Shown here: one piece after another, positions 1-64,000 of the stretch | Layout of the letters: each line of letters starts with the position of its first letter | Position numbering within the stretch: position 1 is the first letter of the stretch | Assembly (NCBI RefSeq): GCF_002906575.1 | Contig: NZ_CP026309.1 | Span: 1,798,001 to 1,862,000 of the forward strand | Source: Salinigranum rubrum | GTDB taxonomy: Archaea > Halobacteriota > Halobacteria > Halobacteriales > Haloferacaceae | DNA: 64,000 nt | Direction of reading: 5' to 3' | Translations under genes and position numbers: made by a program | Notes under the pieces: model-generated | Seen by the model: only the letters and a program-made list of their open reading frames with translations | Databases searched by the model: none | What the model was told of the DNA's origin: nothing

Positions 1-74
1 TCCCGGTGTTCGGCGGAGCGGCCGACGAACTGCCGGTGAACAGTTACGACAGACCGTCTGAACTGCAGACTCCG

Positions 75-1804
75 TCACGTCTCCTCGTCGCCAGCCGAAT
101 CCGGGGCCGACGCGGGCTCCGAAACCACCTCGACGCCGCGGAACTCGAACCGGGCGCCCCCCATGCTGCCCTCCGTGACTGTGACCGTCCACCCGTGCGC
201 CTCAGCGATCCGTTTGACGATGGTGAGGCCGAGGCCGACGCCGTTCCTGTCGGTGGTGTACGCGGGGTCGAATATCGTCTGACGGGTCTCCTCCGGGATG
301 CCCGGGCCGTTGTCTTCGACGTAAAAGCCCTCGTCGCCGATCGGTCCGACGCCGATGGCCACGTCGGGCCCGCCGTGCTCGACGCTGTTCCGCACCAGGT
401 TCTCCACGATGTGTCGCAGGCGGTCCGGGTCCGCCCGAACGGTGGCGTCGGCGGCAACGTCGAGCCTCGCATCGTCGGTGGAGACCGTCCGCCAGCACCC
501 CTCGACGACCGCCCGTAGGTCGACGGGGTCCATCTGCCCGACCGACTTCCCCTGTCGCGCCAGCGTCAGCGTGTCGTCGACGATGGTCTCGATACGGTCG
601 AGCGACCTGGTGGCGCTCTCCAGGTGTTCGCTGTCGGACTCGCGGCGGGCCAGCGTCACTCGCCCCTGAGCGACGCTCAACGGGTTTCGCAGGTCGTGGG
701 CGACGACGCTCGCGAACTCGTCGAGCCGCCCGTTCTGTCGCTGAAGCTCCCGCTGGTGTCGCTTGTGCGCCGTGATGTCTCGGAAGACCACCGACCAGCC
801 GAGCAACCGGGAGTTGGCGATCGGGGTCACGACCGCGTCGAGATACCGGCTCTCCCCTCGCGCTCGATGGCGACCTCGTGACGGACGGGCTGGGACTCCT
901 CCCCGTCGACGAACAGGCCCGTCCCGTCCGGGAGAATTCGTTCGACGGAGCCGCCGAGCGACGTGGGATCGATGCCGAACAGGTCGCACGCGGCGGGGTT
1001 GGCGTGGACGACCCGGCGGTTCCGGTCGACGACGAGGTAGGCGTCCTGCATGTTGTTGACCGTGATCGCGTGGCTGATCGGCGTGAGGTCGAGGAGCCGG
1101 TAGCGGAAGATGCCGAAGACGAGGAGCACGTTGGCGAGGGCGAACCCCGCGGACGTGAACTCGACCTGCGAGAAGAACCCGAGGTCGAACACGAAGCCGA
1201 CGTTGCCGACGAACGGCGCGACGACGGCTCCGGCGAGCGCGGCGACCTGTCCGCGGTACGGGTTCTCGGACGTGACGTACGCCCTGACGAGGAGGTAACA
1301 GCCGATCAGTACCAGCACGTACGAGTACGCGATGTGGACGTAGAACCACGGACCGAACGCCCGTTCGAGGACGCTGACAGAGCCGGCGTCGACGACCTGC
1401 ACGTCCGACCACATGAGGTGGTGGACGGGGTTCGTCGCGACCAGGAGGAACGCGACGAGCGGTTCGACGGTGAGCAGACCGATCCGGCGCGGGGTGAGTC
1501 GGGAGCCGTATCCGGCGTACTCCGCGGCCAGCACGAGCCACCCGACGGCCATGAGCCCGGAGCCGGCGTACTCGATCAGTACCCACGTCAGTTTGGCCTC
1601 CACCCCCACGCTGACCAACCGGAACAGGTACGCGACCGACCACTGAGCCGCCAGAACCAGCAGCACGACGATGGTCGCCGTCGTTCGGTCCGTCAGTTCC
1701 GTCCGCGGATGCCGAACGACGTAGACCGCGAGCAGGAGCGAGATGGCCGCGGACACGAGGAAGGGGACGACGTACGGGGAGACCATCCACTGTACGCTAT
1801 TCAT
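75..1804 (-). CDS. 7TM-PAS sensor histidine kinase (apparent frameshift)
   Basis: This is a membrane sensor histidine kinase of about 576 residues once a frame break is bridged. The first 225 or so residues form a haloarchaeal 7TM histidine-kinase sensor module, followed by a PAS domain (VVDRNRRVVHANPAACDLFG). The H-box AHDLRNPLS has its phospho-acceptor His near residue 370. The ATPase domain has an intact N-box (IVENLVRNSVEHG), D-box (EDNGPGIP) and G-box (GVGLGLTIVKRI). The frame changes at the four-C run 854-857: one more C on the plus strand would join EREG directly to ESRYLDAVVTP. No response regulator is adjacent, which is common for haloarchaeal kinases. The ligand is unknown. Confidence 0.9.
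854..857. other. probable 1-base deletion in C run
   Basis: A plus-strand run of four C needs five for the kinase frame to be continuous. Coding quality is high on both sides, so a sequence error is the simplest reading. Confidence 0.8.
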
Positions 1805-2074
1805 GCGAGGGAGGCTCCGCTCGGACCGGGGCTATCGATATCATGGCCTCACGTGGTCGTCGTGTTCGCGTTCGTATGGCTGTGCATCACCCCGGGATAG
1901 TTTCAGTGTTGTCTTTCGGTTATCACGGATTGAACCGCGACTACGCCGGGGACGAGAGCGGCGTTCGGTCCCGCCAGAACTCGGTGTGGTTCGGTCGTAT
2001 TCCGGGCTCCGGTCGCGCGACCGCTGTCGTCCGCGAGCGAGCGACGGTATCGACGTGTCGAGCAGGGCCGAGCG

Positions 2075-2482
2075 TCAGTCGAGGTTCCACTCGTCGAACA
2101 GATGCCCGACGGCGGTCGCCAACTCCTCGAAGTCGCGGAGGGTGACGTTGTCGGTGGTGACGATGACGCCGTGGTTGTGAGTCGTTATTCTGACCAGGAA
2201 GCCGTTCTCGAACACCCGGATGGTGTAGCGGTAGTCGCCGAGTTCCGACCCCTGGTACGCGTTCTGCGTGATGTTGAAGTCCTGCCACTCGCTGCCGACG
2301 AACGTGTCGAGGTCGGCGTCGCGTTCGAGGTCACCCCGGAGGTAGAGCTGCTGGTAGTCGGTACGGGAGAAGTAGACGACGGAACGGACGCTGTCGCCCG
2401 CGGCGGTCCGACAGGTCGTCGTGAGGTGCTGCTGTGCCTCCTCGGGGAGCAGTTCCACGTCCGCCGGGGTGTCGTCGCTCAT
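2075..2482 (-). CDS. conserved haloarchaeal protein (DUF7522-like)
   Basis: This is a soluble, acidic protein of about 135 residues. I chose the start MSDDTP at 2482 rather than an upstream ATG at 2509, because related haloarchaeal proteins begin at about this point. It resembles, from memory, the DUF7522 family: a CRT-x(n)-YFSRTDYQQLYLR segment, then DADLDTFVGSEW, then a beta-rich YRYTIRVFENGFLVRITT core. No catalytic motif or membrane segment is visible. It stands alone between a kinase and a small membrane protein. Function is unknown. Confidence 0.75.
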   Translation of the reverse strand: MSDDTPADVELLPEEAQQHLTTTCRTAAGDSVRSVVYFSRTDYQQLYLRGDLERDADLDTFVGSEWQDFNITQNAYQGSELGDYRYTIRVFENGFLVRITTHNHGVIVTTDNVTLRDFEELATAVGHLFDEWNLD

Positions 2483-2699
2483 GGCCGAGTGACCGTCCCC
2501 CGGGTACAAGAAGGTAGGGACGGCGGTGATGTACGGGCGGGTTCGGTTCCGTGAAGGTCCGAACCGGCAGGGACGCCGGGCCGTCGTCTCGGTGCGGGAA
2601 CGGGGTCGTCGCCGCGGACACCGGAGCCGTGTGGCGGACAGCGCGGCGAGAGCACAGCCTCACCGACCGGTCAACGTTTCATCGACTCGCCGACCGTTC

Positions 2700-3005
2700 T
2701 CACGCGTGCGGGTCGCGGTCCGGGAGGAACGGCATGACGAACGCCAAGACGGCGACGAGCGCGAGGAACCCCGCGAACGCGGGTGTGGTGAACACGACCA
2801 CGAGCAGCGACAGCGGCGACGCCGCCCCGTCCGCGACGGCCTGGAGGACCGGGGGGTCGAAGTAGAGGAACCCCATCAGTCCGAAGACGGCGACCGTGAA
2901 CGCCGTCCGGAACAGCGCCCGGAGCAGCCACCACGAGAACGACACCGGCCCGCCGGTGAGCGCCGCCCACTCCCGGCGGACCTTGGTCGGCCACGGCGTC
3001 CTCAC
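2700..3005 (-). CDS. small two-helix membrane protein
   Basis: This 101-residue protein starts with GTG at 3005. It has a basic N-terminus (PTKVRREW) and two or three hydrophobic segments: about 27-50 (ending near VFGLMGFLYFD), 62-78 and 79-93. The tail DRDPHA is short and polar. I do not recognise a family. It lies just downstream of the cdc48 gene on the same strand, about 110 bases away, but nothing shows co-function. Confidence 0.55.
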   Translation of the reverse strand: MRTPWPTKVRREWAALTGGPVSFSWWLLRALFRTAFTVAVFGLMGFLYFDPPVLQAVADGAASPLSLLVVVFTTPAFAGFLALVAVLAFVMPFLPDRDPHA

Positions 3006-3114
3006 GCCGTCTCCTCTCCCGTCTCGACACCGAATCTCAGTTGCATACGACTCTCACGGCGGCGATGACGATAACGGTTCGCTCGGTGAGACGACGGGAG
3101 CCTGACGACGCGAG

Positions 3115-5367
<2,253 letters not shown>

Positions 5368-5530
5368 TCACCGCGTGGACGTCCCTGTCGCGAGCGACCG
5401 GGGAGCGCGGGGCGACGGTCCACCGCGCGCCGGGTACCGTGTGACCGTCCTGTCGAGCGGATACGCGGCGTCGTGGAACCACACTGGGCCACCACTGCAG
5501 GCATCCCCCGTGTCGAACGCCCCCACAGAA

Positions 5531-5536
5531 CTATAT
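5531..5536 (+). promoter_or_regulatory. TATA box of fbp transcript
   Basis: CTATAT is centred 27 bases before the ATG at 5561. That spacing places the transcription start at or next to this ATG, so the mRNA would be leaderless for the short ORF that precedes fbp. It lies in the 247-base divergent gap between cdc48 and fbp. Confidence 0.6.
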
Positions 5537-5560
5537 GGGCCGTTGTCACACTGACAATCC

Positions 5561-5668
5561 ATGGATGCGATGGCAGGGCTCGCGGACGGACTGGAGGCAT
5601 CGCTGGGAGTCGGCTGTGAGTTCGACCCGAATACCGACGCGAGGACGCCTCACGGGGGGGTGAACTGA
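5561..5668 (+). CDS. 35-residue leader ORF before fbp
   Basis: An ATG at the expected leaderless transcription start opens 35 codons ([16 protein letters not shown] ... HGGVN) that end in TGA one base before the fbp ATG. The product has no recognised domain and no membrane segment. The layout suggests translational coupling: ribosomes would load on the 5' end, translate the mini-ORF and terminate next to the fbp Shine-Dalgarno-like sequence. It could also be a fortuitous ORF in an untranslated leader. Confidence 0.45.
5654..5663 (+). promoter_or_regulatory. Shine-Dalgarno-like site of fbp
   Basis: Seven G followed by TGA lies six bases before the fbp ATG. It can pair with the haloarchaeal 16S 3' end (complement GGAGGTGA) if one G:U pair is allowed. 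It supports ATG 5670 as a real internal start on a leadered or polycistronic message. Confidence 0.5.
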
Positions 5669-5669
5669 G

Positions 5670-6554
5670 ATGGACGGCAAGACCCGCGCGACCGTCGAGG
5701 AGATATTCGAGACGGTCGCCGAGGCCTCCCCCGAAATCCGCGCGGGGCTCCCGAGCAGACGGCTGAAGAGCGGCTCTGAGAACCCCAGCGGGGAGAAGCA
5801 GATGGCCGCGGACGTGTTCGCGGACGACCTCCTGCAGGCACGGCTCGGGAACCTCGACGGCGTCGGCCAGTACGCGAGCGAGGAGCGCGCCGAGGTCGAC
5901 GACGTCGGCGAGGGCTTCTCGGTGACGGTCGACCCGCTCGACGGCTCGTCGAACCTCAAGCCGAACAACACGATGGGGACGGTGGTCGGCATCTACGACG
6001 CCCCCCTCCCGGCGACGGGCGAGGACCTCGTCGGCGCCGCGTACGTCCTCTTCGGCCCCGTCTCGACGATGATGTGTGCCGTCGACGGGCAGGTCGACGA
6101 GTACCTCGTCGACAACGGCGTCCGAAACCTCGTCACCGAGGACGTCGCGCTCCCCGACGAGCCCTCCGTCTACGGGTTCGGCGGCCGCGTCCCGGAGTGG
6201 TTCGACGATTTCAGCGCGTTCGCCGACGAAGTCGCCAGCGACCCGTCGATGAAACTGCGATACGGGGGTGCGATGATCGGGGACGTCAATCAGGTGCTGA
6301 CGTACGGCGGCATCTTCTCGTACCCCGCCTTCACGAACGCGCGAGAGGGGAAGCTCCGACTCCAGTACGAGGGCTACCCCGTCGCGTACATCATGGAGAC
6401 GGCCGGCGGCGCCTCCTCGGACGGCACCCAGTCCATCCTCGACGTGGTGAAGACCGACGACATCCACGCGCGGGTGCCGGTCCACGTCGGCAACGAGAGC
6501 CTCATCGAGAAGCTCGAATCGATGCTGGACGAGTCGGTCGACTCCCCCGCCTGA
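5670..6554 (+). CDS. fbp: fructose-1,6-bisphosphatase
   Basis: This 294-residue class I fructose-1,6-bisphosphatase hydrolyses fructose 1,6-bisphosphate to fructose 6-phosphate and phosphate, the committing step of gluconeogenesis. The Li-sensitive phosphatase metal motif DPLDGSSN is at residues 88-95, and the second acidic cluster EER is near 71-73. The substrate-loop region FGGRVPEW and the late GGAxSDG motif ([11 protein letters not shown]) are also present. Length is normal for the archaeal enzyme. The start is fixed by the SD-like G-run just upstream. It follows a 35-codon ORF by one base. Confidence 0.95.
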
Positions 6555-6943
6555 CCGACCCTCTCTTCTACCGGCGGTTCGGTCCACGCTCCGGTCGTCC
6601 GGTGGGCCGTCCCCCACGACGTCGCGGGTGGGACCGACATCGTTGAGTGCGGTCGACACCGTTGGGTGCGGTCGACGTCGAACCGCCGTCGCTCGTTGTC
6701 GCTGCCGCCGAACGCTCCTCGACCGGAGACGGCGGCCGAACGGCCTGAACTCGTACGCGTGACCGAGGCGTCGGTGAACGCTGTGCCGACTGGCCCGTGC
6801 GCACCGCGGAGGAGGACCCGCACCCGAGGACGCGCGTGGCTGTGGCCGGTCGTCCACCGAGAGACGGACGTTCGAGGGGCACGTTCGGGGCGGTTGCTGA
6901 CGCATTCCACACGTTTAACAATGTATAATTCGGATTGACACGT
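6555..6943. other. 389-base intergenic stretch
   Basis: No gene is supported here. It holds an imperfect 19-bp tandem duplication at 6636-6673. AT-rich sequence (TTTAACAATGTATAATT, 6913-6929), probably the core promoter of the next gene, lies 15-30 bases before its ATG. Confidence 0.6.
6636..6673 (+). repeat. 19-bp tandem repeat, two copies
   Basis: GACATCGTTGAGTGCGGTC (6636-6654) is followed at once by GACACCGTTGGGTGCGGTC (6655-6673). The copies differ at two positions. Role unknown. Confidence 0.7.
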
Positions 6944-7228
6944 ATGCGCCTCGCCGAGACACGGAACGCGTTCGCCCGGCAACTGACGTTCCCCGCCGAC
7001 CGCGAGACGGTGCTCGCGGCGGTCGGTGACACCACCCTCGAAGCCCCGTACGGCGACCCCGAGACCATCCGGACGGTGCTCGAGCGGACCGACGAGTCGT
7101 CGTTCGAGAGCGCGGACGAACTGTTCGACACGGTGCTGGCGAACGTGGGCGAGCAGTACATCGGCCGCAAGCACTACGACGACCGCGGCGCACAGGGCGG
7201 CATCGAGACCGAGGAGGTGCACTTCTGA
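6944..7228 (+). CDS. DUF5789 family protein
   Basis: This is a 94-residue acidic protein starting MRLAETRNAFARQLTFPADR. It has the DUF5789 pattern, from memory: an N-terminal helix, a YP/FPAD element, a central acidic helix and a late GRKHYDDRG segment. An upstream TTG at 6935 is in frame but ATG 6944 is preferred. Its last base overlaps the first base of the adenylate kinase ATG (TGATG), so the two are probably co-transcribed. Members of the family are common in haloarchaea and uncharacterised. Confidence 0.8.
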   Translation: MRLAETRNAFARQLTFPADRETVLAAVGDTTLEAPYGDPETIRTVLERTDESSFESADELFDTVLANVGEQYIGRKHYDDRGAQGGIETEEVHF

Positions 7229-7811
7229 TGAGCGTCACCGTCGTCTCGGGGGTGCCCGGGGTGGGTAGTTCCCGGGTGACCGAGGCGGCCGTCGCCAGCC
7301 TCGACGAGCGGTTCGAACTCCTGAACTCGGGCGACGTGATGCTCGAAGAGGCGCTCGGGAGCGGCCGGGACGTCGAGGGCCGCGACGACCTCTCGGGCCT
7401 CTCCCCCACGGAACTCCGACGCCTTCAGCGGCGAATGGGCGAGTACGTCGCCGCCGTCGCCACCGACCCCGACACCCACGTCGTCCTCAACACCCACCTC
7501 GTGGTCAGCACGTCCGCCGGGTTCGTCCCGGGACTCCCCCCGAGGTGCTTCGAGAACTGGACCCCGACGCGTTCGTCCTCGTCGAGGCGAATCCGGACCT
7601 CATCCAGGAGCGCCGGAGCGACAGCGACTACCGCTCCTATCGGGTGGGAGACCGCCTCGGCATCGAGTTCCAGCAGTCGATGAGCCGGACGGCGGCGTTC
7701 ACCTACTCGAGCGCCGTCGGTGCCCCCGTCGGACTCGTCGAGAACACCGAGGACGTCGAGTCCGCCGCCGTCCAACTGGCCCACGAGATTCAGCGGGCCG
7801 CGACCCGCTGA
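7228..7811 (+). CDS. adkA: archaeal-type adenylate kinase (apparent frameshift)
   Basis: This is an archaeal AdkA, converting ATP and AMP to two ADP, of about 194 residues after bridging one frame break. The phosphate loop reads GVPGVGSSR. Lysine is absent, but archaeal AdkA proteins of methanogens and haloarchaea also use GVPGVG followed by small residues, so this is not a defect. NSGDVMLEEA, GRDDLSGLS and the second-half segment DPDAFVLVEANPDLIQERR fit the family. The frame breaks at the six-C run 7536-7541: a seventh C would join VPGLPP to EVLRELDPD. Confidence 0.88.
7536..7541. other. probable 1-base deletion in C run
   Basis: Six C are present where seven restore the adkA frame. Both flanking frames encode recognisable AdkA sequence. 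Confidence 0.8.
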
Positions 7812-7885
7812 GCTGTCGTCACCGCAGACGGTCCGCTCTCGACGTCCTCTCCACGGACCACCATCGCTTTTTGGAGCTTTTTCTG

Positions 7886-7917
7886 ACGCGAGCCGTCGCC
7901 GAAGGCGACCCTCGCGT
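7886..7917. terminator. hairpin between adkA and carboxyltransferase gene
   Basis: ACGCGAG, two bases, GTCGCC, loop GAA, GGCGAC, one base, CTCGCGT form a long stem with a small bulge. A T-run (CTTTTTC) lies just before it. It may act as a terminator of adkA or as an RNA element. Confidence 0.5.
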
Positions 7918-7920
7918 CCG

Positions 7921-7949
7921 GAAAAAGGTCGGGGGGCAAGACCTTTTTC
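7921..7949. promoter_or_regulatory. perfect 10-bp inverted repeat upstream of carboxyltransferase gene
   Basis: GAAAAAGGTC and GACCTTTTTC flank a nine-base loop (GGGGGGCAA). The second arm ends 22 bases before the ATG at 7972, so it covers the core promoter or 5' leader. It could be an operator, or a hairpin with a T-rich end serving as terminator of adkA. Confidence 0.55.
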
Positions 7950-7971
7950 GCTCCCCGGTGCAGAGTCGGCC

Positions 7972-9710
7972 ATGAAGGTCCGCATCGGGCAGGGTGCCAC
8001 GGCGGAGGAGGCCCACGCCATCGCGGCCGCGCTCGCGGAGCATCTCGACGACTCGGTGGAGGTGGTCGCCGGCGGGGAGGAAGTCGTCGCCAGCGCCGAC
8101 CCGCCGGAGCGGGAGTACCCGCTCGACGACGACCTCGGTCCCACCGAGCGCGAGAAGCGCCTCCGCGAGGAACTCGAGGACATCTACGAGGGCGGCCCGA
8201 GAAATACCGCGAGCGCCTCGGCGACCAGGGAAAGCTGTTCGTCCGCGACCGACTGGACCTCTGGTTCGGCGACCTCACATTCGAGGACGGCCGGTTCGCC
8301 AACTTCGACTCGTGGCACCCGAACGCGCCCGACGTCGACGAGGAGGACCCGAACGCCCGCCTGCCCGCGGACGGTCTCCTCACGGGGGCGGCCGAGTTCG
8401 AGGGCCGGGACGTCCACTTCATGGCCAACGACTTCACGGTGAAGGCGGGGTCGATGGCCCGACGCGGCGTCGAGAAGTTCCTCCGGATGCAACAGCGCGC
8501 GCTCAAGAGCGGGAAGCCGGTCCTCTACCTCATGGACTCCTCGGGGGGGCGTATCGACGAGCAGACGGGCTTCTTCGCCAACCGGGAGGGCATCGGCAAG
8601 TACTACTACAACCACTCGATGCTCTCGGGGAGAGTCCCGCAGATCTGCGTGCTCTACGGACCCTGCATCGCGGGCGCGGCCTACACGCCGGTGTTCGCCG
8701 ACTTCACCGTGATGGTCGAGGGGATGTCGGCGATGGCCATCGCCTCGCCGCGGATGGTCGAGATGGTCACCGGCGAGGAGATATCGATGGACGAGTTGGG
8801 TGGTCCGGCGGTCCACGCCCGCCACTCCGGCAGTGCGGACCTCGTCGCCCGCGACGAGGAACACGCCCGCGAACTCGTCTCGCAGTTGATCACGTACCTC
8901 CCGGACCACGCCGGGGAGAAGCCGCCCCGGAGCGAGTCGATGCCGCCGAAGTACTCGCCCGAAGGCATCGACGAACTCATCCCCGAATCACCCAACCGCC
9001 CGTACGACGTTCACGACCTCCTGGACAGGGTCGTCGACGCCGAATCGGTGCTCGAACTCCGTCCCGACTACGGCCCCGAAATCGTCACCGCGCTCGCTCG
9101 CATCGACGGCCGGCCCGTGGGCGTCGTCGCCAACCAACCCACCCAGCGGTCGGGAGCCATCTTCCCCGACTCGGCCTCGAAGGCAGCGGAGTTCATCTGG
9201 ACCTGCGACGCCTACGAGATTCCCCTCCTCTACCTGTGTGACACGCCGGGCTTCATGGCCGGGTCCGCGGTGGAGAAGGAGGGCATCCTCGAACAGGGGA
9301 AGAAGTTCATCTACGCCACCTCGTCGGCGACGGTCCCGAAGCAGACGGTCGTGATCCGGAAGGCGTACGGCGCGGGCATCTACGCGATGGGCGGGCCGGC
9401 GTACGACCCCGAGAGCGTCATCGGTCTCCCCTCGGGCGAGGTGGGCATCATGGGCCCCGAAGCGGCCATCAACGCCGTCTACCGGAACAAACTCGACGCC
9501 ATCGAAGACGACGAAGAGCGGGCACAGCGCGAGGCCGAGTTGCGGGAGGAGTACCGTCGCGACATCGCCGTCCACCGCATGGCGAGCGAAGTCGTCGTCG
9601 ACGACGTGATTCCGCCGTCGGACCTCAGAACCGAACTCGCCGCGCGCTTTGCCTTCTACGAGGACGTCGAGAAGTCCCTCCCGGAGAAGAAACACGGGAC
9701 CGTCCTCTGA
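7972..9710 (+). CDS. acyl-CoA carboxylase carboxyltransferase subunit with fused N-terminal domain (apparent frameshift)
   Basis: This is the biotin-dependent acyl-CoA (probably propionyl/acetyl-CoA) carboxylase beta subunit, about 579 residues after repair. It moves CO2 from biotin to the acyl-CoA. Residues from about 90 onward are a carboxyltransferase domain: MDSSGGRIDEQTGF, CGP-type oxyanion loop YGPCIAGAAYTP, and DTPGFMAGSAVE in the second half. The first 75 or so residues (VRIGQGATAEEAHAIAAALA) look like the small epsilon/PccX-type subunit that is separate in other organisms. The frame breaks at the three-C run 8196-8198; a fourth C gives EGGPEKYRERLGDQGK. No biotin carboxylase gene is in the window. 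Confidence 0.88.
8196..8198. other. probable 1-base deletion in C run
   Basis: Three C are present where four are needed to keep the carboxyltransferase frame. Confidence 0.78.
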
Positions 9711-9829
9711 GACGGTCTGTCGTGACCGCACCCCGGTCGTCGCTGTCGCGGGGAGCAGCGACAGCCAGTGGTGACGCCCACCGGGCCCGACGACGCCCCG
9801 GTCGACGTACGTGACACCTGAGTGCCCCT

Positions 9830-9888
9830 TTTAGTGACGTCGTAAGCGTGTTTAGTGAGGTGTTTCCGCGTCGTGGGGGTATTTAGTG
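9830..9888. repeat. three TTTAGTG direct repeats
   Basis: TTTAGTG occurs at 9830-9836, 9851-9857 and 9882-9888. Spacings are 21 and 31 bases, close to two and three helical turns, so all copies face one side of the DNA. They lie 69-127 bases before the DUF5658 gene in an otherwise gene-free stretch and look like activator or repressor sites. Confidence 0.5.
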
Positions 9889-9956
9889 GCACCTTTCAGC
9901 CCCGTAAGTGGTGGCTACTGAAGTACACATCGTACGTCGTACGCCAGTAGAGACAG

Positions 9957-10316
9957 ATGTCCAACGACCAGTTCACGTCGGCGGGTGCGCATGAGCAGTC
10001 GGCGCAGTCTTCCCGCCTGCACTCGACGGACGCGTGGCTCTGGGCGTTCGTCGTGGTCGCGCTGGTCCTCGACGTCGTGTTGACGTACTACGGTCTCGCC
10101 GCCGGTCTCGAAGAGGGGAACCCCCTCGCCCGGGCCCTCTTCTCGATGTACGGCGTCGTCGAGTCGATGCTGATGATGAAGGGCATCGTCATCGCCGTCG
10201 CGCTCGTCGCGTACGTCTCCGTCCCCGAGAAGTACCAGCCCGTCGTGCCGCTCGGCATCGCTCTCCCGTGGTTCGTCGCCGGTATCATCAACGCGAGCCT
10301 CATCCTCCAGCTTTAA
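9957..10316 (+). CDS. DUF5658-like membrane protein
   Basis: This 119-residue protein has a polar Q/S-rich N-terminus of about 25 residues and then three hydrophobic segments: about 28-46, 67-87 and 95-117. The pattern DVVLTYYGLAAGLEEGNPLARALF between the first two helices matches the haloarchaeal DUF5658 family. Function is unknown. It is convergent with, and overlaps by four bases, the MaoC-like gene. Phased TTTAGTG repeats precede it. Confidence 0.75.
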   Translation: MSNDQFTSAGAHEQSAQSSRLHSTDAWLWAFVVVALVLDVVLTYYGLAAGLEEGNPLARALFSMYGVVESMLMMKGIVIAVALVAYVSVPEKYQPVVPLGIALPWFVAGIINASLILQL

Positions 10317-10780
10317 TCCTCCCCGCCCTCGCCCCCAGGCCGTTTCAACGAGAGGACCGTCCGGTCGAACGAGCAGACCACTTCGTCGGACTGGTTGAAC
10401 ACCTCGACGTGCATCGTCACGACGCCGCGTTCCCCGTCCGAGGTTTCCCGCTTCTCTGTCACCGTCGAAACCGCGCGGAGGGTGTCGCCGTGGAACACCG
10501 GTTTCGGGTGGGAGACGTCGTCGTACGCGAGGTTCGCGACGATGGTGCCGTCCGTCGTCTCGGGGATGGTGAGGCCGACACCGAGGCTCATCGTGTAGAG
10601 GCCGTTGACGATGCGCTCGCCGAACTGCGTGTCGGACGCGAACGCGGCGTCGAGGTGGAGTGGCTGTTGGTTCATCGTCATGTCACAGAAGCGCTGGTTG
10701 TCCGCCTCCGAGACGGTCCGGCGTTTCTCGTGTTCGATGCGGTCGCCTTCGGCGAACTCCTCGTAGTATCGCCCGGTCAT
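10313..10780 (-). CDS. MaoC-like (hot-dog fold) dehydratase
   Basis: This 155-residue single hot-dog domain protein of the MaoC family probably hydrates or dehydrates a CoA thioester. The catalytic region is DMTMNQQPLHLDAAFA with the usual Asp/His arrangement. NGLYTMSLGVGL and FHGDTLRAVSTV follow as in other MaoC proteins. It is divergent from a CitE-type CoA-ester lyase 78 bases away, and glutamate dehydrogenase follows that gene. This order would fit acyl-CoA or methylaspartate-type metabolism, for example a mesaconyl-CoA hydratase-like role, but no glutamate mutase or methylaspartase is present to confirm it. Confidence 0.85.
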   Translation of the reverse strand: MTGRYYEEFAEGDRIEHEKRRTVSEADNQRFCDMTMNQQPLHLDAAFASDTQFGERIVNGLYTMSLGVGLTIPETTDGTIVANLAYDDVSHPKPVFHGDTLRAVSTVTEKRETSDGERGVVTMHVEVFNQSDEVVCSFDRTVLSLKRPGGEGGED

Positions 10781-10858
10781 GGCCGGTCCACGGCCGAGAG
10801 CGACAAAAACACCACGGGGCGGGACAACCTTCTTGCAGCCCTCGCGTCTCCATCCGCT

Positions 10859-11719
10859 ATGACCCGGCGAAGCGTCCTCTTCTCGCCCGGCGACCGACCC
10901 GAACTGCTCCGCAAGGCGGCCACGACCGACGCGGACACCGTCGTCTTCGACCTCGAAGACGCCGTCGCGCCCCCGCGGAAGGCGGAGGCACGGACGGCCG
11001 TCCGCGAGGTGCTCGTGGACCCCGGGTTCGACCCCGACTGTGAAGTAGCGGTCCGCGTCGGCGCGCTCGACGCGGACCTCGACGTGCTCTTCGGTGCCGG
11101 GGACGACGACTCACCCGACCTCCGTCTCGACGCCCTCGTGGTCCCGAAGGTCGAGTCACCCGCCGATGTTCGCCGGGTCGCTGAGGCCGTCACCGCACGC
11201 GGTGCGTCCTTGCCCCTTATCGCGCTCGTCGAGACGGCCGGCGGCGTGCTGGACGCCCCCGCCGTCGCCCGGGTCGACGCGGTGGACGCGCTCGTCTTCG
11301 GCGCGGAGGACTTCGCCGCCTCGGTGGGGGCGACCCGCACTCCGGCGGGAGACGAGGTGTCGTACGCCCGACAGCGCGTCCTCGTCGCCGCCCGCGCCGC
11401 CGGAATCGACGCCATCGACACCCTCCACACCGACTACGAGGACGACGAGGGACTCCGGACGGACACGGCGACGACCGTCCAGTTGGGCTACGACGGGAAA
11501 CTCGCCATCCACCCCCGGCAGGTCACGATCATCAACGAGGCGCTCACGCCCGCCGAGGACCGAATCGCGTGGGCGCGTCGCGTGCTGGAGGCGAAGGAGG
11601 CAGCCGATGCCGAGGGGCGGGGCGTGTTCAGCGTCGACGGCGAGATGATCGACGCGCCGCTCGTCGCGCAGGCGGAGCGGACGCTCGAACGGGCGCGCGC
11701 GGCCGGGTTCGAGGTGTGA
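10859..11719 (+). CDS. CitE/HpcH-type CoA-ester lyase
   Basis: This is a 286-residue TIM-barrel lyase of the CitE family (citrate lyase beta, malyl/beta-methylmalyl-CoA lyase). Landmarks are RSVLFSPGDRPELL at the N-terminus, FDLEDAVAP for metal and substrate binding, VVPKVESPADV, ALVETAGGVLDAP and FGAEDFAASVG with the metal-binding acidic residues, and KLAIHPRQV near the end. Size fits the archaeal members. The likely substrate is a malyl-CoA-type thioester, given the neighbouring MaoC gene; this is inference. Confidence 0.88.
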   Translation: MTRRSVLFSPGDRPELLRKAATTDADTVVFDLEDAVAPPRKAEARTAVREVLVDPGFDPDCEVAVRVGALDADLDVLFGAGDDDSPDLRLDALVVPKVESPADVRRVAEAVTARGASLPLIALVETAGGVLDAPAVARVDAVDALVFGAEDFAASVGATRTPAGDEVSYARQRVLVAARAAGIDAIDTLHTDYEDDEGLRTDTATTVQLGYDGKLAIHPRQVTIINEALTPAEDRIAWARRVLEAKEAADAEGRGVFSVDGEMIDAPLVAQAERTLERARAAGFEV

Positions 11720-11782
11720 CGCTCGCGAAAACCGCCCGACGGGAGTACTCGGCGGCGTGTACTGATTCCCTTTAGGTGTCGG

Positions 11783-11793
11783 GTATGATATAT
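11783..11793 (+). promoter_or_regulatory. TATA box of gdhA
   Basis: GGTATGATATATACG lies about 45-50 bases before the gdhA ATG, implying a short untranslated leader of about 20 bases. Confidence 0.5.
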
Positions 11794-11834
11794 ACGTCGT
11801 CACACTTATTCTCGCCCCCCTCGGTGATTCGACC

Positions 11835-13091
11835 ATGCCTGACGAGGCGAACCCGTTCGAGAGTCTCCAGGAACAGATCGACGACGCCGCGGCCTTCCTC
11901 GACGTGCCCGCGGACGTCGTGACGCGGCTGAAGTCACCCGAACGCGTCCTGGAGGTGACGCTGACGGTCGAGATGGACGACGGACGGCTCGAAGGGTTTC
12001 GGGGCTTTCGCTCACAGTTCAACGGCGACCGTGGCCCGTACAAGGGCGGTATCCGCTACCACCCGAACGTCTCCCGGGACGAGGTGAAGGCGCTCTCGGG
12101 GTGGATGGTGTACAAGTGTGCCGTGGTGGATATCCCCTACGGCGGCGGGAAGGGCGGCATCGTCATCGACCCCCGCGAGTACTCGGAGTCGGAACTCGAA
12201 CGCGTCACGAGAGCGTTCGCGACGGAACTCCGGCCGTTCATCGGCCCGGACAAGGACATCCCGGCCCCCGACGTCAACACCGGCCAGCGGGAGATGAACT
12301 GGATCAAGGACACGTACGAGAAACTGGAGAACACCACGGCACCGGGCGTCATCACGGGCAAGTCCATCGACAACGGCGGGAGCGCGGGACGCGTCGAGGC
12401 GACGGGCCGGTCGGTGATGCTCGCCGCCCGGGAGGCGTTCTCGTATCTCGACCGGGACCTCTCGGGCGCGACTGTCGCGGTCCAGGGGTACGGGAACGCG
12501 GGCTCCGTCGCCGCGAAACTCCTCGAAGATCAGGGGGCGAGCGTCGTCGCCGTCTCCGACTCCTCGGGTGCGGTGTTCGACCCCGACGGCCTCGACGCCC
12601 GCGCGGTCAAGGAGTTCAAACGAGAGACGGGCTCCGTCACCGGCTACGCCGACGCCGAGGAGGAGTTCTCGAACGAGGACCTGCTCACGCTGGACGTCGA
12701 CCTCCTCGTTCCCGCGGCGCTCGAAAACGCCATCGACGCCGAAATCGCCTCCCACCTGGAGGCCGACGTCGTCGTCGAGGCGGCGAACGGACCCGTCACA
12801 CCCGACGGGGACGACATCCTCACTGGCAAGGAGGTGACGGTCGTGCCGGACATCCTCGCGAACGCCGGCGGCGTCACCGTCTCGTACTTCGAGTGGGTCC
12901 AGAACCGACAGCGATTCGCCTGGACAGAAGAGCGCGTCAACGACGAACTCGAACGGGTCATCGTCGACGCCTTCGACCGCCTCGTCGACGCGTACGAGAG
13001 CAACGACCTGCCGAACTTCCGGACGGCCGCGTACGTCGTCGCCATCCAGCGGGTCGCCGACGCGTTCGGCGGTGCCGGGAGCTGGCCGTAG
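11835..13091 (+). CDS. gdhA: glutamate dehydrogenase
   Basis: This 418-residue Glu/Leu/Phe/Val dehydrogenase interconverts glutamate with 2-oxoglutarate and ammonia. The substrate-binding block has [14 protein letters not shown], the conserved Lys-containing segment [18 protein letters not shown], and Asp in [13 protein letters not shown]. The nucleotide fold starts with [17 protein letters not shown]. The late [16 protein letters not shown] motif is typical. Cofactor preference (NAD or NADP) cannot be told safely. Length is standard for the hexameric enzyme. Confidence 0.95.
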
Positions 13092-13131
13092 CCGCGTCCT
13101 CCGCGCCGGCCGGGTCGTCCCCGGTCACTGT

Positions 13132-13149
13132 CCTCGCTTCGAAGCGAGG
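13132..13149. terminator. 18-bp perfect palindrome between convergent genes
   Basis: CCTCGCTTCGAAGCGAGG is a perfect palindrome placed between the ends of gdhA (plus) and the small Tat gene (minus). It is a plausible bidirectional terminator, though no long T-run follows. Confidence 0.5.
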
Positions 13150-13154
13150 AGGTG

Positions 13155-13355
13155 TCAGTTCTGCGTTTTACCGTACCCGAACTGGCCGTACCGCTGGTCG
13201 AACCCCTTGCCAGTGTCCGATCCCGCCGCGACAGTCGACGACCCTCCCAGTGCGACTACGGTTCCGGCCGTCCGCAGAAACGTCCGCCGGCACTGCCGAC
13301 CGAAGGTCGACATCGATTCATCTCGTTTCGACGACTCTGACGGATCACGCGTCAT
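13155..13355 (-). CDS. small Tat-signal protein with FGYG tail
   Basis: This is a 66-residue exported peptide precursor. A twin-arginine motif (CRRTFLRTAG) at about residues 22-31 is followed by a hydrophobic stretch ending near AAGS. Only about 20 residues would remain after cleavage, ending RYGQFGYGKTQN. The tail resembles the GEFGYGG end of the larger Tat lipoprotein encoded 200 bases away on the same strand. No known domain is present. Either the whole product is a secreted mini-protein or the gene is a decayed remnant of a larger one. Confidence 0.55.
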   Translation of the reverse strand: MTRDPSESSKRDESMSTFGRQCRRTFLRTAGTVVALGGSSTVAAGSDTGKGFDQRYGQFGYGKTQN

Positions 13356-13562
13356 TATTCATCGACTAACCACCGGGTTAATAGTTCCTTTCAATCACGG
13401 ATCCGTAACTACAACTGAAGTATCACTGAAACAACGTCACGGTCGCGCGGACGTCACCCGGGGTGGTCGGCGTGTACTCGATGTTCGACCGACTCGGTTA
13501 CGTCGGCCTGCTGCGTCCGCCTTTCCTCCACGCGAGACGGCCGTCAGGGGGAGACGACCGAA

Positions 13563-14447
13563 CTACTCCGGCGTTCCGCCGTATCCGAACTCGCCGTACC
13601 CCTGTTCGCCGTAGTCGTCGTCGGAGACGGGCGTCGGCGTGGGAGTGGGAGTCGGCGTGGGCGTCGCAGTCGGTTCCGGCGTGGGGGTTGGGGTAGGAGT
13701 CGGCGTCGCGGTCGGTTCCGGCGTGGGCGTCGCTGTGGGTTTCGGGGTTGGGGTGGGCGTGGGGGTCGGTTCCGGAGTCGGTTCCGGCGTGGGGGTTGGG
13801 GTAGGAGTCGGCGTCGCGGTCGGTTCCGGAGTGGAAGTGGGAGTCGGAGTCGGCGTCGCCGGCCCTGTTCCGGACACAGAGAGTTCGTACCCCCCAGTCG
13901 GGTTGTCGCTGGTGAGGTGGACGAAGTACGTCCCGGTCCTCGGGACGGGGTCGAGACCGATGGACACGGGTTTCTTGTTCGGGACCTGCACCTCTTCGAG
14001 TTGCGTCCCGTCGGGACCGTACAGTCCGAAGCGCGCTTTCGCCCGGTTGCCATCCCGCACGAGCGTCAGGTCGAGCGACCCCTCCGCACTCAGTTCGACC
14101 GCGTACCAGTCGTTGTCGCCTGCGGCGAGCGTCCCTCTCACCGAGGAGCCCAGCGAGACGGCGTCGGCACTCGCCTGCGATCCGTTCGGTTCGGACTCTT
14201 GGACGACCGCTGCGGCCGCCGCGAACGACGAGCCGACCAGGGCGCTCGGGAGCGCTACCTGTCCGCGTCGCATCGGCGCCCCGCCGTAGCCGAACTCGTG
14301 CGAGCGAGTCTCAGATGTGGTTCCAGTGCAGCCAGCCAGCGCCCCGCCGGCGACGATGGTCGACCCGGTCAGTTTCAGGAACGTTCGTCGTCGAAACCCG
14401 TCAGTGTCGGGCGTTCGCTGGTCCTCCGCCGCTGTTTCGCGTGCCAT
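13563..14447 (-). CDS. Tat lipoprotein with PPC-like domain and Thr-Pro repeat stalk
   Basis: This is a 294-residue surface protein. The Tat signal [10 protein letters not shown] is followed by a lipobox-like GALAGC, so it is probably lipid-anchored outside the cell. HEFGYGGAP follows the anchor. Residues about 70-180 look like a bacterial pre-peptidase C-terminal (PPC)-type beta domain ([13 protein letters not shown] ... DNDWYAVEL ... [11 protein letters not shown]). Then about 90 residues of TPTPTPEP-type repeat form a stalk (13620-13860), and the C-terminus is [16 protein letters not shown]. The repeat DNA generates a long Val-Gly ORF on the other strand that is not a gene. Role unknown. 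Confidence 0.8.
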
Positions 14448-14601
14448 TACACCGTGATTCCGAGACGCCCCTAATAAGGTCCGCCCCCGAATTATCTGTG
14501 ATGATACTTATCTGTCATATTAGTCAGTATAGAAGACTGTATCCTGATCGTGGATGTTTGCTCCGGGGGATTCAAGCATCTGCCCTGTTCGGGATACACT
14601 G

Positions 14602-15522
14602 ATGCGTCACGACCACCTCATCTCTGCCGCGCAACTGTCCCGGGCCGACATCGAGGCGGTGTTGGACCGCGCCGCCGAGATCGACGACGACCCGGCGACC
14701 GTCCGCGAACGCCACGCGGGCACGGTGCTCGCACTCTGCTTCTTCGAGCCGAGCACGCGGACGAAGATGAGCTTCGACACGGCGATGAAACGGCTCGGCG
14801 GGGAGACCATCGACATGGGCTCGGTCGAGTCCTCCTCGGTGAAGAAGGGCGAGAGCCTGGCCGACACCGTCCGCGTCATCGAGGGGTACGCCGACGCCAT
14901 GGTCCTCCGTCACCCGTCGGAGGGGTCGGCGAAGATGGCCTCGGAGTTCGTCGGTGTCCCGCTCGTCAACGCGGGCGACGGCGCGGGTCAGCACCCCTCT
15001 CAGACGCTGCTCGACCTCTATACGATCCGCGAGAACGCCGGCCTCGACGACATCACCGTCGGGATCATGGGGGACCTCAAGTACGGACGGACGGTTCACT
15101 CGCTGTCGATGGCGCTGACGAACTTCGACGTACGTCAGCATTTCGTCTCACCCGAGTCCCTGCGCCTCCCCCGGAGCGTCCGGTACGACCTCCACGAGGC
15201 CGGCGCACAGGTCCGCGAACACGAGGAACTGGCGGGGATCCTCCCCGAACTCGACGTGCTCTACGTGACTCGTATCCAGCGTGAACGCTTCCCCGACGAG
15301 CGCGAGTACCGGGAAGTCGCCGGCGAATACCAGATCGACCCCGAAACGCTCGACGAGGCGAAGGAGTCGCTGACGGTGATGCACCCGCTCCCGAGAGTCG
15401 ACGAGATCGATCCCGCGGTCGACGAGACGCCGCACGCGCAGTACTTCGAGCAGGCCCACAACGGCGTCCCCGTGCGGATGGCACTGTTGGACGCGCTTCT
15501 CAGCGGGGGTGAGCGCCGATGA
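14602..15522 (+). CDS. pyrB: aspartate carbamoyltransferase catalytic subunit
   Basis: This 306-residue enzyme condenses carbamoyl phosphate and aspartate, the first committed step of pyrimidine synthesis. The carbamoyl-phosphate site [11 protein letters not shown] and the 80s loop [16 protein letters not shown] are present. HPSQTLLDL and [10 protein letters not shown] are the later signatures. ATG 14602 gives the standard length; the in-frame ATG at 14554 would add 16 non-homologous residues. It overlaps pyrI by four bases (ATGA), so the two subunits are translated together. The AT-rich 150 bases upstream should hold the promoter. Confidence 0.96.
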
Positions 15523-15989
15523 GCGACCACGAACTCCGCGTCTCGAAGATCCGAAACGGGACCGTCATCGACCACGTCGCCGCGGGACAGGCGCTGAACG
15601 TCCTCACCATCCTCGGTATCGACGGCTCCGGCGGCGAGTCGGTCTCCGTCGGGATGAACGTTCCCTCCGGGAGGCTCGGCCGCAAGGACATCGTGAAGGT
15701 CGAGGACCGCGAACTGAGTCCCTCCGAGGTCGACGTGCTCTCGCTCATCGCGCCCGAGGCGACGATCAACATCGTCCGCGACTACGAGGTCGTCGAAAAG
15801 AACCGCGTCGAGCGCCCCGAGCGCGTCGTCGGCGTCCTCTCCTGTCCGAACCACAACTGCATCACGAACGGCGACGAACCCGTCGCGTCGAAGTTCACCG
15901 TCCTCCCCGACGGCCTCCGGTGTGAGTACTGCGGGACGTTCATCCGCGAGTCGTTCGCCGGGCACATCGACGGTTCCCGAAGCGCTTGA
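15519..15989 (+). CDS. pyrI: aspartate carbamoyltransferase regulatory subunit
   Basis: This 156-residue allosteric subunit binds nucleotides in its N-terminal domain ([15 protein letters not shown]) and joins the catalytic trimers through a zinc domain. The four zinc Cys are in CPNHNC and CEYC. Length matches other archaeal PyrI proteins. The start overlaps the stop of pyrB. Confidence 0.95.
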
Positions 15990-16028
15990 ACGGCGAGCGC
16001 GCGTCGGGAGTTCGGGTCAGAGTCCGGA

Positions 16029-17459
16029 TCAGGAGGCGCGGTCGCGGCCGTCGGCGCGCTCACTCACACCCCGGTCCGCGTCGGCGTTCGCGCGGTCGAT
16101 GTCGACGCCGTGGACCGCAAAGCGTGCACCGCCGGAGGGATCGGTCGTCACGTCGACGCGCCACCCGTGCATCCCCGCCAGTTCGCGGACGATGCTGAGC
16201 CCGTAGCCCGTTCCGCCGCTCGCGGTGGTGAAGCCGGTCCGGAAGACGTCCTCGCGGAGTTCGTCCGGGACGCCGGGGCCGTCGTCGGCGACGAAGAAGC
16301 CGCCGTCGAAGTCACCCACGCGGACGGTTGGCGCCGCGCCCGCGTGTTCGACGCAGTTCCGGAAGAGGTTCTCGAGGAGGCGCTGGAGGCGTCTCGGGTT
16401 CGCTTCGACGCTGGCCCATGTGTCCACGACGAGGAGCGCGTCGCGCGTCTCGACCGCGTCCCACGCCTGCTGGACGACGTCGGCCAGCGCGACGGTCGAC
16501 CGGGAGAGGTGAGCGTCGCGTGACGAACTCCGAACCTCGTCGATGAGGTCGTCCATCCGCTCTAAGGCGCGGGCGACGCGGCGAAGTTCGGGGCTATCGT
16601 CCGACTCCCGGTGCTGTTCGAGGTACCCGGTGGCGACGCCGAGCGGGTTCCGCAGGTCGTGTGTCAGCACGCGCCCGAAGGCGTCGAGGTCCTCGTTCTC
16701 CTGGGCGAGTCGCTCTCTCGTCCGCCGCGACTGCGTGACGTCGCGTGCGACGCCGCTGAAGCCGACGACCTGTCCGTCGTCGTCGATGAGTGGACGGCCG
16801 GTGAGTTCGAACCGGACCGTCCCCAACTCCGTCTCGGCGTCGGCTTCGACGACGACGTCGTTGCCGGCCAGCGCCTCCCTGGCCGCGTTCCGGACCCGCT
16901 CGCGGGAGGTGTCGACGAAGAACGCGTCGGCGCGGAGCCCCGCGAGTTCGACGTCGTCGAGACCGAAGACGTCGTTGAGCCGGCTGTTCCACCGCACCAG
17001 CCGGCCATCGGCGTCGTAGATGTAGAAGACGTCGTCGAGGGCGTCGAGGGCGTCGGTGAGTCGGTCCTGTTCGCTCCGGAGGAGCTGTGCGGTCTGCCAT
17101 CCATCGACGACCGCGTGCAGACACTGCGAGAGCGCGTCGTGCCAGTCGTCGCTGACCGGCACCGCGACGACCGACTGACGGCCGTTCGTCGCGCTCTCGA
17201 ACGCCGCCGCGAGGGTCTCCGCGTCGGGGCCGACGACCACGACGCGGCCCGCGTCTTCCCCCTGGAGCGCGGTCCGCGCCTCGGCCACGGTTTCGACCTC
17301 GACCACCCGGACGGAGGCGTCGGGGAGACCGTCACCGGCCTCGGTCAACGCCGCGACGAAGTCGTCGCGTTCGGCCACATCACGTCCGCTCGATTCGACG
17401 ACAACGACCGTACGCTCTTCTGTGGGCGGGCCGAACGACCGGGATTCGACGGGGAACAT
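16029..17459 (-). CDS. PAS-domain sensor histidine kinase
   Basis: This 476-residue soluble kinase is encoded from ATG 17459 (MFPVESRSFG); an upstream ATG at 17573 adds 38 unlikely residues. Residues 1-140 look like a receiver-like or N-terminal sensor fold without a clear phospho-acceptor pattern. A PAS domain follows (LDDVFYIYDADGRLVRWNSR to VVGFSGVARDVT). The H-box THDLRNPLG, N-box LLENLFRNCVEHAG, D-box ADDGPGVP and G-box GGTGYGLSIVREL are intact. No response regulator lies nearby. Convergent with pyrI, with about 40 bases between. Confidence 0.88.
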   Translation of the reverse strand: MFPVESRSFGPPTEERTVVVVESSGRDVAERDDFVAALTEAGDGLPDASVRVVEVETVAEARTALQGEDAGRVVVVGPDAETLAAAFESATNGRQSVVAVPVSDDWHDALSQCLHAVVDGWQTAQLLRSEQDRLTDALDALDDVFYIYDADGRLVRWNSRLNDVFGLDDVELAGLRADAFFVDTSRERVRNAAREALAGNDVVVEADAETELGTVRFELTGRPLIDDDGQVVGFSGVARDVTQSRRTRERLAQENEDLDAFGRVLTHDLRNPLGVATGYLEQHRESDDSPELRRVARALERMDDLIDEVRSSSRDAHLSRSTVALADVVQQAWDAVETRDALLVVDTWASVEANPRRLQRLLENLFRNCVEHAGAAPTVRVGDFDGGFFVADDGPGVPDELREDVFRTGFTTASGGTGYGLSIVRELAGMHGWRVDVTTDPSGGARFAVHGVDIDRANADADRGVSERADGRDRAS

Positions 17460-17601
17460 GGCGGGCCACGACGGCTGGTGCCGTCGGTCAGTTCGGGGTA
17501 TGCCGAGCGCGGCGATAATCGTTGTGTCACGGCTATCAACGGTGATTCTGTTTCGGTCCGTCGCCGAAACCACTTTGTAACCCCTGCGTCAACGTAGACA
17601 C

Positions 17602-17703
17602 ATGTCCGGAAAAGCAAAACTCGTCCTCGTCGTCGCGCTCGTCGCAGTCGTCTACCTCGTCGTCTCCTCGGGCGGAGACACGGTCGAGGTCCCGACCGAG
17701 TAA
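17602..17703 (+). CDS. 33-residue single-helix membrane protein
   Basis: A tiny ORF starts MSGKAKLVLVVALVAVVYLV and ends DTVEVPTE. It has a basic start, one membrane helix at about 6-22 and an acidic tail, a layout I have seen in conserved small haloarchaeal proteins. It is divergent from the PAS kinase (142 bases apart). Function unknown. Confidence 0.55.
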   Translation: MSGKAKLVLVVALVAVVYLVVSSGGDTVEVPTE

Positions 17704-17870
17704 CGCGAGCGGATTACCGGAACTCAACGCACCGCGCGCCGACCACCCTCCGTTCTTCAGGGTCGCCTTCCGGGAGCGACGCGTCAGTCTCGCGCTTGCC
17801 GCCCGACGAGCCTCGGGTCGCCCGCCGGTCGAACGAAAACCGTTACCCGTCGGCGACTCCTTCTCGACCC

Positions 17871-18719
17871 ATGTACGGCGTCGTGACGCGGAACGCGGAG
17901 GAGGTCGAGTGGGACGACTTCGACCTCGGCTTCTACGAGGTCAAAGACGTGACGGGACGGGCCGCCGCGCCGCTCCCGAACGCGGTGAACATGGTCTCCT
18001 GTTTCGGCGACAACGCCGCCGCGGACGAGAACCCCGACCTCGTCCCCGTCGACGACGAGGGGAACCTCGCCACCAGGGACAGAACGTACTTCGACTGGGC
18101 GTACGTCTGCCCGACGAACGAACGCTACCGCGAGGGCCTCCTGGAGATCGTCGACGACTGCGTCGCCGAGAACAGCGACGTCCGCCTCGACGACGTCGGC
18201 TTCCCGCGCGCGGAGTTCTGTCACTGTGAGCGGTGTGAGCGACTCTTCGAACAGAGCGACCACGACGACTGGTTCGACTGGCGCGCGTCGGTCATCACCG
18301 ACTTCGTCTCCGACGCGTCGGCCAGGATTCCCGGGCGGACGTACCTGACGCTCTACCCCGACCCCTACCCCGGTCACCTGTACGAGCGGGCCGGCCTCGA
18401 CCTCGACGCCCTCTCGCCCCACGTCGACGAGTTCGTCGTCCCGCTCTACGACACCCACTACGGGACGACCTACTGGCTGGAGACAATCGCCAAGGGGTTT
18501 CGAACGAGACTGAGAGACCTCGACGTCGACCTCTCGGTCGAACTGTACGCCGTCAACGTCGACGTCGACGACCTCATCCACGCGACGGAGGTCGCCGAGG
18601 CGTACGCGAAGGACGTCCTGTTCGGCTACGACGCGAGCAACGCGGCCGCGGCGCTCCGGCGGATGCGCGCCGACGCCGAGGAGGGGCGGACGTTCAGGCC
18701 CGGCGACTCACAGTCCTGA
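17871..18719 (+). CDS. conserved haloarchaeal protein, TIM-barrel-like
   Basis: This 282-residue soluble protein starts MYGVVTRNAEEVEWDDFDLG at ATG 17871; an in-frame upstream ATG at 17796 would add 25 basic residues. The order of strands and motifs (DDVGFPRAEFCHCERCERLF, TYLTLYPDPYPGHLYER, FVVPLYDTHYGTTYW, VELYAVNVDVDDLI) recalls glycoside-hydrolase-like TIM barrels. CHCERC may bind a metal. I do not recognise a characterised family. Its 3' end overlaps a small minus-strand gene by 12 bases. Confidence 0.75.
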   Translation: MYGVVTRNAEEVEWDDFDLGFYEVKDVTGRAAAPLPNAVNMVSCFGDNAAADENPDLVPVDDEGNLATRDRTYFDWAYVCPTNERYREGLLEIVDDCVAENSDVRLDDVGFPRAEFCHCERCERLFEQSDHDDWFDWRASVITDFVSDASARIPGRTYLTLYPDPYPGHLYERAGLDLDALSPHVDEFVVPLYDTHYGTTYWLETIAKGFRTRLRDLDVDLSVELYAVNVDVDDLIHATEVAEAYAKDVLFGYDASNAAAALRRMRADAEEGRTFRPGDSQS

Positions 18720-18818
18720 GAGGAACCAGATGACCGCGATACCGAGAAGCGTCATGACGACCGCGAACGCGAACAGCCCCATCATCAGTCGCTTCTGTCC
18801 CTTGGTGGCTTCTGCCAT
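18708..18818 (-). CDS. 36-residue membrane protein
   Basis: MAEATKGQKRLMMGLFAFAV opens a 36-residue ORF with a basic N-terminus and one hydrophobic helix from about 11 to 34. Such short single-helix proteins are conserved in haloarchaea. It overlaps the end of the convergent upstream gene. Confidence 0.5.
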   Translation of the reverse strand: MAEATKGQKRLMMGLFAFAVVMTLLGIAVIWFLSGL

Positions 18819-18892
18819 ATCGGTGCCTGGTGGGCGAGCGGCTTAGGCGCACCGCCTGTCACACCCGCGACGGGCCTCTCGTCGCGGTCCGT

Positions 18893-19822
18893 TCAACACC
18901 GCGCGTCGACCGTCTCCGCGTCGGGAACGGCCGGCTGAACGCCCTCGGACTCGGTCGAAAGCGCCGCGGCCGTCGACGCGCGCTCGACCGCGGCTCTGAG
19001 ATCGCCGCCGGTGGACAGCGTGGCCGCGAGGTAGCCCGTGAAGATGTCGCCCGCCCCGGTGGTGTCGACGGGGTCGACCGCCGGCGGCGCCACCTCGAAC
19101 GACTCCGGTCCGCTGACGCTGACGAGGTCGCCGCCGTGCGTGACGACGAGCGTCCCCGCGAACGCCGCGAGTTCGGGTTCGAGGTGGGCGAACTCGGTCG
19201 CGTTCGGGACGACCACGTCGACCGCCTCGTGGGTGACGAGCGGCTCGGCGCCCGCCGCCGGTGCGGGGTCGACGACGACGGTCGGGGCGTCGGGTGCGTC
19301 GACGAGTCGGTCGAGGAGCCAGAGGGTGCCCGCAGTGGGTATCTCGTTCTGGAGGAGGAGCACCGACGCGTTCTCGACGACGTCCAGTCGGGACTCGACG
19401 TAGGCGCGGTCGACCGCGGCGTTCGCGCCGGCGAGGATGGTGATGCGGTTCTCTGCGGACTCGTCGACGACGATGTACGCCGACCCGGTCGGGCCGTCGA
19501 CGCGGGCGACTTCGGAGACGTCGACGCCCCGGTCACTGATGCCGCGGCAGACGCCGTAGTCGGCCTCGTCGTCGCCGACGCACCCGAGAAACGCCGTCTC
19601 GACGCCCGCGAGCGCGGCCGCGACGGCCTGGTTCGCGCCCTTGCCGCCCAGCGAAACCTCCGTCAGTCGGTCGCGGAGGTCTCCCGGGACCGCGTCGACG
19701 GCAACCGTCTCGCCCGGTTCCGGCAGCCAGTCGTACCGTCCTTCGAGCGCCGCGACCGCGTCGTCGGAGAGATACCCGACGTGATCGACGTTGACGCTTC
19801 CGAGACTCACCACCTCGTGCAT
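18893..19822 (-). CDS. PfkB-family carbohydrate kinase (ribokinase-like)
   Basis: This 309-residue sugar kinase uses ATG 19822 (MHEVVSLGSVNVDHVGY). The PfkB first signature is GGKGANQAVAAALAG. The second is DTTGAGDIFTGYLAA, whose Asp is the catalytic base. It faces a nucleoside hydrolase divergently across 133 bases, so the most economical role is phosphorylation of ribose released from nucleosides. Other PfkB substrates are possible. Confidence 0.87.
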   Translation of the reverse strand: MHEVVSLGSVNVDHVGYLSDDAVAALEGRYDWLPEPGETVAVDAVPGDLRDRLTEVSLGGKGANQAVAAALAGVETAFLGCVGDDEADYGVCRGISDRGVDVSEVARVDGPTGSAYIVVDESAENRITILAGANAAVDRAYVESRLDVVENASVLLLQNEIPTAGTLWLLDRLVDAPDAPTVVVDPAPAAGAEPLVTHEAVDVVVPNATEFAHLEPELAAFAGTLVVTHGGDLVSVSGPESFEVAPPAVDPVDTTGAGDIFTGYLAATLSTGGDLRAAVERASTAAALSTESEGVQPAVPDAETVDARC

Positions 19823-19955
19823 AGCGACCTCTCTGTAGCTCGAATAAAAGCCAGTTGGGAATCCGGGCCAGAAATACAACTGTGCTGACATTCGGTCGCG
19901 GGGAGGGCCGGGAACCGTTCGCAGACACTTTCACTCCTCGCCAGCGATGGAGGGT

Positions 19956-20909
19956 ATGAGCCGACGAGTCATCGTCGACACGGACACCGCGGGCGACGAC
20001 ACCCAGGCGCTCGTGTTCTCGCTCCTCTCCGAGCGCGTGACGGTCGACGCCGTGACGGTCGTCGCGGGCAACGTGGAGTTCGAGTACGAGGTCGAGAACG
20101 CGAAGTACACGCTCGACCTCCTCGACCGGACCGACGTTCCGATCTACGAGGGCGCACAGTCGCCGCTCCTCAAAGACTGGGAGCACGCCGACCAGGTCCA
20201 CGGCGAGGGCGGCCTCGGCGGCGAACTCTTCCCCGACACGGGCATCGAGTCCGCGGAGGGACACGCCGCCGACGTCATCGTCGAGCGCGCCCGGGACGCA
20301 CCCGGCGAGGTGTCGCTCCTCTGTATCGGCCCGCTCACGAACGTCGCGCTCGCGCTCGCGCGCGAACCCGAACTTCCCGCGCTTCTCGACGAGGTGGTCG
20401 TCATGGGCGGGGCGGTCGGAACGCTCGGCAACGACACGCCCGCTGCGGAGTACAACTTCTGGGTCGACCCCGACGCCGCCAAGCGGGTCGTTCGTGACCT
20501 CGACGTGACGCTCGTCGACTGGGGCCTCACCCTCAGGGACGGGTTCTTCGGCCCCGCGGACTTCGAACGCGTCTCGGCGCTCGACACGCCCACGAGCGAG
20601 TTCTTCGAGACCATCACCGAACACCACCGGGAGTTCTCGAAGGAGCGCAGCGGGGTCGACCGCGTCACCCTCCCCGACTCGCTGGCCGCGGCCCGCCTCG
20701 TCGCCCCCGAAATCGTCGAGGAGGAGTCGCGCTACTACGTCGACGTGGACGAGCGCGAGGGCATGACCCGGGGGTACAGCCTCGTCGACGTCAACGGGGT
20801 CTTGGACAAAGAACCGAACGCGACGGTCGTCGAGTCGGTCGACTCGACGCTGTTCGGGGAGATGGTCCACGCGACGCTCGCCGGCGACGCGCCCGAGTCG
20901 GCGCTCTAG
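19956..20909 (+). CDS. inosine-uridine-type nucleoside hydrolase
   Basis: This 317-residue enzyme cleaves the N-glycosidic bond of nucleosides to free base and ribose. The calcium-binding hallmark [11 protein letters not shown] is at residues 8-18, and [12 protein letters not shown] and VVMGGAV follow as in the family. The [12 protein letters not shown] motif supplies the late active-site residues. ATG 19956 is preferred over ATG 19947. It forms a divergent pair with the ribokinase-like gene. Confidence 0.92.
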
Positions 20910-20977
20910 TGCAGGGGACGCGGACGCCGTTCGACCCCCTCGCGTACCGGTCACTTCCGCTCTAGACAGACGTGTCT

Positions 20978-20996
20978 CTAGGCGTGGACAGCCTAG
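20978..20996. terminator. short inverted repeat after nucleoside hydrolase
   Basis: CTAGGC, seven bases, GCCTAG lies about 70 bases after the nucleoside hydrolase stop and follows a smaller AGACA/TGTCT dyad. It is weak evidence for a transcript end. Confidence 0.3.
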
Positions 20997-21049
20997 TCCG
21001 TTCGATCCCGAATTCGTCCCGAGAGCGTCTTCTTCCCGCGTCAGGGGTT

Positions 21050-21060
21050 CTATTTAATAT
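21050..21060 (+). promoter_or_regulatory. TATA box of cupin gene
   Basis: CTATTTAATAT is centred about 29 bases before ATG 21084, consistent with a leaderless mRNA. Confidence 0.55.
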
Positions 21061-21083
21061 GCGTTCTCGTCGTCTATCGTGTG

Positions 21084-21573
21084 ATGAGTTCACAAACCAC
21101 ACCCACGGAGAAGTACGACGTCGAACTCGGTCCGCTTGGCGCAAGGCTCGAAGTCTCGGCGGACGAAAACGAGGCTAACGTCGCGGTGGTCGAGCACACG
21201 CTCGCCCCTCACTCTCTCGCCGCGCCGCTGCACCGCCACAGCCGCGAGGACGAGATTTCCCACGTGCTGGAGGGCGAGATGACCGTCCTCGCCGACGGTG
21301 AGACCTCGACGGTCTCCGCGGGGAGTACGCGGTGAAAGGTCGGGACAGTTGGCACACGTTCTGGAACGCCGGTGACGAACCGCTCCGGTTCGTCGAGATA
21401 ATCGCTCCGGGGAACTTCGCGGGTCTGTTCGCGGAGGTCGCAGAGCTCTTCCCCTGGACCCGACCGACGAGGAGAAGATGGCGGGATACCAGGCGATCAA
21501 CGACCGCTATGGGTTCGAAGTCGACTTCGACAGCGTCCCACGGCTCTGTGAGGAACACGGCCTCCGGATGTAG
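21084..21573 (+). CDS. cupin-domain protein (two apparent frameshifts)
   Basis: This is a small beta-barrel cupin of about 163 residues after repairing two frame breaks. Metal-type motifs are visible: APLHRHSREDEISHVLEGE in the first half, and SWHTFWNAGDEPLRFVEIIAPG in the second. The ending reads ATGGCGGGATAC-type codons to LCEEHGLRM. The first break is in the four-G run 21320-21323 (one more G gives SAGEYAVKGRD). The second is in the four-C run 21451-21454 (one more C gives ELFPLDPTDEEKMAGY). Substrate unknown; related cupins bind small metabolites or metals. Confidence 0.8.
21320..21323. other. probable 1-base deletion in G run
   Basis: Four G where five restore the cupin frame. Confidence 0.75.
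21451..21454. other. probable 1-base deletion in C run
   Basis: Four C where five restore the cupin frame a second time. Confidence 0.75.
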
Positions 21574-21678
21574 TGGCCCGTTCCGAGCAACCGTTACCGA
21601 CTCCACTCTGAACACACCCGCTGCATCCAGCACGCAGTCTGTGTCGGCTTGGTCGTTCTCACGAGGCGAACGGGCTTT

Positions 21679-23436
21679 TCAGGCCTCGTCGAGAAGTCGG
21701 TCGATGACGCGCTCTTTCAGGCGGTCACGCACCCGGTGGCTCGCCTCGGCGTCGGTCACCACCTCGACGACCTGCGTCCCCTCGCTCCCCACGGACTCGA
21801 CGTAGGCGTCGCGGAAGCCGTCCTCGTCGACCCGGGCAAAGGAGAGGTCGTAGACGTCCTCGGTGGCGGCGAAGTCCAGGCCGTGCGGCGTGAGGAACTG
21901 CTCGGTGAACGGGGGGTCGAAGTCGGCGATGGGAAGCATGTGGAAGATGCCGCCGCCGTCGTTGTTCACGACGACGATGGTCGCGTCGACGTCGCACCGC
22001 CCCAGCGCGAGCAGACCGTTCATGTCGTGGTAGTACGCGAGGTCACCGGTCACCAGGGTGAGCGGGTCCGTCGTCGCACTGCCCGCACCGAGCGCCGTCG
22101 AGACGACGCCGTCGATACCCGACGCGCCGCGGTTCCCGAGCGCGGTGAGCGACTTCGGGCGGGGGACGCCGAATCGGTCCAGGTCGCGGACGGGCATCGA
22201 GTTCGAGACGAACACGGTGGAAGGGTCCGGCGTCTCCGCGGCGACCGTCGCGAGCAGTCGGCCCTCGCAGAACGAGGGGGAGGAGTCGAACGCCTCGAAG
22301 TGCGCTTCGTCGGCGTCGAGCCACCGCTGCTTCCACTCTTCGCTTCCGGACCCGCGGCCGAGGGTTCGCGCGAGGCGCCACGCGAGCGTCGAGGGGTCGG
22401 CGACGACGAGGTCCGACGCCGCGAACTCCGCCTCGCGCCACCCCGCCGCGGGGTCGACGAGGAACTGCCGCGCCGACGTGCGGGCGAGGTACTTCCGGAG
22501 CGGCTTCGACGTGGGCGACGCCCCGATTCGAAAGACGACGTCGGGGTCGGGCCACGCGCCCGTCAGCGAGTCGTCGAGGAAGCCGTCGTAGCCGCCGATC
22601 ACGGGCGTCGTCCGGACGTGTCCGCCGTACCGGAGTCCCGAGAGCGGGTCCGCCAGCACCGGAAAGTTCGTCGCGTGCGCGAGTGCGGCGACCGACTCGC
22701 CGTCGACGCCCGGGGCGTCCGCGGGGCCGGCGACGATGAGCCCCCGTTCGGTGTCGAGCGCGCTCGAAAGCGTCCGGAGTTCCGTCTCGTCTATCTCGCT
22801 GACGCCGGGCGAGGTGCGGACGAACGGCGTGTCGTCGTCGCGCCCCTCGCGCGCGAGCGCCGAGAGCGAGTCGGGCACGTCGCCCTCGACGGGTGTCGGC
22901 TCCAGCGGTTTGCGGAACGGGAAGTTGAGGTGGACCGGTCCCGCGGGCGCGCCCGTCGCCTTCGCCACGGCGCGAGCAGCAGTAGTCCGAAGCGACCGGA
23001 GCTTTCGGTCCGTCGACTCGGGTTCGGCGACGTCGCGGTACCACCTGGTCGACGAGCCGAACAGTTTCTCCTGGTCGACCGTCTGGTTCGCGCCCGAGTC
23101 TCTGATCTCCGGCGGGCGGTCCGCGGTCAGGAGCAAGAGCGGGACGCGAGCCTGCGACGCCTCGATGACGGCGGGGTGGAAGTTGGCCGCCGCGGTGCCC
23201 GAGGTACAGACGAGCGGCGTCACCTCACCGGTTCGACGGGCGCGGCCGAGCGCGAAGAACGCCGAGGAGCGCTCGTCGAGGTGTGAGAAGACGTGGACGT
23301 CCTCGTGACGGTCGAACGCGACCGTGAGGGGGGTCGAGCGACTCCCCGGCGTGATGCAGACGGCGGAGACGCCGCCCCGTGCGAGTTCGTCGACGAACGC
23401 CTCGGCCCAGAGCGTGTTCCGGTTCGGCGCGGTCAT
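21679..23436 (-). CDS. menD: 2-succinyl-5-enolpyruvyl-6-hydroxy-3-cyclohexene-1-carboxylate synthase
   Basis: This 585-residue ThDP enzyme adds the succinic semialdehyde unit from 2-oxoglutarate to isochorismate, the second step of menaquinone synthesis. The N-terminal substrate region reads CITPGSRSTPLTVAFDRH, HLDERSSAFFALG and CTSGTAAANFHPAVIEA. The ThDP-binding domain has GNRGASGIDG, GDLAYYHDMNGL and the Mg motif VNNDGGGIFHMLP. Menaquinone is the main respiratory quinone of haloarchaea. The menF gene lies 760 bases upstream on the same strand, separated by an opposite-strand gene. Confidence 0.95.
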   Translation of the reverse strand: MTAPNRNTLWAEAFVDELARGGVSAVCITPGSRSTPLTVAFDRHEDVHVFSHLDERSSAFFALGRARRTGEVTPLVCTSGTAAANFHPAVIEASQARVPLLLLTADRPPEIRDSGANQTVDQEKLFGSSTRWYRDVAEPESTDRKLRSLRTTAARAVAKATGAPAGPVHLNFPFRKPLEPTPVEGDVPDSLSALAREGRDDDTPFVRTSPGVSEIDETELRTLSSALDTERGLIVAGPADAPGVDGESVAALAHATNFPVLADPLSGLRYGGHVRTTPVIGGYDGFLDDSLTGAWPDPDVVFRIGASPTSKPLRKYLARTSARQFLVDPAAGWREAEFAASDLVVADPSTLAWRLARTLGRGSGSEEWKQRWLDADEAHFEAFDSSPSFCEGRLLATVAAETPDPSTVFVSNSMPVRDLDRFGVPRPKSLTALGNRGASGIDGVVSTALGAGSATTDPLTLVTGDLAYYHDMNGLLALGRCDVDATIVVVNNDGGGIFHMLPIADFDPPFTEQFLTPHGLDFAATEDVYDLSFARVDEDGFRDAYVESVGSEGTQVVEVVTDAEASHRVRDRLKERVIDRLLDEA

Positions 23437-23546
23437 CGTCGTCCCTTGGGAGAGCGAATCAATACACCTGTGGGTTCGCGGCGACCCCGACGCCCCTAGT
23501 GTTCATAATACACATATTTCGTCTACTAGCTAACACTTTTGCATCG

Positions 23547-24080
23547 ATGCGCGTATTGATAACACGAACCATGGAGAGAACGGGCGAGGACGTGGACGTT
23601 CTGGACGCGGTAGCGCGACTCGACGACGCGTCGATGACGCTCCGGACGCGGACGCCGGTGTGTGGCGCGCGGACGACGGTCATCGACCGACTGGGCTCGC
23701 TCCGAGCCACCGGTGCAATCGCCGAGTTCGAGGTGCAGACCTGGCCCGGCGAGGTAGTGCTCTCGGACGCTGCGGCGCCCGACGGGGCCATTCGAACCTT
23801 CGAGCGCCTCGAAGGGTGGGCCGACGAGCGGGGCGCGAGCGTCCGCCCGGCGTTCGACGTCCGGACCGTCTCGTCGCTCGTCGGGAACCGCCGCGAGATA
23901 CTCACGCTCCCGATGATGTGTCTCACGGTCTCGTCGGGGGACGAACTCGTCGGCGTGTTCCCCCACCAGGAGGGAGGGAACACGGTGACCATCGGCGACT
24001 GTCTCGACGCGTTCGAGCGCCGAGCCGACGGCGACCGGGAGACCGACGCTCCGACCGGCGTCGAACCGGTCAGCCCGTAG
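23547..24080 (+). CDS. HTH-type haloarchaeal protein between menD and menF
   Basis: This protein is about 177 residues long if read from ATG 23547; ATG 23571 (MERTGEDVDVLDAV) is an alternative. It matches, from memory, a haloarchaeal family annotated as HTH domain protein: an N-terminal DMTLRTRTPVCGART-like strand, the RLGSLRATGAIAEFEVQTWPG helix-strand element, FERLEGWADERGASVRPAF and a late Cys-containing TLPMMCLTVSSGDELVGVFPH. No classical DNA-binding helix pair is obvious, so the regulator label is tentative. It is divergent from menD and convergent with menF. Confidence 0.65.
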   Translation: MRVLITRTMERTGEDVDVLDAVARLDDASMTLRTRTPVCGARTTVIDRLGSLRATGAIAEFEVQTWPGEVVLSDAAAPDGAIRTFERLEGWADERGASVRPAFDVRTVSSLVGNRREILTLPMMCLTVSSGDELVGVFPHQEGGNTVTIGDCLDAFERRADGDRETDAPTGVEPVSP

Positions 24081-24199
24081 CCCGGTCGTCCGTTCTTCGA
24101 TACGCCGGTCGTCCGCTCTCCCATACGCCCGTCGTCACTGTGTTCCGGTCGTCGCCGTCCTCGGGGACGGCGACCGGCACCGACTGACGGCGGGCCGTC

Positions 24200-25534
24200 T
24201 CACTCGTCCGCTTCGAGTTCGTCGAGGATGGGTCGGTACTTCAACTGCACCTCGTCCCACTCGCGGTCGGGGTCGGAGTCGGCGACGATTCCCACGCCGG
24301 CGAACAGCGTCACCTTCGACTGTGAGGCGACGGCCGACCGGAGCGCGACGGCGAACGAGCCGTAGCCGGCGGCGTCGATCCAGCCGACGGGTGCGGCGTA
24401 CCACCCCCGGTCGAACGGCTCCGTCTCTCGAATCGTCGCCAGCGCGTCCTCGGGCGGGAGCCCGCCCACCGCGGGCGTCGGGTGGAGCGCCTCGACCAGG
24501 TCGAGGACGTGGTAATCCCGGTCGAGTTCGGCGGTGATCGGCGTCCAGAGGTGCTGGACCGTCGCCAGCCTGCGGACGCCCCGCTCGCCCATCGCGACCG
24601 ACGCGGCGAAGGGGGCGAGCTGGTCACGGATGGTTTCGGCGACCAGGTCGTGTTCGTGGACGTTCTTGTCCGACCCCATCAGCTCGCGGGCGAGCCACTC
24701 GTCCTCCGTGGGCGTCTCGCCGCGACCGGTCGTCCCCGCGAGCGCGCCCGTCTCGACGGTGCGGCCGCGGACGGAGACCAGTCGCTCGGGCGTCGCCCCG
24801 AAGAAGGTCGCCTCCCCCGCCGCGGGCTCGACGAGAAAGCGGTGACAGTCGGGGTACTTCTCGCCCAGTCGGACGAGCGTGTCGGAGAGGGACAGCGGCG
24901 CGTCGAGGTCGACTTCGAGCGCCTGCGCGAGGACGACTTTCCGGAGGTCGCCCGCGCGGATGCGTGAGACGGCGGCCTCGACCCCCTCGCGCCAGTCGTC
25001 GAGCGCGGTCGTCCGGGTTCGCTCGCGGATGCCCGGCCGCGGGCCCATCGGGTCGTCGGCCAACCCCCGCAGTCGCTCGCGCTCGTCGTCGAGTCGGGTC
25101 TCGACGGCTTCGGGGGTGGCGTCCGGACCGACGGCGTTGACCGTGAGCCACGTCCCGTTGTCGGCGTACGTCACCTGAACGCGAGGGAAGACGAACCGGG
25201 CGTCGGGGAACGCCTCCCAGGGGCTGCGTTCGGCGCCCTCGTCGTGAAAGGCGAAGCCGCCGAACAGGCGGGGGCGGGCGGCCTCGGTACCGGCGTGGAC
25301 GTCGCCGGTCTCGAACAGCGCCTCGGCCGCCTCCCGGACGCGAGTGAACCGCTCGGGCCCGTTCGCCGTGACGGTCGCCGCGGCACCGCTTCCGACGACG
25401 GTCGCGTCGTCCGGAGCGCTCCAGACCGTCCGCGGACGCGTCGCCGTCTCGAGGACGGCCCGGAACGGCGGCTCTCGGATTCGAACCGTCCGGCTGACGA
25501 GGTGTTCGACCTCGCCAGTCCCTAGCTGTTCCAT
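24200..25534 (-). CDS. menF: isochorismate synthase
   Basis: This 444-residue chorismate-utilising enzyme converts chorismate to isochorismate at the head of the menaquinone branch. The C-terminal chorismate-binding domain shows GDLRKVVLAQALEVDL, FFGATPERLVSV, GALAGTTGRG, SDKNVHEHDLVAETI, LHPTPAVGGLP and FAGVGIVADSDPDREWDE. The family catalytic Lys/Glu pairs fall in these motifs. menD follows downstream. No other men gene is in the window. Confidence 0.93.
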   Translation of the reverse strand: MEQLGTGEVEHLVSRTVRIREPPFRAVLETATRPRTVWSAPDDATVVGSGAAATVTANGPERFTRVREAAEALFETGDVHAGTEAARPRLFGGFAFHDEGAERSPWEAFPDARFVFPRVQVTYADNGTWLTVNAVGPDATPEAVETRLDDERERLRGLADDPMGPRPGIRERTRTTALDDWREGVEAAVSRIRAGDLRKVVLAQALEVDLDAPLSLSDTLVRLGEKYPDCHRFLVEPAAGEATFFGATPERLVSVRGRTVETGALAGTTGRGETPTEDEWLARELMGSDKNVHEHDLVAETIRDQLAPFAASVAMGERGVRRLATVQHLWTPITAELDRDYHVLDLVEALHPTPAVGGLPPEDALATIRETEPFDRGWYAAPVGWIDAAGYGSFAVALRSAVASQSKVTLFAGVGIVADSDPDREWDEVQLKYRPILDELEADE

Positions 25535-25593
25535 TGCCCCCCTCTCAGGACCACGTGCTCTTGTACCTGACTATCGGACCCCCTGTCCACACC

Positions 25594-26184
25594 TCAGGCG
25601 TACCGCTCTTCCTCCCAGGGATTCGCCGTGTTCGAGTAGCCGCGTTTCTCCCAGTACCCCCTCTCAGGGGCGGTCAGGAACTCCACGCCGGAGACCCACT
25701 TCGCTCCCTTGTACGCGTACTTGTGCGGCGTGACGACCCGGAGCGGCCCGCCGTGTTCTGGGGGCAACGGCTCGCCGTCGTACTCGACCACGAACAGCAC
25801 GCCCTCCCGGAGGCAGTCGTCGAGAGGGAGGTTGGTCGTGTAGTCGTCCATCGCGTGGAACATGACGTGGACGGCGTCGTCGTCCACACCCGCCTCCTCG
25901 GCGAGCGTCGAGAAGGGAACGCCGGTGAACTCGCAGTCGAACTTGCTCCAGCCGGTGACGCAGTGGAAGTCCTGTACCTGTGTCTCCGTCGGGAGGGCCG
26001 TGAACTCCTCCCACGAGAGGTCGAGCGGGTCGTCGACGGCGCCCCACACCTCGAAGCGCCACGACTCGCGGTCCCAAGAGGGCGTGCCCGACTTCGAGAG
26101 CACGGGGAATCGGCTCGTCTCGCGCTGGCCCGGCGGGAGGCGGTCGTCGCCGTACTCGCGGTAGAGTTCGGTGAGGTCGTTCAT
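25594..26184 (-). CDS. sulfite-oxidase-type molybdopterin oxidoreductase domain protein
   Basis: This 196-residue protein consists of one oxidoreductase molybdopterin-binding domain of the SUOX/YedY type. The Mo-ligating Cys lies in QDFHCVTGWSKFD. Later motifs are FHAMDDYTTNLPLDD, EYDGEPLPPEHGGPLRVV and YKGAKWVSGVEF. No Tat or Sec signal precedes the domain, so it should be cytoplasmic, unlike periplasmic MsrP. No haem-binding partner gene is adjacent. The substrate is unknown. Confidence 0.88.
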   Translation of the reverse strand: MNDLTELYREYGDDRLPPGQRETSRFPVLSKSGTPSWDRESWRFEVWGAVDDPLDLSWEEFTALPTETQVQDFHCVTGWSKFDCEFTGVPFSTLAEEAGVDDDAVHVMFHAMDDYTTNLPLDDCLREGVLFVVEYDGEPLPPEHGGPLRVVTPHKYAYKGAKWVSGVEFLTAPERGYWEKRGYSNTANPWEEERYA

Positions 26185-26322
26185 ATCCTCCCCTCGGTCG
26201 TGAGCTACCTATTCGTACCGACTCGTCCCGTGTGAGGGGACCGACGGGGCGGCCGCCGCCGCCGTCGTCCGCCACCCCCCGCCAGAGTTAAATAAGGTCC
26301 CTTCAAACCCCCGCACAGTCAG

Positions 26323-26532
26323 ATGCCGAACGTAGAGATAACCGTCCCCGAACACCTGGAGATGCAGATCGCCCAGATGGTCGAGCAGGGCGAGTTCGTC
26401 AACCGCGAGGAGGCTATCGAGGAGTTGCTCTCGACGGGGCTTCGCGCGTACAAGACGAGCGGCCCGATGGAGGACGACCAGGAGTTCCAGGACGACGGGA
26501 TGATGGGTCACGAAGACGAGTACGTGTTCTGA
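26323..26532 (+). CDS. ribbon-helix-helix (CopG-type) protein
   Basis: This is a 69-residue acidic protein. The first 45 residues fit an RHH DNA-binding fold: a strand NVEITVPEHL, then helices MQIAQMVEQGEFVNREEAIEELLSTG. The tail is acidic and Met-rich (GMMGHEDEYVF). A TATA-like TTAAATAAGG lies about 30 bases before the ATG. Such stand-alone RHH proteins are common haloarchaeal regulators; no toxin partner is adjacent. Confidence 0.75.
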   Translation: MPNVEITVPEHLEMQIAQMVEQGEFVNREEAIEELLSTGLRAYKTSGPMEDDQEFQDDGMMGHEDEYVF

Positions 26533-26678
26533 GCGGCGAGTGCCGGCGGCGCGGTGGCCTGGCCGGAGCAGTAGCACCAGTACCAGATGAGCGCGGCGCC
26601 GACGCGGCGAGCCACGGCTACGGCCGTGTCAAACGGTTCCCAACAATCCTTAAACGGGACTCGCCCGTATCACGGGGT

Positions 26679-26957
26679 ATGCACAAGGACGAACTGCTCG
26701 AACTCCACGAGCAACTCGTGATCATCAAGGACCACTTCAAGACGCGCGAGGAGGTGCCCGACGGCCTCTTCGACGAGTACGAGAACCTCGGCGTCGAGCC
26801 CTCTCACGTCCACAAGTCGAAGTCGGAGCACAAACACGCCGTCTTCGTCCTCGGGAGCGCGCTCGCCGCCTCGATGTCCGACGACGAGTTCTCCAGCGCC
26901 GGCCGCGTCGGCAAGCGGATGGAGGAGCTCGCCGAGGACGCGGAATCGAAGCTCTGA
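26679..26957 (+). CDS. UPF0058 family protein
   Basis: This 92-residue helical protein has MHKDELLELHEQLV at the start, VEPSHVHKSKSEHKHAVFVLG in the middle and an acidic C-terminal helix. All are characteristic of archaeal UPF0058, a family of unknown function. CCTTAAAC is placed about 29 bases before the ATG, pointing to a leaderless transcript. Confidence 0.88.
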   Translation: MHKDELLELHEQLVIIKDHFKTREEVPDGLFDEYENLGVEPSHVHKSKSEHKHAVFVLGSALAASMSDDEFSSAGRVGKRMEELAEDAESKL

Positions 26958-27029
26958 ACGTGTCTGACCCGGTTGCTCCCGTGAGTCCTCACACATAGCC
27001 GTGCAGTTCGCACCGCCCACCGTTCCCCC

Positions 27030-28700
27030 GTGGCTCCCCTCGAACAGTTCGTCGTCGTCGTCGCCGTCGTCGTCTCGCTCGCCGCGGTCTGGTACGTCGA
27101 ACGGCCCGACGGGCGGTGGGGGACGCTCCTGAGACGGCGGTTCGTCGCCGGGGTTCCCTGGGGGACGCTCGTCGTCGTGAGCGTCGTCCTCGGCTTCTAC
27201 CTGTTCGTCCAGGCCGGCCTCGACTACTGGTACTCCCCCATCGTCATCCCGTTCCGGGCGTGGTCGTACTTCTATCCGCTCGGCATACTCGCGTCCGGCT
27301 TCGCCCACGGCGGGCCGAACCACCTCCTCGGGAACCTGGTCGGCACCATCGTCTTCGCTCCCATCGCCGAGTACGTGTGGGGGCACTTCCCGACCAGGCG
27401 TGGTTCCGCCTCGTTCTCGTCGTGGCGGACCAACCCGTACGTCCGGGCCTTCGTGCTGTTTCCCGGCGTCGTGTTCGCCGTGACGGTTCTCACATCCGTC
27501 TTCGCCATCGGTCCCGTCATCGGCTTCTCGGGCGTCGTGTTCGCCTTCGCCGGCTTCGCGCTCGTCCGCTACCCGCTGGTGACAATCGTCGCGCTCGTCG
27601 CCGGTCGGGTGCTCGGCCTGCTCCGGGCCACCCTCCAGAGCCCCACGCTGGAGGCGAAGGCCCAGCCGACGTTCTCGACCCCCTGGTGGGCCGAAATCGC
27701 CATCCAGGGTCACGCTATCGGCCTGCTCGTCGGCGTCCTGCTCGGGGTGTGGCTCCTCCGACGGCGCGGCGACGAGCGTCCGCCGGCCGCCCGAACCTGG
27801 GCCGGCGTCCTCCTCTTCGCGGTGTCGCAGTCGCTCTGGGCCGTCTACTGGTTCCGCGGGGGCGAGACGTACGTCCTGTTCCGCGCGCTGGGCGTCGTCC
27901 TCGTCTTCGCGCTCGCGACGCTCGTCGCCCTCACCGTCACGGGGTCGGACCGGCCGCTGTTCCGGCGGGCGGTGAGCGACGGCGGCGACCCGAGCATCCT
28001 CTCGCTCCCCCGCTGGCAGTGGGGCGTCGTCGTCATGGTGCTCGTGGCCTCGGCGCTCGCCGGTCCCGCCGTCCCGGTGAACCTCTTCACCACCTCCGAC
28101 GACCCGCTTCCCGGTGACCCGGTCGAGATCCGCGACTACCAGGTGACCTACGCCGAGGACGTCACCGACGGGATGGTCGCCGCCGTGAACGTCAGTGCGT
28201 TCGGCGAGACCACCGCCGTGAACACCTCGGGCGTCATCGTCCGCAGCCCCGAGCGCGGCATCTGGACGACTGCGGTGAGCAAGGGACGGCTCGCGTTCGA
28301 GGGGCGGACGGCCGTCCGCGTCGGCGGCGTCGGCTGGCGCGAGACGGTCGTCGTCGAGCGTCGTGGGTGGACCGTCTCCGGTGGCAACGTCACGTACCTG
28401 GTCAACCTGACGTACGACGGGGAGACGCGGACTGCCTACCGCGCGCCGCCCGCGGAGGCTTCGCCGGTGATCGGCGGCCGGAACGTCTCGGTCGCCGTCG
28501 AGGGGAGCGAGTTCCTCGTCGGCGTCTCCCGGGGGAACGAGACGGCCCGCGCGCCCATCCCCCCGGTGAACGAGTCGGTGACGCTCGACGGCGTCCAGTT
28601 CCGGCGGACGGAGAAGGGACTCCTGGCCGTCTACGAGGGTACCAGGGTCCAGGTGGCGAGGCCCGAGACCTACCGCGGACAGCAGGCGCAGCGGGACTAG
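27030..28700 (+). CDS. rhomboid-family intramembrane protease with large extracytoplasmic domain
   Basis: This 556-residue membrane protein starts with GTG. The first 340 residues carry about eight hydrophobic segments. The rhomboid motifs are AHGGPNHLLGNL, the catalytic Ser in IGFSGVVFA, and the catalytic His in QGHAIGLLVG. A last helix (WGVVVMVLVASALAGPAVP) is followed by about 190 residues rich in beta strands with many N-x-S/T sequons, probably outside the cell and glycosylated. The extra domain is longer than in minimal rhomboids. Substrates are unknown. Its end overlaps the convergent METTL5-like gene by four bases. Confidence 0.85.
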   Translation: MAPLEQFVVVVAVVVSLAAVWYVERPDGRWGTLLRRRFVAGVPWGTLVVVSVVLGFYLFVQAGLDYWYSPIVIPFRAWSYFYPLGILASGFAHGGPNHLLGNLVGTIVFAPIAEYVWGHFPTRRGSASFSSWRTNPYVRAFVLFPGVVFAVTVLTSVFAIGPVIGFSGVVFAFAGFALVRYPLVTIVALVAGRVLGLLRATLQSPTLEAKAQPTFSTPWWAEIAIQGHAIGLLVGVLLGVWLLRRRGDERPPAARTWAGVLLFAVSQSLWAVYWFRGGETYVLFRALGVVLVFALATLVALTVTGSDRPLFRRAVSDGGDPSILSLPRWQWGVVVMVLVASALAGPAVPVNLFTTSDDPLPGDPVEIRDYQVTYAEDVTDGMVAAVNVSAFGETTAVNTSGVIVRSPERGIWTTAVSKGRLAFEGRTAVRVGGVGWRETVVVERRGWTVSGGNVTYLVNLTYDGETRTAYRAPPAEASPVIGGRNVSVAVEGSEFLVGVSRGNETARAPIPPVNESVTLDGVQFRRTEKGLLAVYEGTRVQVARPETYRGQQAQRD

Positions 28701-29335
28701 GACTCTCGCCCCGCGTTCCAGACGATTCGGTACACCTCGGTCTGGAGTTCCTTTCGTTCTTCCTCGTGGAACGCGAACTGCCGTTCGAGGTCGAACGTCG
28801 CCTCGAACGCGTGGGTTACCTCGCCCCCGTTGTCGGCGGCGAACGCCTCGACGAACTCCTGGCTCCCGGCGTTGTGGATGGAGTACGACACGTCGGCGAC
28901 GCCGGCGGCCGTCGCCAGAAAGGCTCGGTCGGCGTGTTCGTGCCCGCGCTGTGCGCCGAACGGCGGGTTCATCACGACCGTCGTCCGTTCCGTCGTGGTG
29001 ATGGGCGAGCGCGTCGCGTCCGCCTGAACCCAGTGGACCGGCGTGGTCGTCCCCACCCGGATCCGGTTCTGCCGCGCCGTCGACAGCGCGGCACGGTCGA
29101 CGTCGACGCCGACGACGCGCGCCGCGCCGCGGAGGGCCGCCCCGAGCGCGAGCATTCCCGTCCCCGTGCCGAGGTCGAGGACCGTCCGCCCCTCGATGTC
29201 GCCGTTGAGGTCCGCGACGTGGACGACGTGCGCCGCGAGTTCCGGCGGCGTCGGGTACTGTTCGAGGCTCACCCGCGGGTTCTCGAACCCCGCGACGACG
29301 GCGAGCTGGGTTTCGAGTGCGGCTTTCGTCGCCAC
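28697..29335 (-). CDS. METTL5-like N6-adenine RNA methyltransferase
   Basis: This 212-residue class I SAM-dependent methyltransferase has the SAM loop VLDLGTGTGMLALGA, the acidic VGVDVDR, and the catalytic NPPF motif typical of N6-adenine methylases. The N-terminal LEQYPTPPELAAHVV matches METTL5-type and archaeal rRNA-adenine methylases. The likely target is rRNA, but tRNA is not excluded. Confidence 0.85.
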   Translation of the reverse strand: MATKAALETQLAVVAGFENPRVSLEQYPTPPELAAHVVHVADLNGDIEGRTVLDLGTGTGMLALGAALRGAARVVGVDVDRAALSTARQNRIRVGTTTPVHWVQADATRSPITTTERTTVVMNPPFGAQRGHEHADRAFLATAAGVADVSYSIHNAGSQEFVEAFAADNGGEVTHAFEATFDLERQFAFHEEERKELQTEVYRIVWNAGRES

Positions 29336-29778
29336 GGCTAGAGCGCCCTCCGATTTGGCGGTCGACGGGCGTCCCGAGCGGCCTGTTCGTGACCGGTGCG
29401 TCTACCTGTCGGGTGCGGGGGCCGCGTCATAGGTGCAATATCTTCGAGTTATGGTAAAAATCTCTCGTATGTGCCGAGGTAATCTCGGTTCCGGGACGGT
29501 CGTGTCCCGGCGACGCCGGACCGCTCAACGGTGAGACACGTCCCGCACCGAGCCTCGACCGGGGGTCGGGGGTCCCCACCCCACCTTCCCGCTCGTCCCC
29601 GCACGCCGACCGATAACGCGTCCGGCACGGCCGAACGAACTCCGCTCGGAGCGTCACTTCCGACAGCGACGCCGCCGCCGACACGCCCGCGCAGGGTCTC
29701 GAATTCTGGAAACCTTCTGGAACTATATCAGGAATCTGTTACAAAGGTTTAAATTTACCCCTCACCACAAACCTTATA
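29336..29778. other. 443-base intergenic stretch upstream of tfb
   Basis: No gene is convincing here. An 85-codon minus-strand ORF (29427-29684) has arginine-rich, atypical content. The right end is AT-rich and holds the tfb promoter (29736-29760). Confidence 0.6.
29748..29757 (+). promoter_or_regulatory. TATA box of tfb
   Basis: GGTTTAAATTTACC is centred about 27 bases before the ATG at 29779, giving a leaderless or nearly leaderless tfb mRNA. Confidence 0.6.
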
Positions 29779-30732
29779 ATGGAACGTCCGAGTCGGCAGC
29801 GTCAGCGCGAGCAGGCATCGGAAAAGGAGTCAGACGGGGAAGTCGTCTGCCCTGAGTGTGACTCGGAGAACATCATCACGGACGCCGACCAGGGCGAGTT
29901 GGTCTGTGATGACTGTGGGCTCGTTCTGGACGAGAGGCAGATCGACCGCGGGCCCGAGTGGCGGGCGTTCAATCACTCCGAACGCCAGTCGAAGTCACGC
30001 GTCGGTGCACCCATCACCGAGACGATGCACGACCGGGGACTGACCACCACCATCGACTGGAAGGACAAGGACGCGTACGGTCGGTCGCTCTCCTCCGAGA
30101 AGCGCTCGCAGATGCACCGTCTTCGAAAGTGGCAGGAACGGATTCGGACGAAGGACGCCGGCGAGCGCAACCTCCAGTTCGCGCTGAGCGAGATCGACCG
30201 GATGGCCTCCGCGTTGGGCGTTCCGCGCTCGGTACGCGAGGTCGCTTCGGTGATCTATCGACGCGCGCTCAACGAGGACCTCATTCGCGGGCGAAGTATC
30301 GAAGGCGTCGCCACCAGCGCGCTGTACGCGGCGTGCCGACAGGAGGGCATTCCACGCTCCCTCGACGAGGTCGCCGAGGTGTCGCGGGTCCCCCAGAAGG
30401 AGATCGGTCGGACCTATCGGTACATCTCGCAGGAACTCGGCCTCGAACTCAAGCCGGTCGACCCCAAGCAGTTCGTCCCGCGCTTCGCGAGCGCGCTGAA
30501 CCTGTCGGAAGAAGTGCAGGCGAAAGCCACCGAGATCATCGACGTTTCCGCGGAACAGGGCCTGCTCTCGGGGAAATCCCCCACCGGATTCGCGGCGGCG
30601 GCCATCTACGCCGCCTCGCTGCTCTGCAACGAGAAGAAGACCCAGCGGGAGGTCGCCGACGTCGCGCAGGTGACGGAGGTCACGATTCGGAACCGGTATC
30701 AAGAACAGATCGAAGCGATGGGCTTCCGCTGA
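29779..30732 (+). CDS. tfb: transcription initiation factor TFB
   Basis: This 317-residue TFIIB homologue bridges TBP-DNA and RNA polymerase. Its zinc ribbon has CPEC near 23-26 and CDDC, with B-finger/B-linker sequence [21 protein letters not shown]. Two cyclin-like core repeats follow ([17 protein letters not shown] and [16 protein letters not shown]). The C-terminal HTH ends [18 protein letters not shown]. Haloarchaea use several TFB paralogues for gene-set choice, and a second copy lies near 54-55 kb. Confidence 0.96.
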
Positions 30733-30753
30733 ACGTCGGTCGTCCCCACCTGC

Positions 30754-32340
30754 TCACGACCGCCTGACGAACACCACGACTTCTCGGTTCCACAGCGCGA
30801 GTCGGTAGCCGCTCGCTTCGTATCCCGTGAGTTCGGAGCCGAGTCGCTCTCTCTCCTCGGGCACCGTCACGACGACCGCCGGTGGCTCCGCGGGGAGCGG
30901 CGCACCCGACGGGAGACTCGTCGACGACGCGCCCTCGCGCGCGACGTACCACGGGAGCGGGAGGCGCGTCCCCCACGACTCGGGAACGGGCGGGCCGTCG
31001 GCCTCGTTCCAGTCGCGGGTGTGAACGCGGTCACCGTAGTACAGCACCGTCTTTCCTCCCGACAGGTTCGCCGCGAACGGGTCGAGGCCGTCGGCTGGCT
31101 GGGCGTATCCCGCGAGGGCGCTCTCGGGCGTCGGCGACCCGTACACGTCGTCGGCGAAGACGGCACCGACGCCGGCGACGCCCGCGCTGGCGACGAGGAG
31201 CGCGCTGGCGACGACGGCGGCGTCCTCTCGCGCGACGGCAGCCTGCACGACGTCGACGCCGCGGGCGAGGCCGACGGCGGCGGGAACCGCCAGCGGCACG
31301 ACGACGTGGACGGCCGTCCAAGGCGCGTCGACTTCGGCGACGGCCGGAAACAGGAGCAATCCAGCCCCGGCCCACACGGCGAAGAGCGCGACGGCCGGGC
31401 GGTCCGACCCCGCGTAGCGCTCGTGGAAGAACCCGACGAGCCCACAGAGGAGCGTTACCGGTGCCGCCGCGAGGAGTGTCCGTCCGAGGGAGACGACGAA
31501 CGGGAGCAGCGCGTGGCCCACGCCGTCGGCGGAACGGGAGGCGACACGGACGGCGAAGAACCGACCGGGCGCTTCGACGAAGACGAACCCCAGTACCCCG
31601 GGGAGCGAGAGGGGGTTCCAGAGGCTCACGCTCCCCCCGCGCGGGGCGAAGAGGAAGACCACTGCGGCGACGCCGACGAGGAACAGGCGGGCGAGGAGCG
31701 TCGACCGGGCACGAAGTCGCGCCGGAGTCGAGACGAGCGCGTCGAACGAGAGTCGGCGGGCGTCGAGGACGACGCTCCCCGCGGCGACGACGCAGGCGAC
31801 GGTGGCGACGACGAATCCCGAGGCGGCGAGGGCGGCCGCCGCTGCGAGGACGGCGACGTACGCGAACCGTCGTCTCGCCGGTCCGTTCGTATCGACCACG
31901 CGGACGACGGAGACGCAGGCGACGAACGCCGCGGCCGCCAGCAGCAGGTCGCCGCGAAGGACGCGCCCGTAGTAGACGAGCGGCGGCGAGAGCGCGAGGA
32001 ACGCCGCGAGCAGCGCGGTTTCGCGGTCCGAGAGGCGCGTCCGCAGGCCGAGCGCCGAGAGGGGGAGGAGGCCGCCGACGAGCGCGACGGGGAGGCGCGC
32101 GCTCAGGTCGCTCGGGGAGAAGAGCGCGAGCGAGGCGCGGGCGAGGTGGTACGGGAGCGGCCCGCCGGCGACCGGGCGGTACTCGAACGCGCCCGTCCGG
32201 GCGAAACGGAGGGCCCAGACGCCGACGCGGGCCTCGTCCCAGTGGAACGGCCGCTCGCCGAGCGCGACGAGTCGGAGGGCGAGACCGACAAGCGAACACG
32301 CGACGACGGCGGCGACGAGGCGGGAGTCGGCGCGCGACAT
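30754..32340 (-). CDS. Agl23-like polytopic membrane protein (TIGR03663)
   Basis: This 528-residue protein has about twelve hydrophobic helices and a soluble C-terminal part of about 120 residues. The N-terminal loop FHWDEARVGVWALRFARTG carries the DE motif of GT-C fold glycosyltransferases of family 39/83 type. Length and sequence match the TIGR03663 group, which NCBI names flippase activity-associated protein Agl23, involved in N-glycosylation by genomic association. No other agl gene is adjacent, so the substrate is open. Confidence 0.8.
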   Translation of the reverse strand: MSRADSRLVAAVVACSLVGLALRLVALGERPFHWDEARVGVWALRFARTGAFEYRPVAGGPLPYHLARASLALFSPSDLSARLPVALVGGLLPLSALGLRTRLSDRETALLAAFLALSPPLVYYGRVLRGDLLLAAAAFVACVSVVRVVDTNGPARRRFAYVAVLAAAAALAASGFVVATVACVVAAGSVVLDARRLSFDALVSTPARLRARSTLLARLFLVGVAAVVFLFAPRGGSVSLWNPLSLPGVLGFVFVEAPGRFFAVRVASRSADGVGHALLPFVVSLGRTLLAAAPVTLLCGLVGFFHERYAGSDRPAVALFAVWAGAGLLLFPAVAEVDAPWTAVHVVVPLAVPAAVGLARGVDVVQAAVAREDAAVVASALLVASAGVAGVGAVFADDVYGSPTPESALAGYAQPADGLDPFAANLSGGKTVLYYGDRVHTRDWNEADGPPVPESWGTRLPLPWYVAREGASSTSLPSGAPLPAEPPAVVVTVPEERERLGSELTGYEASGYRLALWNREVVVFVRRS

Positions 32341-32456
32341 GGCTCTCGGTGCCGACGCGGGTGGCAGAAACGTTTCGATTCCGGCCGCGTCGCGGTCGTT
32401 CCCACCTGCCGGGAGCGGGCACCACAGATAAGTCCGGACGGGTTGATACGTCGCGT

Positions 32457-32936
32457 ATGTACGACGCCATCCTCGTTCCGACCGACGGCAGCGATGCGGG
32501 CGACCGGGCAGTCGAACACGCCATCGAACTCGCGACGGCGTTCGACGCGACCGTCCACGCGCTGTACGTCATCGACGCCGCGCTGTACTCCTCGCTCGAG
32601 GCTGGCGTCGACGCGGTCATCACGGCGCTGGAGTCGGAGGGCCAGGCGGCGGTCGACGACGTCGCCGACCGGTGCGCGGGCGCGGGAATCGACGTACAGA
32701 CGGCAGTCGTCGTCGGGACCGTCCACCGCAGCATCCGCAGCTACGTCGACGAGAACGACATCGACCTCGTGGTGATGGGCACCCACGGGAGACAGGGCAT
32801 CGAGCGCTTCCTCCTCGGCAGCGTGACGGAGCGGACCGTCCGCACCTCGCAGGTCCCCGTGCTCACGGTTCGCGCGGCCGACGACGAAAGAGAGGACGCG
32901 GACGATGGTGAAGAGGAGGCCGACGCGAGTGTATAA
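32457..32936 (+). CDS. universal stress protein, UspA family
   Basis: This is a 159-residue UspA domain protein. The start MYDAILVPTDGSDAG and the ATP-binding G-loop VVMGTHGRQGIERFLLGSVTE (G-2x-G-9x-G-S) are typical, so nucleotide binding is expected. The last 18 residues are an acidic tail. The ferredoxin gene starts 33 bases downstream on the same strand. Confidence 0.92.
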   Translation: MYDAILVPTDGSDAGDRAVEHAIELATAFDATVHALYVIDAALYSSLEAGVDAVITALESEGQAAVDDVADRCAGAGIDVQTAVVVGTVHRSIRSYVDENDIDLVVMGTHGRQGIERFLLGSVTERTVRTSQVPVLTVRAADDEREDADDGEEEADASV

Positions 32937-32969
32937 AGAGTTTTGCGCCGGTCACGCGAAGCCGGCGGT

Positions 32970-33299
32970 ATGACCGAGTACACCGTCGAGTTCGTCGGGA
33001 CCGGTGAGACCATCACCGTCTCCGACAAACAGACCATCCTCCGCGCCTGCATCGACGCCGGCATCGCACAGGAGTACTCCTGCCGGGTCGGCATGTGTCT
33101 CGCCTGTTCGGCCGAGGTTCTCGAGGGCGAGGTGACACAGCCCGCGGCGCACGCGCTCACCGACGAGGAGCGCGAGTCGTACGCGCTCACCTGCATGGCC
33201 CGTCCCCAGTCGGATCTCAAACTCGACCGCGGCTCGTACCCGCCGAGCATCGAAATCGACGGGACGGCGGCCGACACTGACGCCGTCGCCGACGACTGA
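32970..33299 (+). CDS. 2Fe-2S plant-type ferredoxin
   Basis: This 109-residue electron carrier has cluster ligands CRVGMCLAC (C-x4-C-x2-C) and a fourth Cys in LTCMARPQ. The fold starts with YTVEFVGTGETITVSDKQTIL. It lacks the extended acidic N-terminal domain of the classic haloarchaeal ferredoxin, so it is a shorter paralogue. The partner enzyme is unknown. Confidence 0.92.
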   Translation: MTEYTVEFVGTGETITVSDKQTILRACIDAGIAQEYSCRVGMCLACSAEVLEGEVTQPAAHALTDEERESYALTCMARPQSDLKLDRGSYPPSIEIDGTAADTDAVADD

Positions 33300-33356
33300 G
33301 CCTCGACGGGGCTTCCCGCCGGACGTTTCCTCGCGCGGGAGCTATCGCACCGACGT

Positions 33357-34532
33357 TCAGTCCGCGTCGACCGTCGCCGCACAGTTGTTGGGACCCAGTT
33401 CCAGTTCGAACGACTCCTCGTCGCCCACCGCGTCGAGGCCGAGGTTGACGGCGATTATCTCCTCGTAGTTGGCGGGACGCGGCGGCATCTCGTCGAGGAC
33501 GTACTCGACGAACGTCTCGCGGTCGAGAGAGAGCGCTCCCAATCGCTCGCGGAGGTCGCCCATCCGCGCCGCGTACGCGCCGGAGTCGTCCGGTCGCGCG
33601 GTCGAGAAGTGCGCGGGAGCGACGAGCGTGCCGTCGTCGACCGACGAGAGGGTGTCGAAGAGTCGCCGTGCCGCCTCGGGCGCGCCCTCGTCGCCGTGTT
33701 CGAGGTCCGGGCGGGCGACGCTCTCCAGGAAGACGGTGTCCCCGCCCATCAGCATCTCGTCGAGCCGGAGGCCGAGTTGTTCGGTCGTGTGGCCGGGGAG
33801 CGCGACGGCGTCGAGGGTCGCCTCGCCCACGGAGAGGGTGTCGCCGGCGCGCAGGAGCGACGCGTCGAAGTCGAGACCGCGCTCCGTCGCGCCCGCCGGG
33901 AGCAGCACCTCGGCTCCGACCCGGTCGCGGAGGGTACGAACGCCGCTGACGTGGTCGGCGTGGACGTGCGTGTCGACGGCGGCGACCAGTTCGGCGCCGA
34001 GTTCGCGGGCGTCCTCGACGTAGCGGTCGGCGAACGCCCGGAGCGGGTCGACGACGAGCGCCTCCTCCCCCGAGACCACCAGATAGGCCAGACAACCGGA
34101 GGAGGGGCGCTGGTACTGTCGGACCGTCACGCCGTCGACGGGTTCGAGGTCGACGGCGTGGTAGACGCGGGCCCACCCGCGCATCCCCTCCGCGAGGTTC
34201 GCGGCCTCGACCCCCGCCGCGACGAGTTGTTCGGCGACGAACGCGCTGGCCTCGCCGCGGCCGCAGATGACGAGCACCGGTTCGTCGAGCGCGTCGCGGA
34301 CCTCCTCGGCGAGTTCGGCGACCGAGTCGTTCACGCTCGCCTCGACGAACCGATAGTACGGAACGTGAAACGTGGTGATCGTCTCGCCCGACAGCGGCCA
34401 CTCGTCGGCCTCGGCGCGGTTCCGCACGTCGAGGACGGAGACGGCGTCGCCCGCGCGGAGGCGGGCGGCCAGTTCGGCGGGTGAGACCGCCTCGACGTCG
34501 GCGTCGTCCGACGCCTGTGGGTACTCGCTCAT
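33357..34532 (-). CDS. rhodanese-metallo-beta-lactamase fusion protein
   Basis: This 391-residue two-domain protein is read from ATG 34532. Residues about 14-120 form a rhodanese domain with active-site Cys in VLVICGRGEASAF. Residues about 130-330 form an MBL-fold hydrolase: DTHVHADHVSG metal ligands, ALPGHTTEQLGL and MGGDTVF. This combination fits persulfide dioxygenase/sulfur-transfer enzymes, but here the rhodanese domain precedes the MBL domain. It is probably cytoplasmic and acts on sulfane sulfur. An ORF extending to 35132 is not the true start. Confidence 0.87.
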   Translation of the reverse strand: MSEYPQASDDADVEAVSPAELAARLRAGDAVSVLDVRNRAEADEWPLSGETITTFHVPYYRFVEASVNDSVAELAEEVRDALDEPVLVICGRGEASAFVAEQLVAAGVEAANLAEGMRGWARVYHAVDLEPVDGVTVRQYQRPSSGCLAYLVVSGEEALVVDPLRAFADRYVEDARELGAELVAAVDTHVHADHVSGVRTLRDRVGAEVLLPAGATERGLDFDASLLRAGDTLSVGEATLDAVALPGHTTEQLGLRLDEMLMGGDTVFLESVARPDLEHGDEGAPEAARRLFDTLSSVDDGTLVAPAHFSTARPDDSGAYAARMGDLRERLGALSLDRETFVEYVLDEMPPRPANYEEIIAVNLGLDAVGDEESFELELGPNNCAATVDAD

Positions 34533-34662
34533 ACCTCCGAGTAGGTGGGCGAGCGACAAAAGAGGGCGGACGGGAAGGTGTGGGACGAGGAGACGGCGGG
34601 ACGAGGACGGAGTCGGCCTTCGGGCCGAAAACGTTGAACCGGGTAGCCGCCCATACACCGGT

Positions 34663-35295
34663 ATGGACGGCGACACGTTCCGCGAGTCGGTGGCAGAATC
34701 GAAGCGGACGGAACTCGACCGACTCGGCTCTTCGAAGTTGCTCATCGCGCTGACGGGCGCACGGATCGAGCGGTCCCGCGTCCTCGAAGTCGCCGCGCAC
34801 TCCGAACACGCCGCGCGGGAGACGTTCCGAGCCTGGGCGGCCGACGAGTCCAACCCGGCCGCACGGGAGGCGTTCGAGGCCGTCGCCGAGCAGGAGGACA
34901 CCCACCTCGACCGCGTGCTCGCCGCCCTCGACGAGGCGGTCGACCTCGCCGACGGCGGTCCGATGCACGCGTATCTCCGCGGCCGCGAGGACACCGTCGA
35001 GCGGGTCGCGAGCGGGATGGTCGGCCGGCCGCTGGTCAGCGTCCGCGCGCACAACCAGATCATCGGCTTCTTCGTCAACGAGGCCGAGGAGGCGGGCGCC
35101 GACCTCTTCCGCGACCTGAAAGCCGAGACCACCGCGGTGATCGACGACGGGGTCGCTCTCCTCGACGAACTGTGCGAGGACGAAGACGACTGGGAGCGCG
35201 CCGAGATGGTCGCCGAGTACGTGATACAGGTGGCGTACGACGACTACGCCGACTCCCTGACGGAGATGGGGCTGGGCGTCAAGGACATCTGCTGA
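34663..35295 (+). CDS. rubrerythrin/ferritin-like protein
   Basis: This 210-residue four-helix protein carries EHAARETF and EQEDTHLDR, the E-x-x-H pairs of ferritin-like di-iron proteins, in its N-terminal half. Haloarchaeal relatives are annotated as rubrerythrin family, sometimes as transcription antitermination protein. It lacks a rubredoxin domain. A role in oxidative stress or iron handling is likely but unproven. It is divergent from the rhodanese-MBL gene. Confidence 0.78.
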   Translation: MDGDTFRESVAESKRTELDRLGSSKLLIALTGARIERSRVLEVAAHSEHAARETFRAWAADESNPAAREAFEAVAEQEDTHLDRVLAALDEAVDLADGGPMHAYLRGREDTVERVASGMVGRPLVSVRAHNQIIGFFVNEAEEAGADLFRDLKAETTAVIDDGVALLDELCEDEDDWERAEMVAEYVIQVAYDDYADSLTEMGLGVKDIC

Positions 35296-35357
35296 GCCGT
35301 TGTCCGGTCGAACCACGAGCCTCTGCCCGATTCTCAAACGTAAAGTCTGGGGAGACA

Positions 35358-35369
35358 TAATTAAATACG
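35358..35369 (+). promoter_or_regulatory. TATA box of 7TM kinase gene
   Basis: ATAATTAAATAC is centred about 28 bases before ATG 35392, indicating a leaderless transcript. Confidence 0.55.
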
Positions 35370-35391
35370 ACTCTCGCTTTCGCCGAACATA

Positions 35392-37074
35392 ATGGAACTC
35401 TTCGGCGTTTCGGTGCTGTTCTTGGGGTACGTCCTCGCGTACGCGACGGCGACGCTCGTCTGCGGGGCGGCGCTGGTGCGGGCGCGGCAGGTCGAAGACG
35501 CCGAGACGCGTCGCGGACTCGTCGCGCTCTTCGTCGGCAGCGGCGGTTGGGCCGCCTGGGAACTGGGCTTCCTCGTCGCGCCGACGCCCGGTCTCAAGTA
35601 CGCCAGCTACCTCGCCAGTCTCGTCGTCGGCCTCACTACCGTCGGCGCGTGGCTCTACTTCTGCTCCGCGTACACCGGACGGTCGTTCCACACGAACCCG
35701 ACCTACCGACGTGTCGCCGTCGCCGTCTACCTCGCTATCGTCGCGGTGAAGGTGACGAACCCGATTCACGGTCTGTACTTCACGACGGCGTTCGTGACCC
35801 GGCCGTTCCCGCACCTGACGGTCATGCACGGGACGTTCCACTGGGTCATCACGGGGCTCTCGTACGCGCTCGTCTCCGTCGGCTTCTTCATGCTCTACGA
35901 ACTGTTCCTCGAAGCCGACTACGACACGCGGTCGCTGGGCGTCGTCGCGGGGCTCACGGGCCTCCCGGTGCTGTTCGATATTCTGGGATTCACGACCCCG
36001 GCCCTCCTCGACATGAACTACGAACCGCTCGGCGTGGCCGTCTTCGCCGTCGGCGTGCTCTACGTCTTCGAAGAGCAGTTCCTGGCCGTCCAGCTTACCG
36101 ACGGCGTCGACGACCCGGTCGTCTACCTCGACAGCGAGGGCCGAATCCGCCAGTTCAACGAGCGGGCACGCGCACTGTTCCCCGCCCTCTCGGGGTCGGT
36201 CGGCACGGCGCTCTCGACGACCCTCCCGGACGTCGCCGGGCGGCTCGACTCGGAGGAGAACGTGCTCGACGTGACGCACGGGGGCGAGCAACGACACTAC
36301 CTCGTGAGCGACACCTCGTTCACGCTGGGACAGACCGACATCGGCCGCATCGTCGTGTTCACCGACGTGACCCGGACGGAGCGCCAGCGGCGCGAACTCG
36401 ACCGGCAGAACGAACAGCTAGAGGGGTTCGCCGCGGCCATCAGACACGAACTGCTCAACACGCTCCAGATCGTCAGCGGGCGCGTGACCATCGCCGGCGA
36501 GGCGCTCCAAGACGGCGACGTGCGGACCGCCCGCGAGTCGCTCCGGACGGCCTCGAAGACGGCCGACCGCATGTCGGGCATCGTCGACGACCTCGCGAGA
36601 CTCGCCAGACAGGGACAGACGCTCGACAGCACGGACTGCGTCGACGTGAGTACCGTCGCACAGGGGGCGTGGGACGGGGTCGAGACCGACGGCCTCTCGC
36701 TGACGCTCCGTACCGAGGGGAGCATCGACGCCGACGCCGGTCGGACCCACGGCCTCTTCGAGAGCGCGTTCGCGTTCGCTCGGCACAACGGCGCGACCGT
36801 CGTCGACGTCACCCTCCGCGAGGACGGCTTCACTATCACCGACGACGGCAAGCCCATCGGGGACGCGGACCCCGAGGACTTCTTCGCCTACGGCGTCTCC
36901 GTCCCGGACGCCGCCTCCGGGATGTTGCTCCCGAACCTCCGGACGCTCGCGCGCACCCACGGCTGGGAGGCGACCATCGACACCGCCTACACCGAGGGCA
37001 TCCGCATCGTCGTCTCGGGCGTCGACGTCCGACTGTCGGCGGACGGATCGGACGCCGAACGACAGGTCGCCTGA
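35392..37074 (+). CDS. 7TM sensor histidine kinase with degenerate ATPase domain
   Basis: This 560-residue protein has seven hydrophobic helices in the first 225 residues (histidine-kinase 7TM sensor), a short PAS-like domain (DDPVVYLDSEGRIRQFNERA) and a dimerisation helix with His in AAIRHELLNTLQI. The ATPase half is abnormal. The N-box position reads LFESAFAFARHNG without the usual Asn, the D-box is ITDDGKPIGD rather than DNGPGIP, and no clear G-rich G2 motif precedes the end. It probably does not autophosphorylate in the normal way and may be a pseudokinase partner of another sensor. Confidence 0.85.
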   Translation: MELFGVSVLFLGYVLAYATATLVCGAALVRARQVEDAETRRGLVALFVGSGGWAAWELGFLVAPTPGLKYASYLASLVVGLTTVGAWLYFCSAYTGRSFHTNPTYRRVAVAVYLAIVAVKVTNPIHGLYFTTAFVTRPFPHLTVMHGTFHWVITGLSYALVSVGFFMLYELFLEADYDTRSLGVVAGLTGLPVLFDILGFTTPALLDMNYEPLGVAVFAVGVLYVFEEQFLAVQLTDGVDDPVVYLDSEGRIRQFNERARALFPALSGSVGTALSTTLPDVAGRLDSEENVLDVTHGGEQRHYLVSDTSFTLGQTDIGRIVVFTDVTRTERQRRELDRQNEQLEGFAAAIRHELLNTLQIVSGRVTIAGEALQDGDVRTARESLRTASKTADRMSGIVDDLARLARQGQTLDSTDCVDVSTVAQGAWDGVETDGLSLTLRTEGSIDADAGRTHGLFESAFAFARHNGATVVDVTLREDGFTITDDGKPIGDADPEDFFAYGVSVPDAASGMLLPNLRTLARTHGWEATIDTAYTEGIRIVVSGVDVRLSADGSDAERQVA

Positions 37075-37154
37075 CTCTCTCTCTCTCTTTCTCTTTCGTC
37101 CTGCCCGCTCACCCGTTCCCGAACCGATTTCTCCACGCGCCGCCTCGACTACCC

Positions 37155-37688
37155 ATGGGACACGTCGAAGCGCTCTTCACCGCACCGGCGGACGGCGAGC
37201 CGATGCAGTCACACGAGGCCGTCGACGTCGTCGACGGCGGAATCGACGGTGACCGCTACCTCCTCGGGACCGGTCACTACGCCCCGTTCGACGTCTGTGA
37301 GGTGACGTTCGTCTCGGGGGAGGCGCTCGACGAGATTCGAGAGACGCTCGACATCGACCTCACCGACGGCCGACACCGGCGGAACGTCGTCACGCGCGGC
37401 GTCGACGTCCACGACCTCCTCGAAACGACGTTCCGCGTCGGCAACGCGGTCTTTCGCGGCACTCGTCCGCGGCCGCCGTGTGCGCACGTCGAACGCGTCG
37501 CCGGCGAAGCGGGGGTCGCTCGCGCGCTGAAGGAGGGTCGCGGCGGCGTCTGCGCGGACGTCGTCGAACCGGGGACGGTCCGGGTGGGCGACGACATCAC
37601 CGTCGTGGAGGCGTCGCCGCGTGACGTCGGCCGCGACATCGCCGCACGGCTTCGTGGCGGCCGGTCGGGGGAACGAGAGCGGGAGTGA
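37155..37688 (+). CDS. MOSC-domain protein
   Basis: This 177-residue protein is a single MOSC (molybdenum cofactor sulfurase C-terminal) domain. GGIDGDRYLLGTGHY and the conserved Cys in RPRPPCAHVERVAG are the landmarks; family members bind a sulfur or Moco group at this Cys. It has no N-terminal NifS-like domain. A molybdopterin oxidoreductase is encoded 11 kb away, too far to infer partnership. Confidence 0.88.
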   Translation: MGHVEALFTAPADGEPMQSHEAVDVVDGGIDGDRYLLGTGHYAPFDVCEVTFVSGEALDEIRETLDIDLTDGRHRRNVVTRGVDVHDLLETTFRVGNAVFRGTRPRPPCAHVERVAGEAGVARALKEGRGGVCADVVEPGTVRVGDDITVVEASPRDVGRDIAARLRGGRSGERERE

Positions 37689-37757
37689 ACACCGCGCTGT
37701 GACTCGCCGGACGCAATCGCGCTATACGGTTATTCCGGCCGAGACCGAATCACGACC

Positions 37758-38932
37758 ATGTCACCTGTTCCCACCCGACGGAGGTTCCTCGCGGCGTCGG
37801 GTATCGGAGTCGCAGGGATAGCCGGTCTCACGGGGTGTCTCGGCAGCGGGTCGTCCGACGGTTCCGCCGGCGGTTCGTCGACCGATGCGGCCGGGAACAC
37901 CACCGAGACGGAGACGGACACCGAGACAGGTACCGAGACACGGACGAAGGCGGCCGCCGAAACGTACTCCGAGGACACGAGCGTGTTGTCGACGCGCGAG
38001 ACTCCCCTCCCGGTCGAGTGGCCCTACTCACAGCTTCGCGACCGGACGCGGAGCGGCGGGCCGCCGAAGGACGGTATTCCATCGGTAGACGAGCCCTCCT
38101 TCTGGTCGGTCGCCGAAGCCGACGAGTTCCTCGCGCCGGGCGATGTCGTCTTCGGCGTCGCCGGCGAAGAAGAGGTGAAGGCGTACCCCCAGCGGATTCT
38201 CGTCTGGCACGAGATCACGAACGACAGTATCGACGGCGAACCGGTGTCGGTCACGTACTGTCCGTTGACCGGGACCGCGATGGGATTCTTCCGCGGGGAG
38301 ACCACCTTCGGCGTCTCGGGAAAGCTCGTCAACTCGAACCTCGTGATGTACGACCGCGAGACCGACTCGCGGTGGCCTCAAGTCCTCGGAACGGCGATGT
38401 CGGGCCCCTTCGAGGGACAGTCGCTCACCGAGTTCCCCGTCACGTGGACCTCGTGGGGAGAGTGGAAGGAGACACACCCCGACACCGTCGTGCTCTCGGA
38501 GGAGACGGGCTACGTCCGCAACTACGAGCGCGACCCCTACGGCCAGTACAACCCGCCGCGGGGTACTACAGCAACGCGAACACGCTCTTCGCGCCGCTCT
38601 CGCGCGACTCGCGCTACACGGAGAAGGAGGTGTTCGTCGGGGCGCGTCCTCCCGAAGGCGCTATCGCGTTCCGCAAGGAGTCGCTCCGGCGGGACGGTCT
38701 TCTCACCCAGGAGGTCGGCGGGGCGACGTTCCACGCGGCGTACGATCCGACACTCGACACGGCGCACGTCTACCGCGGCGACGGCAGCGACCTCTCGTAC
38801 CGGGAGGGTCAGGTGACCGTCGACGGTGAGGCCGTCGCGCCCGACGCCGTCCCGCTCGACCGGGTGCTCGACCTCGACGCGATGTGGTTCGCGTGGGCCG
38901 GGTTCTACCCCGGGACGGTGGTGGTCGCCTGA
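37758..38932 (+). CDS. Tat lipoprotein with DUF3179 domain (apparent frameshift)
   Basis: This exported protein is about 391 residues after repair. TRRRFLAASG is the Tat motif and LTGC the lipobox, then comes an acidic Thr/Glu-rich linker. DUF3179 landmarks are SVTYCPLTGTAMGF, VSGKLVNSNLVMYDRET, WPQVLGTAM and, after the break, YYSNANTLFAPL and AWAGFYPGT. The frame breaks at the four-G run 38560-38563: five G give NPPRGYYSNA. Stop TGA overlaps the next ATG by one base, so it forms an operon with the membrane protein downstream. Function of DUF3179 is unknown. Confidence 0.87.
38560..38563. other. probable 1-base deletion in G run
   Basis: Four G where five keep the DUF3179 frame. Confidence 0.78.
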
Positions 38933-39537
38933 TGCGGGGTCGCGTCGAGCGCGGGCGCGACGCCGTCTCGAACACCCTCGCCGCCGTTCGGGCCACGGTG
39001 GTCCGCCGCGACGCCCGCGCCGTCCTCGTCGGCGTCTCGTTCCTCTATCTCGGCCTGTACCTCTACGCCCTCGGCCACCTCCGATTCACTGGCGACGGAT
39101 TCGACTACGTCGCCGTTTCAGACCCCCTGTCGCGGATGTTTCGGTCGACGGGGACGCTGTCGTTCGAGCCCGTCGCGGGCCTCGTCGTCGGTCCGGTCGA
39201 ACTGCTCGTCGCGCCGGTCAACGTCGCCATCGGTGGCGCCCTCGCGCTCCTCGTCGGCGTCAACCTCGCCGTCTCGTACCTGGCGTGGCGTCACCCCGTC
39301 GCCTGCGGCGTCGGCGGCGGTGCGAAAGGCTCGGGCCTCCTCGCCGGCCTGCCCGCGCTCCTCTCGGGGTCGGCCTGCTGTGGTCCGGTCGTCCTCGTCG
39401 CACTCGGGGTTCAGGCGTCGGGCGTCCTCCTCGCCTCGTTCGACCTGTTGATTCCGGCGGCCGCGCTCCTCCTCGTCGGGAGCCTCGTCTACGTCGGCCG
39501 CTCGGTCGACCCGGGGGTCGTGCAGTCGCCGGCCTGA
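38932..39537 (+). CDS. membrane protein with SACCGP motif
   Basis: This is a 201-residue membrane protein with about five hydrophobic helices. It starts at the ATG overlapping the DUF3179 stop (TGATG). A Cys pair sits at the start of a helix (LSGSACCGPVVLVALG) in a setting reminiscent of metal transporters such as MerT or MerC, and another Cys is in HPVACGVGG. Co-translation with a DUF3179 lipoprotein suggests a shared surface role, possibly metal or redox related. That is inference. Confidence 0.7.
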   Translation: MRGRVERGRDAVSNTLAAVRATVVRRDARAVLVGVSFLYLGLYLYALGHLRFTGDGFDYVAVSDPLSRMFRSTGTLSFEPVAGLVVGPVELLVAPVNVAIGGALALLVGVNLAVSYLAWRHPVACGVGGGAKGSGLLAGLPALLSGSACCGPVVLVALGVQASGVLLASFDLLIPAAALLLVGSLVYVGRSVDPGVVQSPA

Positions 39538-39588
39538 GCCGTCGACCCACTGGTTTGAAGCCCTCTCCTCGAACATTCCCTCCAACGC

Positions 39589-40764
39589 ATGACGGCAGGG
39601 GAGGCACGGCAGGCGTTCGAGGCGGCGTACGACCGGGAACCGACGGCGGTGGCGAGTGCGCCGGGGAGGGTGAACCTCGTCGGGGGCCATACCGACTACA
39701 ACGGGGGGCTCGTCCTCCCGATGGCCATCGACCGCCGAACCGCTGTGGCCGCCGCGCCGCGCGACGATGACCGATTCAGGCTGCGGTCGACCGACGTCGA
39801 GGGCAGGGTCGTCGTCGACGGCCTCCCCGACGAACCGCTCGGGAGCGAAGACGAGGCGTGGGCGAACTACCCGCTCGGCGTCCTCGTCGAACTCGCCAGG
39901 GAGGGCCTCTTCGAGTCGCGGGGACTCGACCTCCTCGTCGCGGGAGACGTTCCGCGCGGGGCCGGCCTCTCCTCGTCGGCGGCGCTCGAAGTGGCGACGG
40001 CGGCCGCGGCGTACGCCGTCGACTCCCCCACGCACGAGCTACCGAGACGCGCCCTGGCCGAGGCGGCCTGGCGCGCCGAGACGGGCTTCGTCGGCCTCGA
40101 CTGCGGGATTATGGACCAGTACGCGAGCGCCTGCTGTCGGACTGGCGAGGTACTCTTCCTCGACTGCCGCTCCCGCGAGACGCGTGGGGTCCGGTTCGGC
40201 GACAGGGAGTACAGGGTCGTCGTCGTCGACACGCGCGTCGAACACGAACTCGCCTCGTCGGCGTACAACGACCGGGTGCGCGAGTGCGCCGAGGCGGTCG
40301 AGCAGTTCGACGCCCTGCTCGGAGGCGTCGAGTCGCTCCGGGACGTCGACCGGGACGCGCTCGTCGCACACGCCGCCTCCCTCCCGGGCGTCCTCCGCCG
40401 ACGGACGCGCCACGTCGTCACCGAGAACGAGCGCGTGCGTGCGGCCGTCGACGCCCTCGAAGCCGAGGACGTGGGTGCCGTCGGCGACTGCATGTTCGAG
40501 TCGCACGCGAGTCTCCGCGACGACTACGAGGTGTCCTGTGTGGAACTCGATACGGTCGTGGAACTCGCGTGGGAAACTGCGGGCGTCGTCGGCGCGCGGA
40601 TGACCGGCGGCGGCTTCGGGGGAAGCGTCGTCGCCCTGGTCCGGAGCGATGCGGTCGAGGACTTCCGCGCTCACGTCGATACGGAGTACACAGAACGCGC
40701 GGGCGTCGACGTCGAACCCCGGACGTTCGTCTGTTCGCCGGCGGAGGGCGTTCGACTGGAGTGA
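39589..40764 (+). CDS. galK: galactokinase-like GHMP kinase
   Basis: This 391-residue GHMP kinase is closest to galactokinase. Motif 1 is APGRVNLVGGHTDYNGGLVLP, motif 2 is GAGLSSSAALEVA (ATP loop), the catalytic Asp is in GLDCGIMDQYAS, and motif 3 is GARMTGGGFGGS. In motif 1 the usual Glu of GEHTDYN is Gly, a residue that contacts the sugar in characterised enzymes, so substrate preference may differ. A gluconate/galactonate dehydratase gene lies 2.3 kb downstream beyond the KAP NTPase gene. Confidence 0.85.
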   Translation: MTAGEARQAFEAAYDREPTAVASAPGRVNLVGGHTDYNGGLVLPMAIDRRTAVAAAPRDDDRFRLRSTDVEGRVVVDGLPDEPLGSEDEAWANYPLGVLVELAREGLFESRGLDLLVAGDVPRGAGLSSSAALEVATAAAAYAVDSPTHELPRRALAEAAWRAETGFVGLDCGIMDQYASACCRTGEVLFLDCRSRETRGVRFGDREYRVVVVDTRVEHELASSAYNDRVRECAEAVEQFDALLGGVESLRDVDRDALVAHAASLPGVLRRRTRHVVTENERVRAAVDALEAEDVGAVGDCMFESHASLRDDYEVSCVELDTVVELAWETAGVVGARMTGGGFGGSVVALVRSDAVEDFRAHVDTEYTERAGVDVEPRTFVCSPAEGVRLE

Positions 40765-40836
40765 GGACGCCCCTCTCGTCGACCCTCGTGTCGGATGTAC
40801 GACAAGCTGATGCTGTCGTGCGGAGTATGCTATGGT

Positions 40837-42828
40837 ATGGCAGAGCAATCTGGGTGGGAGGAGGAACCAAGCGCTCGAACGCCGGTGGGCGCCGCGTTCG
40901 GCGACAGACCGACCGCGGACGACGCGCTCGGGTTCGAGCCGTACGTCGAGGCGCTCGCGACGTTCCTCAGACAACGGGAGACGACACCGCCGCTCGCGGT
41001 TTCCGTCGAGGGGACGTGGGGCGCCGGCAAGTCGTCGTTCATGTCACAGCTCGAACATGAACTCCGCAGCGAGGGTCACTTCACGGTTCGGTTCAACCCC
41101 TGGCGACACGAGGGAGAGGACGCGCTGTGGGCGGCGTTCATGCTGGCCGTGCTGGACGGCCTCTCGAAGAAACTCGTGCCGCGGGACAGACGCCGGGCCC
41201 GTCTCAGGCTCGTTCTCGACCGTTTCGACAGACGCCGTGGTCGCGCTGCCGTCGCACGGACGGTGGGGACGACGCTGGCCGCCGTCCTCGTCGTGGTCGC
41301 CACGGCGGTCGTCGCGTCAGCCGCCGGATCGAGTTTCCTCGGGGGCGCCGACAGCACGGCAGTCGCTGCGACGTTCGGGCTCGGCGGCGGCGTCACGTCC
41401 TTCGTGGGCGTGTGGCTGTGGACCCGGCGGAACGTCGTCGAGCGGACCGAGCGCGAACTGGAGGCGTACGTCCGCGACCCCGAGTACGAGGGCCACGTCT
41501 CCTTCCTCGAGAACTTCCACGAGGACTTGGGTCGCGTCCTCGACGCGTACGTCGGCGACCACCGCGTGTTCGTGTTCATCGACGACCTCGACCGGTGTGA
41601 GGTGCCCCGGGCCGCCGAGTTGATGCAGTCGATCAACCTCATGCTCTCGGACGACCCTCGGCTCGTGTTCCTCCTCGGGATGGACCGAGAGAAGGTCGCC
41701 GCCGGCCTCGCGGCCAAGCACGAAGAGCTCCTCGACCACCTCAACGTCGAGTCGCGTCCGTCGTTCGGTCTCGACTACGGCTACGCGTTCATCGAGAAAT
41801 TCGTGCAGATTCCGTTCCTCATCCCGCGGCCCTCGCCCGACGACGTGGACCGGTTCGTGACCGAACTGATGGCGTTTCAGCGCGAGCACGGCGACTCGTT
41901 CAGCCCCGACGAGTTCATCGCACTGCGAGCGGCCGAGTACCCACAGCTCTCCCCGCAAAACCCACCTGAGCCCGCCGAGCCGTACACGCTGTGGGCACGG
42001 GACTGGACGGACGACCAGCTCAGAACGGCGGTCGCCTGGGCCGCGCCCGCGCTCGCGTACAACCCACGGCAGATAAAGAAGTTCATCAACCTCTACCGGC
42101 TCCGGGCGCTCTTAGCGCAGGAAGTCGAGGTGTTCGAGCGGACGGACCTGACGCTCGACCAACTCGGGAAGTTCGTCACCATCAGCCTCCGGTGGCCGCG
42201 GCTCCTCCCCGAACTCAACCGCGACCACGACCTGTTCGCTCGGCTCACCGCCGTCGCCCTGCGCGACCGGTTCCGCGAGGCGTGCTCGGAGTCCGCCCCG
42301 CCCGTCGCACCCGCGGTCGCTGCCCCCGACCCCGCCGGTGCGGCGGCGGACCGGACCGACGACGCGACACCCGATAGCGACACGTCCGAGTCGCGGACGG
42401 CCGGCACGGACGAACTCCCCGTCGTGATTCGGTCCGAACGCGACTGGGGGCTCTTCGCCGACCTCCTGCTCGCGGGGCTGTACGACGAGTCGCTGTCGAC
42501 CGCGGAGTTCGGCTCCGAACTGCTCGTCACGTACCCGGAGCTCACGACTGACGGGCTCGACGAGTTCTTCGAGGGCCGCTCGCTCGACGAACTGCTCTGG
42601 GAGACGGACGCGAACGTCGACGCCAGCCTCGCCCACGTCGACGTCGAATCCCTGCTCCAGATTTCGCCGCGTGCGGACGTCCCGACGGAGACGCTCGAAG
42701 AGGCACCGTACGCGCAGTCCGCGAAGTACGCCCCGTACGCGCAGTCCGCACAGCGCGATTCGAGCGCGTTCTCCGAGTTCCTCGACGAGCGTGACGGCGG
42801 AACGGGAGGAAGCGTCCCCGAGGACTGA
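40837..42828 (+). CDS. KAP-family membrane P-loop NTPase
   Basis: This 663-residue protein is read from MAEQSGWEEE at 40837; an in-frame ATG at 40795 adds 14 residues. Walker A is EGTWGAGKSS at about residues 59-67. Two hydrophobic helices (about 145-163 and 173-196) are inserted inside the NTPase domain, the defining KAP layout. Walker B is VFIDDLDRCE at about 245-254. NPRQIKKFINLYRLR is the late KAP motif. After about residue 480 comes a haloarchaea-specific acidic part ending with APYAQSAKY/APYAQSAQR. KAP proteins include the phage-exclusion protein PifA and the animal scaffold Kidins220. A defence or membrane-stress role is plausible. Confidence 0.85.
   Translation: MAEQSGWEEEPSARTPVGAAFGDRPTADDALGFEPYVEALATFLRQRETTPPLAVSVEGTWGAGKSSFMSQLEHELRSEGHFTVRFNPWRHEGEDALWAAFMLAVLDGLSKKLVPRDRRRARLRLVLDRFDRRRGRAAVARTVGTTLAAVLVVVATAVVASAAGSSFLGGADSTAVAATFGLGGGVTSFVGVWLWTRRNVVERTERELEAYVRDPEYEGHVSFLENFHEDLGRVLDAYVGDHRVFVFIDDLDRCEVPRAAELMQSINLMLSDDPRLVFLLGMDREKVAAGLAAKHEELLDHLNVESRPSFGLDYGYAFIEKFVQIPFLIPRPSPDDVDRFVTELMAFQREHGDSFSPDEFIALRAAEYPQLSPQNPPEPAEPYTLWARDWTDDQLRTAVAWAAPALAYNPRQIKKFINLYRLRALLAQEVEVFERTDLTLDQLGKFVTISLRWPRLLPELNRDHDLFARLTAVALRDRFREACSESAPPVAPAVAAPDPAGAAADRTDDATPDSDTSESRTAGTDELPVVIRSERDWGLFADLLLAGLYDESLSTAEFGSELLVTYPELTTDGLDEFFEGRSLDELLWETDANVDASLAHVDVESLLQISPRADVPTETLEEAPYAQSAKYAPYAQSAQRDSSAFSEFLDERDGGTGGSVPED
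42706..42749 (+). repeat. 27-base-period repeat in KAP gene tail
   Basis: CCGTACGCGCAGTCCGC occurs exactly at 42706-42722 and 42733-42749. It encodes the twice-occurring PYAQSA of the C-terminus. Confidence 0.8.
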
Positions 42829-42957
42829 CTGAGAGACTGGTCTGCGCGCCGAACCCGTCGCTAGTCTTCAGAGCCACCGCCGCGGAGCAGAGGACGTACT
42901 CTCCTCCCGTGACAAGCGATGCACGCGCGAGGTCTTACGAGGGGACGGTGTGGGGCT

Positions 42958-42978
42958 TGAAGCGACTCCGTCGCTTCA
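42958..42978. terminator. 9-bp stem hairpin between convergent genes
   Basis: TGAAGCGAC, loop TCC, GTCGCTTCA lies between the ends of the KAP gene and the dehydratase gene. It is a likely transcript terminator or barrier. Confidence 0.5.
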
Positions 42979-43076
42979 GTCCTCGAACGAAGCGAACGCC
43001 GGACGGGCGGTCGTTCGACTTCGCTACTCTTCGTCGAACACCGCCGAGCAGAGCCCAGCGTACTCGCCGAGTCGTG

Positions 43077-44315
43077 TCACTCCTCGTCGAACAGTTCCTC
43101 GCCCTTCACCATGTGCTCTGCGACGGCGTCCATGTCGAGAGTCACACCCAGTCCCGGCTTCTCGGGGATGGTGATGTAGCCGTCCTCGATGACCGTCTCC
43201 TCGACGAGGTCACCCCACCAGCCGAGTTCGTACGAGTGGTACTCCACGGCCAGCGAGTTCGGGATGGCCGCACCGACCTGTGCGGAGGCCATCGTCGCCA
43301 CGGGGGAGGAGACGTTGTGCATCGCGACCGGGATGTAGTACTGGTTGGCGACGTCGGCTATCTTCCGCGTCTCTCTCATGCCGCCGACCTTGGGCAGGTC
43401 GGGCGCGATGATGTCGACCGCCTGGTTCTCGATGAGGCGGCGTTCCTCGGTGACTCTGTACCGGTTCTCGCCCACGGTGATGGGCGTCGTCGTGGACTTC
43501 GTGACCTCCTCCTGGACGTCGAGGTTCTCCGGCGGGACGGGGTCTTCGAGCCACCAGACGTCGTACTCCTCGATGGCGGCGGCGAGGCGCTTGGCCGACC
43601 CGCCCGAGAACGTCCAGTGGCAGTCGAAGGCGACGTCCGCGCGGTCCTTCACGCGCTCTGTGACCTTCTCGACGATCTCGGCCTTGTGGCGGATTTCGCC
43701 CGGTCGGAGGTGGCGGTTCGCGCGGTCCTTCTCCAGTCCGGAGGGGACGTCGAGGTCGAACTTCAGCGCGTCGTAGCCCAGGTCCTCGACGACGCGTTCG
43801 GCCTCGTCGGCGCAGGCGTCGGGGTCGGCCTCGTCTTCCGTGTGACAGTCACAGTAGACGCGCACCCGGTCGCGGTACTTCCCGCCCAGAAGCTGGTAGG
43901 CGGGAACGTCGAGTATCTTGCCCGCGAGGTCGTGGAGAGCGATTTCGATGCCCGCGATGGCGGTGATCGTGACGCCCTCGACGCTGCCCTCCCCGGACAT
44001 CTTCTGGACGAGATGCTCGTAGAGGCGGTCGATGTCGAGGGGGTTCTCGCCGATTATGAAGGGAGCCATCCGCTCGATGAGTTCCGGCGCGCCGGCGCCC
44101 CAGTACGCCTCGCCGGTGCCGACGATGCCGGCGTCCGTGTACACCCTGACCAGCGTCCACGGGAAGTTGCCGTCGACCATCGTCGTCTGGACGTCCGTGA
44201 TTTCGACGTCGCGGCCGCCGCCGCGCTTCGCCGTGACGCCCATCGTCTCCTTCGAGAGCTCCCGCATCGTGTACTCCGCGTTCGGATCGTGCAGATCCGA
44301 GTAGTCGATTCCCAT
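43077..44315 (-). CDS. gnaD: gluconate/galactonate dehydratase, enolase superfamily
   Basis: This 412-residue mandelate-racemase-type dehydratase starts at ATG 44315 (MGIDYSDLHDPNAEYTMREL), as in haloarchaeal gluconate dehydratases. Active-site landmarks are ALKFDLDVP (Lys region), VAFDCHW (Asp ligand), WWLEDPVPPEN (Glu ligand), TVGENRY (Glu ligand) and PVAMHNVSSP (His base). It should convert gluconate and/or galactonate to the 2-keto-3-deoxy acid in the semi-phosphorylative Entner-Doudoroff route. Proximity to galK hints at sugar catabolism, but specificity is not readable. Confidence 0.87.
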   Translation of the reverse strand: MGIDYSDLHDPNAEYTMRELSKETMGVTAKRGGGRDVEITDVQTTMVDGNFPWTLVRVYTDAGIVGTGEAYWGAGAPELIERMAPFIIGENPLDIDRLYEHLVQKMSGEGSVEGVTITAIAGIEIALHDLAGKILDVPAYQLLGGKYRDRVRVYCDCHTEDEADPDACADEAERVVEDLGYDALKFDLDVPSGLEKDRANRHLRPGEIRHKAEIVEKVTERVKDRADVAFDCHWTFSGGSAKRLAAAIEEYDVWWLEDPVPPENLDVQEEVTKSTTTPITVGENRYRVTEERRLIENQAVDIIAPDLPKVGGMRETRKIADVANQYYIPVAMHNVSSPVATMASAQVGAAIPNSLAVEYHSYELGWWGDLVEETVIEDGYITIPEKPGLGVTLDMDAVAEHMVKGEELFDEE

Positions 44316-44468
44316 GGTCGTGGGTTTACTGGACGAGTGGTAAATCTTTGGAGATTCTGAGCGCCCGTTCGCTCGGACACGGCGACACACGCTCAGAGGG
44401 TCTGTTTGACCGGTACACCGGTCGCCGCCGACCCCGGGGCGCGCTGCGAGAATCTCCGTCGCTCCGTC

Positions 44469-44870
44469 TCAGACGGGCGCGTCGGAGGCGGGCGATCCGA
44501 CGAGCAGCGCGGCGAGTTCGGGGCTCGCCCCCAGTCGTCGGAGGTGGTCGTCGTCGAGTCTCTCGCCGGGCACACCGCCGTGCTGGAGATACGCCACCCG
44601 GACGAGGCGAATCGCGCCGGTGACGTCCGCCGCGGACCGGACACGGTAGCGAACGCGGTCGGGTGTCCGGGGGACGCCGTCGGCGAACCCGTCGGTCAGC
44701 AACTGGTCGCGGAGGGCTGGACTCGTCGGAACGGTGAGGTCACCGCGCGAGGAGAGGTGAGCGAACTCGCGGGTCCCGACGCGGAAGGTCACCCCCTCGC
44801 GGGTCGCGTCGGTCTCGACGCCTGGCCAGTGGGAGACGCGGCCTGTGATGGGCGTGAGTGTCGCGTTCAT
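44469..44870 (-). CDS. DUF5519/luciferase-domain-like protein
   Basis: This 133-residue protein has a WPGVETDATREGVTFRVGTREFAHL core and a late VTGAIRLVRVAYLQ helix. They match, from memory, the small domain listed as luciferase/DUF5519 in bacteria and archaea, which does not imply light emission. In several bacteria it sits in sugar or lipid loci; here no partner is evident. Confidence 0.6.
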   Translation of the reverse strand: MNATLTPITGRVSHWPGVETDATREGVTFRVGTREFAHLSSRGDLTVPTSPALRDQLLTDGFADGVPRTPDRVRYRVRSAADVTGAIRLVRVAYLQHGGVPGERLDDDHLRRLGASPELAALLVGSPASDAPV

Positions 44871-44933
44871 GCGTCGTCTCTCTGAAGACGACTGTACGCG
44901 TCGCGGCGGGATAAGCTTCGTCCGCTCGAAGAG

Positions 44934-46175
44934 CTAGAGTTCGGCGAGCAGGTTCAGCACGTAGATCGTCCGGAGCATCGGGGCCGCGCCCCCGCGGTCG
45001 AAGACGAGACCGTCCGTCGACCGGACGTGGTCGAGCACCGCCGCCGAGGAATGTTCGGGCGCCGCGGCGATGCCGCAGTCGTTCTCGGCGGCCCACTCCA
45101 TCACCCGGAGGTCCGACTTCGAGTCGCCCATCACGGCCAGGAAGGGATCGTCGAGTCCGAGGACGTCCAGCGCGGCCTGCACCCCTCGGGGCTTGTTGAG
45201 TTCCAGCGAACCCACCTCGGCGGCGTCGGCGTGGTAGTAGGCGACGTCGACCCGCTCGAAGACGGACGCCACCTCGTCGGGCACGTCGTCGATCCCGAGG
45301 TCGACCGTCGCGCCCTCGCTTTCGAGCACCGCCTCGACTTCGGGGTCGTCGTCGGCGAAGTACGCTCGCGCCCAGTCGGGACCGCGCGTGGTCACCTCGT
45401 CGGTCTCGGTCGCGACCGCCTCGCCCAGCAGGTCGACGAGGTAGACCAGGCCGCGGTCGATGACGCGTTCGGCCTCGGGCGACCCGACGTCGAAGTTCGG
45501 CTTGAGCGTGACGTTGAACTCGTTCCCCTGGAGGTGGATGCCGTGGGCGACGTCGTCGGGTGCCTCCGGGAGGACGCGCGAGCGCACCTCGTCGAAGACG
45601 CGGATCATCTCCTCGTCGAGTTCGTCGTAGAGGAGCCGCTTCGTCTGCGACCCGTGGCCCGGGGTGAACACGCCCGTCCCGGTCTCGTAGACGATGCTCA
45701 CCGCTCCCGAGTGAACGAGTTCGTTCCCGAGCCCCTGGATGAGAAAGCCCTTGACGTTCTCGAGAGTCTGGCCCGTGCAGATGACGATGGGGACGCCCGC
45801 CTCGTGGAACTCCGTGAGGGCGTGGAGCGTCTCGCGGGGAATCTCGTTGTCCGTCCCGCCCGCAGAACGGAGCGTCTCGTCGACGTCGAGGACGAGGACG
45901 TTCACCGCGCGGCCGTACTTCGAGTGTAAGTCGAGGCCGGTGAAGGCGTGGTCGCGGTCGGCCGTCGCGGCGACTTCGACGAGCGTGTCACCGGCGGCAA
46001 AGGAGTCACGCACCTCCGCCTTCCGCGCGTCGAGTTCGTCACGGGCGTCCTGCCAGTAGCCGAGTGCGGCCCGCGAGTCCACGGCCGGGAAGACGTCGAC
46101 GAACGTCTGGAGGTCACGGATGGCGTCCGTGTCGAAGTCCTCGTAGAGCCGGTAGAGGAGGTCGTATCGTTCCAT
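44934..46175 (-). CDS. HAD-superfamily phosphatase-like protein
   Basis: This is a 413-residue protein. Residues 1-85 form a charged N-terminal part; a HAD domain follows. Motif I is VLVLDVDETLRSAGG (nucleophile and acid/base Asp), motif II IVICTGQTLENV, motif III Lys in LELNKPRGVQAAL, and motif IV FLAVMGDSKSDLRVMEWA. The order resembles Cof-type sugar phosphatases with a cap domain between II and III. The long N-terminus is unusual. Substrate unknown. Confidence 0.8.
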   Translation of the reverse strand: MERYDLLYRLYEDFDTDAIRDLQTFVDVFPAVDSRAALGYWQDARDELDARKAEVRDSFAAGDTLVEVAATADRDHAFTGLDLHSKYGRAVNVLVLDVDETLRSAGGTDNEIPRETLHALTEFHEAGVPIVICTGQTLENVKGFLIQGLGNELVHSGAVSIVYETGTGVFTPGHGSQTKRLLYDELDEEMIRVFDEVRSRVLPEAPDDVAHGIHLQGNEFNVTLKPNFDVGSPEAERVIDRGLVYLVDLLGEAVATETDEVTTRGPDWARAYFADDDPEVEAVLESEGATVDLGIDDVPDEVASVFERVDVAYYHADAAEVGSLELNKPRGVQAALDVLGLDDPFLAVMGDSKSDLRVMEWAAENDCGIAAAPEHSSAAVLDHVRSTDGLVFDRGGAAPMLRTIYVLNLLAEL

Positions 46176-46279
46176 ATCTCGAATACGGGCCGAGGAACTA
46201 CTAAAAACCGAGTACTCGTCGAGAGTCGGCGAGAATCGGCAGGGAAACCCTCATACGGCGCCTCGCCATATCCCTGCGC

Positions 46280-46720
46280 ATGGCAGACTGGACAGACCGT
46301 ATCGTCGGCGACCGGATGACGGTCGACAGGGAGTTCAACGACCGCGTCGCAGCCTCCGAGTTTCAGAGTCAGGAGTGGAGTCTCATCATGACGGCGACGG
46401 AGTTCGAGATCGAGAACGCCGACGACCCCGACAACGCACGGATCGTGGCGAACACGGACAAACTGGAGGGGATGATGCCTCACATCGAGGAAGCCGGCAA
46501 GCGCCAGCAGTCGATGGCCGGCGGCGGCGGGAAAAACGACGGCGGCGGCAGCATCATCGATACGGTCAAAGGCGCCCTCGGTCTCGGAAACGGGAGGGAA
46601 GACCACGACGCCAAACTGGCCGCCGCCGAACGACTCGTCCAGGAGTACGCCGACGAACTCCAGTCTCACCTCGAATCGAACGGGAAGTGGGAGCAGGTCC
46701 GACGCTCGTACGGCGACTAG
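46280..46720 (+). CDS. DUF5799-like haloarchaeal protein
   Basis: This 146-residue soluble protein has the conserved start DWTDRIVGDRMTVDREFNDRV, SEFQSQEWSLIMTATEFEIE, a glycine-rich linker and a C-terminal helix. It fits DUF5799, an uncharacterised haloarchaeal family. It is convergent with, and overlaps by four bases, a 49-residue ORF. Confidence 0.78.
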   Translation: MADWTDRIVGDRMTVDREFNDRVAASEFQSQEWSLIMTATEFEIENADDPDNARIVANTDKLEGMMPHIEEAGKRQQSMAGGGGKNDGGGSIIDTVKGALGLGNGREDHDAKLAAAERLVQEYADELQSHLESNGKWEQVRRSYGD

Positions 46721-46866
46721 TACTCGTCGCCCGCGTGGAACAGCGTCATCTCGCTGGCCTTGTAGATGTTGATGAGTTCGTTGATGATCTCGTCGTACTC
46801 CTCGTCCTCGACGCGGAGTCCGTCGAGTCGGTCGAGGGTCTCCTCTTCGACATCGATCTGTGGCAT
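46717..46866 (-). CDS. 49-residue VapB-like/DUF7557-type protein
   Basis: MPQIDVEEETLDRLDGLRVE starts a 49-residue acidic ORF with a strand-helix-helix pattern (EEYDEIINELINIYKASE). This resembles the short antitoxin-like or RHH-like proteins called DUF7557 in haloarchaea. No toxin gene is next to it. It ends four bases into the convergent DUF5799 gene. Confidence 0.6.
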   Translation of the reverse strand: MPQIDVEEETLDRLDGLRVEDEEYDEIINELINIYKASEMTLFHAGDEY

Positions 46867-46957
46867 GTATGGGGAAAAACGCCCCGCGGTCTTAAATCCA
46901 CCAGCGGGCGTCGGTCGGGCCGGATGATCCGACGGGAAGTCTCGGGGAGGGGCAGCC

Positions 46958-47416
46958 TCAGGAGAACAGCCGCTTCAGGCGCGCGAACAACCCTTTCTCG
47001 CGGTCGCCGCCGCGTCTGGTCGGCTCCTGCTCCTCGGTCGTGCCCGTGGACTCCGCCCCCGTGTCGGCCATCGGCTCCGACTCCGACCCCGCGTCGGCCT
47101 CGCTTCCCTCGCCTTCGACGAGTCGTTCGGCCTCCTGGATGACGCCCTTGGCGTCGTTGACGCCGTCTTTCACCGTCTTCTTCACCAGCGGCTTGCCCTC
47201 GAAGCGGTCGCGCTGGACGGACGTGTCGGCCGTGATGATGACCACGTCGGCCTCGGCGATGTCCTCGGACGTGAGTTCGTTCTGTGCGCCCATCGACCCC
47301 TGGACCTCGACCTTGATGTCGTGGCCCATCTCCTCGGCCGTGGTTTCGAGGTTCTCGGCGGCCATCTGGCTGTGTGCGATTCCCGTCGGACATGCGGTGA
47401 CTGCGACGATTTTCAT
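46958..47416 (-). CDS. ptfB: fructose PTS enzyme IIB
   Basis: This 152-residue PTS IIB protein passes phosphate from IIA to fructose. The phospho-Cys is in VAVTACPTGIAHSQMA near the N-terminus, and VQGSMGAQNELTSEDI follows. The IIB domain takes about 100 residues; the rest is an acidic linker and a basic tail (GLFARLKRLFS) that could touch the membrane or IIC. Its ATG overlaps the ptsI stop by four bases. Confidence 0.93.
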   Translation of the reverse strand: MKIVAVTACPTGIAHSQMAAENLETTAEEMGHDIKVEVQGSMGAQNELTSEDIAEADVVIITADTSVQRDRFEGKPLVKKTVKDGVNDAKGVIQEAERLVEGEGSEADAGSESEPMADTGAESTGTTEEQEPTRRGGDREKGLFARLKRLFS

Positions 47417-49130
47417 GACGAATCCTCCTGTGAGTTCAGTCGGCTGACTACTTGGTCTTTGGTGCTTGCACCCGCGATTTCGGTCGCGAGGTCGCGCGCA
47501 GCGGCGGTGTCGACCTCGGTGACGCGCTGTTTCACGGCGGGGACGGTCACGGCGCTCATCGACAACTCGTCGAGGCCCAGTCCCAGGAGTAGCTCCGTCA
47601 GGCCCGGGTCGCCGGCCATCTCGCCGCACATCCCGACCCAGCACTCCTCGTCCGAGGCCGCGCGGACGGTCTCGCGGATAGCGCGAAGGACCGCCGGCTG
47701 ACGGAAGTCCCTGAGTTCGGAGACGCGCTCGTTCCCCGCGCGGCGGCCATCACGTACTGTGCGAGGTCGTTCGTCCCGATGCTGAAGAAGTCCACTTCCC
47801 GCGCCAGGTCGGGCCCCATGAACACCGCCGCGGGCGTCTCGATCATCACGCCGAACTCCGGCGTCGCGTGGGCGACGTCCTCCGCGTCGAGGTCGGCCGC
47901 GACCCCTTCGAGACGAGCGCGGGCCGCCCGGACCTCCTCGACGGTCGAGACGAGCGGGAGCATCACCGCGAGGTCGCCAGCGCCGTCGTCAGCGGCCCTG
48001 AGAAGCGCCCGAACCTGCGTCTCGAACAGGTCGGCGTCGTCGCCGAGCGACCGTCTGATGCCTCTGTCGCCGAGAAACGGGTTCTCCTCCTCGGGGAGGT
48101 CCAGATACGGCACGGGCTTGTCGCCGCCGATGTCGAGCGTGCGGACGACGACCCGCCCCTCGGGGAAGGCGTCGAGCGCGTCGCGGTACGCCTCGTACTG
48201 CTCTTCCTCCTCGGGTGGGGCTTCGCGGTCGACGAAGAGGAACTCCGAGCGGTAGAGCCCCACGCCGTCGGCGCCGCGTTCGACCGCCGCCTCGATTTCG
48301 GCGGGTCGGCCGACGTTCGCGGCGACCTCGACCTCCTTTCCGTCCGTCGTCTCGACCGGTTCCTCGCGGACCGGCGCGTCGAGTCCGCCCGCCGCACTTT
48401 CCTTCGTCTCCTCGGTCGGGTTCAGGACCACCGCACCGGTGTCACCGTCGACGACGACTTCCGCACCCTCTTCGACCTCGTACAGTTCCTCGCCGACGCC
48501 GACGACGGCGGGGAGCGCGAGCGAGCGGGCGAAGATGGCCGCGTGCGAGGTCCGCCCGCCCGTCGCGGTGACGAAGCCGGCGACGACGTCGGGGTCTAAC
48601 TGCGCCGTGTCGGAAGGCGTGAGCCGTTCGGCGAAGACGACGCTCCCCTCGGGGAGCGAGCGGAGGTCGATTCGCTCACTTCCGGTCAGGATTCGGAGCA
48701 ACCGGTCGCGGACGTCGCGGAGGTCGTCCGCGCGCTCTTTCATCCGTCCCTCCATCCCCTCGAACTGCTCGATGGGACCGGCGAACGCCTCTCTGACCGC
48801 ATGTGGCGCGGGGAGGCCCTCGTCCTCGATGGCCGACTCCACCCCGTCTTCGATCATCGGGTCCGAGAGGAACTGCAGGTGCGCGCCGAACACCTCGGCC
48901 TCCTCCTCGCCGACGCGCTCGCGGGTCTCCTCGCGCTCGCGTTCGAGTTCCGCGCGGGCGGTTTCGGTCGCCTCCTCGAACCGCGCGAGTTCCGCCTCGG
49001 CGTCGATACTTTCGGGGGGTTCGTCCAGGTCGACCGAGTCGTCGGGGCGGTACCACACGACGGTCCCGACACCGGCGAGCGGCGTCGCGCCCTCGCCCTG
49101 CAGGCGGCGTTCGGAAACGGCGTCGCTCAT
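47413..49130 (-). CDS. ptsI: PTS enzyme I (apparent frameshift)
   Basis: This is phosphoenolpyruvate-protein phosphotransferase, about 572 residues after repair, which phosphorylates HPr from PEP. The phospho-His is in TGGRTSHAAIFARS. The PEP-binding barrel has DGVGLYRSEFLF, VRTLDIGGDKPVPY, GDRGIRRSL, FGVMIETPAAV and FFSIGTNDLAQYVMA. The C-terminal CGEMAGDPGLTELLLGLG motif is in another frame after the four-C run 47734-47737; a fifth C gives AAARGNERVSEL. It overlaps ptfA and ptfB by four bases each (ATGA), showing one operon. Confidence 0.92.
47734..47737. other. probable 1-base deletion in C run
   Basis: Four C on the plus strand where five keep the ptsI frame. Confidence 0.8.
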
Positions 49131-49600
49131 CCGGAGACCGCCTCCTTGAGGGTGTCGCGGACGGCCTCGACGGTCTCGGCCTCGCGGAGCGACTCGCGGA
49201 CCTCTTCGTGCATGAGTGCGCGCGAGAGCGAACTGAGGATTTCGAGGTGCTCCTCGCCGCCTTCTTCGGGGACGATGAGCATGAACAGCAGGTGTGCGGG
49301 CTTGTCGTCCATCGCGTCGAAGTCGATTCCCTCCTCGGACCGGGCGAACACCACCGACGGTCGGGTCACCGCCGACGTTTTCGCGTGGGGGATGCCGATG
49401 CCGAAGCCCACGCCGGTCGTCGCCTCCTCCTCGCGCTGGAGCAGGTCCGAGAGAGCCTGCTCGCGGTCGTCGACGCGGCCCGCTTCGACCGCCACGTCGA
49501 GCAGGAACTCGATGCACTCTCGTTTCGACGCGGGTGGCTGTTCGAGCGTTACCAGTTCGGGCGGTGTCAGTCGGTCGATGTCGGTGGGGTCGATTGTCAT
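49127..49600 (-). CDS. ptfA: fructose PTS enzyme IIA
   Basis: This 157-residue PTS IIA domain of the fructose/mannitol (PtsN-like) family starts at ATG 49600. The phospho-His is in VGFGIGIPHAKTSAV. LLFMLIVPEEGGEEHLEILSSL is the usual late motif. It overlaps the ptsI start by four bases. A 100-base gap separates it from ptfC. Confidence 0.93.
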   Translation of the reverse strand: MTIDPTDIDRLTPPELVTLEQPPASKRECIEFLLDVAVEAGRVDDREQALSDLLQREEEATTGVGFGIGIPHAKTSAVTRPSVVFARSEEGIDFDAMDDKPAHLLFMLIVPEEGGEEHLEILSSLSRALMHEEVRESLREAETVEAVRDTLKEAVSG

Positions 49601-49702
49601 GGTGCGGTGTGGTGGGGTGGGTGTGGGCTGTTCGAGCGCTCGGTGCTGTACTCGTTGGTGAGACGACAAACGGTCGGTCCTCGACAGGGGCGCTTGCGGT
49701 AC

Positions 49703-50833
49703 TCAGTCACCCGCCTGTGCGCTGGGGCTGGTGGTGCCGGCCTCTTCCTCGAAGTCGCCTTTCAGGAGGGTGGCGATGGCGGCGGTGACGAGCGAACCGA
49801 GGACGATACAGCCGAGGAACATCAGCGGTTGGTTCGAGAGGGGGATGACGAAGATGCCGCCGTGGGGGGCGCGCATGCCGACGCCCAGCGCCATCGAGAG
49901 CGCGCCGCCGACTGCCGACCCGGCGACGATCGAGGGAATCACGCGCAGGGGGTCGGCGGCGGCGTACGGAATCGCGCCCTCGGTGATGAACGAGAAGCCG
50001 AGGATGATGCCGTTTTTGGCGTTCTGGTACATCTCCTCGGCGTACTTGTGCGGGGCGATGAAGTTCGACAGCGCGAGGCCGATAGGGGGGATCATCCCCG
50101 CGATCATTACCGCGGCCATGGGCTCGTAGATGCCCTCGCTGACTAACCCGACCGAGAAGACGTACGCGACTTTGTTGACGGGCCCGCCCATGTCGAAGGC
50201 CATCATGGCGCCCAAAATCGCACCGACGAAGAGCGCCTGGCTGCCGCGCATGCCCTCTAAGAAGGCGGTGAGTGCCTGGTTGGCGAGCGCGACGGGCGCG
50301 CCGATGACGAACAGGACGATGGGCGCTAAGACGGCGACGGTGGCGACGGGGATCAACAGGACGGGCATCATGGGCTGGATGGCGCTGGGGACGTCGCGGT
50401 TTTTGAACCAGCGGGCGACGTAGCCGGCGACGAGTCCAACCACGAGAGCGCCGAGGTAGCCCGCGGTGGCGCCGTCGGCGTTGAACCCTAACACCTTGCC
50501 AGCCTCGGTGACGATGGTGCCCTGTTGGATGATCCAGGTGAGGACGAACCCGGGTGCGAGGCCGGGTCGGTCCGCAATGGCATAGGCGATGTAGGCTCCG
50601 AGAACGGGAACCATGAGGGTGAGGCCGGCGACGCCGATCTGGGCGAGGTACCAGCCGACGCTGCCGGTGTTGTTGAACACTTCGACGGTGTCGCCGGCGG
50701 CGAAGCCGAGTGCGAGGAAGATCCCGCCGATGGTGACGAACGGGATCATGAACGAGACGCCGGTCATGAGGTCCTCCTTGACGGAGGTGACGTGCGAACG
50801 CAGCGCGCTCTCCGCCCGATCTGCGGATGACAT
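49703..50833 (-). CDS. ptfC: fructose PTS enzyme IIC
   Basis: This is a 376-residue polytopic permease of the fructose PTS IIC family: MTGVSFMIPFVTIGGIFLAL at the first helix, KNRDVPSAIQPMMPVLLIP, MAFDMGGPVNKVAY and SFITEGAIPYAAADP. It transports and phosphorylates fructose together with IIB. IIB is a separate gene here. It is first in the operon ptfC-ptfA-ptsI-ptfB. Confidence 0.94.
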   Translation of the reverse strand: MSSADRAESALRSHVTSVKEDLMTGVSFMIPFVTIGGIFLALGFAAGDTVEVFNNTGSVGWYLAQIGVAGLTLMVPVLGAYIAYAIADRPGLAPGFVLTWIIQQGTIVTEAGKVLGFNADGATAGYLGALVVGLVAGYVARWFKNRDVPSAIQPMMPVLLIPVATVAVLAPIVLFVIGAPVALANQALTAFLEGMRGSQALFVGAILGAMMAFDMGGPVNKVAYVFSVGLVSEGIYEPMAAVMIAGMIPPIGLALSNFIAPHKYAEEMYQNAKNGIILGFSFITEGAIPYAAADPLRVIPSIVAGSAVGGALSMALGVGMRAPHGGIFVIPLSNQPLMFLGCIVLGSLVTAAIATLLKGDFEEEAGTTSPSAQAGD

Positions 50834-51119
50834 GGTACATCACGATTGTTCTACAGGCTATGCAAAAGTGTTTTCGGATACGATTATTTCTGATTGTTTT
50901 GTCAGATATGAACTGTGAACGGAACAACGGTGGACGTGTTTCGGGCGAAAGAACCGGGACACGCCTGGGTCGAGAGCGGCAACGAGTGCACGAACAGTCA
51001 CGGCGGACGAGACGAACACGGACGGGCGTCGGGGTCGGTGGACTCGGACTCCTGTCGGTCGGAGTCGAATCGGCCGCGGTCCCGTTCGGGTGCTCAGGAC
51101 ACCGTGACAGCCGTCCGTC
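50834..51119 (-). promoter_or_regulatory. ptfC promoter region with two AACAATC sites
   Basis: In this 286-base gap the minus-strand sequence AACAATC occurs at 50850-50844 and 50898-50892, 48 bases apart and both within 65 bases of the ptfC ATG. The surroundings are AT-rich (AAATAATCG, AAAACACTTTTGC). They are candidate sites for the GlpR-type regulator encoded just upstream or for TFB. Confidence 0.4.
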
Positions 51120-51881
51120 TCAGCCGTCGGCGACGACGACGCGCACGTCGGCCGCGTCGAACCGTTCTCGGTGGTCGGGGATGGGTCGGTCGGTGATGAA
51201 CAGGTCGACGTCGTCGAGGTGGGCGAACTGGACGAAGCTCTGGCGGGAGAGTTTCGACGCGTCCGAGACGAGGACGACGCGCTTCGACCGCTGGACCATC
51301 AGTTCCTTCATCCGAGCCTCGTCCTCGTTCGGCGTCGTCAGACTGCCGTCCTCGTGGACGGCGTTCGTCCCGAGAAAGAGCAGATCGAAGTTCATCCGTC
51401 CCATGAACGACTCCGCGGTGGGGCCGACGAGCGCGCGCGTCCGCCGTCGGAGGGTCCCGCCCGTCAGTTTCACCTCGTTCTCCTCCTTCCCGAGTTCGAC
51501 CGCCAGTCGAGGGGAGTTCGTCACGGCGAGGAACGACCCGTCCTTGGGCGCGGCGCGGGCGACCTCCATCGTGGTGGTTCCCGAGTCGAAGAAGACGACC
51601 GAGCCCTTGACGATTTCCTCGACCGCGCGGGCGGCGATAGCGCGTTTGGCGTCGAGGTTCTGTACCTCCTTCTGGTCGTACGTCTGCTCACCGCCGACGG
51701 ACATGACGGGGACCGCCCCGCCGTGGGACCGCTCGACGAGGCCGCGGTCTTCGAGGTCGCGGAGGTCGCGTCGGATGGTCGCCTTCGAGACGTCGAGGGA
51801 GGTGGCGAGTTCGTCGACCGACTGGCCACCCTCTTCGGTCACTCTCTCGACGATCTGCCGTTTGCGCTCTGCGGGTAACAT
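51120..51881 (-). CDS. glpR: DeoR/GlpR-family transcriptional regulator
   Basis: This 253-residue regulator has a DeoR winged HTH at residues 1-55 (MLPAERKRQIVERVTEEGGQ, DVSKATIRRDLRDLEDRG). A sugar-phosphate-sensing domain follows, with VFFDSGTTTMEVARA, KLTGGTLRRRTRALVGP and LFLGTNAVHEDGSLTTPNEDEA. Haloarchaeal GlpR controls fructose and glucose metabolism genes. Position next to ptfC on the same strand supports control of this PTS operon by fructose 1-phosphate or similar (inference). Confidence 0.92.
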   Translation of the reverse strand: MLPAERKRQIVERVTEEGGQSVDELATSLDVSKATIRRDLRDLEDRGLVERSHGGAVPVMSVGGEQTYDQKEVQNLDAKRAIAARAVEEIVKGSVVFFDSGTTTMEVARAAPKDGSFLAVTNSPRLAVELGKEENEVKLTGGTLRRRTRALVGPTAESFMGRMNFDLLFLGTNAVHEDGSLTTPNEDEARMKELMVQRSKRVVLVSDASKLSRQSFVQFAHLDDVDLFITDRPIPDHRERFDAADVRVVVADG

Positions 51882-52001
51882 CGATAGGCTGAGGTCCTGT
51901 AGAACTGCCCTGAACTTGACTGTTTGTCACCGGCTCGTTGACTATTCGTGTTCGTTTCGAGCCACGAGAGGTGAACCGAATCAGAGACGGGCCACTCGGC
52001 G

Positions 52002-52982
52002 TCAGTCGAGGCGGTCGATGACCGCCGCTGTCACCTCGTCGGTGGCGGCGTCGCCGCCGAGGTCCGGGGTGTGTGGCCCGTCGGCGAGGACGCCCTCGAC
52101 GGCGGCGTGGACGGCCTGGGACTCCTCGCCGTACCCGAGGGAGTCCAGAAGCATCGCCGCGGAGAGGATGGTCGCGGAGGGGTTCGCGATGCCCTGGCCC
52201 GCGATGTCCGGCGCGGTGCCGTGGACGGGTTCGAAGAGGCCGCGGTCCGGGCCGAGGTTCGCCGACGGGAGGAGGCCGAGTCCTCCTACGAGGCCGGCGG
52301 CCAGGTCCGACAGCATGTCGCCCGCGAGGTTCGGACAGACGATGACGCCGTACTCCTCGGGGAACAGACAGAGGTTCATCGCCAGCGCGTCCATCAGGGC
52401 GTCGTCCGTCTCGACACTCCGCTTCCCGGCGACGTCCTCGACCGCCGTCTTGAAGCGCCCGTCGGTCTCGCGCATCACGTTCGCCTTGTGCGCGACGGTG
52501 AACCCGTCCCACTCGCCCTCTTCGACGTACTCGCAGGCGAAGCGCGCGAGTCGACGCGAGGCCGAGTCGGTGATGACCCGCGTGAGCGTCGAGAGGTCCT
52601 CCGTGAGACGCTGCTCGTGGCCGCCGTAGACGCCCTCGGTGTTCTCGCGGAGGAACACGAGGTCGGTCTCGGGTCGGAGCGCGTCGACGCCGGGGTACGC
52701 CTTCGCCGGGCGGACGTTGACGAACGAGTCGACCGCGCGTCGGAGCGGGATGATGACGTCGGCGGCGCTCTCGCCGGCCGCGCCGAACAGCGTCGCGTCC
52801 GCGGAGGCCGCGAGGTCGAACGTCTCGTCGGGGAGTGCCGCTCCCTCGGATTCGAGGACGTGGTCGCCCGCGCGGGCCTCGACGAAGTCGAAGTCGCCGA
52901 CGGTCTCCAGCACCTCGCGCGCGGCCGGCACCACTTCCTGTCCGATACCGTCACCGGGAATGACGACGATTTCCTCGGTCAT
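52002..52982 (-). CDS. leuB: 3-isopropylmalate dehydrogenase
   Basis: This 326-residue NAD-dependent beta-decarboxylating dehydrogenase oxidises 3-isopropylmalate in leucine synthesis. Landmarks are [28 protein letters not shown] (substrate Arg), [12 protein letters not shown], the metal-binding [14 protein letters not shown] and [20 protein letters not shown] 52982 gives the family start. leuD lies 3.4 kb upstream instead of directly adjacent. Confidence 0.93.
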
Positions 52983-53151
52983 GACTAGGGAGGCGAGCGG
53001 CCCCCCCATGAATGGGTCGGTCCACGCCCGTCGTCCGGTTCGAACTCCAGGCGCGGAGAGTCCGGCAGTCGTCGACTCCGCGGGTCACAGAGCGGGGTGT
53101 CTGACGCGCGGCCGACTGAGACTTATCAGGAGGGACGTCGGTACACAGCGC

Positions 53152-53496
53152 ATGAGCGACGCAGGCCCCGACGCGAACCCGAAACCGAACCGGCACGTCT
53201 CCATCGAGATCATCGAACCGCCGTCGCCCGACGGTTCACCGGGGCTCGACCCGGCGACCCGGGTCGACACGATGGTTCAGGACCGACTCCTCCCGACGGC
53301 GCGGCTTGACGACGGTCGGTACGTCGCGTGGTGGTTCGACGCCGACGCCCCCGACCCGTACGACGACGCGACGACGGAGTGGGTAGTCGCGCCGACGCGT
53401 TTTCTGGCCGCGGCGACGTTCCAGGAGTTGACCGAAGACCCCGCGCGGTTCGACGAACTCGTGGGCGACGAGGGGACAGAAGACGAAGCGACGTAG
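53152..53496 (+). CDS. small conserved haloarchaeal protein
   Basis: This 114-residue acidic protein starts MSDAGPDANPKPNRHVSIEI. Its core is RLDDGRYVAWWFDADAPDPYDDATTEWVVAPTRFLAAATFQEL. No catalytic motif, membrane helix or known domain is recognised. It is divergent from leuB and convergent with the SUI1 gene. Confidence 0.6.
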   Translation: MSDAGPDANPKPNRHVSIEIIEPPSPDGSPGLDPATRVDTMVQDRLLPTARLDDGRYVAWWFDADAPDPYDDATTEWVVAPTRFLAAATFQELTEDPARFDELVGDEGTEDEAT

Positions 53497-53548
53497 CCGA
53501 ACAGAAGGCGCACGAACAGCGGAAACACGGTCGAGCCCGACGAGCGGA

Positions 53549-53848
53549 TCAGGCGTCGACGCTGAACCCTTCGGCTTCGAGCGCCGCTCGAAGCCGGTCG
53601 TCGTGTGCGCCCTGCAACTCGATGCGCCCCTCCGTCACGGTCCCGCCGACGGCGAGCCTGCGCTTCAGCGTCGACGCGAGTTCCTCCAGGTCGACCGCAC
53701 CCGGTTCGAACCCCTCGACGACCGTCACCGGCTTGCCGTACCGTCGTCGGTCGACGCCGATCGAGAGTCGTTGCTCCGCTCGTGCCAGGTCGTCCCCGAT
53801 GCCGAGGTCGTCGGGAAGACCGGCGATGCTGTTGAGGTCGTTACTCAC
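53549..53848 (-). CDS. eIF1/SUI1-type translation factor
   Basis: This 99-residue SUI1-domain protein is an archaeal aIF1-like factor that helps start-codon selection on the 30S subunit. It starts with GTG 53848 (reads SNDLNSIAGLPDDLG), preceded by GGGAGGGA as a Shine-Dalgarno-like signal. RYGKPVTVVEGFEPGAVDLEELA and LKRRLAVGGTVTEGRIELQG are SUI1 signatures. An upstream ATG (53902) would start inside a palindromic operator and is less likely. Confidence 0.87.
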   Translation of the reverse strand: MSNDLNSIAGLPDDLGIGDDLARAEQRLSIGVDRRRYGKPVTVVEGFEPGAVDLEELASTLKRRLAVGGTVTEGRIELQGAHDDRLRAALEAEGFSVDA

Positions 53849-53888
53849 TACGTCCCTCCCTAAATGCGGCACGGACGAAACCGTTCGT

Positions 53889-53902
53889 TTGGTACATACC
53901 AA
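53889..53902. promoter_or_regulatory. operator-like element TTGGTACATACCAA
   Basis: This is a 14-bp near-palindrome upstream of the SUI1 gene. Its exact reverse complement occurs at 53944-53957. A regulator binding as a dimer is implied. Confidence 0.6.
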
Positions 53903-53943
53903 ACTCGCCTCCCCCGTACGGTCGACGAGCGAGCGCGAGTGAT

Positions 53944-53957
53944 TTGGTATGTACCAA
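53944..53957. promoter_or_regulatory. operator-like element TTGGTATGTACCAA
   Basis: This is the second copy, in inverted orientation, 55 bases (about five helical turns) from the first. Together they lie in the gap between divergent SUI1 and tfb genes. Confidence 0.6.
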
Positions 53958-54004
53958 CCGCGAAGCCATACGCGGGGAGCACCTCTCTAGACACGAAGCG
54001 TTGA

Positions 54005-55078
54005 CTGCGCTTCCGACCCGGCACGTCCGCGTGCCCGGTCACGACAGTTACCACCCACAAGCTTCGTACCGCGGTCGGCGAGTCTCGCTCGCGAGCACGC
54101 GCTGACGCGGTCAGTACTGCGGAATCGACGGCGGAGGCGGAATCGACATCGACGGCCCGAGCGGTCGGCGAACGCGTCACCTGTCCGGAGTGTGGCGGAA
54201 CGCTCGTCCACGACGCCGAACACGGCGAGACGGTCTGTGAGCGGTGCGGTCTCGTCGTCGACGAGGCGGAAATCGACCACGGCCCCGAGTGGCGCGCGTT
54301 CGACTCGACCGAGCGCGACGAGAAGGCTCGCGTCGGTGCGCCCACGACGAACCTGCTCCACGACAAGGGGCTCTCGACCACTATCGGCTGGCAGGACAGG
54401 GACGCGTACGGGAACGCCCTCTCGTCCCGACAGCGCCGACAGATGCAGCGTCTCCGCACGTGGGACGAGCGCTATCGGACGAAGGACCACAAGGAGCGCG
54501 CGCTCAAACACGCGCTCGGCGAGATAGAGCGGATGGGGTCGGCGCTCGGCCTGCCGCGGACGGTCCGCGAGACGGCCTCGGTCATCTACCGCCGAGCGCT
54601 CGACGACGGCTTGCTCCCCGGTCGCTCTATCGAGGGTGTCGCCACGAGCGCCGTCTACGCGGCCGCCAGACAGGCGAACCTCCCCCGAACCATCGGTGAC
54701 GTGGCGGCGGTCAGCCGCGTCGACGAAACCGAGTTCACCCGGACCTACCGCTACGTCGTCCGCGAACTCTCCCTCCAGATAGCCCCGCCGGACCCCGAGA
54801 ACTACCTCGGGAAGTACGCCTCGGAACTCGACGCGAGCGACGAACTGGTCGAGCGAGCGCACGAACTCCTCCGCGACGCGAAAGAGGAGGGACTCCACAG
54901 CGGCAAGAACCCCGTCGGCCTCGCCGCCGCCGCGCTCTACGCGGCCGGGCTTCTGACGAACGAGCAGTACACCCAAGAGCGGGTGTCGGACGTGACCGGC
55001 GTCAGCGAGGTCACCATCCGGAACCGCTACCGGGAACTGCTCGAACTGGCGGAGCGACGGACGGCAGTTGCCGCCTGA
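54005..55078 (+). CDS. second TFB transcription factor (start codon not found)
   Basis: This is a TFIIB homologue with zinc ribbon CPEC and CERCG starting near 54182, B-linker GPEWRAFDSTERDEKARVGAPT, two cyclin repeats ([17 protein letters not shown] and NPVGLAAAALYAAGLL) and terminal [16 protein letters not shown]. The frame is open from 54005 but contains no ATG, GTG or TTG before the ribbon, so the coordinate given is the ORF limit, not a start. Either the start is in another frame because of a missing base, as in other genes of this window, or the gene uses an unusual start. It differs from the tfb at 29.8 kb in many positions. Confidence 0.8.
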   Translation: MRFRPGTSACPVTTVTTHKLRTAVGESRSRARADAVSTAESTAEAESTSTARAVGERVTCPECGGTLVHDAEHGETVCERCGLVVDEAEIDHGPEWRAFDSTERDEKARVGAPTTNLLHDKGLSTTIGWQDRDAYGNALSSRQRRQMQRLRTWDERYRTKDHKERALKHALGEIERMGSALGLPRTVRETASVIYRRALDDGLLPGRSIEGVATSAVYAAARQANLPRTIGDVAAVSRVDETEFTRTYRYVVRELSLQIAPPDPENYLGKYASELDASDELVERAHELLRDAKEEGLHSGKNPVGLAAAALYAAGLLTNEQYTQERVSDVTGVSEVTIRNRYRELLELAERRTAVAA

Positions 55079-55112
55079 GCGGGACCGAATCGAGGACCCG
55101 ACTGAACCGAGG

Positions 55113-55898
55113 TCAGACGCCGGTCTCGGCGTCGACCTCCACGCTCGTTCTCCCGCCGAGCGCGCGCGAGACGAACCGGGTGGCGAGCCACGCTTCCGCG
55201 CGCGTCAACCGGTACTGGAAGGTCGAGGTCGGCACGTCGAGCGCCTCGGCGATCTCTTGGACCGACATCCGGCGAGGTGTCTCGTAGTAGCCGGAGGCGA
55301 CGGCGGCTTCGAGCGCCGCCTGCTGTTCCGGTACGAGGTCGTCGGTCTCGACCCCGTCGTCGACCCAGCCGCTGGCGTCGCCGAGGCGGTCGACGCTGAT
55401 CGAGAGGCCCGCCCGGAGCCCCTCGCGCAGTTCCTCGTAGATCGCACTGACGGTGTCGTCGTCGCCGATGAGCAGTCGCCACCGGTACCGGTTCCCCCGG
55501 CGCTCCGCCTGCATCAAGAGCCCGTCGCCGACGTGTTTCGCGGCGACGTACGGGATGGAACGCGCGTCGCCGGACTCCCGTTGGCAGGAGTAGACGATGC
55601 GGCTCCCGGGCGTCGACGACAGGACCTCGTACTCCCACTCGACGACCGGACAGCCGCACATGCCGACCACGTCGACACAGCGCGACACCTCCGGGAGACG
55701 GTCGTCGAAGGCCGCGAGCGCCTCGTCGGGGCCGGTCACCCGGGTGAGCTTCCACACCGCGTCGGCCGTCGCGTGTATCGAGGGCGTCCGGGCGTGGAGG
55801 TCCGGAAACTCGATGAACAGGTCCATCAGGTCGTCCGCGCCCCGCTCGTACTCGACGGTGAAGACGAACTCGCGCACAGGGGAGTCTTCGGTTGCCAC
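55113..55898 (-). CDS. Bat-type HTH_10 transcriptional regulator
   Basis: This 261-residue regulator has a C-terminal HTH of the bacterio-opsin activator (HTH_10) type: SVQEIAEALDVPTSTFQYRLTRAEAWL, preceded by LVPEQQAALEAAVASGYYETPRR. The N-terminal 150 residues (EFVFTVEYERGADDLMDLF) form the usual uncharacterised sensor part. A Cys pair (GMCGCPVVEWEYE) could sense redox or metal. It is convergent with the second tfb, 35 bases apart. It may control nearby genes; the target is unknown. Confidence 0.87.
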   Translation of the reverse strand: MATEDSPVREFVFTVEYERGADDLMDLFIEFPDLHARTPSIHATADAVWKLTRVTGPDEALAAFDDRLPEVSRCVDVVGMCGCPVVEWEYEVLSSTPGSRIVYSCQRESGDARSIPYVAAKHVGDGLLMQAERRGNRYRWRLLIGDDDTVSAIYEELREGLRAGLSISVDRLGDASGWVDDGVETDDLVPEQQAALEAAVASGYYETPRRMSVQEIAEALDVPTSTFQYRLTRAEAWLATRFVSRALGGRTSVEVDAETGV

Positions 55899-56134
55899 GG
55901 GATTAACGCTGTCCAGTACGTGGCACGCCGAAGAACGACGCTGTCGAAACCATCACCGGTCGTTCAGTACGGGTGAGGTACGGTACGCTGGTGCACCCGG
56001 GGCGTCGATGCGGTCGCAGTGAGCGGAGAAAGCCGCGCGATACACGGGCGCGGTGTGATGGCCTCACCCACCGGAGCGACTTCGTTGCTTCGAGCCGTTC
56101 ACTCGGTTCCCTCGCGAAGACCCCTCCAGCCGGT

Positions 56135-56157
56135 GGCTCGCGCATGAAGCGCGAGCC
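56135..56157. repeat. perfect 9-bp stem hairpin
   Basis: GGCTCGCGC, loop ATGAA, GCGCGAGCC. Confidence 0.7.
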
Positions 56158-56300
56158 GACCCTCGCGCGCCGTTCGCTCGCAGACTCGCTCACTTCCGCG
56201 CGCCGATACTCACGAAGACAGGTCGTCGGCGCGTGACGGTCGCGGCCTCCGTGCTGCGACCCGACGCGCGAGGGGCGAGTGAGCGACCGGCGGGAGCAGC

Positions 56301-56321
56301 GCGGGACGCGGAGCGTCCCGC
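56301..56321. repeat. perfect 9-bp stem hairpin
   Basis: GCGGGACGC, loop GGA, GCGTCCCGC. It is just 3' of leuD in the direction of leuD transcription, so termination after leuD is possible. Confidence 0.65.
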
Positions 56322-56328
56322 TGGCCAT

Positions 56329-56352
56329 GCGGAGCGGGCTCGGCCGCTCCGC
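56329..56352. repeat. 8-bp stem hairpin
   Basis: GCGGAGCG, eight bases, CGCTCCGC; adjacent to the previous hairpin and 44 bases after the leuD stop. Confidence 0.6.
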
Positions 56353-56395
56353 TGAGGCGCGAGTCGGCAGCGTCGGCAAAAGAGGGTGACCCGAT

Positions 56396-57009
56396 TCAGG
56401 CGTCGAGATCGACGTACGGGAGCGACGCGGCCAACTCTCGAACGGCGTTCTGGTTCGAACGCATCAGCGCCGTCGTGTCCCACTCGCCGTCGACGAGCGC
56501 CTTGCGCTGGGCGTCGTCGACAGTCGCCTCGACCGTGGTGTCGCCGTAGGTGACGGTTTCGGCCTCGACGTCGACCTCGATTTCGGCGTCCGGGTGTTCG
56601 TCGACGAAGTCCTGAATCGCCTCGACCGTCTCCGAATCCGCCGTCACGGTCGGGATACCGAGCGCGAGGCAGTTGCCGGCGAAGATTTCGGCGAAGGACT
56701 CGCCGATGATGGCGTCGATGCCCCAGCGCATGAGCGCCTGCGGGGCGTGCTCGCGCGAGGAGCCACAGCCGAAGTTCGCGTTGACCACGAGGACAGACGC
56801 GTTCTGGAACTTCTCCTCGTTGAAGGGGTGCTCCTTCGGCGTGTCGTCGTCTTCGAACCGCTGGTCGAAGAAGGCGAACTCGCCGAGGCCGTCGAAGGTG
56901 ACGACCTTCATGAAGCGCGCCGGGATGATCTGGTCGGTGTCGATGTCGTTCCCGCGGATGGGGATTCCCGTCCCGGACGCGTAGTCGATCTGTGGGATCT
57001 CGGCGTCGC

Positions 57010-57013
<4 letters not shown>
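56396..57013 (-). CDS. leuD: 3-isopropylmalate dehydratase small subunit
   Basis: This is the 205-residue swivelling domain of isopropylmalate isomerase. [37 protein letters not shown] and [17 protein letters not shown] are the signatures. Its ATG overlaps the leuC stop by four bases, consistent with a coupled 1:1 complex. Confidence 0.95.
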
Positions 57014-58423
<1,410 letters not shown>

Positions 58424-58431
<8 letters not shown>

Positions 58432-58714
58432 CTGCGGGTGTGTCCTCCGCTACGCTTACTTCGCCGGGCGATTTGGCTTCGTCGGTCTCGCCGTCGGCCG
58501 CGGCCGTGCTCGCGTCGTCGGTCTCGGGACCGCGTTCCCAGACCTCGTTCGCCCCGTCGCCGTCCGGCGCTTCGTGTTCGACGTTTCGCATCTCGTCACC
58601 CTCGGTGCCGCCGTCGGCGGCCGCGGGACCCCGCGTGAAGACGCCCCCGTTCGCGCCGAAGGCCTCCCCGGTGTGGGGGTTCGTGTGTTCGATGTCTTTT
58701 ATCTCCCGTGTCAT
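58424..58714 (-). CDS. small acidic protein in the ilv-leu operon
   Basis: This 96-residue acidic protein is encoded between ilvC (one-base gap) and leuC (eight-base overlap), so it is co-translated with the pathway. It contains two related halves: [23 protein letters not shown] near residues 8-30 and [19 protein letters not shown] near 44-62. The shared pattern is V/I-E-H, P, G-A-N, V/F-x-RGP. The C-terminal third is low-complexity and acidic. No known domain. It may bind an enzyme or nucleotide of the pathway. Confidence 0.72.
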
Positions 58715-58715
58715 C

Positions 58716-59786
58716 TTACTCGCTCAGTGTGATCCGCTCGTCCTCGGACTCGTCTTCGGTCTCCTCGTCCTCTTCGGCCCACGCGAACAGGCCGCGGAGG
58801 CGCGCGCCGACCTCCTCGATTTCGTGGTTCTCCTCCTGGGCGCGGAGTTGCCAGTACTTCGGCCGGTTGGCCTGGTTCTCCGTGATCCACTCCTGGGCGA
58901 ACTCCCCGGACTGAACCTCTTCGAGGACCGCCTCCATGTTCGCGCGGGCGTGCTCGTCGATGATGCGGTCGCCGCGGGTGAGGCCGCCGAACTCGGCCGT
59001 GTCGGAGACCGAACCCCACATCGCGCCGAGACCGCCCTCGTACATCAGGTCGACGATGAGCTTCATCTCGTTGAGGCACTCGAAGTACGCCATCTCCTTC
59101 GAGTAGCCCGCGTCCACGAGCGTCTCGTAGCCCTGCTTGATGAGCGAGGCGATGCCGCCACAGAGGACGGCCTGCTCGCCGAAGAGGTCCGTCTCGGTCT
59201 CCTCTCTGAACGTCGTTTCGACGACGCCCGCACGGGTGCAGCCGATGGCGTGAGCGTACGCCAGTGCCTCCTGCTTCGCCGTGCCGGTCGCGTCCTGGTA
59301 CACCGCCAGCAGGCCGGGCGTCCCCTCGCCGTTCTCGTAGTTCCGGCGGACGAGGTGCCCCGGCGACTTCGGCGCGATCATCGTCACGTCGACGTCTTCT
59401 GGCGGCTGAATCTGGTTGTAGTGGATGTTGAAGCCGTGGGCGAACTGGAGGGTGTTTCCGGGCTCCAGTTCCCCTTTGATGTCCTCGAACACCGACGGCT
59501 GGACGGTGTCGGGTACGAGCACGGAGACGATGTCCGCCTGTGCGGCGGCCTCGACCGGCGTCGCGACCCGGAGGCCGTCCGACTCGGCGGCGTCTCGGGA
59601 CGAGGAGTCCTCGCGGAGGCCGACGACCACGTCGACCCCGGAGTCGGCGAGGTTCTGCGCGTGGGCGTGACCCTGGCTGCCGTAGCCGAGGACGGCGACC
59701 GTCTTGTCGTCGATCTGTGAGCGATCCGCGTCGTCGTCGTAGTAGACGTCGATGGTGAACTCGGTGTCTGCGTTTGCGTCTGACAT
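58716..59786 (-). CDS. ilvC: ketol-acid reductoisomerase
   Basis: This 356-residue class I enzyme makes 2,3-dihydroxy-isovalerate or -methylvalerate. The NAD(P) loop is [35 protein letters not shown] carries the substrate His region, and the C-terminal knotted domain has [13 protein letters not shown] and Glu-rich metal sites. The last 25 residues are an acidic tail. Two short acidic stretches at both ends are halophilic additions. Confidence 0.95.
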
Positions 59787-59836
59787 GGATGGATAGGTGG
59801 GTAACTGTGGTTTTTACGTTTCGGTACGTCCGCGGG

Positions 59837-60496
59837 TCAGTCGTCCGGCCAGTGCTTCGCCGTCGCGTTCGCGCCCGCTTCGAGCGCGGCCGTCCCCGTG
59901 CGGACGATTTCGCGGACGCCGAAGCGCTCGAACGTGTCCAGCGCGTTCTCGATGGTCTTGTTGGTGCCCGTCACCTCGACGGTGATGGCCTCGGCGCTCG
60001 CGTCGACGACCGTTCCGTCGTACATGTCCGCGACGGCGGCGATCTGGTCGGGGTGGTCGCCGTCGACCTTGATGAGCGCTAGCTCCCGTCGAACCGCGTC
60101 CTCGGTGAGTTCGGTCACCGAGATGACCGGCACGAGCTTCTCCAGCTGTTTCTTCGCCTGTTCGATGCCCGGCTCGGGCTCTTTGACCACCAGCGTGATG
60201 CGCGAGTACTCCTCGTTCTGGGTGGTCCCGACGGTGAGCGACTCGATGTTGAACTGGCGGCGGGCGAAGAGCCCGGACGCGCGGGCGAGGACGCCCGGCT
60301 CGTTGAGCACCAGTGCGGAGAGCACCGCCTCGCGCACCTCGGGCTCGGCCTCGACTTCGGGGTCGATGCGGATGCCCTGGGAGTTGCGCCGTCCCTCGGG
60401 GTGGGGGCGCTCCTCGGGCGACGGCCCCTTCAGGCCGCGCCGGTGCGTGTCCTCCGCTCTCGACGCCTGGTTCTCGGGTGTGTGTTCGGAACTCAT
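59837..60496 (-). CDS. ilvN: acetolactate synthase small (regulatory) subunit
   Basis: This 219-residue regulatory subunit carries an ACT domain (LSALVLNEPGVLARASGLFARR, FNIESLTVGTT) that binds branched-chain amino acids for feedback inhibition. The first 45 residues are a polar extension. It ends 50 bases before ilvC and starts two bases after ilvB. Confidence 0.94.
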   Translation of the reverse strand: MSSEHTPENQASRAEDTHRRGLKGPSPEERPHPEGRRNSQGIRIDPEVEAEPEVREAVLSALVLNEPGVLARASGLFARRQFNIESLTVGTTQNEEYSRITLVVKEPEPGIEQAKKQLEKLVPVISVTELTEDAVRRELALIKVDGDHPDQIAAVADMYDGTVVDASAEAITVEVTGTNKTIENALDTFERFGVREIVRTGTAALEAGANATAKHWPDD

Positions 60497-60498
60497 GG

Positions 60499-62316
60499 TT
60501 ACAGCTGGTCCTCCGAGAGTGCGAACAGCCCGTTGGGCGCGCCCGAGGCGACCATCGGGTAGACGTTCTCCGCGGGGTCGATGTGGAAGTCGATCACGCT
60601 CGGCCCGTCGTACGCCAGCGCCTCCTCGATGGCCTCTGCGACCTGGTCGTAGTCGTCGACTCGCCAGCCGCGTGCCCCGAAGGCCTCGGCCAGCCGGTCG
60701 AACTCGGGACACCAGTTGTACTCGGCGGCCATGCGGCGCCCCTCGTAGAAGGCGTCCTGCCACTGGCGGACCATCCCGATGTACTCGTTGTTCAACACGG
60801 CGACGGTGATGTCCATGTTCTCGCGCACGGCCACGGAGAGCTCCTGCATCGTCATCAGGAACGAGCCGTCGCCGTCGAAGCAGATCACGGTCCGGTCCTC
60901 GTCGCCCATCTGGTCCGCGGCGAGGCGGGCGCCGATGGCGGCCGGGAGGCCGTAGCCCATCGTCCCCAGCCCGTGCGAGGAGACCCACGTCCGCGGCTCG
61001 CGGTAGGTCCAGTACTGGGAGGCCCACATCTGGTGCTGGCCCACGCCCGTGGTGACGATGGTGTCGTCCGGGGTGGCCTCGTCGAACGCCTCGACGACGA
61101 ACTGCGGCTTGACGGGTTCGTCCGACGGCGCCGCGTAGTCCATCGGGTACTCCTCTTTCCACTGGATGCACTGCTCGCGCCACTCGCGGGCGTCGGGCGA
61201 GTGCTCCATGCGCGCGTCGACCTGGTCGATGACGCGACCGGCGTCGCCGACGAGCGGGTAGTCCGCGTGGACGTTCTTCGATATCTCGGCGGGGTCGATG
61301 TCGATGTGGACGACTTCCGCCTCGGGCGCGAACGTGTCGACGCCACCGGTGAGACGGTCGTCGAACCGCGTCCCGACCGCGATGAGGAGGTCGGTGTGGG
61401 TGATGGCCATGTTCGCGTAGCCGGTCCCGTGCATCCCGGCCCACGACAGACAGAGGTCGTGGTCCTCGGGGAAGCTCCCGATACCGGGCATCGTCGTCAC
61501 CACGGGGATGCCGTGGTCGATGGCGAACTTTCGGGCGGTCTCGGTCGCGTTGGCCTTGATGACGCCGCCGCCGAACAGCAGGACGGGCTTCTCGGCGTTC
61601 TCGATGGCGCGCGCCGCGACCTTCACGTCCTGGGTGTCCGCCTCCATCTGCGGGTTGTACGTCTTCGGCGGACGCGCCGGGCCGGGGTCGCGGCCCGTCT
61701 CGGCCTGCGTGATGTCCTTCGGGAGGTCGACGAGCGTCGGCCCCGGCCGACCCATACCGGCGAGGGCGAACGCCTCGCCGACGGTGTCGCCGACGGTGTC
61801 GGCGTCGCCGGCGAAGTAGTTGTGCTTCGTCACCGGCGAGGTGACGCCGATGGTGTCGGTCTCCTGGAACGCGTCGGAGCCGACCATGTCGCTCGGCACC
61901 TGGCCGGTGAGCGCGAGGACGGCGTCGGAGTCCATGTTCGCGTCCGCGAGGCCGGTGACGAGGTTGGTCGCGCCCGGCCCCGACGTGGCGAGGCAGACGC
62001 CCGGTTCGCCCTTGACGACGCCGTACGCGTCCGCCGCGTGCGACGCGCCCTGCTCGTGAGCCATCATCACGTGCCTGATCGACGAGTCGTACAGCGCGTC
62101 GTAGACGGGCATGATGGCGCCGCCCTGCACGCCGAACGCCGCCTCGACGCCCGCGTTCTCGAGAGCGCGGACGACCGACGACGCGCCGGTCGTGACCGGT
62201 CGCTCTTCGACCTCGGCTTCGGTTCGCTGTTCGTCCGTTCGTGGCTGTTCTCCCGCCTCGGCCGACTCCGACGTGGAGTCGTCCGCTTCGGGTGTCGGTG
62301 TCGCACGTTCGCTCAT
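60499..62316 (-). CDS. ilvB: acetolactate synthase large subunit
   Basis: This 605-residue ThDP- and FAD-dependent enzyme condenses pyruvate with pyruvate or 2-oxobutyrate. VEAAFGVQGGAIMPVYDAL, HEQGASHAADAYG (catalytic Glu for ThDP), SGPGATNLVTGLADA and the Mg motif FDGDGSFLMTMQELSVAVRE with LNNEYIGMVRQWQ are present. The first 40 residues are an acidic extension. It is preceded by a 333-base gap after leuA. Confidence 0.96.
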   Translation of the reverse strand: MSERATPTPEADDSTSESAEAGEQPRTDEQRTEAEVEERPVTTGASSVVRALENAGVEAAFGVQGGAIMPVYDALYDSSIRHVMMAHEQGASHAADAYGVVKGEPGVCLATSGPGATNLVTGLADANMDSDAVLALTGQVPSDMVGSDAFQETDTIGVTSPVTKHNYFAGDADTVGDTVGEAFALAGMGRPGPTLVDLPKDITQAETGRDPGPARPPKTYNPQMEADTQDVKVAARAIENAEKPVLLFGGGVIKANATETARKFAIDHGIPVVTTMPGIGSFPEDHDLCLSWAGMHGTGYANMAITHTDLLIAVGTRFDDRLTGGVDTFAPEAEVVHIDIDPAEISKNVHADYPLVGDAGRVIDQVDARMEHSPDAREWREQCIQWKEEYPMDYAAPSDEPVKPQFVVEAFDEATPDDTIVTTGVGQHQMWASQYWTYREPRTWVSSHGLGTMGYGLPAAIGARLAADQMGDEDRTVICFDGDGSFLMTMQELSVAVRENMDITVAVLNNEYIGMVRQWQDAFYEGRRMAAEYNWCPEFDRLAEAFGARGWRVDDYDQVAEAIEEALAYDGPSVIDFHIDPAENVYPMVASGAPNGLFALSEDQL

Positions 62317-62649
62317 GTGTGTGGTAGTGGGGGTCGCTGCACTCGGTGGTCGGTTCGGGACTGGACGGTCGACGCGGAGAATGAGGGGTGAGGGGCTAGA
62401 CAGCCCCTACAATCGACCGGACGGCGGCGACACTGTCCGTGCCCGACCGGGGGGCGTCGCAGCGGGTGGGACAGCGTCTCATCGTACCGGGTGAGATACG
62501 CTCGTCTCATAAAACCCTTTCGTGAGCGTCCCGGCGTCCCACCCGCGACCGGGCGGTCAGGGGCTCGGTGTCGCTCTCTCGCGAGTCCGCGTCGGTCCGC
62601 CGTGACGGACCTGCCGCTCGCGATGCTGCGCGAACGGGAGGCGGTCATC
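62317..62649. other. 333-base gap, probable long leader of ilvB
   Basis: On the minus strand a TATA-like GGGTTTTATGAG lies near 62505-62515, about 190 bases before the ilvB ATG. If it is the promoter, the leader is about 165 bases. The leader contains a hairpin at 62391-62408 and no convincing gene. Confidence 0.45.
62391..62408 (-). promoter_or_regulatory. hairpin in ilvB leader
   Basis: AGGGGCT, loop of four, AGCCCCT: a perfect 7-bp stem about 75-93 bases before the ilvB ATG. Confidence 0.5.
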
Positions 62650-63892
62650 CTACGCTCTGACCTCCTCTTCTTCCTCGTCGACGTGGTCGACGCCGACTTC
62701 GTCGGCGAACCGCTCCAACTCGGTCATCGTGACGCGCTGTTTCTCCGCGCCGTAGTCTTTGACGCGCCGGGTGATCTCTCTCACCTGGGCGTCCGTCGGC
62801 TCGTAGCCCGCGTCCGAGAGGCGCTTGCGGACGGAGTGGGTGCCCGTGTGCTTGCCGAGGACGAACTCCCGGGAGGCGCCGACCATCTCGGGGGTCATCA
62901 CGCCCGGCTCGAACGTGCTCGCGTTCTCCAGCACGCCCGCGGCGTGGATGCCGCTCTCGTGGGAGAAGGCGTTGCGTCCGACGACGGGCTTGTTCTGCGG
63001 CACCGGGATGTCGCTGGCCGCCTCGACGACTCTGGACAGTTCCGTGATGCGCTGGGTCTCGATGCCGGTGTCCACTCCATAGAGGGACTCCGCGGACATG
63101 ACGACCTCCTCGTACGCGGCGTTGCCCGCGCGCTCGCCGATGCCGTTCACCGACACCTGCGCCTGCGTCGCGCCGGCTTCGAACCCGGCCATCGCGTTCG
63201 CGGTGGCGAGGCCGAAGTCGTCGTGCGCGTGCACGTCGATGCTAGCGTCGGTGACCTCGACGATCTCGCCGATGAGGTTCGCCATCCGGGTCGGCGTACA
63301 GACCCCACAGGTGTCGGGGATGTTGATCCAGTCGACGTCTTCTTGCGACACGGCCTCGATGACCTCGAAGAGGAACGCCTTCTCCGTCCGGGTGGCGTCC
63401 ATCGGCGAGAACATGCACTCCACGCCGGCGTCTTTGACGCGTCGGACGCTCTTGACGGCGCGCTCGACGGCCTCCTCGCGGGAGGCGTGCATCGAGTCCT
63501 GCAACTGGACGTCGCTGGTGGACACGAACACGTGCACCATGTCGACACCGGAGTCCAGTGCCGCCTCGACGTCCTTGTCGACGACGCGGGCCAACCCACA
63601 CGTCGTCGTCCGCGAGGCGTCCGCGATGTCTCTGACTGCCTCGAACTCGGCGTCCGAGTTCACGGGGAAGCCCGCCTCGATGACGTGCGTCCCCATCGCG
63701 TCGAGCAGCGCCGCTATCTCGCGTTTCTCGTCGTACGAGAACGAAGTGCGTGGCGACTGCTCACCGTCGCGGAGCGTCGTGTCGAAAATCCGTACCGTCT
63801 CGATCTCAGATGTGGTTTCCAGTGTGCCCTGGAAGAACTCGACCCGCCGGGGATCCCGACGAAGTGTCCTCCACGTCCATGTTGTTGGACAT
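62650..63892 (-). CDS. leuA: 2-isopropylmalate synthase / citramalate synthase family enzyme (5' frame break)
   Basis: This is an alpha-isopropylmalate synthase-type aldol enzyme of about 390-415 residues that starts leucine synthesis; a citramalate synthase role is a possible alternative. RIFDTTLRDGEQSPRTSFS carries the catalytic Arg and metal Asp. HVIEAGFPVNSD, INIPDTCGVCTP, DVHAHDDFGLATANAMAG (metal HxH-type region) and VNGIGERAGNAAYEE follow. I place the start at ATG 63892 because a TATA box sits 30 bases upstream and the sequence reads MSNNMDVEDTSSGSP. The rest (RVEFFQGTLE onward) is in another frame, so bases are missing near 63847-63852. The uninterrupted frame alone would begin with atypical residues at 63918. 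Confidence 0.85.
63847..63852. other. probable indel site in leuA 5' end
   Basis: CCGGGG on the plus strand. Two extra bases, one per run, would join MSNNMDVEDTSSGSP to GRVEFFQG. Confidence 0.55.
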
Positions 63893-63917
63893 TGTAGTCG
63901 TGTACATATCTCGCCCA

Positions 63918-63925
63918 CATATAAA
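63918..63925 (-). promoter_or_regulatory. TATA box of leuA
   Basis: TTTATATG on the minus strand is centred 30 bases before ATG 63892, matching a leaderless haloarchaeal promoter. Confidence 0.65.
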
Positions 63926-64000
63926 GGTGTCTCTCCGGCCCTCCCGTTTCGGCGCTACCACCCCGCCGCTGTCGACCGTCGGATCCGTCGAACCACACGA

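What the first reader, a model, noticed from the sequence alone, without database searches (positions are those of the whole stretch)
40837..42828. Membrane KAP NTPase with a haloarchaeal C-terminal extension and PYAQSA repeat
KAP NTPases are rare in archaea and include a phage-exclusion protein. This one is a single gene between sugar-metabolism genes, with intact Walker A and B, the KAP membrane insertion, about 180 extra residues and an exact 27-base-period duplication at the end. It is a good candidate for a one-gene antiviral or membrane-integrity system that has not been described in haloarchaea.
Basis: partly seen in the sequence, partly recalled or inferred. Interest (0 to 1): 0.7.

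Follow-up and report, generated by a model that had tools for sequence, protein, structure and literature searches.

The report
Patchy membrane KAP ATPase, likely antiviral
A salt-loving archaeon carries a single, recently acquired gene for a membrane-anchored ATP-driven switch protein whose relatives are built like microbial immune receptors, so it is a plausible but untested antiviral gene of a kind already known in bacteria.

Summary
The gene is real. Window 40837-42828(+) encodes a 663-aa KAP-family NTPase (PF07693, E 7.6e-33) with intact Walker A and B and two hydrophobic segments inside the NTPase domain. Two details were off. The C-terminal 'haloarchaeal extension' is mostly a helical region shared with bacterial relatives; only an insert and the last ~50 disordered residues are private. 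The repeat is a 17-bp exact copy at 27-bp spacing. The gene is accessory: its subfamily occurs in 7 of 391 haloarchaeal genomes. In two sister Salinigranum genomes the same galK-dehydratase interval holds an acetamidase-like gene plus a small gene; the window keeps only a short acetamidase remnant beside the KAP gene, so the KAP gene replaced it. Relatives carry interchangeable modules (TIR, TPR, FGE-sulfatase, GUN4, a second NTPase), the layout of STAND-like immune receptors, and the model's best PDB match is RdrA of RADAR. Most likely it is a one-gene membrane KAP switch working like bacterial Tmn, without a recognisable sensor or effector domain. No virus phenotype is known and no defence system was recognised in the window. 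New member of a known kind. A side finding may matter more: in three haloarchaeal genera a relative is paired with an extra FtsZ.

The parts
40837..42828 (+). KAP-family P-loop NTPase gene, 663 aa
   Evidence: PF07693 E 7.6e-33; translation
41011..41037 (+). Walker A, residues 59-67 GTWGAGKSS
   Evidence: sequence; G59/G62/G64/K65 invariant in 46 aligned proteins
41272..41328 (+). hydrophobic (predicted transmembrane) segment 1, residues 146-164, within the NTPase domain
   Evidence: hydropathy 2.25; helix 132-162 in model
41362..41418 (+). hydrophobic (predicted transmembrane) segment 2, residues 176-194
   Evidence: hydropathy 1.5; helix 173-213 in model
41566..41595 (+). Walker B and following DR, residues 244-253 VFVFIDDLDR
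   Evidence: D249/D250/D252/R253 invariant in 46 aligned proteins
41683..41688 (+). invariant D283-R284, candidate arginine finger/sensor
   Evidence: 46 of 46; the role is inferred
42061..42084 (+). NPRxxKxF motif, residues 409-416, in the helical part after the P-loop core
   Evidence: N409 and R411 invariant
42295..42426 (+). low-confidence Ala/Asp-rich insert, residues ~487-530, private to this protein
   Evidence: pLDDT mostly under 60, 500-523 under 50; absent from or unlike relatives
42652..42672 (+). subfamily motif LLxxSPR, residues 606-612, after which relatives attach TPR or other modules
   Evidence: P611 in 41 of 46; alignment with S. salinum paralogues, whose TPRs follow
42673..42825 (+). 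short disordered tail where S. salinum relatives carry TPR arrays
   Evidence: pLDDT under 50 over most of it; alignment
42706..42749 (+). 17-bp exact direct repeat at 27-bp spacing (PYAQSAKYA / PYAQSAQ)
42846..42928 (-). remnant of the acetamidase-like gene that occupies this site in two sister genomes
   Evidence: DNA alignment to L116 and L117 beats 2000 of 2000 shuffles; peptide ARASLVTGGEYVLCSAAVALKTSD
39589..40764 (+). galK-like flanking gene, conserved at this site in two sister genomes
43080..44303 (-). sugar-acid dehydratase-like flanking gene, conserved in sister genomes

Best explanation
It is a horizontally moving, single-gene, membrane-anchored KAP NTPase of an immune-receptor-like (STAND-like) subfamily. 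In the proposed mechanism the P-loop domain is a nucleotide-controlled switch tethered to the membrane by two helices inserted in the NTPase domain. Virus infection or membrane stress triggers ATP-dependent assembly into a ring-like oligomer, and the membrane segments, or a host partner, then stop virus production or the infected cell, working like bacterial Tmn (whose own mechanism is unknown). Shown here: KAP domain, intact motifs, hydrophobic insert, patchy distribution, gene replacement at the site, modular relatives, fold similarity to RdrA. Inferred: ATPase activity, membrane insertion, oligomerisation, trigger, output step and antiviral effect. The protein lacks the TPR array, TIR and other modules of its relatives, so sensing and output must come from the core, the membrane part or a partner.
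For: Accessory gene: 7 of 391 haloarchaea have the subfamily; in its genus 2 of 4 genomes have a relative. Replacement of an acetamidase-like gene, with a remnant left behind and no close copy of that gene elsewhere in the genome. Relatives carry TIR, TPR arrays, a second STAND NTPase, FGE-sulfatase (5 of 46) and GUN4 (15 of 46). The literature places KAP ATPases as a stand-in for STAND NTPases in predicted conflict systems (PMC8195603) and in hypermutated antigen-sensor proteins (PMC10907252). All 46 aligned proteins match PADLOC models of QatA, PifA and PDC-S20. Best PDB structural match is RdrA of RADAR, Z 16.9 over 350 residues, then ORC/Cdc6, BrxC and plant NLR NB-ARC. One relative sits in a restriction/defence island. 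Tmn, a KAP NTPase with two transmembrane domains, is a proven anti-phage protein (PMC11846954).
Against: No phenotype. Of 49 window genes scanned, PADLOC hits at 1e-10 are IetA, TRIP13 and mad2 models, probably one ordinary AAA ATPase. No relative in the phage collection or IMG/VR at the sensitivity used. The two S. salinum paralogues also lie among ordinary genes. Only one of eight haloarchaeal loci is clearly a defence island, and no enrichment test was done. The protein lacks any recognisable sensor or effector domain. QatA equivalog score 104.7 against a cut-off of 600. KAP proteins also include non-immune members such as eukaryotic Kidins220 (own knowledge).
Confidence: 0.55

Rival explanations
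1. A truncated, decaying immune receptor: the lineage once had the TPR array seen in Salinigranum salinum relatives and lost it, leaving a core with a short repetitive tail and little or no function.
For: Closest relatives L034 and L047 continue into long TPR arrays where this protein ends in a disordered, internally repeated tail. End branch of 0.67 changes per column.
Against: The frame is intact and all catalytic residues are kept. Short members of 566-614 aa also exist in bacteria. No TPR remnant was seen after the stop; an acetamidase remnant is there.
Confidence: 0.2
2. A housekeeping or metabolic accessory protein: a membrane ATPase co-expressed with galK that serves sugar uptake or membrane integrity.
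For: It lies 72 bp downstream of galK on the same strand, in a stretch rich in sugar genes.
Against: Two sister genomes keep galK and the dehydratase but carry an acetamidase-like gene instead, so the linkage is recent. Relatives sit beside unrelated genes.
Confidence: 0.12
3. An NTPase subunit of a multi-gene defence system (QatA-like) whose partners are encoded elsewhere in the genome.
For: NCBIfam QatA matches residues 23-447 at E 5e-30. KAP relatives in three haloarchaea have an adjacent FtsZ as possible partner.
Against: Score 104.7 bits against the 600-bit cut-off. The flanking genes are galK and a dehydratase, not QatB, QatC or QatD.
Confidence: 0.13

Closest known systems
Tmn (bacterial single-gene KAP NTPase with two transmembrane domains, anti-phage)
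   Same: KAP family, two hydrophobic segments in the NTPase domain, one gene
   Different: No Tmn sequence or model was on hand, so homology beyond KAP was not tested; antiviral action is shown for Tmn only
PifA / QatA (KAP proteins of F-plasmid phage exclusion and of qatABCD)
   Same: KAP core; PADLOC PifA E 8e-24 and QatA E 5e-25, matching about 120 N-terminal residues best
   Different: QatA equivalog 104.7 bits against cut-off 600; no qatBCD genes beside it
KAP/STAND conflict proteins with TIR, TPR, FGE-sulfatase or GUN4 modules (predicted, many in cyanobacteria)
   Same: Same subfamily by sequence, about 28-41% identity over the core, same LLxxSPR end of core
   Different: This protein has none of those modules
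RdrA of RADAR
   Same: Closest solved fold, Z 16.9, rmsd 5.7, over 350 aligned residues
   Different: 12-15% identity, no adjacent RdrB deaminase; not filed here as the same family

Membership tests
KAP NTPase (PF07693) | P-loop domain above the curated cut-off with Walker A and B | tested here: met
   114.5 bits against cut-off 20; motifs intact
KAP NTPase (PF07693) | transmembrane segments inserted in the NTPase domain | tested here: met
   two hydrophobic segments between Walker A and B, 146-164 and 176-194; prediction only
Tmn | KAP NTPase, single gene, two transmembrane segments | tested here: met
   definition from PMC11846954
Tmn | sequence match to the Tmn family | not tested
   no Tmn sequence used; the PADLOC copy gave no hit of that name
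Tmn | inhibits virus propagation | not testable with these tools
   needs virus challenge
QatA / qatABCD | QatA equivalog score over 600 bits | tested here: not met
   104.7 bits
QatA / qatABCD | operon with qatB, qatC, qatD | tested here: not met
   flanked by galK and a dehydratase on the other strand
PifA | PifA profile over most of its length | tested here: inconclusive
   E 8.2e-24 but the best stretch covers 128 of 720 profile positions; no curated cut-off
STAND-like immune receptor | central NTPase plus sensor repeats and/or effector domain in one chain | tested here: not met
   relatives have them; this protein matched only KAP and related P-loop families
RADAR RdrA | same fold and adjacent rdrB adenosine deaminase | tested here: inconclusive
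   fold similar, Z 16.9; flanking genes are not a deaminase; sequence-family membership not tested

The most novel reading that the evidence does not exclude
Haloarchaea carry an undescribed set of modular KAP immune receptors that swap sensing parts: TPR arrays in S. salinum, a second STAND NTPase plus TPR in Natrinema, a flavodoxin-like domain with a dedicated extra FtsZ as bait in Haloferax, Halolamina and Halorubrum, and this one-gene minimal form. The FtsZ copy would be a decoy for viral inhibitors of cell division, guarded by the KAP switch.
Probability: 0.25. Interest if true: 0.7.

Novelty: new member of a known kind. Interest (0 to 1): 0.42.

Why it matters
Archaeal antiviral systems are poorly characterised (PMC12988326). 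If true, this subfamily brings KAP-based, receptor-like immunity to haloarchaea, some of which are genetically tractable and have laboratory viruses. It also gives a compact core in which the role of the membrane insert can be tested without sensor repeats.

Tried and rejected
Relatives in phage records: none. IMG/VR with single protein and with alignment: pattern matches, none confirmed. Sequence match to solved structures: none. PADLOC scan of 49 window genes: only IetA/TRIP13/mad2 models, taken as an ordinary AAA ATPase near 3115-5313, not followed up. The idea that the C-terminal extension is haloarchaea-specific was rejected. The idea that galK linkage is meaningful was rejected by the sister genomes. 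The original KAP family paper was not held. A first tree attempt failed on a thread setting and was redone. The flavodoxin-like model of the relatives' C-terminal domain matched receiver domains and dehydroquinases about equally (Z 9-10), so no specific function was assigned. A paper search for KAP with FtsZ, haloarchaea and defence gave nothing.

Full report
Observation. The frame at 40837-42828(+) translates to 663 residues without a stop and matches Pfam KAP_NTPase over residues 33-422 at E 7.6e-33. Walker A and Walker B are intact, and their key residues are invariant across 46 aligned proteins. Two hydrophobic stretches lie between them. The AlphaFold model is confident over most of the core (mean pLDDT 78) and disordered in residues 1-18, 500-523, 614-645 and 652-663. 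The repeat is 17 bp exact at 27-bp spacing.

Site history. The window belongs to the genus of Salinigranum: genome G392 of the same genus has contigs of the same lengths as Salinigranum salinum YJ-50-S2. In two other genomes of the genus, G349 and G391, galK and the dehydratase flank an acetamidase-like gene (name by my reading of the sequence) and a small gene without a Pfam match. In the window the interval instead holds the KAP gene and, right after it, a short stretch that aligns with the 3' part of the acetamidase gene in the same orientation; none of 2000 shuffles scored as high against either sister. No close copy of that gene exists elsewhere in the genome. The simplest reading is that the KAP gene came in and removed most of the two genes. 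G392 has no galK match and could not be compared at this point.

Distribution. Of 391 genomes of the class, 10 match the protein at 1e-10 and 7 match the subfamily profile at 1e-30; G392 adds two more copies. PF07693 as a whole matches 160 of 391, mostly just at the cut-off. In the genome collection the relatives are haloarchaeal and bacterial, with many in cyanobacteria. In a quick tree the archaeal rows lie together (support 87) and the query joins the two S. salinum copies (support 92), while two of the three other genomes of its genus lack a relative.

Architecture of relatives. S. salinum copies continue into TPR arrays; Natrinema versiforme has a second STAND-type NTPase and TPRs; an Omnitrophota protein has an N-terminal TIR and a C-terminal FGE-sulfatase domain. 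Of 46 aligned proteins, 15 carry GUN4 and 5 FGE-sulfatase. The haloarchaeal group of Haloferax elongans, Halolamina rubra, Halorubrum salinum and Halorubrum lipolyticum ends in a domain modelled as a five-strand flavodoxin-like fold. The window protein aligns with S. salinum up to the LLxxSPR motif and then ends in its own short tail. Published work lists KAP ATPases as replacing STAND NTPases in predicted conflict systems (PMC8195603) and among DGR-diversified sensors with C-type lectin domains (PMC10907252), and treats GUN4 and FGE-type domains as parts of such systems (PMC7159879).

Fold. Foldseek's best PDB matches are RdrA chains at E about 1e-3. VIA-align gives Z 16.9 over 350 residues for RdrA, about 3 above archaeal ORC/Cdc6, with BrxC and NLR NB-ARC domains further down. 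This fits an oligomerising AAA+/STAND switch; it does not show function.

Neighbours. Halorubrum lipolyticum's relative is divergent from a HATPase_c_3 protein, followed by an N6 methylase, a small protein 42% identical to the small gene at the window's site in a sister genome, and a type IV restriction-like enzyme. In Haloferax elongans, Halolamina rubra and Halorubrum salinum an FtsZ gene lies directly upstream on the same strand. In Haloferax elongans it is an extra copy, 81% identical to another FtsZ on a different contig; Halorubrum salinum and Halolamina rubra likewise hold another FtsZ elsewhere, 81% and 77% identical to the Haloferax paired copy. The Halolamina paired copy is split in two frames. 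The other relatives sit among ordinary genes as far as read by eye.

Judgement. The defence reading is favoured by patchiness, replacement, modular kin, fold and published KAP precedents (Tmn, PMC11846954; QatA, PMC13279940). It is weakened by the lack of any recognisable effector or sensor, of defence neighbours and of any phenotype. I put it at 0.55.

Noticed in passing
L033 8619-12004; L082 8777-12028; L038 8632-11995: An extra FtsZ gene lies directly upstream of the KAP relative in three haloarchaeal genera (in Haloferax elongans 81% identical to another FtsZ of the same genome); the Halolamina copy is split. Possible guarded decoy.
   Followed up: partly
L036 3133-11989: Halorubrum lipolyticum KAP relative in a restriction/defence island: type IV enzyme-like, small protein, N6 methylase, HATPase_c_3 protein.
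   Followed up: partly
L116 6878-7471; L036 4167-4775: A ~200-aa protein without a Pfam match, 42% identical between the sister Salinigranum site and the H. lipolyticum defence island; nuclease-like by eye only (not tested).
   Followed up: partly
window 42846-42928 (-): Remnant of an acetamidase-like gene that is intact in two sister genomes.
   Followed up: yes
L037 1-2793 and L038 9941-11995: Halorubrum salinum has identical KAP genes and following genes near the ends of two scaffolds; real duplication or assembly overlap.
   Followed up: no
L033 11474-12001: C-terminal domain of the Haloferax/Halolamina/Halorubrum relatives models as a flavodoxin-like fold, closest to receiver domains (Z about 10).
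   Followed up: partly
L022 9219-11222: KAP relative of G207 ends in what look like two copies of a Gins51_C-like segment.
   Followed up: no
L026 (G000:C1:4222517-4223038): A ~680-aa frame just over the KAP cut-off (20.5 bits), with similar marginal hits in many haloarchaea, probably a different P-loop family.
   Followed up: no
window 13613-13859: Dense imperfect tandem repeats of GTCGGC-type units.
   Followed up: no
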